Below are positions 1 to 25,926 of a stretch of DNA of 25,926 nucleotides, in pieces. The notes under the pieces were generated by a model. That model searched no databases. It was not told where the DNA came from and was given only the letters and a program-made list of their open reading frames with translations. The stretch is from a virus. Location: IMG/VR virus record IMGVR_UViG_3300027779_000143, positions 1-25,926 of that record; one strand, 5' to 3'. Position 1 is the first letter of the stretch, and each line of letters begins with the position of its first letter. The position numbers were made by a program, and so were the translations under genes.

Positions 1-2
1 AT

Positions 3-611
3 GCGCTATACTTTTATGATGATTCTTGGAATGTAACTTACACAGGCGATGGAACTTCAGGCGTTTACATATGGGGCGCACAAGCAGAAGCCTTATCCTA
101 CCCTACATCATACATCCCAACTAATGGAAGCTCACAAACAAGAGCTGCTGAAACTTGCTTTGGTGCTGGAACATCCTCTACGTTTAATTCTGCAGAAGGT
201 GTGTTGTATGCAGAGATAAGTGCTTTAGCTGATGATGGAACTTCGAGAACTATATCAATAAATAACACAGCATCAAATAGAGTTTTTTTACAGTTTAGAG
301 CAACAAGCAATCAAGTTTTAAGTGGCATTGTTAAAGATGGTGTTGTACAAGGAAGCACAATGCCTTTTTCAATATCTCAAACCTCTAATATCAAATTAGC
401 TGTTAAATATAAATTAAATGATTTTGCTTTTTGGGTTAATGGAGTTGAGGTAGGCACATCAACAGGAAATGTGTTTCCAAATGGCACTTTAAATGATTTA
501 AGTTTTGATAGTGGTGATGGAGCAGAAGACTTCTACGGAAAATGCAAAACAGTAGCAGTATATAACGAAGCATTAACAGATGCACAATTACAAACATTAA
601 CAACTTTATAA
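3..611 (+). CDS. Tail fibre / lectin-like tail protein, C-terminal part (5' truncated)
   Basis: The reading frame is already open at base 3 and continues upstream of the window, so only the last 202 codons are seen. An early stretch reads VYIWGAQAEALSYPTSYIPT and then SQTRAAE. This is the signature that often precedes a LamG/concanavalin-like carbohydrate-binding domain in phage fibre and head-spike proteins. The rest is beta-strand rich, with DDGTSRTISINN, KLAVKYKLNDFAFWVNG and a closing YNEALTDAQLQTL, which is typical of LamG-like folds. A role in attachment to host surface glycans is inferred. It lies one base before the next gene and upstream of the lysis genes, as expected for a late tail gene. 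The family call is fairly safe; the receptor is unknown. The methionine codon at base 201 is internal and is not the start. Confidence 0.75.
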   Translation, partial: ALYFYDDSWNVTYTGDGTSGVYIWGAQAEALSYPTSYIPTNGSSQTRAAETCFGAGTSSTFNSAEGVLYAEISALADDGTSRTISINNTASNRVFLQFRATSNQVLSGIVKDGVVQGSTMPFSISQTSNIKLAVKYKLNDFAFWVNGVEVGTSTGNVFPNGTLNDLSFDSGDGAEDFYGKCKTVAVYNEALTDAQLQTLTTL

Positions 612-612
612 T

Positions 613-972
613 ATGAAAATTTCAAAATATGAATTCAATGATGAAGCAAGTGCTTTATCTAAAATAGCTTCTTTACCACACGCAACTGATGAAGATGGTA
701 ATGACTACCCTACTCACAAACATACTATCGTAAAGCTTGGCTTTATAGTATTAGAGCAAGCGGAATACAATGAAGAAGGAGAAGAAACTAAAGCGCCAGT
801 ATTATCAGACAAATATTCTGTTGATGTACTATGGAAAGATTTAGAAGAAACCGATGAAGAAGGTAATGTAACGATTGACCATCCTTATGGCTGGAAGTCT
901 AAAGCTATTGATTTAGAAGATGAAGGAGTTCATGGATTCTTTGGGGTTTCTTACCAAGATAATAAAATGTAA
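613..972 (+). CDS. Conserved flavophage protein, cassette copy A1
   Basis: 119 aa, acidic, starting 1 nt after the tail-fibre stop. No enzymatic motif is visible. The C-terminal third has a block SVDVLWKD, then HPYGWKSKAI, then EGVHGFFGVSY. A diverged version of this block recurs in the gene at 1102-1383 (VDVLWHD ... WLEYEV ... GEGCHQFRGYKY). Each copy is followed by a near-identical 43-aa gene, so this is the first half of a duplicated two-gene cassette. I associate this short family with the tail-fibre/lysis junction of flavobacterial phages, where its function is not known to me. A structural or tail-fibre accessory role is only a guess from position. Confidence 0.7.
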   Translation: MKISKYEFNDEASALSKIASLPHATDEDGNDYPTHKHTIVKLGFIVLEQAEYNEEGEETKAPVLSDKYSVDVLWKDLEETDEEGNVTIDHPYGWKSKAIDLEDEGVHGFFGVSYQDNKM

Positions 973-973
973 G

Positions 974-1105
974 ATGCCGATACCAAAGCCTAAACCAGCA
1001 GAAAAGCAAAGCGATTATATGATTAGATGTGTGCCTATGCTTACGCCTTATCACAAGAAAGATCAAGCTATTGCGATTTGTTATAATAGATTTAGAAAAA
1101 AATGA
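974..1105 (+). CDS. Small Cys-containing phage protein, cassette copy B1
   Basis: 43 aa beginning MPIPKPKPAEKQSDYMIRC and ending AIAICYNRFRKK. I chose the ATG at 974, one base after the previous stop; an upstream in-frame ATG at 920 would overlap that gene by 53 nt. The pattern (Pro/Lys-rich start, SDYMIRC, then AxxICYNRF near the end) matches a family of tiny phage proteins. In other phages a similar segment (D-F-I-S-R-C ... A-x-C-Y-x-x-W) occurs alone or attached to head-maturation proteins. Two cysteines about 18 residues apart are conserved in both copies here. The stop overlaps the next start as ATGA. Function unknown; the copy at 1370-1501 differs at only two residues. Confidence 0.75.
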   Translation: MPIPKPKPAEKQSDYMIRCVPMLTPYHKKDQAIAICYNRFRKK

Positions 1106-1383
1106 TTCAAGACCAAAAGAAGATGAAAGTAGTAAAGAAAAAAAGTAAAAAGAAAGCTGTAAGAGTGGGGAAATACGTTTTCCCTACTCAAGCATTAGCA
1201 AAAAAGTTTATTGATAAACAAGCTGATTCTGAAAATTTAATTGCTAGACTAGGGCTTAGAAACTCTGGTTTTTTAGTAGATGTGCTTTGGCATGATGAAT
1301 CTGAAGATTGGCTAGAATATGAAGTAAAAGTAAAAGGAGAAGGGTGTCATCAATTTAGAGGATATAAGTATGCCAATTCCTAA
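1102..1383 (+). CDS. Conserved flavophage protein, cassette copy A2 (diverged)
   Basis: 93 aa, overlapping the upstream gene by 4 nt (ATGA), which suggests coupled translation. An alternative start is the ATG eight codons in (MKVVKKKSKK). The N-terminus is strongly basic (KKMKVVKKKSKKKAVRVGKY). The C-terminus (FLVDVLWHD ... EGCHQFRGYKY) resembles the end of the 613-972 protein, so the two look like paralogues whose N-termini differ. The 3' end overlaps the following small gene by 14 nt. No catalytic motif is seen and the function is unknown. Confidence 0.7.
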   Translation: MIQDQKKMKVVKKKSKKKAVRVGKYVFPTQALAKKFIDKQADSENLIARLGLRNSGFLVDVLWHDESEDWLEYEVKVKGEGCHQFRGYKYANS

Positions 1384-1501
1384 ACCTAAACCAGCAGAGA
1401 AGCAGTCAGATTATATGATTAGATGTGTGCCTATGCTTACGCCTTATCATGATAAAGACCAAGCTATTGCAATATGCTATAATAGATTTAAAAAAAAATA
1501 A
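1370..1501 (+). CDS. Small Cys-containing phage protein, cassette copy B2
   Basis: 43 aa, 41 of 43 residues identical to the protein at 974-1105 (K28 becomes D, R41 becomes K). The start ATG lies inside the 3' end of the preceding gene and the stop is at 1499-1501. The DNA is also close to the first copy, including a run of about 40 identical bases from SDYMIRC to the TPYH codons, while synonymous sites elsewhere have drifted. The duplication is therefore fairly recent or the protein is kept under strong purifying selection. Function unknown, as for copy B1. Confidence 0.75.
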   Translation: MPIPKPKPAEKQSDYMIRCVPMLTPYHDKDQAIAICYNRFKKK

Positions 1502-1502
1502 A

Positions 1503-1652
1503 ATGATAGCAGATTACAAAGTTTTATTTATAAACGCTTCAAGCTTTGGTATATCCATGACAGACATTGACATAGGCTTAAAAATTTTTCTTCTACTTAT
1601 CACGATTTTTTATACACTTCAAAAATGGTGGATAATGAATAAAAAAAAATAA
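1503..1652 (+). CDS. Small single-pass membrane protein of the lysis region (holin/spanin-like?)
   Basis: 49 aa, start chosen at the ATG just after the preceding stop; an earlier in-frame start at 1425 would lie inside that gene. Residues 20-42 or so (MTDIDIGLKIFLLLITIFYTLQKWW) form one hydrophobic segment, followed by a short basic tail MNKKK. The stop overlaps the endolysin start (TAATG). Small one-TM proteins next to the endolysin are usual in flavobacterial phages and may act as holin, antiholin or pinholin. The sequence alone cannot separate these, and a second, larger holin candidate lies at 2205-2639. Confidence 0.65.
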   Translation: MIADYKVLFINASSFGISMTDIDIGLKIFLLLITIFYTLQKWWIMNKKK

Positions 1653-2065
1653 TGACAAAAAACTTTAGTAAATCTGAGTTTGATTGTAATGACGAAAGCG
1701 AAATGCCGTTAGATGTTTTTTATAATATAGTTAAAGTAGCAAATCAATTACAAACATTAAGAGACTATATAGGTAAGCCAATAAAAATTAATAGTGCTTA
1801 CAGATCAGAAGCTTACAACGCTAAAATAGGGGGCGCTCATAAAATTGATTTAAAGTCAGGAAAACGTATTGAGACCAGTCAGCATTGCTTTGGCAAAGCG
1901 GCTGATATAGTTATAAAAGGCATGACTCCGATGGAGGTTTATATAACACTAGAACTTCTAATTGAAAAGGGAGAAATATTACAAGGAGGGCTTGGAATGT
2001 ACAATTCTTTTGTTCATTATGATATAAGAGGCACTAAAGCACGGTGGAATAATCAAAAAAAATAA
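1652..2065 (+). CDS. Endolysin, Peptidase_M15_3-type zinc D-Ala-D-Ala peptidase
   Basis: 137 aa. Motifs in order: a preceding helix (QLQTLRDYIGKPIKI), SAYRS at residues 48-52, GKAAD at 81-85 and FVHYDIRG around 120-127. H78, D85 and H122 fit the zinc ligands of the M15/VanY-like fold (HxxxxxxD ... H). Proteins of this length and order are common peptidoglycan-cleaving endolysins in Bacteroidota phages, where they would cut the peptide cross-links at lysis. There is no signal peptide, so export would need a holin, and two membrane-protein candidates flank it. A Lys/Asp-rich insert (residues 62-75) separates the GGA turn from the H78 motif, a mild oddity. The start overlaps the upstream stop. 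Confidence 0.88.
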   Translation: MTKNFSKSEFDCNDESEMPLDVFYNIVKVANQLQTLRDYIGKPIKINSAYRSEAYNAKIGGAHKIDLKSGKRIETSQHCFGKAADIVIKGMTPMEVYITLELLIEKGEILQGGLGMYNSFVHYDIRGTKARWNNQKK

Positions 2066-2068
2066 ATT

Positions 2069-2221
2069 ATGATAATAGAATTTAGCAATTTAATTCAAAG
2101 AGGATTATTATTCGGATGGGAATATTATCCAGCATTAGATAAAGACGATCACAAAGAAATAAAAGTTTATTTAATAGTAGTTTGTTTACATTTTAAATGG
2201 GTATATGGCAAAGAAGTTTAA
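2069..2221 (+). CDS. Small conserved phage protein between endolysin and holin
   Basis: 50 aa, translated from the ATG at 2069 (MIIEFSNLIQRGLLFGWEYY) to a stop at 2219-2221, overlapping the holin gene by 17 nt. It contains GLLFGWEYYPALDKDD and then IKVYLIVVCLHFKWVYG, a mildly hydrophobic segment. The layout of an LxxGxxY-like N-terminal part, a DDH/K turn and a hydrophobic C-terminal strand is one I associate with tiny flavophage proteins of the lysis region. No function can be assigned. It fills what would otherwise be a 140-nt gap, and its overlap with the holin start supports a real, translationally coupled gene. Confidence 0.55.
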   Translation: MIIEFSNLIQRGLLFGWEYYPALDKDDHKEIKVYLIVVCLHFKWVYGKEV

Positions 2222-2639
2222 AGATACTAAGGTTGGGAAATTTTTAGCTTCCAATGGCTCCTCTATTGTTGACACTTTAGGAACTGTTTTGCCAGATGCT
2301 GGATTGTTAGGCGTGGTTAAAAACCTTATTGAAAAGCAACCAATGCCAATCAAAGATAAAGAGATGGCACTTCGTTTATTGGATCAAGATATAACTGAAA
2401 TGCAAGAGGTTACAAAACGATGGAGTTCAGACCTTGCTAGTGATAATAAACTTTCAAAGAATGTAAGACCACTTACTTTAATCTTTATGACAGTAAGTTT
2501 AATTCTATTTATATTATTAGATTCTACTTTTCAAGATTTTAACTTTGAAGAAGTACATATAGAAACATTAAAACAGCTTTGCTCCGTTGTGTTTATAGCA
2601 TACTTCGGCGGAAGGAGTTATGAAAAAACCAGAAAATAA
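2205..2639 (+). CDS. Holin, GTA_holin_3TM-like family
   Basis: 144 aa. The middle reads VTKRWSSDLASDNKLSKNVRP, the hallmark segment of the gene-transfer-agent/phage holin family (W.aD..sds.lsk.vRP). It is followed by a TM helix (LTLIFMTVSLILFILLD, about residues 90-107) and a second hydrophobic segment (LCSVVFIAYFGGRSYEK, about 124-140). The N-terminus has an amphipathic part, GSSIVDTLGTVLPDAGLLGVV, which may associate with the membrane. It would permeabilise the inner membrane at lysis and release the M15 endolysin. The end overlaps the next gene by 20 nt. Confidence 0.85.
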   Translation: MAKKFKDTKVGKFLASNGSSIVDTLGTVLPDAGLLGVVKNLIEKQPMPIKDKEMALRLLDQDITEMQEVTKRWSSDLASDNKLSKNVRPLTLIFMTVSLILFILLDSTFQDFNFEEVHIETLKQLCSVVFIAYFGGRSYEKTRK

Positions 2640-3384
2640 GGACACTTTCTCTTATTCCCGTACATATAGTATGGAAGAAGCACGACCAAGATTAAAAGGC
2701 AATAAACTTACTGCCTTTAAACACATCACAAAAAAAGAGCGTAGAATATTAATAATCGGAGATTTACATGAGCCGTTTTGTTTAGATGGTTATTTAGATT
2801 TTTGCAAAGAAACATATGCTAATTATAATTGTAACCAAATTATTTTTATTGGAGATATTATCGATGCACACGGCTGGAGTTACCATGAACATGATCCAGA
2901 CGGCATGAGTGCTGGAGATGAACTCTCTTTAGCTATAAAGCGAGTTGCTAAATGGTATCAAGCTTTTCCAAAAGCAGATGTTTGCATTGGTAATCATGAT
3001 CGTTTAGCATCTCGTAAAGCATTTTCAGGTGGTGTTCCTAAAGCATGGATCAAAGGATATAACGATGTGTTAAAAACTCCTAAATGGAATTGGGTAGAAA
3101 ATGTTACTTATGACAATGTCTGCTACGAACATGGCGAGGGTGGTGATGCATACAGAAAAGCTCAACAAAACATGCAAAGCTCAGTTTGTGGCCATACACA
3201 TACAAAAGCTGGCGTTCAGTTCTACGTTGGAAAATGCTATAAAGTATTTGGAATGCAAATTGGATGTGGTGTAAATGAGAAATCTTATGCGGCAGCTTAT
3301 GCTAGGAATTTTAAACGTCAAGCCATTGGCGTAGGCGTAGTTCTTGGCGGAAATACTGCAATAAACGTATTAATGGATTTATAG
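2620..3384 (+). CDS. Calcineurin-like metallophosphoesterase
   Basis: 254 aa with the complete metallophosphoesterase motif series: GDLHEPF (47-53), GDIID (78-82), GNHDR (124-128), EHGEGG (170-175) and GHTHT (191-195). These supply the di-metal ligands and the catalytic histidine. The substrate is not predictable; phage members of the superfamily include phosphodiesterases, nucleotide phosphatases and polynucleotide phosphatases. It sits after the holin (20-nt overlap) and before attP, at the edge of the lysogeny module. It could therefore be a late protein or an accessory gene active in the lysogen. The N-terminal 40 residues are basic and not part of the core fold. Superfamily call is secure, role open. 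Confidence 0.9.
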   Translation: MKKPENKDTFSYSRTYSMEEARPRLKGNKLTAFKHITKKERRILIIGDLHEPFCLDGYLDFCKETYANYNCNQIIFIGDIIDAHGWSYHEHDPDGMSAGDELSLAIKRVAKWYQAFPKADVCIGNHDRLASRKAFSGGVPKAWIKGYNDVLKTPKWNWVENVTYDNVCYEHGEGGDAYRKAQQNMQSSVCGHTHTKAGVQFYVGKCYKVFGMQIGCGVNEKSYAAAYARNFKRQAIGVGVVLGGNTAINVLMDL

Positions 3385-3396
3385 GCTTAAAAACAG

Positions 3397-3409
3397 CTTA
3401 AATAATCGT
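3397..3409 (+). repeat. 13-bp direct repeat CTTAAATAATCGT, copy 1
   Basis: CTTAAATAATCGT occurs here and again at 3468-3480, where its final T is the first base of the tRNA-derived core. Copy 1 is followed after three bases by the left 12-bp arm repeats. An accessory-protein site (excisionase or host factor) or a trace of an earlier crossover is possible. Confidence 0.6.
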
Positions 3410-3412
3410 AAA

Positions 3413-3433
3413 CATTCTACTATATATTCTACT
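3413..3433 (+). repeat. Left arm-type integrase sites (2 copies, 12-bp period)
   Basis: CATTCTACT at 3413-3421 and TATTCTACT at 3425-3433, spaced 12 bp. The same word recurs three times with the same period on the other side of the core (3613-3645). Short direct repeats flanking a tRNA-derived core next to a tyrosine integrase are the expected layout of arm-type sites bound by the integrase N-terminal domain. Confidence 0.65.
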
Positions 3434-3437
3434 GAAC

Positions 3438-3467
3438 AAAAAAATCCCACCTTTAACAGATAGGATT
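3438..3467 (-). terminator. Rho-independent terminator on the minus strand, just beyond the tRNA 3' end
   Basis: Read on the minus strand there is a 9-bp stem (AATCCTATC with GGTGGGATT, two G-T pairs), a 7-nt loop (TGTTAAA) and a run of T (plus-strand A-run 3438-3444). It begins 12 nt past the tRNA 3' end of the att core on the same strand. After integration it would end transcription of the host tRNA gene rebuilt by the phage. It could equally stop leftward transcription into the lysis genes. Confidence 0.7.
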
Positions 3468-3480
3468 CTTAAATAATCGT
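3468..3480 (+). repeat. 13-bp direct repeat CTTAAATAATCGT, copy 2 abutting the att core
   Basis: Exact second copy of the 13-mer at 3397-3409, placed directly against the tRNA 3' end. See copy 1 for possible roles. Confidence 0.6.
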
Positions 3481-3505
3481 GGAGAGACAGGGACTTGAAC
3501 CCCTG
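3480..3505 (-). other. attP: attP core: 3' end of a tRNA gene (T-arm and acceptor strand)
   Basis: On the minus strand the segment reads as a T-arm with the invariant GTTCAAGTCC loop, then TCTCTCC and the discriminator A. That is the 3' end of a tRNA whose 5' acceptor strand should be GGAGAGA. No D-arm or anticodon arm precedes it, so it is not a whole tRNA gene. The T-stem pairs well only near the loop, with an extra G, so identity with the host tRNA may end there. It lies 150 bp from the integrase start and between two sets of arm repeats. The frame open across it at 3479-3667 is read here as a by-product. Confidence 0.8.
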
Positions 3506-3570
3506 AATTCTCGTTTTCTTCTTAATAACCTTAAAGCTTCAGAAAAATACAGTAAACTAAAGTTTAATTA

Positions 3571-3601
3571 TTTGTCTAATTGTAATTTTTTGTTACATTT
3601 G
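3571..3601 (+). promoter_or_regulatory. Bacteroidota-type promoter of the integrase gene
   Basis: TTTG at 3571-3574, a 19-bp spacer and TACATTTG at 3594-3601 match the Bacteroidota -33 TTTG / -7 TAnnTTTG consensus in sequence and spacing. It lies 53 nt before the integrase ATG. The right arm repeats (3613-3645) would lie in the 5' leader, so integrase bound there could repress its own gene. Confidence 0.65.
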
Positions 3602-3612
3602 AACCAAAAAAC

Positions 3613-3645
3613 CATTCTACTAACCATTCTACTAATCATTCTACT
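3613..3645 (+). repeat. Right arm-type integrase sites (3 copies, 12-bp period)
   Basis: CATTCTACT at 3613-3621, 3625-3633 and 3637-3645, exact and 12 bp apart, ending 9 nt before the integrase ATG. Together with the left pair these make five sites around the core, which supports a complete attP and not a half-site. Confidence 0.7.
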
Positions 3646-3654
3646 GTCTAAACT

Positions 3655-4848
3655 ATGTTTTATTTAAAAGAACCTAAGTCAAAGAACAAATCGTTAATTA
3701 TTGTGAAATATTATGTCGGCAAAGATAAAAAATATTTTCAATTATCGACAAATATAAAAATAAATCCTAAAAATTGGGATAAAAAAACCAGAAGTCCTAT
3801 AAGAAAGCGTGGTGGTGGTGGTATTGAGTCTTTAAATATCATTGATAAGCTTAATGAGATTAATAAAAAAATCAATATTGTTAGAAGTAAACATGGAAAA
3901 GAATTAACTGTTGGCGATTTAAAGCTAGTCTTTCAAATAAAGAAAGATAGACATGTTTACGCTTTAGATTATTTAGAAGAATTTATTGAAGAAAGAATAA
4001 AAGTCGGTGAAGTTGCTGAAGATTCAATATACAAACATAAAATATTATATAAAAAAATCATGGATTTTGAAGCAGAGACTGAAAGAAATTATAAACTTTC
4101 AGAATTAAAGGCTGATTTCTTTATGAACTTTATAATCTTTTTAAGAGAAAAACACAATTTATTTGACAATACATTATATCGATATATAGGTTTTTTTAAA
4201 ACCTTTCTTAGATGGTGTTTAAAAAAAGGCTACTCCCCTCCTATGGATTTTGTAGATGTACATATTAAAAAGAAAGAAGCGGATGCTGTTGCGCTTTCTC
4301 GTGATGAAGTTATTTTAATTGAGAATGCTAAACTTACAGGCGCAAAAGATAAAGCAAGAGACTTGTTCTTAATAGGAATTTATTCAGGTCAGCGTTGGAG
4401 TGATTACAGCGTTTTTGAAAAAGCAGACGTAAGAGATAACTTAATTTACAAAGTCGCTAAAAAAACTGGTGCAATGAGTTTTATTCCATTAACAGATAAT
4501 TTAAAAAGGGTACTTGACAAATATGAATGGGTTTTACCTAAGATAAGTTCACAGAAATTTAATAAACATATTCAAAAGATATGTAAAAAGTTAAAAATTA
4601 ATGAAGACATTAAATTTACTTACACGAAAGGTAATCAGCGTAAAATAGAGATAAAACAAAAATGGGAAAAAATATCTTCACACACTGCAAGACGTACGTA
4701 TATAACAAGGGCGGCAGAAGATGGTGTTGCTGATCATTTAATAATGGCGGTTTGTGGTATAAGAGATCCAAAAACTCTTAATAAGTATAAGAAAATAAAT
4801 AAAGAAGTACTTTTTGAAAGTACTAAAGGGATGTTCTTGCCTTCTTAA
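3655..4848 (+). CDS. int: Tyrosine-family site-specific integrase
   Basis: 397 aa. An N-terminal arm-binding-like domain (residues 1-95, including KINPKNWDKKTRSP, typical of Bacteroidota integrases) is followed by a SAM-like core-binding domain (about 100-205) and the catalytic domain. Catalytic candidates: R247 in SGQRWSD, K269/K270 in KVAKKTG, H343 and R346 in SSHTARRTY, and nucleophile Y378 in LNKYKKI. The position nine residues before Y378, normally His or Trp, is Ile369 (VCGIRDPKT in place of the usual GH), a departure from consensus. It acts on the adjacent attP and the host tRNA. The start at 3655 leaves the arm repeats and promoter upstream. The 3' end overlaps a convergent minus-strand gene by 26 nt. 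Confidence 0.93.
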   Translation: MFYLKEPKSKNKSLIIVKYYVGKDKKYFQLSTNIKINPKNWDKKTRSPIRKRGGGGIESLNIIDKLNEINKKINIVRSKHGKELTVGDLKLVFQIKKDRHVYALDYLEEFIEERIKVGEVAEDSIYKHKILYKKIMDFEAETERNYKLSELKADFFMNFIIFLREKHNLFDNTLYRYIGFFKTFLRWCLKKGYSPPMDFVDVHIKKKEADAVALSRDEVILIENAKLTGAKDKARDLFLIGIYSGQRWSDYSVFEKADVRDNLIYKVAKKTGAMSFIPLTDNLKRVLDKYEWVLPKISSQKFNKHIQKICKKLKINEDIKFTYTKGNQRKIEIKQKWEKISSHTARRTYITRAAEDGVADHLIMAVCGIRDPKTLNKYKKINKEVLFESTKGMFLPS

Positions 4849-5035
4849 TTCTTTTAATATTCTTTGCACGTTCTATAATTTCGTTTTCTTCATGTGATTT
4901 GAAAAAAGTTTTAATAAGGTTATTTTTAAAGGAATTTATATAATCTTTATATATTTTTTTCTTTTCTTTTTTATTAAAATCTATCTCATTAATTATAACA
5001 TCTTTAATTAATTTTGTGTGTTCATTTTGCTTCAT
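4823..5035 (-). CDS. Small basic hypothetical protein downstream of the repressor
   Basis: 70 aa, highly charged and rich in Lys, Asn and Ile (MKQNEHTKLIKDVIINEID ... RAKNIKRIKKARTSL), predicted mostly helical. It is on the same strand as the repressor, 73 nt downstream of it, and could share its transcript, which would make it a lysogeny-expressed gene. The last 26 nt overlap the end of the integrase gene, where a perfect 8-bp inverted repeat lies (4806-4824). A short GC-rich stretch precedes it (minus strand, about 5050-5070). No family recognised. It could be a real small gene or chance; position and length favour a gene. Confidence 0.5.
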   Translation of the reverse strand: MKQNEHTKLIKDVIINEIDFNKKEKKKIYKDYINSFKNNLIKTFFKSHEENEIIERAKNIKRIKKARTSL

Positions 5036-5108
5036 GTAAATGTCTTTTTTTTCGGAGCTTGCCGCCCCTTGTTTCTTTAAGTTTATTTAAAATTAATTAA
5101 GTTTTCTT

Positions 5109-5759
5109 TTATCTGGGGGTAAGCTTTTTGATTTGTTTTGCTTTCTTTTTCTTCATTTTGTCTAATTCAAAGTTTGCAGCCATGAAAGTTTTAATATCTT
5201 CTAAATCAGTTTCTAGCGTTTGAATTTTCTTTAAGCCTTCTAATAGTAACTCTTTTTGTTCTTTATTTTGTTCGCTCCAGTATTCATTACTTTTATCAAA
5301 TTTTTCTACTAAACCTTGAAAGCCTTTTAAAATAATTTCTATGTTTTTAGAATAATTAGAATTGTTAGACTTTGTAACGGAGTCATAATAATCCCGATCA
5401 TCACTCATTTTCTTGTCTAAAATAGCTGTATAATGTTTATTATTAATATCCAACTGACTAATCACTTGTTTAGCGGTTACAGTAAGGTCATCATTACCAG
5501 ACATAGACATTGGCAAGCCTTTAACTCTGCTGGTTTCAGTTTTAGTCATTTCTCCTTCGCCATTAATTAACCATTGATAATTAACTTCTGGAAACCCTTT
5601 TAAAATCCTACCAAATGTCTTACTACTTGGCTTTCTGTTTTCACTAATGATTTTTGATATAGTTGTTTGAGAGCTTAAACCAATTTTTCTACAAAATTCG
5701 ATAATTGTCAGCTCGTTTTCAGCTAAAATTCGACTTACTCTTTCGCTAAAATTCGACAT
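5109..5759 (-). CDS. CI-like phage repressor (HTH plus coiled-coil C-terminus)
   Basis: 216 aa. Residues 5-60 form an HTH_3-like domain (FSERVSRILAENELTIIEFCRKIG, then TTISKIISENRKPSSKTFGRIL). After it comes YQWLINGEGEM, the short 'WLLTGEGEM'-type linker typical of Bacteroidota phage repressors. There is no S24/LexA-type peptidase Ser-Lys dyad, so induction would not be by classical self-cleavage. The C-terminal half (about 120-205) is Leu/Lys/Glu-rich and probably a coiled coil for oligomerisation. It is transcribed divergently from the early operon across a 103-bp control region with inverted repeats. Expected role: maintaining lysogeny by blocking the rightward promoter. Confidence 0.85.
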   Translation of the reverse strand: MSNFSERVSRILAENELTIIEFCRKIGLSSQTTISKIISENRKPSSKTFGRILKGFPEVNYQWLINGEGEMTKTETSRVKGLPMSMSGNDDLTVTAKQVISQLDINNKHYTAILDKKMSDDRDYYDSVTKSNNSNYSKNIEIILKGFQGLVEKFDKSNEYWSEQNKEQKELLLEGLKKIQTLETDLEDIKTFMAANFELDKMKKKKAKQIKKLTPR

Positions 5760-5862
5760 AATTGTTTTTTTTTAATTGTTTTTATTTTTTTAATTGGACA
5801 TAATAGTGTATATTTGTCCGTATAAGTGCATAATTGGTGATATAATCAATTAATAATATACG
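5760..5862. promoter_or_regulatory. Divergent immunity control region with operator-like inverted repeats
   Basis: The 103 bp separate the repressor (minus) and the early operon (plus). One inverted repeat has arms GGACA (5796-5800) and TGTCC (5815-5819); a second has AATTG (5832-5836) and CAATT (5847-5851). A -7 element TATATTTG (5809-5816) fits TAnnTTTG and overlaps the right arm of the first repeat, so repressor binding there would block rightward transcription. No good -33 TTG lies 19 bp upstream (the site is T-rich). No clear leftward promoter was found. Confidence 0.6.
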
Positions 5863-6117
5863 ATGAATAACTCTATAAAACCAACAAAAGAACAGGAAAT
5901 GATACAAAACATTAAAAAGCTGTATAGTGAAATTAATAATCAAAAAGAATTTTGCCTTTTATTATCTAAAGAATTTGAGTTAAAACCTAACTCGATAAGA
6001 TCAAACTGGCTGTCTACTTATTACAGCGTGCCAGACAAATTTCAGGCAAGAGTTGTAGAAATATTACAAAAAACTATCAAGCAACAAAACAACCGTAAAA
6101 AAATGAAATCAGTATGA
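5863..6117 (+). CDS. First early-operon gene, probable small DNA-binding regulator
   Basis: 84 aa. The sequence NNQKEFCLLLSKEFELKPNSIRSNWLSTYYSVPDKFQARVVEILQKTI follows a pattern I associate with a flavophage family found first in the early operon. It has a helix-turn-helix-like core and an Ile/Val-rich closing helix. A Cro/CII-like role in the lysis-lysogeny switch is inferred from position next to the repressor and is not shown by any diagnostic motif. The tail (KQQNNRKKMK) is basic. The stop overlaps the next start (ATGA at 6114-6117). Confidence 0.6.
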   Translation: MNNSIKPTKEQEMIQNIKKLYSEINNQKEFCLLLSKEFELKPNSIRSNWLSTYYSVPDKFQARVVEILQKTIKQQNNRKKMKSV

Positions 6118-6386
6118 AAAATCTAGCTAAAGTTAAAGAAGAAAAGAAAAACAAGAAAAAGAAAAAGAAAGACTACAGACGTAAAGAGTTTTTTAGAAAC
6201 ATATTTGAAGATTTATGGTTATATGATACACAGCTGTCCCTTTCTGAGTGTGCTGCATATTTAGATAAAACTCAGAGAACAGTTGTAATGGCAATAAAAA
6301 ATAAAGAAATAACGGCTACTAGAATTGGCAAATCTTTTGTAATACCGAAGTTACAATTTTTAACATATCCTAAGAAAAAAAAATGA
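6114..6386 (+). CDS. Excisionase-like winged HTH (HTH_17) protein
   Basis: 90 aa. A very basic N-terminus (KEEKKNKKKKKKDYRRKEFF) precedes an HTH_17/MerR-like domain: LSLSECAAYLDKTQRTVVMAIKNKEI, then TATRIGKSFVIPKLQFL, which is the 'I.a.riGr.w.i...l..wl' wing. Proteins of this kind serve as excisionases or as helix-turn-helix regulators in mobile elements. The integrase and attP lie only about 1.3-2.6 kb away, so a directionality factor is plausible. It is coupled to both neighbours by ATGA overlaps (6114 and 6383). Confidence 0.72.
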   Translation: MKNLAKVKEEKKNKKKKKKDYRRKEFFRNIFEDLWLYDTQLSLSECAAYLDKTQRTVVMAIKNKEITATRIGKSFVIPKLQFLTYPKKKK

Positions 6387-6508
6387 ACTACTACGACTAT
6401 AATAATTACGATGAACATATAGACAGTACTTGTCAAGAGTGCGGAATGGCTTTAAGCTCTGCTGGTAATTGCAGATCACAAATATGTTTTGAAGTTGACT
6501 TAATGTAA
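6383..6508 (+). CDS. Small zinc-ribbon-like protein
   Basis: 41 aa from the ATG at 6383 (overlapping the previous stop as ATGA) to TAA at 6506-6508: an Asn/Tyr/Asp-rich start, then CQEC, GNC and ICFEVD. Four cysteines spaced C-x2-C-x9-C-x4-C can be read as a zinc-binding ribbon. No family recognised. Its tight coupling in the early operon supports a real gene. A second four-Cys mini-protein is encoded at 10419-10556. Confidence 0.6.
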   Translation: MNYYDYNNYDEHIDSTCQECGMALSSAGNCRSQICFEVDLM

Positions 6509-6534
6509 ATATATAAACCATAAAAAACAAAAAT

Positions 6535-6726
6535 ATGACACAAGCAGAAAATGAATTACAGGTCTCAATAGACAAAATTGACAGATTGGATTTAACCTCC
6601 CCTTATTTAAGGTATGATATTAAAAACATATTATTTGATCACATTTTAAAAGAACTAAAAAATGAAAGACAGTTATTAAATTCAGCTCCTTCTAAAATTA
6701 ATTTGTTAGATAAAATACTTTCATAA
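6535..6726 (+). CDS. Hypothetical early protein (MTQAE start)
   Basis: 63 aa, predicted helical (MTQAENELQVSIDKIDRLDL ... NERQLLNSAPSKINLLDKILS). No motif recognised. It is preceded by an A-rich leader AAACCATAAAAAAC directly upstream of the ATG; the same leader and the same first five codons (MTQAE) recur at the next gene, although the rest of the two proteins does not align. Function unknown. Confidence 0.6.
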   Translation: MTQAENELQVSIDKIDRLDLTSPYLRYDIKNILFDHILKELKNERQLLNSAPSKINLLDKILS

Positions 6727-6745
6727 AACCATAAAAACAATAATA

Positions 6746-6928
6746 ATGACACAAGCAGAATATTTTTTAATGTACGAAGCTTTAGTTAAAAACGTAGTGC
6801 CAAAAATGAAAAAAGTTGAAAAATTACTTCCCGATGCCACTCCTTTTAATGCAGAAGATTTCGTAAATCAAATTTGCAACCTTGCAGAAACTAAAACCAT
6901 AAACCATAAAAATAAAAACCATGATTAA
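6746..6928 (+). CDS. Hypothetical early protein (second MTQAE start)
   Basis: 60 aa. Residues 6-45 look helical with a hydrophobic face (YEALVKNVVPKMKKVEKLL), followed by ATPFNAEDFVNQICNLAE. The last codons (KTINHKNKNH) are simply the A-rich leader of the following gene read in frame, so the functional part probably ends around residue 48. It overlaps the next gene by 8 nt. No family recognised. Confidence 0.6.
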   Translation: MTQAEYFLMYEALVKNVVPKMKKVEKLLPDATPFNAEDFVNQICNLAETKTINHKNKNHD

Positions 6929-7583
6929 ATTTCAAAAACCACCGACACAGACTAATAATTATTTAGCACCAGCGGGAACGCATATCGCTAGATGTTTTAA
7001 AATGATTCATCTAGGAACTTTACAAGCTGAATACAAAGGAGAGAAAAAAGAGAAAAACGGACTTTGGGTCGAGTTTGAATTACCGGGCGAAATGAAAGTT
7101 TTTAGAGAAGGAGAGATAGAAAAGCCAGCGGCTGCATCTATTGAATATAATTTAACTTCATACGAAACAGCTAAATTATTTATTCATCTAAACACTTGGC
7201 TAGGTCGAACTTTAAGTCCTCAAGAAATAGACGACTTTGACGTGAGTTCTCAATTAGGTGAACCTTGCATGTTAACGATTGTGCATAATACATCTTCTAA
7301 TGGCAGAACATACGCTAACATTAACGCTGTCTCAGGATTGCCTAAAGGTGTGATTTGTCCAAAGCAGATCAATCCAACTTTTGTCTGGGATTATGATGAT
7401 AATTTTGATATTCAGGCTTTTGATTCTTTTCCGCATTTTATACAAGAAAAAATAAAATCTACTCCTGAATGGATATTAAAGACGGAAGAAATAAAAGAAA
7501 TCAATGTGAACGCTCCACATGTTGAAGAAGTTCGACAAGAAATAAGCGAAGCTATTCATGGTCATGACGATCTACCATTTTAA
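6921..7583 (+). CDS. Phage replication protein, probable ssDNA-binding (SSB-like) with acidic tip
   Basis: 220 aa. The N-terminal half follows a family widespread in phages: LAPAGTHIARCFKMIHLGT, then GLWVEFELPGE, then LGEPCMLTIVHNTSSNGRTYANI, then SGLPKG. This suggests a single OB-like beta domain. The extreme C-terminus, after an acidic linker, is HDDLPF, matching the DDIPF-type tip by which bacterial SSB recruits partners. I therefore read it as an SSB-like or recombination-associated DNA-binding protein. It lies directly upstream of the replication initiator genes. Family recognition is good; the SSB assignment is inference from fold pattern and tip. Confidence 0.7.
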   Translation: MIKFQKPPTQTNNYLAPAGTHIARCFKMIHLGTLQAEYKGEKKEKNGLWVEFELPGEMKVFREGEIEKPAAASIEYNLTSYETAKLFIHLNTWLGRTLSPQEIDDFDVSSQLGEPCMLTIVHNTSSNGRTYANINAVSGLPKGVICPKQINPTFVWDYDDNFDIQAFDSFPHFIQEKIKSTPEWILKTEEIKEINVNAPHVEEVRQEISEAIHGHDDLPF

Positions 7584-7603
7584 TAACTAAACACTATAAG
7601 GCT

Positions 7604-8050
7604 ATGGAAACATCAATACAAAACAGAAACACTTCATACAGGAATATTATTAATAAAATTCCTAATAAAAGGAAACAAATTTATGAGATAATACTAAAGC
7701 ATAATGGCATAACAGCACAAGAGATAAGTAACTTATATCGTTTGCCTATAAATCAAATTACTGGTAGGATCACTGAGCTTAAAGACATGTGTTTTATAAA
7801 AGAATCAGTATTACATATTAATCATCAATCCGGTAATTATTGCACAAGTTATGTGGCAGTAAAGAAAACAGAAGAATTTATGTTTTTAACTAACGCAAAA
7901 TATTCCGCTCTTGTTAATATGAAAAAGTCTTTAGAATTTGATTACCACTATGGACTTTCTGAATACACAATGAAATATATTAAGAAAGAACTTAAGAAAA
8001 TAGAATCAAAAATAACAAGACTTGACACGTTGCAAAAAATAGCTGCATGA
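7604..8050 (+). CDS. Winged helix-turn-helix DNA-binding protein
   Basis: 148 aa. After a polar start, residues 20-70 read as a winged HTH: KRKQIYEIILKHNGITAQEI, SNLYRLPINQITGRITELKD, MCFIKES. This is the 'GiTa.Ei...l.......t.Ri.eL...g.I' pattern of MarR/ArsR-like helix-turn-helix domains. The C-terminal part (about 110-145) is a Lys/Glu-rich helix. It probably regulates early transcription or takes part in replication control. The stop overlaps the next ATG (4 nt). Confidence 0.65.
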   Translation: METSIQNRNTSYRNIINKIPNKRKQIYEIILKHNGITAQEISNLYRLPINQITGRITELKDMCFIKESVLHINHQSGNYCTSYVAVKKTEEFMFLTNAKYSALVNMKKSLEFDYHYGLSEYTMKYIKKELKKIESKITRLDTLQKIAA

Positions 8051-8457
8051 TAGATATACGAAATATTTCTGAAGTTGTTAATTCAGTAATGAATTGCGAC
8101 ATGTCTTCTTCAAGTAGAAAAAGAAACAAAGTAAACGCTATTAAAATATATAGTTATATCTGTCGAAAAATTACTTCTTCTACTTATGAAGACATCGCGT
8201 TTGTAATTAACAAACATTATGCGAATATTATACATCATGAAAAGAGTTTAGAGAACATAATTCAACATGATCAAGGATTAAATGATGCTACTAAATACTG
8301 CATGAGACTTTGTCGAGACATGCTCGGTAGACATACTTTAAATTATAAAGATAATGTTCATTTGTATTGGACAAAGCTCACACTAGAACAACAAAAAAGA
8401 ATAAGTCATTCAGTGATGAGATATACAAACGCAAATAAAAAGAAGAAAAATGTATAA
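8047..8457 (+). CDS. DnaA domain IV-like DNA-binding protein
   Basis: 136 aa. The central segment STYEDIAFVINKHYANIIHH followed by EKSLENII resembles the C-terminal DNA-binding domain of DnaA (helix, then '..HsTV.ha...v'), without any AAA+ ATPase part. Stand-alone proteins of this kind are found in flavophage replication modules and may bind origin repeats. The tail is basic (NANKKKKN). It is coupled by short overlaps to the HTH gene upstream and the DUF1376-like gene downstream (8 nt). Confidence 0.62.
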   Translation: MIDIRNISEVVNSVMNCDMSSSSRKRNKVNAIKIYSYICRKITSSTYEDIAFVINKHYANIIHHEKSLENIIQHDQGLNDATKYCMRLCRDMLGRHTLNYKDNVHLYWTKLTLEQQKRISHSVMRYTNANKKKKNV

Positions 8458-9139
8458 TAATCCACCAGCTTTTCAATTCTATCCACAAGACTTTTTAACT
8501 GGTGTCATGTATCTAACAATGGAAGAAAGAGGTCTTTATATAACGCTTCTTTCTATTCAATGGAGCAAAAACGTAATACCCAAAAAAAGGCTAGCCTTAA
8601 TTCTTGGCATGGAATGGGAAAACGTTCCTGAATTAATTAAAGAAAAATTCATTGACAAAGGCGATTACTTGATTAATGAACGTCTTTTTAATGTTTCAGA
8701 AGATCGCAAAACATATGTAGAAAAACAGAGACTTAATGGACAAAAAGGTGGAAGACCTAAAACCCAAACTAAAGCCAAAAAAAGGTCTTCATTGAAGATG
8801 AAGATGAAGATAGAAGATGAAATAGAAAATATAGATATAGTATATCCTTATTTAAATGACGAATTTATTCAAATCTGGAATCAATTTAAAATCTATAAAA
8901 GCAAAGAATTTAATTTTAAATACAAATCTACTCAAAGCGAACAAGCAGCATTATCTAAACTTAGCAACGATTCAGAGAATGAAGCACACGCAATAGAATT
9001 AATAAAACTAGCAATGGCAAACGGATGGAAAGGAATCTATCCAGATAAAACAAACAACAATGGGAGAAAAAATAATACCAATAAAACAAGCTATACAACA
9101 AACTTCAAAGAAGGTCTTATTAACTCGCTACAATCCTAG
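8450..9139 (+). CDS. DUF1376-type replication initiation protein
   Basis: 229 aa. The N-terminus PAFQFYPQDFLTGVMYLTME then ERGLYITLLSIQW is the DUF1376 signature, a domain common in phage O-like replication proteins. After a low-complexity Lys/Met/Glu linker (KMKMKIEDEIE, made by a GATGAA-type repeat) comes a second domain, FIQIWNQFKIYKSKEFNFKY ... ELIKLAMANGWKGIYP, often paired with it in Bacteroidota phages. It is expected to bind the origin and recruit the host helicase. The 3' 80 nt overlap the next gene in another frame. Confidence 0.8.
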   Translation: MYNNPPAFQFYPQDFLTGVMYLTMEERGLYITLLSIQWSKNVIPKKRLALILGMEWENVPELIKEKFIDKGDYLINERLFNVSEDRKTYVEKQRLNGQKGGRPKTQTKAKKRSSLKMKMKIEDEIENIDIVYPYLNDEFIQIWNQFKIYKSKEFNFKYKSTQSEQAALSKLSNDSENEAHAIELIKLAMANGWKGIYPDKTNNNGRKNNTNKTSYTTNFKEGLINSLQS

Positions 9140-9551
9140 CAACTGTATGACTCATGCTGGTAAACTTGTTTCTGTAACCGATGCAATAAACAGTCCATCT
9201 CATTCATTAGGTAAAATACAACGTGAACAATCTAAAAAGTTTACAGAAGGTTTGATTTTACTATGGTTAATTTATTTAAACGACATATTAAATCTTAACA
9301 AGTCAATGAGTGAAGAACAAATGAAACTTGCTGCCGTTCTTATTTGTGAAGAATTCTACATGCTTAAAATGGCTGATCTAACTCTATTGTTTAAAAGAAT
9401 AATATCAGGTCAATTTGGCGAATTTTACGAAAGATTAAGCATCGATAAAGTTCTTACATTCTTTAGAGAATATCGAGAAGAACGATTTGAAATAGCAATT
9501 GATCAAAGTTCAAGAGATCATATTAATAATAAACAAAACGAAAAAATATAA
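9060..9551 (+). CDS. DUF6633-like replication-associated protein
   Basis: 163 aa. The segment LWLIYLNDILNLNKSMSEEQ, then MLKMADLTLLFKRIISGQFG, then EFYERLSIDKVLTFFREYRE matches a Bacteroidota phage/mobile-element family (DUF6633 as I recall it). The N-terminal part VLLTRYNPSNCMTHAGKL also fits that family. I therefore keep the early start at 9060 although it overlaps the upstream gene by 80 nt; a later ATG at 9147 would avoid the overlap but cut the conserved region. Position after the initiator suggests a helicase-loader or regulatory role, which is inference. Confidence 0.68.
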   Translation: MGEKIIPIKQAIQQTSKKVLLTRYNPSNCMTHAGKLVSVTDAINSPSHSLGKIQREQSKKFTEGLILLWLIYLNDILNLNKSMSEEQMKLAAVLICEEFYMLKMADLTLLFKRIISGQFGEFYERLSIDKVLTFFREYREERFEIAIDQSSRDHINNKQNEKI

Positions 9552-9553
9552 TT

Positions 9554-10051
9554 ATGGCATATAAAAACCCAGAAGATCAAGCTGCTGCATCAAGAAGGCA
9601 TTACGAAAAAAACAGAGCAAAAGTAATAGAAGCATCTAAACAAAAAAGATTAGCAAATCCAGAAAAAAATAAAGAATATCAAAAGAAATCATATCATAAA
9701 CCTTCAGAAATTGAAGGAGTTTCTAAGGGTGCTTTGAAAAAAAGAAAACTTAGAAAACTAAACCCAGAAAAATATAAAGCAATTAATAAAAAAAGTAAAA
9801 TTAAAATGATAAAACAAACACCTATGATTCTGTACTGGGAAAACTACATTCAGTTTTTAGAAATAAATCAGAGATTTAACATGGTATCAATTTTAAAATC
9901 TATAAAACCAGAGTTAGATAACAACATAATTTTATTTAAAGTGCCTAATAATGTTTCTAAGATTCAAATTTTAGAAGAAAAAAACCTATTAGAATACTTA
10001 AAATTAAAGTTTAATAATCTTGATTTAAAGTTTAGCATTACTATAAATTAA
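9554..10051 (+). CDS. Basic N-terminus fused to a DnaX (tau) C-terminal-like domain
   Basis: 165 aa. Residues 1-85 are Lys/Arg/Asn-rich (SRRHYEKNRAKVIEAS, RLANPEKNKEYQKK, LNPEKYKAINKKS), a repeated basic pattern seen in phage DNA-binding and HNH-associated proteins. Residues 90-164 read MILYWENYIQF, MVSILKSIKPEL, IILFKVPNN, LLEYLKLKFNNLDLKFSITIN. This series (W..Y, a helix ending in KPxL, a VPN strand, LL.yL....NN..L...I..N) closely recalls the C-terminal domain of Bacteroidota DNA polymerase III tau (DnaX), as I remember it. No ATPase or HNH catalytic motif is present. A role in hijacking the host replicase is inferred. An A-rich leader precedes the ATG. Confidence 0.55.
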   Translation: MAYKNPEDQAAASRRHYEKNRAKVIEASKQKRLANPEKNKEYQKKSYHKPSEIEGVSKGALKKRKLRKLNPEKYKAINKKSKIKMIKQTPMILYWENYIQFLEINQRFNMVSILKSIKPELDNNIILFKVPNNVSKIQILEEKNLLEYLKLKFNNLDLKFSITIN

Positions 10052-10068
10052 AACAAAAAAATATAATT

Positions 10069-10401
10069 ATGAAAAGATCACAAATTAACGACATGCAAGT
10101 TTATTGCAGTTACAATATGGGTAAAGCAGATTTAAAGAGCCTTAGTTTATTATTTCTTGAAATGGCTGAAAACATGAATCTTGATGTTCAGGATATTTAC
10201 GAGGTTGGTTACAATTCAATGAGTGGTTATACTTATATTTCTTTAGAAAACAGTATTGATCTTGCAAGTATAATGGGCGAACCTGTACAGTTTTTAGTTA
10301 CTGATTCAGAAGAAGGGACTGAATACTTTTTAGAAACTTATGACGAAGCACTTGCAAAGTGTGAAGAAATTGAAAAAGTAAATATCAAAAGTTTTAATTA
10401 A
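10069..10401 (+). CDS. Hypothetical early protein
   Basis: 110 aa, acidic after a short basic start (MKRSQINDMQVYCSYNMGKA). A central alpha-beta-like region (LLFLEMAENMNLDVQDIYEV, SGYTYISLENSIDLASIMGE, VQFLVTDSEEGTEYFLETYD) ends with a charged helix EALAKCEEIEK. The last part resembles the short 'D..tGeE.f.e.y.eA......i' pattern common in phage proteins of unknown role. No motif allows a function. It lies 17 nt after the preceding gene and uses the same A-rich leader ending TATAATTATG. Confidence 0.6.
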   Translation: MKRSQINDMQVYCSYNMGKADLKSLSLLFLEMAENMNLDVQDIYEVGYNSMSGYTYISLENSIDLASIMGEPVQFLVTDSEEGTEYFLETYDEALAKCEEIEKVNIKSFN

Positions 10402-10418
10402 TAAACATATAAATAATT

Positions 10419-10556
10419 ATGATGGAAACAAAAGAAGTAGAATCTGCTTGCTGCGGATCAACAATATTATGGAATGTAACCGATGACGAAATACAATACG
10501 GAAGATGTTTAGACTGTAAAGAATGGAGCGAAGTTGTAGAACAAACACATAATTAA
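10419..10556 (+). CDS. Small four-cysteine zinc-ribbon-like protein
   Basis: 45 aa from ATG at 10419 (a second ATG follows at 10422) to TAA at 10554-10556. Cysteines: ESACCGS near the start and GRCLDCKEWSE near the end, that is CC-x18-C-x2-C, a plausible zinc ribbon. Small 'CCG ... C..CkE..e' proteins are common in phage replication regions. The stop overlaps the next start (TAATG). Function unknown. Confidence 0.62.
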   Translation: MMETKEVESACCGSTILWNVTDDEIQYGRCLDCKEWSEVVEQTHN

Positions 10557-10906
10557 TGTACACGAAAAAATACCAAACTAGAAATAAATACGGAGCAGTA
10601 AAACAAACATATAATGGCAGATCATATCACAGTAAAAAAGAGGCTGCTTACGCCCAAGAATTAGACTGGCGATTAAAAGCTGGTGAGATTATTGAAATTA
10701 TACCCCAATTCAAATTAGAACTTTATGTTAATGAAATTAAAATCTGTAATTACTACATGGATTTTAAAGTCATATTGCCTGATGAATCTGTTGAATTAAT
10801 AGAAGTTAAAGGATTTCCTACGGCACTTTGGAAACTTAAGTGGAAGTTAACTGAAGCACTTTTGGAAGAACTTGATCCTAATGCCAAACTAATACTCGTA
10901 CAATGA
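10556..10906 (+). CDS. DUF1064-family PD-(D/E)xK-like endonuclease
   Basis: 116 aa. The order of motifs follows DUF1064: YNGRSYHSKKEAAYAQELDW (helix with the conserved KKEA..y.eL), AGEIIEIIPQFKLEL, YYMDFKVILPD and VELIEVKGF. The Asp in YMDF and Glu/Lys in IEVKG match the PD-(D/E)xK nuclease core; the family includes phage Holliday-junction-resolvase-like enzymes (RusA/RuvC analogues). In a phage replication module it would resolve branched intermediates before packaging. The length is normal for the family. The stop overlaps the next ATG by 4 nt. Confidence 0.82.
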   Translation: MYTKKYQTRNKYGAVKQTYNGRSYHSKKEAAYAQELDWRLKAGEIIEIIPQFKLELYVNEIKICNYYMDFKVILPDESVELIEVKGFPTALWKLKWKLTEALLEELDPNAKLILVQ

Positions 10907-11430
10907 ATAAAACAATCGCAATTAATGACATAGCAAAACATCATATTGACTGGGTTAGATATGTAAGAAAAAACTCGATGAATGATTTTCAAAATAAATA
11001 TGCGGAAGATTTTGTTCAGAATTTATATGTCAAATTGTTAGAGAGTAAATCATTTTGTGATGTTAAAATATATGATAATAAAAAACAAATTAATAAAAAA
11101 TATGTTTTTATGACACTTAAGTGTTTAATGATAGATGACGTTAAGAAAATTAAATTAAAGACAAACACGATAATTGAAAACATTATAGTGATTGATCCTG
11201 AAGTAATTACAGCAACGCACAAAGAAGCAATCGTAATTAAAATGAAATCAGTAATAAATAAAATGAATGAAGCTGACAGAAATATAATGAATTTATATAT
11301 GTACGAAATGCCTAGCATAAGAAAATTATCTAAGAAGCTGGGCAATGCTAAAAATACTATTTCGATGAAGTTAAATAAATGCAAAAGAATAATTAAAAGA
11401 GAAGTTTATGAATACAGGCAAACAGCCTAA
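10903..11430 (+). CDS. Sigma-70-like factor 1 (early-operon end)
   Basis: 175 aa. Residues 10-85 resemble sigma region 2: HHIDWVRYVRK, AEDFVQNLYVKLLES and KKYVFMTLKCLMIDDVKKIK, the helix pair normally followed by the DNA-melting segment. Residues 125-165 resemble region 4: ADRNIMNLYMYEMPSIRKLS, KKLGNAKNTISMKLNKCKRI, an HTH of the ECF type. It is divergent, and other HTH proteins or transcription regulators are possible. A role in directing host RNA polymerase to phage promoters is inferred. It overlaps its neighbours (4 nt before, 23 nt after), so expression is coupled to replication genes. Confidence 0.65.
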   Translation: MNKTIAINDIAKHHIDWVRYVRKNSMNDFQNKYAEDFVQNLYVKLLESKSFCDVKIYDNKKQINKKYVFMTLKCLMIDDVKKIKLKTNTIIENIIVIDPEVITATHKEAIVIKMKSVINKMNEADRNIMNLYMYEMPSIRKLSKKLGNAKNTISMKLNKCKRIIKREVYEYRQTA

Positions 11431-11776
11431 AGGATTGGGCGATGTAATAGAACATATTACAAAAGCGACAGGAATAAAGAAATTAGTTCATTGGGCATTT
11501 GGGGAAGATTGTGGTTGCACAGAACGGAAAGAGAAATTAAATAAATTATTTCCTAGAAAACAAAATCCAGAATGTTTAAACGAAAATGAATACAAATATT
11601 TAAAATATATAAAATTAGAAACACAAGCTGTTTTAAATGCAGAGATGCAAAAAAGAATACTAATTATTTATAATAGAGTATTTAAAAAGCGTAGAGAATT
11701 TAGTTCGTGTTCTTCATGTGTAATAACCTTAGTAAATGAAATGAGAGCAGTATTAAAAGCCTATGAAAATGAATAG
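11408..11776 (+). CDS. Conserved flavophage Cys-rich protein (GLGDxIExxTKATGIK family)
   Basis: 122 aa. The start KGLGDVIEHITKATGIKKL, then EDCGCTERKEKLNKLFPRK, later ILIIYNRVFKKRREFSSCSS and C at residue 104, is a set of motifs I know from Bacteroidota phages. Two cysteine pairs, DCGC near residue 36 and SSCSSC near residue 102, may bind a metal. The function is not known to me. It sits after the sigma-like gene (23-nt overlap) and ahead of the methyltransferase and terminase genes, a position that might suggest a packaging or late-switch role, but this is only positional. Confidence 0.68.
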   Translation: MNTGKQPKGLGDVIEHITKATGIKKLVHWAFGEDCGCTERKEKLNKLFPRKQNPECLNENEYKYLKYIKLETQAVLNAEMQKRILIIYNRVFKKRREFSSCSSCVITLVNEMRAVLKAYENE

Positions 11777-11821
11777 TAATGTCTATATGCTATTACCTAA
11801 CAAACATTTAAAAATAAACTA

Positions 11822-12097
11822 ATGAAAAAAGATGACACTATTATTAAACTAGAAAACGAATTATACAACCCTATTCCTGATGCAAGTCATATTGTATTAG
11901 AGAAAATATATTCTGGGGTATACGAGTATAAAAACTATCTAATTCAAAAGGTAGATAAAACAATAAAATATAGACCATTTGATTTTGATTGGAAAATATA
12001 TAAAAACCAAAGATATATTATAACTGTTCCAACATTACAAAGGGCAAGACAATATTTTAACAGCATAGAAAAATTAATTAATAATAAAAATAAATAG
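11822..12097 (+). CDS. Hypothetical protein ahead of the methyltransferase
   Basis: 91 aa. Residues 30-85 (SGVYEYKNYLIQKVDKTI, FDFDWKIYKNQRYIITVPTL, QRARQYFNSIEKLI) form the 'yk.y.I.k....W.iy......t..TL..Ak..Id' pattern of small phage proteins of unknown function, probably a compact beta-sheet with a closing helix. It ends one base before the ParB-methyltransferase start, so the two are likely co-translated. Confidence 0.6.
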   Translation: MKKDDTIIKLENELYNPIPDASHIVLEKIYSGVYEYKNYLIQKVDKTIKYRPFDFDWKIYKNQRYIITVPTLQRARQYFNSIEKLINNKNK

Positions 12098-13495
12098 ATG
12101 TCAGCAGAATTAATATCAATTAAAAAAATTAAACCTAACCCTAAAAACCCTCGTTTTATAAAAGATTATAAATATAAGGAACTTTTAGAATCGTTACGAA
12201 CTTCTTTTTGGATGATGGAAGCAAGACCTATTGTGGTTGACGAAAACATGGTTGTTCTAGGTGGCAATCAAAGATTAAGAGCTTGTCAAGAATTAAAATA
12301 CAAAGAAGTCTGGTTTGAAGATGGTTCTAAATGGACAAAAGAACAGCAAGCAGAATTTATAATAAAAGACAATACACATTATGGGGAATGGGATTATGAT
12401 ATGTTAGCAAACGAATTTGAGCAAAAAGACTTACAAGCATGGGGCGTTACTGGGTTTCCGTTTGATGCTGATGACATAGACGAAGAAGATTCTTTTGATC
12501 AATTAATTGTAACAACACAAAGATACACAGACAAAGAAATTATTGACGATGCGTATGAATATTACTGTAAAGCTGGATTTCCTTATCCTGATTTGACAAA
12601 GTTTGAAATGATGCAAGAAATTAACAAGCTAGCAAGTATGCCTTTAGAAGATTGTCAAAGAAGTAGAATCGCATATAAAGTAGCAGATACTTTTCATAAA
12701 CATAGATTTCATTCATCTGCAATAAATATGAAATCTCCTTTTGATAGTTTTAACATAGAAAAAAATCTGCGAAAAGCTTTAAAGATGGAACTCTCTGAAG
12801 CTACTATAAAGAAAACGACAATACCTTTTTTGAATCTAGTAAACGGAACTCAGGCATGTGCTAATTTTAGACCAGCTTATGCAAGATTAATGTACGATAG
12901 ACATTCGCCAGACAAGTCCGTTGTCTTTGATAGCTCTACAGGGTATGGCGGCAGGCTGACTGGCTTTTTAGCGTCTAACTGTAGCAAGTATATTGGCGTT
13001 GATCCAAACACGCTTACACACAAAGCAAATCAAAAACTATTTAATACATTAAAAAACAACAATAAAGAATGTCAATTAATAAATCTACCAGCAGAGGATG
13101 TCAATGTAGATGAACACAAGATTAAAGGTGTTGCTGATTTTTCTTTTACGTCTCCGCCTTATTTTACAAAAGAAATTTATTCAGATGAAGAAACACAATC
13201 ATGCAATAGATACAGCGAATATGCACACTGGATGTTAAACTTTCTTCAGCCAATGATGAAGCTGAATTATGATGTATTAAAATCAGGTGGTAAAACAATT
13301 ATTAATATAGAAGATGTAAAAATTAAAAACAAAGTATATCCACTAGTAGAAGATACAATTGAAGCTGGAAAAGATGTCGGCTTTGAATATATAAAAACAG
13401 AAGTCTTTGAATTGCAGAACAGAACAACAATGCAAGACGGCATAAAGGTCAGTGTACCAGCGTTTGAGCGTGTTATAATATTTAAAAAATCATAA
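12098..13495 (+). CDS. ParB-like nuclease domain fused to a TSPPYF-type DNA methyltransferase
   Basis: 465 aa. Residues 1-115 form a ParB/Srx-like domain: IKPNPKNPRF, then ARPIVVDENMVVLGGNQRLR (GGNQR at 55-59), then EFIIKDNTHYGEWDYDMLAN. Residues 240-465 form a methyltransferase: SAM-binding motif I VFDSSTGYGGR (276-286) with the acidic VDPN (301-304), and catalytic motif IV TSPPYF (351-356), which fits N6-adenine or N4-cytosine amino methylation. Motif I precedes motif IV and no long target-recognition domain follows, so recognition may come from the middle region (120-235). The usual view of this common phage fusion is genome modification against host restriction. It lies directly upstream of the terminase genes, 18 nt before the small subunit. 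Specificity is not predictable. Confidence 0.85.
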   Translation: MSAELISIKKIKPNPKNPRFIKDYKYKELLESLRTSFWMMEARPIVVDENMVVLGGNQRLRACQELKYKEVWFEDGSKWTKEQQAEFIIKDNTHYGEWDYDMLANEFEQKDLQAWGVTGFPFDADDIDEEDSFDQLIVTTQRYTDKEIIDDAYEYYCKAGFPYPDLTKFEMMQEINKLASMPLEDCQRSRIAYKVADTFHKHRFHSSAINMKSPFDSFNIEKNLRKALKMELSEATIKKTTIPFLNLVNGTQACANFRPAYARLMYDRHSPDKSVVFDSSTGYGGRLTGFLASNCSKYIGVDPNTLTHKANQKLFNTLKNNNKECQLINLPAEDVNVDEHKIKGVADFSFTSPPYFTKEIYSDEETQSCNRYSEYAHWMLNFLQPMMKLNYDVLKSGGKTIINIEDVKIKNKVYPLVEDTIEAGKDVGFEYIKTEVFELQNRTTMQDGIKVSVPAFERVIIFKKS

Positions 13496-13513
13496 AACAA
13501 CAGTGAGGATACA

Positions 13514-13855
13514 ATGGCAAAAGAAGACAATTTAACATCATGGAAGAAAGGCGAATCAGGAAACCCTAGCGGCAGACCTAAAGGTAGTTTAAACAGAAGC
13601 ACAGTAGCCAAGAAATGGCTTACAACAGATCAAGAGTTTAAGAATCCTTTAACGCAAGACTTAGAGAATTTAAGCCAAGAAGATATAATGACTTTAGCTT
13701 TAATAAACAAAGCACGAAAAGGAGACGTATCGGCATACAAAGCCTTAATGGATAGTGGTTACGGAAGTCCTAAAGATTCTTTAGATATAAATACAGCAGA
13801 AAATATTAACATTGATTTTAAAGAAATAATTGAAGGACTTAAAAATAGGACATAA
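13514..13855 (+). CDS. terS: Terminase small subunit-like protein (DUF5681 N-terminus)
   Basis: 113 aa. The N-terminus SWKKGESGNPSGRPKGSLNR is the DUF5681 signature, often found at the start of proteins encoded immediately before phage terminase large subunits. A helical part follows (EDIMTLALINKARKGDVSAYKALMDSGYG). By position and signature it should recognise phage DNA and hand it to the large subunit. The gene is followed by the large subunit with a 26-nt overlap in another frame. Confidence 0.75.
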   Translation: MAKEDNLTSWKKGESGNPSGRPKGSLNRSTVAKKWLTTDQEFKNPLTQDLENLSQEDIMTLALINKARKGDVSAYKALMDSGYGSPKDSLDINTAENINIDFKEIIEGLKNRT

Positions 13856-15041
13856 GTTTCTTCCGTTTGATAAAGAAGATTCAAGATATTACATTTATAC
13901 TGGTGGGCGTGGCTCTGGTAAATCCTATGCTGTTGCTGGTGCTTTAGTATATTTAATTTTAACGCCTAATCAAACAATCTTATTTACTAGATATACATTA
14001 CGATCAGCGGCAATCTCTATTATACCTGAGTTTAAAGACAAGCTAGAGAAAATGGAAATTATGCATCTATTTAAGATTACTAAGGATGAAATAATAAACA
14101 TTGCAAATGGTTCAAAAATAATATTTAGGGGAATTAAAACTTCTTCAGGAGATCAAACAGCAAATCTTAAATCATTGCAAGGAATAACTACTTGGGTAAT
14201 GGATGAAGCTGAAGAACTTACAGACGAATCTATTTTTGATAAGATAGACTTTTCAGTTAGACAGAAAGGCGTTGACAACAGAATCGTTTTAATATTAAAT
14301 CCTACCACTAAAGAGCATTGGATATACGAACGATTTTTTGAATCTAAAGGAATACAAGCTGGAAGCAGTTTAACGAAAGCAGACGTTACTTATATGCATT
14401 CTACGTATGAAGATAACATTGAGCATTTGTCAAAAAGTTATTTAGCGCAGATTCAATTAATGAAAGTTAATCGACCTAATAAATACAAGCACCAAATTCT
14501 TGGTGGCTGGTTAGATAAAGCTGAAGGAGTTATCTTTAGCAACTGGAAATTAGGAGCGTTTAAAGAAGTATCGAAAGCTGTTTTTGGTCAAGATTTCGGC
14601 TACTCCAATGACGAAAGTACGCTTCTAAAAACAAGCATAGATAAAAATAATAAGATTATATATGTTCAAGAATGCTTTTATCAAACTCATTTGACGACTT
14701 CGCAAATAGCAGAATTAAACAAAAAGTTTGCTGGAGATAGCTTAATCGTAGCCGATAGCTCAGAGCCACGTTTAATAAATGCATTGTCTAAAGATTGTAA
14801 TATAGTTCCAGCGATTAAAGGACAAGGCTCTATCACGTTTGGCATAAGTATGCTGCAAGACTTTGACCTTGTGATTGATCCTCAAAGTTTAAACCTTGTT
14901 AAAGAACTAAATAACTATTCATGGCTTGAGAAAAAGTCAAGAACACCAATAGATAAATTCAATCACTTAATCGATGGATTACGCTACTCGATTTCTTACC
15001 AATTACAGAATCCAAATCTGGGCGAATATTATATATATTAA
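13830..15041 (+). CDS. terL: Terminase large subunit (Terminase_3-like)
   Basis: 403 aa. ATPase: Walker A GGRGSGKS (25-32), Walker B and catalytic Glu WVMDEAEEL (122-130), coupling-type motif VLILNPT. Nuclease half: GQDFGYSND, LIVADSSEPR and HLIDGLRYS supply acidic metal ligands. These parts make a packaging motor and headful/cos nuclease. No ATG exists upstream of Walker A in this frame; the start used here is TTG at 13830, inside the small-subunit gene, so initiation is at a rare codon, probably by coupling. The length (about 400 aa) is normal. No portal gene follows, unlike in most phages. Confidence 0.93.
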   Translation: MKDLKIGHKFLPFDKEDSRYYIYTGGRGSGKSYAVAGALVYLILTPNQTILFTRYTLRSAAISIIPEFKDKLEKMEIMHLFKITKDEIINIANGSKIIFRGIKTSSGDQTANLKSLQGITTWVMDEAEELTDESIFDKIDFSVRQKGVDNRIVLILNPTTKEHWIYERFFESKGIQAGSSLTKADVTYMHSTYEDNIEHLSKSYLAQIQLMKVNRPNKYKHQILGGWLDKAEGVIFSNWKLGAFKEVSKAVFGQDFGYSNDESTLLKTSIDKNNKIIYVQECFYQTHLTTSQIAELNKKFAGDSLIVADSSEPRLINALSKDCNIVPAIKGQGSITFGISMLQDFDLVIDPQSLNLVKELNNYSWLEKKSRTPIDKFNHLIDGLRYSISYQLQNPNLGEYYIY

Positions 15042-15103
15042 ATAAAGCTTGTATATATTGTATATATGTTATATATTGCAGTATATTAATCAAAGCAAAC
15101 AAA

Positions 15104-15241
15104 ATGAAAAACAACATTAACAATTTCTTAAACTTAAAATTTTTATTAATAGAATCTCTTAAAATTCAAGGAGCTAAAGAAAACCACATTTATGTAACAC
15201 TAAAGACATTAAATGTACACGAAATACACTTTTGTAAATAA
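15104..15241 (+). CDS. Small hypothetical protein after terL
   Basis: 45 aa from ATG at 15104 (MKNNINNFLNLKFLLIESLK) to TAA at 15239-15241. The sequence looks like one helix followed by a beta-like HIYVTLKTLNVHEIHFCK. No family recognised. It is the first of four small genes between terL and the decamer-repeat terminator region. An AT-rich repetitive stretch (15051-15089, TATATATTG twice and close variants) precedes it and may hold a promoter. Confidence 0.45.
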   Translation: MKNNINNFLNLKFLLIESLKIQGAKENHIYVTLKTLNVHEIHFCK

Positions 15242-15258
15242 GTATAATAATAAACAAT

Positions 15259-15426
15259 ATGAAAAAAAGCACAGAACAAATAGTTCAAAAATTATTACTG
15301 CTATCTGACAAAGAGAGAAAGGATGTTATCGCTTGCTTAATATACAAAGCTCTTGAAGATTTAGATGAAGCAGAAGCAGAAAGAAGATATGAAAAAGTAA
15401 TAAAAACATTAGCAACAAACCTTTAA
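15259..15426 (+). CDS. Small helical hypothetical protein
   Basis: 55 aa, ATG at 15259, TAA at 15424-15426. Helical with a hydrophobic core (IVQKLLLLSDKERKDVIACL, IYKALEDLDEAEAERRYEKV). It resembles a four-helix-bundle or anti-repressor-sized protein, but nothing diagnostic is present. The next gene starts 11 nt later and has a related look (KKQLLNMMARDII), so they may be distant relatives. Function unknown. Confidence 0.5.
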   Translation: MKKSTEQIVQKLLLLSDKERKDVIACLIYKALEDLDEAEAERRYEKVIKTLATNL

Positions 15427-15437
15427 AACTAAAAAAT

Positions 15438-15650
15438 ATGAATATGAATATAATATTAGAATTTTATAACAATACTACACCAGAAGAAAAAAAGCAATTA
15501 TTAAACATGATGGCAAGAGACATCATTATTCCTTATAGAAAAAAAGATGGCATTCATGATTATGAACTATGTGAAGAAAACCCTGTTTCTATGAACGGAA
15601 CAGCATTTCAATTGAACACTAAAGAATTTAGTAAACACTGCAACTCATGA
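15438..15650 (+). CDS. Small hypothetical protein (NTTPEEKKQLL)
   Basis: 70 aa. A helical start (LEFYNNTTPEEKKQLLNMMA, RDIIIPYRKKDG) is followed by a polar region (HDYELCEENPVSMNGTAFQL, NTKEFSKHCNS). No known domain recognised. The stop overlaps the start of the next gene (ATGA at 15647-15650), supporting a co-translated small-gene operon. Function unknown. Confidence 0.55.
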   Translation: MNMNIILEFYNNTTPEEKKQLLNMMARDIIIPYRKKDGIHDYELCEENPVSMNGTAFQLNTKEFSKHCNS

Positions 15651-15775
15651 GAAAACTAATTGATATTAAAGAAGAATTAATAGTTCCTTTAAAGATTCTA
15701 GCTGTAAAAGAAAACAAACCTTTAAAAAACTACATTGAAGATGTCTTAGCTGATAAAGTAAAGAAAGCTAAATAG
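15647..15775 (+). CDS. Ribbon-helix-helix DNA-binding protein
   Basis: 42 aa from ATG at 15647 to TAG at 15773-15775. RKLIDIKEELIVPLKILAVK followed by ENKPLKNYIEDVLADKVKK matches the Arc/MetJ-type ribbon-helix-helix: a short beta-strand, then helix, turn (ENKP), helix. Such proteins dimerise and bind short repeated operators. Its stop codon lies inside the first of five decamer repeats (15771-15820), which makes those repeats a candidate binding site. It could be a phage regulator or an orphan antitoxin-like protein; no toxin partner is seen next to it. Confidence 0.65.
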   Translation: MRKLIDIKEELIVPLKILAVKENKPLKNYIEDVLADKVKKAK

Positions 15776-15820
15776 ACACCAATAGACACCAATAGACCCC
15801 TGTTAGACCCCAATAGACCC
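15771..15820 (+). repeat. Five tandem decamer repeats (AATAGACMCC type)
   Basis: Consecutive 10-bp units: AATAGACACC, AATAGACACC, AATAGACCCC, TGTTAGACCC, CAATAGACCC. The shared core is TAGACMCC, drifting by one base in the later units. The first begins within the stop codon region of the ribbon-helix-helix gene and the last runs into the terminator stem. A 10-bp period puts all copies on one face of the helix, as expected for cooperative protein binding. Candidate roles are an operator for the adjacent repressor-like protein or a packaging recognition site near the terminase genes. Confidence 0.7.
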
Positions 15821-15845
15821 ATGTTAAGCTCACATGGGTTTTTTT
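15817..15845 (+). terminator. Rho-independent terminator after the small-gene operon
   Basis: Perfect 8-bp stem ACCCATGT (15817-15824) with ACATGGGT (15832-15839), 7-nt loop TAAGCTC, followed by six T. It separates the terminase/small-gene operon from the transcription unit carrying the second sigma-like gene. A small overlap with the last decamer repeat means protein bound there could affect termination. Confidence 0.85.
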
Positions 15846-15899
15846 ATGCCTAATACTTAAATAAACTAGGACACTTTTCAAATCTATCGTACTTATGGT

Positions 15900-16058
15900 A
15901 TGAGTCAGAAAAAGAAACACACCACAAAAGAAAGATTTAAGATATTAGAGAATGTTTCAGCGACTTTATACGTAGCTATAGACAAGCTGTCTAAACGAAT
16001 AGATTCAATTGATGAATTTCTCACAAAATCAACTAAAGATTTTAAAGAGAATGAATAA
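15900..16058 (+). CDS. Small coiled-coil flavophage protein
   Basis: 52 aa from ATG at 15900 to TAA at 16056-16058. MSQKKKHTTKERFKILENVS then TLYVAIDKLSKRIDSIDEFL is a pattern I associate with a short flavophage family placed at the head of this transcription unit: a basic start and a heptad-like helix (L/I at regular spacing) that probably dimerises. No function assigned. The end overlaps the next gene by 8 nt if that starts at 16051. The 54 nt between the terminator and this ATG hold no TAnnTTTG match. Confidence 0.6.
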   Translation: MSQKKKHTTKERFKILENVSATLYVAIDKLSKRIDSIDEFLTKSTKDFKENE

Positions 16059-16347
16059 AGCTGACAACGATTATAAACTACTTTCTAATCTATATGAAAG
16101 AAAGTATTTGTCAGAAGATGAAACGCTTGTTTTAGCGGAAGGCTTTGACGATGCGATTATAGGAATTACGACTATATACCCAAAAAAAGTAATCTACAAT
16201 TATTGGGAGTGCATTAATATTTTACTAAAGATAGGCGATGAAGAAACGCAGTTTGATTTCGATTCCTCACTGGTTTATTTAGATGAGTACATAAAAGAAA
16301 TTAGCACAATAGAAGATTTTGCTCCAATATTTATTAAGACTATATGA
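16051..16347 (+). CDS. Conserved flavophage protein before sigma-like factor 2
   Basis: 98 aa from the ATG at 16051 (MNKADNDYKLLSNLYERKYL); in-frame starts further up (TTG 16009, ATG 16012) would overlap the preceding gene by nearly 50 nt, so I prefer 16051. The conserved part is LSEDETLVLAEGFDDAIIGI, PKKVIYNYWECINILL, QFDFDSSLVYLDEYI and FAPIFIKTI, which follows the pattern of a small Bacteroidota phage family of unknown function. The stop overlaps the next ATG by 4 nt. Confidence 0.65.
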   Translation: MNKADNDYKLLSNLYERKYLSEDETLVLAEGFDDAIIGITTIYPKKVIYNYWECINILLKIGDEETQFDFDSSLVYLDEYIKEISTIEDFAPIFIKTI

Positions 16348-16952
16348 ACTGGATAACTAAAATTTATAGGTATCATAAAGAATGGATTTCAATGACTGAA
16401 AGCTTAGGCGGTGGTCTATATAGTGAAGACATCGTAATGGAAGCTTATATAAAATTAAATAAATACAACTGTGAACATAAGATAATAAAGAATGGAAAAG
16501 TCAGTAAAGGCTACATGTATTTTGTTCTTCGATCATTATTCGTAGATTATATAAGACAGGCAAACAAGATAAAAAAAGTAAACATTGACGTTTTATATAC
16601 TTTAAGCGGAAAGACTTGGTTTATTGATCCTAGCTCTGCTTCAGCAACACAAAGAGGTTTAAAACAAAATGCTGAAAAGGTACATTATGATTCTGAAAAT
16701 GTTAAAAAAGAATATGCCTATGGTCGAATCTGTAATAAAATAGATAATGAAATCAAGACATGGCACTGGTATGATAAAAAGATGTTTGAACTTTATAAAG
16801 ACACGCCTTTGACTATTAGAGCAATGTCAGGAGAAACGAATATTAGTTCGACTAATATATTTCACACTTTGAAAAAAGGTAAAAAGATAATCAAAGATAA
16901 ATTTCTGGAAGATTATCAAGATTATAAAAATGGGGATTATGATTTAATATAA
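16344..16952 (+). CDS. Sigma-70-like factor 2 (before the virion operon)
   Basis: 202 aa. Residues 25-80 resemble sigma region 2: YSEDIVMEAYIKLNKY and GYMYFVLRSLFVDYIRQANKIKK. Residues 150-190 resemble a region-4 HTH: DTPLTIRAMSGETNISSTNI then FHTLKKGKKIIKDKF. A middle segment (90-140) replaces the usual linker. Proteins of this kind are often annotated as sigma factors in flavophages. It closes its transcription unit, is followed by a terminator and stands right before the 17035 virion operon. A late-gene activator is therefore the natural reading, but this is inference. It is not closely similar to the 10903-11430 protein beyond the shared layout. Confidence 0.68.
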   Translation: MNWITKIYRYHKEWISMTESLGGGLYSEDIVMEAYIKLNKYNCEHKIIKNGKVSKGYMYFVLRSLFVDYIRQANKIKKVNIDVLYTLSGKTWFIDPSSASATQRGLKQNAEKVHYDSENVKKEYAYGRICNKIDNEIKTWHWYDKKMFELYKDTPLTIRAMSGETNISSTNIFHTLKKGKKIIKDKFLEDYQDYKNGDYDLI

Positions 16953-16983
16953 AGTTTTTTTTTGTTTTTGGTTGGTTCGAATC

Positions 16984-17012
16984 GAGTCTTGTGATACAGC
17001 AAGGCTCTTTTT
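16984..17012 (+). terminator. Rho-independent terminator before the virion operon
   Basis: Stem GAGTCTTG (16984-16991) with CAAGGCTC (17000-17007), 8 bp including one G-T pair, loop TGATACAG, then five T. It separates sigma-like gene 2 from the virion genes, so the virion operon would need its own promoter between about 17013 and 17034 or read-through; no TAnnTTTG site is visible there. Confidence 0.8.
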
Positions 17013-17034
17013 GTGTTTATATTAAAACCATTAC

Positions 17035-17679
17035 ATGATCGCACCTAGTTCGTTAAAATATGTTAAGTTAAAAGATTATCAAAAATTTAGTCTTATTGAA
17101 AATCCTAGCAATGAAGATTTAATAAAATGTATTACAGGAATTAACAGCTTAGACTTAGCAAAATTAAAAGCTGTTAAAGTTGACAATCTAACAAATGAGT
17201 TGAGCAAGCTCTTTGATGTAGAATCTAAATTTATAAGTGAGTTTACAATCTATGGCACTACATACGGATTTATTCCTAAGCTTGATGATATAACCTATGG
17301 CGAGAATAAAGACATTACAAGCTATATAAACGACTGGGGCAATATGCACAAAGCAATGGCTGTGCTGTATAGACCTATTAAAAAGAAATACGGATCAAAA
17401 TATTTAATAGAAGATTATGAAGGCAGTCATGTCTATAGTGAAGTAATGAAAGACATGCCGCTAAATGTTGTAATGGGTGCGATGGTTTTTTTTTACAATT
17501 TAACGAACGTATTACTGAGCTGTATCCCGAGATATTTGGAGAGTCAAACGAAGGAAATTCAAACGATTACAGCGGATTCGGAAAAAAATGGTCAGGATAT
17601 TCAGAGCTGTATTGCTTATCTAAATCAGACCTTACAAAGTTTGAAGAAGTTACAAGACTCCCCCTTCATCAGTGTTTGA
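17035..17679 (+). CDS. Tail-assembly-chaperone-like protein, zero-frame product
   Basis: 214 aa read without slippage. It contains YGTTYGFIPKLDDITYGENK, DITSYINDWGNMHKAMAVLY, RPIKKKYGSKYLIEDYEG and VVMGAMVFFYNL, motifs I associate with Bacteroidota phages, and ends LNQTLQSLKKLQDSPFISV. Codons 151-153 are GTT TTT TTT in a run of nine T; a -1 shift there gives the longer product described separately. The layout copies the G/GT system of lambda-like tails, in which the short form and a frameshifted long form are made in a fixed ratio and bind the tape measure. Five genes separate it from the tape measure, unlike in lambda. The chaperone name is inferred from this parallel. Confidence 0.75.
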   Translation: MIAPSSLKYVKLKDYQKFSLIENPSNEDLIKCITGINSLDLAKLKAVKVDNLTNELSKLFDVESKFISEFTIYGTTYGFIPKLDDITYGENKDITSYINDWGNMHKAMAVLYRPIKKKYGSKYLIEDYEGSHVYSEVMKDMPLNVVMGAMVFFYNLTNVLLSCIPRYLESQTKEIQTITADSEKNGQDIQSCIAYLNQTLQSLKKLQDSPFISV

Positions 17680-17747
17680 TGTATTTAGCTTTTGAAAAAG
17701 AAAAAACAGACTTAGAAAATAGAATGATTAAAAAACAATTTAAATAA
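17035..17747 (+). CDS. Tail-assembly-chaperone-like fusion product by -1 ribosomal slippage
   Basis: Join 17035-17493 with 17493-17747 gives 237 aa: 153 residues of the zero frame and 84 of the -1 frame. The -1 tail reads LQFNERITELYPEIFGES, FGKKWSGYSELYCLSKSDL, TKFEEVTRLPLHQCLMYLAF, EKEKTDLENRMIKKQFK. It looks like a genuine conserved protein of this phage group and stops 2 nt before the next ATG. The -1 frame has no ATG before 17679 and its upstream stop is near 17440, so slippage is the only evident way to express it. From 17493 to 17679 both frames look protein-coding. The slippery heptamer T TTT TTT is canonical. Read directly from sequence; function by analogy with gpGT. Confidence 0.72.
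17487..17493 (+). promoter_or_regulatory. Slippery heptamer for programmed -1 frameshifting (U UUU UUU)
   Basis: The run of nine T at 17486-17494 is read GTT TTT TTT TAC in the zero frame, giving the X XXY YYZ heptamer T TTT TTT. Both Phe codons re-pair perfectly after a one-base backward slip. I see no strong hairpin within 10 nt downstream and no clear upstream Shine-Dalgarno-like stimulator. Confidence 0.7.
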
Positions 17748-17748
17748 G

Positions 17749-18213
17749 ATGCAAGGATTTTATAACCTAACTACAAAAATTAGAGAAACATTACAATTAG
17801 ATCAATATGTAAATACCGTTACATACGGCGATCTCTTTGAAGTCGACCTAAATAAAAGCACCATATTTCCGCTTAGTCACTTTATGGTTAGTGGTGCAAC
17901 GATGCAAAGCAACGTCTGGAACTTTAGCGTTTCTCTTTTATGCATGGATATAGTAGATGAAAGCAAAACTTTCCCAGAAGGTATTCCAAATCAATTTGAA
18001 GGCACAAGCAACGAACAAGACGTTCTAAACACTCAGTTTGCAGTTGCGAACAGATTATTAGAATTATTGCTTAGAGGGGATTTGTACGTCAATAAATATC
18101 AATTAAACGGTGATCCTACATTAGAGCCATTCGTGGATAGATTTGAAAACAAGCTGGCTGGCTGGACAGTTACTTTTAATGTATTGATTCCTAATAATAT
18201 GACTATATGCTAA
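17749..18213 (+). CDS. Neck / tail-completion-like virion protein
   Basis: 154 aa. MQGFYNLTTKIRETLQLDQY, VNTVTYGDLFEVDLNKSTIF, PLSHFMVSGATMQSNVWNFS and ending GWTVTFNVLIPNNM follow a flavophage virion family with a tail-terminator-like layout: an N-terminal helix, a beta sandwich, and a final strand closing the fold. The NEQDVLNTQFAVANRLLELL helix lies in the middle. It would join or cap the tail tube, by analogy with lambda gpU-type proteins; this is inference from size and position between the chaperone-like pair and the gp10-like gene. The end overlaps the next gene by 7 nt. Confidence 0.6.
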   Translation: MQGFYNLTTKIRETLQLDQYVNTVTYGDLFEVDLNKSTIFPLSHFMVSGATMQSNVWNFSVSLLCMDIVDESKTFPEGIPNQFEGTSNEQDVLNTQFAVANRLLELLLRGDLYVNKYQLNGDPTLEPFVDRFENKLAGWTVTFNVLIPNNMTIC

Positions 18214-18803
18214 AGGAATTAAAAAAAGCTTTGCAGAAAATGGGCAGAGAAACTGTCGAAGGAGCGAGATTAAATTTAAATAAAGATAAAAGCAAGTCTA
18301 GTGGTGCTTTAAAAAAATCTTTAAAAAGTAAAGTTGTACAAAGGGGGGATGAAGTTGATTTAGAGTTTTGGATGGAAGAATACGGAATGTTCCTTGATGC
18401 TGGAGTTTATGGCGCTGATCCTTCAATCGTTAAAAAAGGGAAACAAAAAGGCAAAGAAACAGATTCTGTCTTTACAGGTAACAATGGAATTGCTGAACGC
18501 TTTTCTTATAAAAGCAAAGGGGGAAAATTCGGATTAAAAGGAATGCCACCGCCAGCAGCTTTTGACAGTTGGACAAAGGTTAATAATCTATCGTTAAAAA
18601 GTAAAAACGGAAAAGTGATGACTAGACAAACATTAAATTTTTTAATTGCCAGAGGTGTATTCGCTCAAGGAATTTCTCCTACTCTATTTTTTACAACTCC
18701 TTTTATAAAAGCTTTCAAGAATTTGCCTGATGAAATTGTAAACGCCTTTGATATATATGTAAATACAGTATTAGAAGAAGACCAAAATCCTACAAAAAAT
18801 TAA
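18207..18803 (+). CDS. HK97 gp10-like head-tail connector/neck protein
   Basis: 198 aa. LKELKKALQKMGRETVEGAR, then SSGALKKSLKSKVVQRGDEV, then DLEFWMEEYGMFLDAGVYGA is the familiar gp10-like opening (helix, 's.G.L..Sl', then a strand and 'yg.flD.G..g'). A longer loop region (GKQKGKETDSVFTGNNGI) and the FFTTPFIKAFKNLPDEI helix follow. The family fits at the head-tail interface or tail completion. The length is somewhat above the usual 130-180 aa because of the central insert. The following gene starts 3 nt after its stop. Confidence 0.68.
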   Translation: MLKELKKALQKMGRETVEGARLNLNKDKSKSSGALKKSLKSKVVQRGDEVDLEFWMEEYGMFLDAGVYGADPSIVKKGKQKGKETDSVFTGNNGIAERFSYKSKGGKFGLKGMPPPAAFDSWTKVNNLSLKSKNGKVMTRQTLNFLIARGVFAQGISPTLFFTTPFIKAFKNLPDEIVNAFDIYVNTVLEEDQNPTKN

Positions 18804-18806
18804 ACA

Positions 18807-19859
18807 ATGAGTAAAATAAATGTAAGAAGTCCATATTTTGTAAATCTATCGACAACAAATCTAACATCTGCTAAAATAGAAATATTAATATATTCTGGTG
18901 CTGTTAATTCTTCATGGCAAGGAAGTCCTCAGTACACTTTAAATTCTACAGCTATAAATGGAAAAGTAAACTTTGAAATTGCTGAACTGATAAAAGATTA
19001 TATCACTGCTTTATTTGATGGATCATTCCCAACCCCATCAGTAACAACTTTAGAAGCGACTACTATATTCGTGGACTATAGAATAACAGAAACAATATTG
19101 ACGACAGCACAAACGCCTGTAGACACTTTAGGTCTTAGGGCATTTTATGGTTATGGTTTCTTTGAAGATGGTTCAAACCCAACGTTTGGTAATGTTTATT
19201 ATTTACAAACAAATAATACAATTATTAAAAACACTAATGAAACAGTAACTATTCCTGTAGATAATACAATAGCGACTAATGTACAATGGGCATATCAAGG
19301 CGCATTAATTTCAACAATTACCACACCATCACAAGCAGACATTCAAGATCAAATTACTTATGTAACAAATACAGGAAATTTTAATGTCGATGAAGCGATA
19401 ATAACTACGGGTGCAAAAACAGTAACCGTTCGAATTCAGTCTTATGACAATTGTAAATACACGCCTTACAAATTAACCTTTATAAACAAGTATGGAGCTT
19501 ATCAAGAAATCTGGATGTTTGCTAACTCACTTTTAAAAATGCAAACAACTCAAACAGATTATAAATCAAATATTCTTACTGATGGTGTTTACACGACAAA
19601 CAATCCGCAAAAGAAAACACTGACTAAAAACGGAAATCAAACTTTGACTTTAAACAGTGATTATTACCCTGAAAGTTATAATGAAATATTTAAACAATTG
19701 TTTTTAAGTGAACAGGTTTGGATTTATTACGATAGTGAAACTCTGGGAATCAATATAGACAGCAAAAACATTGCGTATAAAACAAGTCTTACAGATCGTT
19801 TAATTAATTACACAATAGAGGTAAGTTTTGCTTTTGATACAATTAATAATATAAGATAA
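18807..19859 (+). CDS. Large beta-rich tail-associated protein (flavophage family)
   Basis: 350 aa, Thr/Asn/Ile-rich and almost all beta. Conserved parts include NCKYTPYKLTFINKYGAYQE, IWMFANSLLKMQTTQTDYKS, LNSDYYPESYNEIFKQLFLS, EQVWIYYDSE and the ending LINYTIEVSFAFDTINNIR. I associate this ending with Bacteroidota phages, where the protein is encoded just before a still larger tail protein, as here (no gap). A tail tip or tail-tube accessory role is inferred. No enzymatic motif is seen. Why this family precedes the tape measure gene is not known to me. Confidence 0.65.
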   Translation: MSKINVRSPYFVNLSTTNLTSAKIEILIYSGAVNSSWQGSPQYTLNSTAINGKVNFEIAELIKDYITALFDGSFPTPSVTTLEATTIFVDYRITETILTTAQTPVDTLGLRAFYGYGFFEDGSNPTFGNVYYLQTNNTIIKNTNETVTIPVDNTIATNVQWAYQGALISTITTPSQADIQDQITYVTNTGNFNVDEAIITTGAKTVTVRIQSYDNCKYTPYKLTFINKYGAYQEIWMFANSLLKMQTTQTDYKSNILTDGVYTTNNPQKKTLTKNGNQTLTLNSDYYPESYNEIFKQLFLSEQVWIYYDSETLGINIDSKNIAYKTSLTDRLINYTIEVSFAFDTINNIR

Positions 19860-22100
19860 ATGCAAATAGTTGAATTATATATAAGTAATCAAAGAGTCGA
19901 TCTGTTCAAAGACGAAAGCGTTTCTATTACAGATACTATTATTAATGCTAAAGATATATCTAAAGTTTTTACTTCATTCAGTCAACAGTTTAGTCTTCCC
20001 GCAAGTTCCACGAATAATCTTATTTTCAAACACTATTATAATTGGGATATTGTTGGTGGTTTTGATGCAAGGTTTAAAGTAAGCGCAATACTTAAATTAA
20101 ATGGAATAGATTTTAAAATAGGTAAAGTAAAACTAAACTCTGTTAGTTTAAAAGATAACAAGCCTTATTCTTATAAGGTAGTATTTTATGGAGAAACAGT
20201 TACTTTAAATGATGTGTTAGGGGAAGACAAATTAAGCTTATTGACTTTTGCGGATAAAGTAACTTCAACTACAACGAATTATAATGAAGATGAATTAATA
20301 GACACTACGCAAACTTTTACAACTTCAGTTTCTATTGGAGATAGAGTAACAAACACTACAACTAATGAAGAAACAGTAATAATTCAAATAGATAATAACG
20401 ATACATTAATTTTAAAAGATGACATTTTTCTAGTATCAGGACAAAGTTATGTAATAAGAATAAGTCCTTTTTATGATGTAGATAGCATTTATTATAAGAT
20501 GCAATTAAATACTGTCGCCTATGAACAAAATAGCGTAGTAGCTCCATTAATAACGCATACAAAAAGATTACTTTATGATTCTGTAACCCACACTACTGGA
20601 GATGGTAATTTATATTATCATACAGGAAGTGGCACTAATGATCATGGCGTTTTATGGAGTGATTTAAAATACGCTATTAGAGTAGATACTATTATAAAAG
20701 CAATTACAAACACATATCCAAGTATAATTTTTTCAACTGATTTCTTTAATTTTTCTAATAAAGCGTATTCAGGTTTGTTTATGTGGTTACACAGAAAATC
20801 TGGTGCTGTAGATACGTTATCACAAGTTACAAATTACCCTACGTTAGTTAATTGGAGTTCTGGAGGTGGAGAATGGGGCGGAACTAATGGAACAAATATT
20901 ATTATTAACTCTGACTTTGACGATGCAAGCAGTCAATCATTTAGTTTAGTATTAACTCCAGTAGGTTCAAATCCTTACAATGTTTCTATTACTAAAAATG
21001 GTAATGCTCAATACGAAATATCTGCTCAAACTACTGCCTTAACAGTAACAGCAAATGATTTAGGTGGTATCGGTAGTTTAGCTGGTACTTATCAAATTAC
21101 AATATCTACTTCTGTAGCGATACAGTTTACGGATATTGTAGCAACTCTTACAGCAACAAACGTAGATTATCCATCTGGAAAAACAGAAACACTAAATACA
21201 GGGGTTTTTGATTTATATACTAAACTTGTTTTTGATATTGCTACACAAATACCAGACATGAAAACGCTAGACCTATTAACAGGTCTATTTAAGATGTTCA
21301 ATTTAGTTGCTTATGTTAAAGAAGACGGAAGTATCTATGTCGACACTTTAGATAGCTTTTACGCTACTTCTATCACTTATGACGTTACAAAGTATATAGA
21401 CGTTAAAACAAGCGCTGTGGATGTCGCTTTGCCTTATAGAGAAATAAATTTTCAATATGAAGGAATAGGCAGTTTCTTAACTAAAAAATACACTCAATTA
21501 AATAATGAAGATTGGGGAATAGAACAGTATAATGATAGTACTGAAGGATTAGATGGAGAAATTTATAAAGTTGCAGCTCCTTTTGAACATATGATGTTTG
21601 AAAGATTAGTAAATAGTGCAACGTCAACTAACACCGCTATTGTCTGGGGTTATAGTGTGAACGAAAATAGAGCTCCATACATAGGAAAACCATTATTGTT
21701 TTATCCTAACAATAGATTTAATCAAGGAAATATATCCTTTAGAGCTTCAGGCAGTTTTCCCCACACTTCAATGAATGCATATAGCGTGCCTTTAAACAGT
21801 CCTTATTCAAGCTCATCGACAAGTACTGCAAATTCTAATTTTGGACTTATGATAAATGAGTATACTTTAGATTCTACATTTACAGGAACATTGTATCAAA
21901 ATTATTATAATACTTATATATCTAATTTATTTAAAACAAATTCAAGAATAGTTAAATACACCGCTTACCTCCCACTAAATATAATTCTTAATTACACACT
22001 AGCAGATATTTTTGTAGTAAACGGAAAACAGTTTAGAATAAACAGCCTGAATATAAACTTGACTAATAACAAAAGTAAAATAGAACTGATAACAATATGA
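19860..22100 (+). CDS. Large tail tip / baseplate-like protein (746 aa)
   Basis: The N-terminus MQIVELYISNQRVDLFKDES, SVSITDTIINAKDISKVFTS, FSQQFSLPASSTNNLIFKHY and YNWDIVGGFDARFKVSAILK is highly characteristic of a Bacteroidota phage tail family. The central part (about 300-430) is Gly/Ser/Thr-rich with NVSITKNGNAQYEISAQ, possibly an inserted beta-sandwich. The C-terminal third (TLDSFYATSITYDVTKYIDV, YREINFQYEGIGSFLTKKYT) returns to a shared fold and ends SLNINLTNNKSKIELIT. It probably forms the distal tail or baseplate hub. The stop overlaps a 46-aa gene by 4 nt. Confidence 0.65.
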   Translation: MQIVELYISNQRVDLFKDESVSITDTIINAKDISKVFTSFSQQFSLPASSTNNLIFKHYYNWDIVGGFDARFKVSAILKLNGIDFKIGKVKLNSVSLKDNKPYSYKVVFYGETVTLNDVLGEDKLSLLTFADKVTSTTTNYNEDELIDTTQTFTTSVSIGDRVTNTTTNEETVIIQIDNNDTLILKDDIFLVSGQSYVIRISPFYDVDSIYYKMQLNTVAYEQNSVVAPLITHTKRLLYDSVTHTTGDGNLYYHTGSGTNDHGVLWSDLKYAIRVDTIIKAITNTYPSIIFSTDFFNFSNKAYSGLFMWLHRKSGAVDTLSQVTNYPTLVNWSSGGGEWGGTNGTNIIINSDFDDASSQSFSLVLTPVGSNPYNVSITKNGNAQYEISAQTTALTVTANDLGGIGSLAGTYQITISTSVAIQFTDIVATLTATNVDYPSGKTETLNTGVFDLYTKLVFDIATQIPDMKTLDLLTGLFKMFNLVAYVKEDGSIYVDTLDSFYATSITYDVTKYIDVKTSAVDVALPYREINFQYEGIGSFLTKKYTQLNNEDWGIEQYNDSTEGLDGEIYKVAAPFEHMMFERLVNSATSTNTAIVWGYSVNENRAPYIGKPLLFYPNNRFNQGNISFRASGSFPHTSMNAYSVPLNSPYSSSSTSTANSNFGLMINEYTLDSTFTGTLYQNYYNTYISNLFKTNSRIVKYTAYLPLNIILNYTLADIFVVNGKQFRINSLNINLTNNKSKIELITI

Positions 22101-22237
22101 TTGTATTAAAATTATTAAACATAGATAATTTTTATGGTGTCAATGAAACTGTAGAAATAGCAAAAGGCAAAAACAAAATACCAGAATCTTTTAAAGAGGG
22201 TTTTCATCAAATTAAAAGAAAAATCAAATGGCAATAA
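22097..22237 (+). CDS. Small hypothetical protein upstream of the tape measure
   Basis: 46 aa from ATG at 22097 (overlapping the preceding stop) to TAA at 22235-22237, itself overlapping the tape measure start by 10 nt. Sequence MIVLKLLNIDNFYGVNETVE, IAKGKNKIPESFKEGFHQIK, RKIKW. Overlaps on both sides indicate tight translational coupling. No family recognised. A small tail chaperone or regulator of tape measure translation is only a guess. Confidence 0.5.
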   Translation: MIVLKLLNIDNFYGVNETVEIAKGKNKIPESFKEGFHQIKRKIKWQ

Positions 22238-24288
22238 AAAGAACGATTGTAATAAGTGCGGAAACTAAAGCAGCGCAGAAATCAGTAGATGAATTAACGG
22301 AGCAGTTAGAAATTCAGGATAAAGTTATTTTAAAACTTACTGACGATCAGGAAAAATACGAAGATAAATTACAAGACATAAGCAAGACTAATTTTGCGGG
22401 ACAGAAAAAATATAATGACTTACTTAAAAAAACCAATAGAGAACTTAAGAAAGAAGTAAAAGCAAAAAGAACACTTGAAGCAGAGCAAAAGAAAGCAAAT
22501 AAAACTTTAGCAGAAACAACTAAAAAGCAAAACAAGTTATCTGGTGTCATGGGAGAACTTGACAAGCTTACAGGTGGTGCAATTTCATCCTTTGGTAGAT
22601 TCTACACAAGCATAATGACGGCTGTCAAAGGAATGAGTCTTTTAAAAATTGCTTGGATAGCCAGTGGAATTGGTGCTTTTGTCGTTCTTGTTACTTCATT
22701 GGTTGCAGCTTTTAAAAGAAGTGAAGAAGGACAAGAAAAATTACAAGTAGGCTTGGCGATGCTTGGAGCAGTAGTCAATCAAATCTTGGATGCATTTGCA
22801 AATTTAGGCACTGCGATATTTGATGCTATAACAAATCCTAAACAAGCACTTATTGATTTTAAAGATGCTTTTGTTGAAAATGTTACAAACAGAATTTCTT
22901 CAGCAATAGAAACAATTGGTTTTTTAGGTAGCGCAATTAAAAAAGTATTAAAACGAGATTTTTCTGGTGCGATGGAAGACGCCAAAAAAGCTGGTAGCTC
23001 TTACATTGATACAATGACAGGAGTCAAAAACACTATTGACAAAGTCTCCGATTCAGTAACTGGCCTTGTAGATGAAACACTCTCTGAGGTTTCTGCAATG
23101 GCTCAAGTCACTAAAGCAAGACAAAAAGCACATCATATAGAAAGAGAGCTACAAGTCGAAAGAGCGAAAGCAGATAGAAAGATTAACGAGATAAGATTAC
23201 AAGCAGAAGACAGGGTAAATAATACAGCTACAGAAAGAGTTAAATTATTAAGAAAGGCACAAGCGATAGAAGAAGAAATTACTAACAAAGAAATTGCTGC
23301 TAAACAGCTTTTAATTCAGGCTCAAGAGCTTGAAATGGAGCAAGGTCTTAATAATATCGCAGCAAAAGACAAGCTTGCTAAACTTAAAGCAGAAGAAATA
23401 AAATTAGACACTAAAAAATTAAGAAGTCAACGTTTACTTCAAACGCAAATTACAACTGCTTTAAATGAAGAAATAGCAGCACAGAAAGTAATTACTGATC
23501 TAGCGGCTGCGAAGATTTTAAAAGCTGAAGAAGATGAAAAAGCGAAGATTTTAAAAGCTGAAGAAGATGAAAAAACACGCTTACAAAGTATAAAAGACAT
23601 TCAAGATGAATTTCAGCAATCTGTTGAAGAAGAAAGAGCTGTTAAAGAAGAAGAAAAAGCAATACTTCAAAAAGAAAAAGAACTTCAAGCTCTTGAAGAT
23701 TTAAATGCTACAGAAGAACAAAAAGCGGCTATTATCGCTTACTGGGATAATAAGATTTTAGATGGCAAAGAAGCTGATGCAGAAGAACAAAAAAAATTAG
23801 ATGAAGCTGTTAAAACTGCAAAACTAGGAATCGCTAAAAATACAATGGCACTAATTGGTGAAATTGCTGGTAAAGGTAGCAAGATTGGAAAAGCAATGGC
23901 AATAGGTCAAGCAACAATCAGCGGTTATCAAGGTGTTCAAAACGCTTTCACTACTGCAAACGCAAACGTTGGTTTAACAGCGGCATTTCCAGCTTATCCA
24001 TATATACAGGCGGGTTTGGCTGGTGCTTTTGCAGCCGTTAATATTCAAAAAATAGCTTCTTCAAATCCATCAGGATCAAGCAGTACAGCGGGATTAACTT
24101 CTGTTGCTTCTGCTGGTGCTCAAGCTCCTTCCTTTAATATAGTAGGTCAAAGCGGTTCAAATCAAATAGCTTCAGCACTAGGCGAACAACAGCAAACACC
24201 TATACAAGCGTATGTAGTTTCACAAGATGTGACTACTGCACAGAGTTTAGAAAATGGCATAATTCAAGGCGCAACACTAGGCGGTTAA
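22228..24288 (+). CDS. Tape measure protein
   Basis: 686 aa. N-terminal 110 residues are a charged coiled coil (DELTEQLEIQDKVILKLTDD ... EQKKANKTLAETTKKQNK). A hydrophobic segment follows at about 136-162 (MSLLKIAWIASGIGAFVVLV) and a second at about 172-200 (LQVGLAMLGAVVNQI). A long Lys/Glu/Ala coiled coil spans about 290-560, and the C-terminus is Ala/Gly/Ser-rich (AGLAGAFAAVNIQKIAS). This order is typical of siphovirus or myovirus tape measures, which set tail length and help DNA passage. Using the usual 1.5 angstrom per residue, the tail would be roughly 100 nm (inference). A perfect 33-bp tandem duplication (23509-23574) adds 11 residues to the coiled coil. Confidence 0.85.
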   Translation: MAIKRTIVISAETKAAQKSVDELTEQLEIQDKVILKLTDDQEKYEDKLQDISKTNFAGQKKYNDLLKKTNRELKKEVKAKRTLEAEQKKANKTLAETTKKQNKLSGVMGELDKLTGGAISSFGRFYTSIMTAVKGMSLLKIAWIASGIGAFVVLVTSLVAAFKRSEEGQEKLQVGLAMLGAVVNQILDAFANLGTAIFDAITNPKQALIDFKDAFVENVTNRISSAIETIGFLGSAIKKVLKRDFSGAMEDAKKAGSSYIDTMTGVKNTIDKVSDSVTGLVDETLSEVSAMAQVTKARQKAHHIERELQVERAKADRKINEIRLQAEDRVNNTATERVKLLRKAQAIEEEITNKEIAAKQLLIQAQELEMEQGLNNIAAKDKLAKLKAEEIKLDTKKLRSQRLLQTQITTALNEEIAAQKVITDLAAAKILKAEEDEKAKILKAEEDEKTRLQSIKDIQDEFQQSVEEERAVKEEEKAILQKEKELQALEDLNATEEQKAAIIAYWDNKILDGKEADAEEQKKLDEAVKTAKLGIAKNTMALIGEIAGKGSKIGKAMAIGQATISGYQGVQNAFTTANANVGLTAAFPAYPYIQAGLAGAFAAVNIQKIASSNPSGSSSTAGLTSVASAGAQAPSFNIVGQSGSNQIASALGEQQQTPIQAYVVSQDVTTAQSLENGIIQGATLGG
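23509..23574 (+). repeat. Perfect 33-bp tandem duplication in the tape measure gene
   Basis: Two identical 33-bp units (23509-23541 and 23542-23574) encode AKILKAEEDEK twice. Eleven residues equal one hendecad, so the coiled coil stays in register. Slippage here would lengthen or shorten the tape measure in 11-residue steps. Confidence 0.85.
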
Positions 24289-24337
24289 TAAAACAATAAA
24301 GAAGAAATCATGTTTATATTAAAATACAATTTATAAA

Positions 24338-24955
24338 ATGGATATAATAGAATTAGTAATTGACGAAAACGAAGAACTATCTGGAATAGAAGCTATTTCG
24401 GTGGTTTCAGCACCAGCAATAGAAGAAAATTTTTTAGCACTTAAAAACGAAGAACAAATAAGACTTGCTGAAGTATCAAAAGAGAAGCGTATTTTGATGG
24501 GGGCGGCACTAATTCCCGACCGACCGATCTATCGCAAGAATGGAGAACAAGAATTTTATATTTTCTTCTCTAAAGAGACTGTTTCTAAAGCATCACAGAT
24601 GTATTTAAAAGCTGGCAATCAAGGTCAGGCTACTATGGAGCATACAGAAGAAAAACTAGAAGGCATGACAGTAGTTGAGTCTTGGATAATAGAAGATTCT
24701 GTTCATGATAAATCGCGAAAGTATGGTTTGGATTTACCTTTAGGCACGTGGATGGTTTCCATGAAAATCGATAATGATGACATCTGGAACAATTATGTAA
24801 AACAAAATAAAATAGTGGGGTTTTCTATAGAAGGCTATTTTGCGGATCGATTAAACAATAAAGTAAAAGAAAATAAAACAGATCAATTAACTGAAGAAGA
24901 TAAACTACTAAAAAATATTATAGATGTACTCAAGGAATCGAACACCAACGCCTAG
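24338..24955 (+). CDS. XkdF-like prohead maturation protease
   Basis: 205 aa. The series ISVVSAPAIEENFLALK, RILMGAALIPDRPIYRKNGE, EFYIFFSKETVSKASQMYLK, TMEHTEEKLEGMTVVESWII, EDSVHDKSRKYGLDLPLGTW and NKIVGFSIEGYFADRL is that of the phage XkdF-type serine protease (Peptidase_S78_2-like). H102 in TMEHTEE and S163 in GFSIEGYF are the likely catalytic residues. It cleaves scaffold and capsid N-termini during head maturation. It lies two genes before the scaffold and three before the capsid gene. The 3' end overlaps a small gene by 32 nt. Confidence 0.82.
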   Translation: MDIIELVIDENEELSGIEAISVVSAPAIEENFLALKNEEQIRLAEVSKEKRILMGAALIPDRPIYRKNGEQEFYIFFSKETVSKASQMYLKAGNQGQATMEHTEEKLEGMTVVESWIIEDSVHDKSRKYGLDLPLGTWMVSMKIDNDDIWNNYVKQNKIVGFSIEGYFADRLNNKVKENKTDQLTEEDKLLKNIIDVLKESNTNA

Positions 24956-25163
24956 CAGAACATCTCCAGTAGGTGGTAGAAGGGGATGTCTTTGCAAAAA
25001 CAATACTTATAATTCTAAATGCTGCAATGGTAATTTACAGAATCAAGGAATTGGTGCAACAACAGGACAGAACACTCCCACCGTGTTATTTGAAATACTT
25101 GCTGAAAATGGAGACTATCTTTTAACGGAAAACAAAGAATTTCTAGTAACTGAATTTCAATAA
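24924..25163 (+). CDS. Small Cys/Gly-rich phage protein (CLC...KCCNG...QGIG)
   Basis: 79 aa. The N-terminal half reads SRTSPVGGRRGCLCKNNTYN, SKCCNGNLQNQGIG, a signature I associate with Bacteroidota phages and sometimes prophages near capsid genes. Four cysteines (C-x-C-x8-CC) could bind metal or form cross-links. The C-terminal half has two units of the LLTENG type (EILAENGDYLLTENKEFLVT), a short beta repeat. It begins inside the protease gene (32-nt overlap). Function unknown; head decoration or assembly is suggested only by position. Confidence 0.65.
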   Translation: MYSRNRTPTPSRTSPVGGRRGCLCKNNTYNSKCCNGNLQNQGIGATTGQNTPTVLFEILAENGDYLLTENKEFLVTEFQ

Positions 25164-25259
25164 AACAATATTTAAAATCAGGTTAAAACGCTTGAATTTA
25201 CAACAGAAACTTACAATGTCGGTTTATATTATAATTGTAATTAATAAACATTTATATAT
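25164..25259 (+). other. Non-coding gap with a coding-like remnant
   Basis: No gene with a proper start. From about 25189 to 25245 one frame reads TLEFTTETYNVGLYYNCN before a stop, which looks protein-like but lacks an ATG and is cut off upstream by a stop at 25173-25175. It may be a decayed end of a relative of the preceding gene. No terminator is seen. Confidence 0.35.
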
Positions 25260-25847
25260 ATGAACTCAAAAGAAACTTTAAACAAAGTTAAAACTTTACT
25301 TGGTTTAGAAATTAAACTTGAAGAACGCAAGCTTGAAAATGGCACACGTTTTGAAAGTGAGGTTTTTGAAAAAGGTAGAGAGGTTTTTATCGTGACAGAT
25401 GAAGACGAAAGAATTCCCGTACCAGCGGGAGATTACATCTTGGACGATGGAATGATGCTAGTCGTTAAAGAAGACGGAATCATTGACCAAGTCAAAGAAC
25501 AAGTCGAAGAAGAAGTTAAAGAAGAAGTTGAAGCACCTGTTGAAGAAGAAGTCGATGCAGCGGATGAAGAAGCTGAAGTTGGCGATTGGAAAGGAATGGA
25601 AATTAGAATTAAAAACCTTGAAGATGCTATCGCTGATCTTAAATCCAGAGATGGAGAAAAAGAAGATTTTGACACTGACGAAGGAACTTTAAAAACTAGA
25701 ACAGTAACTGAAAAGTTTTCTGAAACTTCAGAAGTAATTAATCACAATCCTGAGAATAAAAGTAAAACAGAAATGCATACTTACGCTCAAAACAGACCGA
25801 TGAGTACTCAAGACAGAGTATTCGCGAAATTATTTAATAACAATTAA
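25260..25847 (+). CDS. Capsid scaffold-like acidic protein
   Basis: 195 aa. Residues 1-70 are a small beta domain (LLGLEIKLEERKLENGTRFE, EVFIVTDEDERIPVPAGDYI, LDDGMMLVVKEDGI), followed by a Glu/Val-rich stretch (EQVEEEVKEEVEAPVEEEVD) and a helical coiled-coil part (WKGMEIRIKNLEDAIADLK). The C-terminus NHNPENKSKTEMHTYAQNRP then MSTQDRVFAKLF is a conserved tail of this Bacteroidota phage family. It lies 18 nt before the capsid start, in the usual scaffold position, and would guide capsid assembly before cleavage by the XkdF-like protease. The scaffold role is inference from position and composition. Confidence 0.72.
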   Translation: MNSKETLNKVKTLLGLEIKLEERKLENGTRFESEVFEKGREVFIVTDEDERIPVPAGDYILDDGMMLVVKEDGIIDQVKEQVEEEVKEEVEAPVEEEVDAADEEAEVGDWKGMEIRIKNLEDAIADLKSRDGEKEDFDTDEGTLKTRTVTEKFSETSEVINHNPENKSKTEMHTYAQNRPMSTQDRVFAKLFNNN

Positions 25848-25865
25848 AATTTAAAAATTAAAATT

Positions 25866-25926
25866 ATGTCAAAAAGAACAGACTTAGCAACTGCTGTAAC
25901 AATTTCTTCCACATATGCTGGGGAAT
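25866..25926 (+). CDS. Major capsid protein, N-terminal end only
   Basis: The 20 visible codons read MSKRTDLATAVTISSTYAGE, and the window ends there. The start 'tatttTINSTYAGE'-like (T-x-I-x-S-T-Y-A-G-E) is the opening I associate with major capsid proteins in flavobacterial phages, and the upstream scaffold-like gene supports it. The leader AAAATTAAAATTATG is A-rich like those of other genes here. The call rests on a short segment and neighbours. Confidence 0.65.
   Translation, partial: MSKRTDLATAVTISSTYAGE

Follow-up and report, generated by a model that had tools for sequence, protein, structure and literature searches.

Gene organization of the locus

The window analysed here is the whole stretch of 25,926 nt of an IMG/VR virus record, a metagenomic fragment of 25.9 kb. 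The features discussed in the text are listed in Table 1. The gene under study, P0001, starts with an ATG at position 9554, ends with a stop codon at 10049–10051 and encodes a protein of 165 residues, in agreement with an earlier sequence-only reading of this DNA. The motifs named in that reading (YWENY, SILKSIKPEL, VPNN and LLEYLKLKFNNLDLKFSITIN) are all found in the translation. The opposite strand is interrupted by many stops, so that reverse reading is closed. The operon is close-packed, the start codon of P0001 being located 2 bases past the stop codon of the upstream gene.

Table 1. Features of the P0001 locus and of the surrounding phage DNA.
Feature	Position	Strand	Basis
Tyrosine integrase	3655–4848		
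Divergent gene, looks like an HTH repressor	5109–5759	minus	sequence
O-like (DUF1376) primosomal protein, probable replication initiator	8450–9139	+	Pfam, PHROGs
Conserved protein, left flank of the cargo slot (phrog_35728, weak DUF6633)	9060–9551	+	
16-base leader AAAAAATATAATTATG, first copy; last bases are the P0001 start codon	9541–9556	+	
Accessory cassette, 867 bp (P0001 gene and next ORF)	9552–10418	.	comparison with L123
P0001 gene, 165 aa; basic leader of HNH type, basic linker and globular C-terminal domain of DnaX	9554–10051	+	
P0001 residues 1–44, leader common to phage HNH endonucleases	9554–9685	+	identity, phmmer
P0001 residues 45–86, very basic linker	9686–9811	+	
P0001 residues 87–165, globular C-terminal domain of DnaX (tau), stopping short of the conserved DnaX tail	9812–10048	+	hhalign, profile, AF2
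16-base leader AAAAAATATAATTATG, second copy; last bases are the start codon of the next ORF	10056–10071	+	
110-aa ORF of no known family, same cassette as P0001	10069–10401	+	
Small zinc-ribbon-like protein, right flank, also in the relative L123	10419–10556	+	
DUF1064 / Holliday-junction-resolvase PHROG, right flank	10556–10906	+	

The phage is probably temperate, since its genes include a tyrosine integrase and a divergent HTH-repressor-like gene. The terminase is closest to those of the Nonlabens phages P12024L/S (53%), followed by those of Riemerella phages; this kinship and the placement of P0001 in the DnaX tree described below both suggest that the host is a flavobacterium. Neither a polymerase nor a helicase was seen among the proteins examined and annotated in this phage, which for this reason probably replicates with the machinery of the host.

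The product of the gene at 6921–7583 (+) is a phage replication protein of the NGO0469 family (NF046043, E 1.2e-53); it ends with DDLPF, a C-terminus similar to the acidic SSB tip. The gene at 8047–8457 (+) encodes an HTH protein that resembles DnaA domain IV but is devoid of AAA+ (Pfam Bac_DnaA_C, E 9.5e-8; C-terminus of TIGR00362, E 1.5e-6). The P0001 operon holds motor-less pieces of both DnaA and DnaX.

P0001 occupies an optional slot

P0001 is flanked by initiator and resolvase genes, as the sequence-only reading had indicated: the DUF1376 protein is encoded upstream, and the DUF1064/Holliday-junction-resolvase protein downstream. The DUF1064 protein of a relative phage, L123, is 97% identical to that of the P0001 phage. 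In L123, the left-flank gene stops at base 76 and the zinc-ribbon gene starts at base 98, so that the two are separated by 21 bp, whereas the same slot measures 867 bp (9552–10418) in the P0001 phage. Because a close relative does without it, the P0001 gene is optional cargo in the replication operon, and not a core replication gene. The 110-aa ORF that shares the cassette has no match in Pfam, PHROGs, NCBIfam, viral contigs or phage records.

The slot, delimited by homologues of the left-flank gene and by the DUF1064 gene, is hypervariable across flavobacterial-type phages (L087–L089, L124–L150). Slot contents, named as read from the translations, include small zinc-ribbon genes, DNA methyltransferase-like genes (L131 and L150) and a PAPS-reductase-like gene (L135). 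Slot genes with translated products ending with the SSB-like tip DDLPF occur in L133, L137, L144, L145 and L150. The 16-base leader AAAAAATATAATTATG is found in two copies only in the 25,926-nt record; they are 515 bp apart and exactly flank the P0001 gene. This sequence could serve as a context for translation starts, or could be a trace of the way in which genes were added one at a time.

The N-terminal half: an HNH-type leader and a basic linker

The N-terminal leader (MAYKNPEDQAAASRRHYEKN...) is related to those of free-standing phage HNH endonucleases. Residues 1–42 are 48–57% identical to the endonuclease leaders found in L002–L006, and the best phmmer match to an HNH leader has an E value of ~1e-10. 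The likeness covers the first 42–44 residues of P0001. In L002–L006, the leader runs on into a cysteine/DH-containing HNH domain. In contrast, the P0001 translation has no HNH domain, no cysteine and no HNH family match, and bears a DnaX domain; the lack of an HNH motif rules out that P0001 is an HNH endonuclease.

The linker has no Pfam match and belongs to no known family. Residues 1–84 include 27 K/R and 9 D/E residues, with a computed pI of 10.3, and the N-terminal half is as basic as the sequence-only reading had described it. As these residues are rich in K/R, P0001 likely binds nucleic acid through this half, judging from charge and from the kinship of the leader only. The DNA-binding base postulated earlier thus corresponds to a basic front that does exist; that residues 1–44 of this front are the leader of HNH endonucleases had been overlooked.

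The C-terminal half is homologous to DnaX

The sole NCBIfam match of P0001 is NF011531 (PRK14971, Bacteroidota DNA polymerase III gamma/tau), with an E value of 1.1e-4 and a score of 21.2 bits, which is under the curated family cut-off of 685. No convincing match was obtained in Pfam and PHROGs. For a comparison independent of the phage protein, 80 Bacteroidota dnaX loci were fetched with an approximate DnaX N-terminal probe, used for fetching alone, and a profile of the DnaX C-domain was built from them, leaving the phage sequence out. Among 7,966 frames, P0001 was the single non-dnaX frame matched by this profile (E 1.6e-9), scoring 39.1 bits, whereas none of 20,000 shuffles of residues 85–165 scored above 17.8 bits. 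Alignment by hhalign with 39 DnaX C-domains gave a probability of 97.5% (E 6.1e-12), residues 87–165 corresponding to columns 8–88. P0001 alone, used as a query against 396 Bacteroidota genomes, yielded 35 matches, all within frames that, judged by their size, are dnaX (~600 aa, or ~220–250 aa where a frameshift splits the gene). Nearly all of these matches end at query residue 165.

The sequence-only reading had likened residues 90–164 to the C-terminal domain of Bacteroidota tau. The NCBIfam, profile, hhalign, shuffle and genome-query results, together with the tree described below, establish homology over residues 87–165, and no confident match of this part to an unrelated nuclease domain was found. 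The absence of the ATPase domains, also pointed out in that reading, holds as well: AAA+ domains I–III with their Walker motifs are missing from the 165-residue protein, the family match of which is confined to positions 423–574 of the 614 of the profile.

In many dnaX genes (Flavobacterium, Aquimarina, Chryseobacterium and others), the first frame stops at ~360 aa, often immediately past a stretch encoding EKKK/KKKK that is AAA-rich, and the C-terminal part of tau sits in another frame (for instance, at 6056–6772 in L008). Split genes of this kind occur in L007–L014, L026, L030–L034, L038, L043, L046, L059, L065, L078, L085 and L086, and look like cases in which gamma and tau are both produced, either by programmed frameshifting or by transcriptional slippage.

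In a maximum-likelihood tree, drawn from 92 usable columns only and in which the P0001 branch is long, the phage domain nests within the DnaX clade of Flavobacteriaceae/Weeksellaceae (95/98). It is 17–31% identical to the DnaX domains with which it was aligned. Given this nesting, the domain most likely derives from a flavobacterial host dnaX and, given the low identity, was not acquired recently. It is extremely improbable that P0001 arose as an assembly artefact, through the joining of phage DNA to a piece of bacterial dnaX. Although the virus record is metagenomic and a second copy was not found, two misjoins would be required, the DnaX part closely resembles none of the dnaX genes fetched and ends at a stop codon of its own ahead of the tail, and ordinary phage genes follow P0001 downstream.

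Conserved and missing parts of the DnaX domain

P0001 spans 17 conserved DnaX columns and keeps 12 of them, whereas the commonest residue is matched in 10 of 69 variable columns. Since conserved columns are kept far more often than variable ones, the pattern suggests that the fold of the domain was kept under selection. AlphaFold2 modelled residues 81–165 with a mean pLDDT of 87.6 and the element order H-H-E-E-H-H-E, and the C-terminal domain is predicted with confidence, in a fold that looks pseudo-KH-like.

These data bear on whether P0001 is a chance chimera, that is, an HNH-type gene that lost its nuclease domain, was fused to a piece of dnaX and is now functionless. A gene known from one example, housed in an optional slot and encoding neither a nuclease motif nor a cysteine, might have such a history. 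However, the frame is intact, the preference for conserved columns persists at the low identity given above, and both the join and the end of P0001 sit at domain boundaries, which makes a functionless chimera quite improbable.

P0001 ends at SITIN, where a DnaX tail of ~36 residues would come next. Of the conserved columns of this tail, 15 out of 15 are absent, and the sole invariant column among the 39 DnaX sequences, an Asn, lies in the missing part. In the AlphaFold2 model of an intact flavobacterial DnaX domain, the chain is ordered to approximately residue 89 and continues into a tail with a pLDDT of 53–58; the end of P0001 coincides with this order/disorder boundary. What had been called a tau tail is therefore the globular tau domain, and the similarity halts before the conserved DnaX tail, a point missed in the sequence-only reading.

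In E. coli tau, residues 500–621 form the globular domain, which is directly preceded by a DNA-binding region, and the last 22–23 residues (622–643) bind the tail domain of polymerase alpha; a second contact links the globular domain to the polymerase fingers (PMC4703070). Applied to Bacteroidota by analogy, this contact map may not hold.

The function originally proposed for P0001 was a hijack of the replicase, in which the protein, sitting on phage DNA, would draw to the phage forks either the polymerase of the host or some other partner of tau. The DnaX homology underlying this proposal stands; moreover, the DnaX C-domain is coupled to a basic leader in a replication operon adjoining an O-like initiator, and neither a polymerase nor a helicase is annotated in the phage, which probably uses those of the host. 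Recruitment by the known tau–alpha contact is nevertheless not favoured, because the E. coli tail that binds the polymerase (622–643; PMC4703070) has no counterpart in P0001. In addition, the gene is dispensable in the close relative L123. The globular domain of P0001 may still touch the polymerase, by analogy with the E. coli domain that touches the fingers. Taken together, we consider recruitment unlikely.

Structural neighbours of the phage domain

The predicted P0001 domain was compared with the PDB using Foldseek. DnaA domain I came first among the 50 matches listed (4tps chains, probability 0.99–1.00, TM 0.60–0.63), which also included DnaA domain I 2e0g (probability 0.97) and DciA (probability 0.91–0.93). 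E values of the DnaA domain I matches range from 0.02 to 0.12. E. coli tau domain V is not among the 50 matches listed. As all Foldseek matches listed are above E 0.001, the predicted domain is taken to resemble DnaA domain I and DciA in fold only. The intact DnaX domain retrieved the same set of neighbours.

P0001 is not a member of either family by sequence. Its score against a profile of ten host DnaA domain I sequences (5.7 bits) is lower than that of hundreds of shuffles, and no Pfam match was obtained to DnaA_N (PF11638) or to DciA (DUF721), to which the fold match is also weak.

A domain acting like DnaA domain I or DciA could help bring the host DnaB to the phage origin. Such a helicase adaptor would fit the closest solved structures among the 50 listed, and the phage encodes an O-like initiator as well as a protein resembling DnaA domain IV. 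However, none of the structural matches listed falls below E 0.001, the sequence is that of DnaX rather than of DnaA domain I, and E. coli tau, according to PMC11470591, meets DnaB by domain IV and not by domain V. An adaptor function of this type is accordingly judged rather improbable.

Search for additional copies

P0001 is a single example across viral contigs, phage records, plasmids and several hundred Bacteroidota genomes. In viral contigs, the whole protein retrieved HNH leaders only and the C-domain query retrieved nothing; scanning with the flavobacterial DnaX C-domain alignments A3 and A4 revealed no second copy, in scans that rely on short conserved peptides and that diverged copies can escape. 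The C-domain query had no match in bacterial genome contigs, phage records matched the leader only, and neither plasmids nor an HMM scan of loci carrying the right-flank gene yielded a further copy. The lone DnaX C-domain match in phage records, MT838688 (L099), was discarded: this scaffold, which comes from human faeces and is labelled 'Bacteriophage sp.' in GenBank, carries a full-length bacterial-type dnaX and seems to be bacterial DNA deposited under a phage name.

In almost every one of 301 Flavobacteriaceae genomes, the A1 profile had a single strong match. Weak extra matches to the DnaX C-domain lie outside dnaX in L106 (G124:C25:7592-7744, E 2.6e-4) and in L107 (G114:C13:240186-240467, E 4.0e-4), and may be due to chance. 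No account of a stand-alone phage DnaX C-domain was found in the open literature, most subscription journals being outside the search.

Proposed mode of action

P0001 probably acts on the DNA-copying machinery of the host. We favour a competitor over a recruiter, a helicase adaptor or a functionless chimera. P0001 would be a DNA-bound mimic of a tau domain that docks on a partner in the host replisome and competes with the host tau, a reading to which we assign a probability of roughly 0.4. The protein would mimic the globular C-terminal (domain V-like) module of host DnaX/tau, and would be held on DNA by the basic front of 84 residues, the first 44 of which come from an HNH-endonuclease leader. 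The DnaX-derived domain would dock at the site used by the globular domain of host tau, the candidate partners being polymerase alpha (fingers) and/or the helicase or helicase loader. Because the polymerase-holding tail is missing, no tethering of the polymerase is expected, and competition with host tau for the shared partner would instead loosen or redirect the host replisome, favouring phage replication. More tentatively, a phage protein built from the host tau C-terminal domain, with the tail cut and a DNA-binding leader added, might steer which DNA the host replisome copies, and P0001 might be the first of a class of tau mimics.

Comparison with known proteins and significance

Phages block or borrow parts of the host replisome by unrelated small proteins. 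P0001 differs from Bacteroidota DnaX (NF011531, PRK14971), to which it is homologous across the whole globular C-terminal domain and in the flavobacterial clade of which it nests, in lacking the AAA+ domains and the conserved tail and in having another N-terminal half.

Inhibitors of host replication encoded by phages include gp104 of phage 77, acting on DnaI, gp168 of Twort, acting on DnaN, and gp8 of N4, acting on the clamp loader, as reported in PMC3594737. Compared by description, these are small proteins that act on the clamp loader, the clamp or the helicase loader, and the mode proposed for P0001 is alike; unlike P0001, they are not described in the text consulted as made from a host tau domain. 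Small phage proteins with such targets are therefore already known, whereas one derived from the host tau domain is, as far as searched, new.

It appears that the phage acquired a structural module from the clamp loader of its host, dropped the motor and the polymerase-binding tail, and set the remainder on a leader predicted to bind DNA. P0001 also provides a tangible instance of a phage gene of HNH type that was re-armed with a domain of the host. Should P0001 act on the replisome, it would help to reveal which partners the globular C-domain of tau binds in Bacteroidota, and would provide a natural dominant-negative tool to separate the functions of tau.
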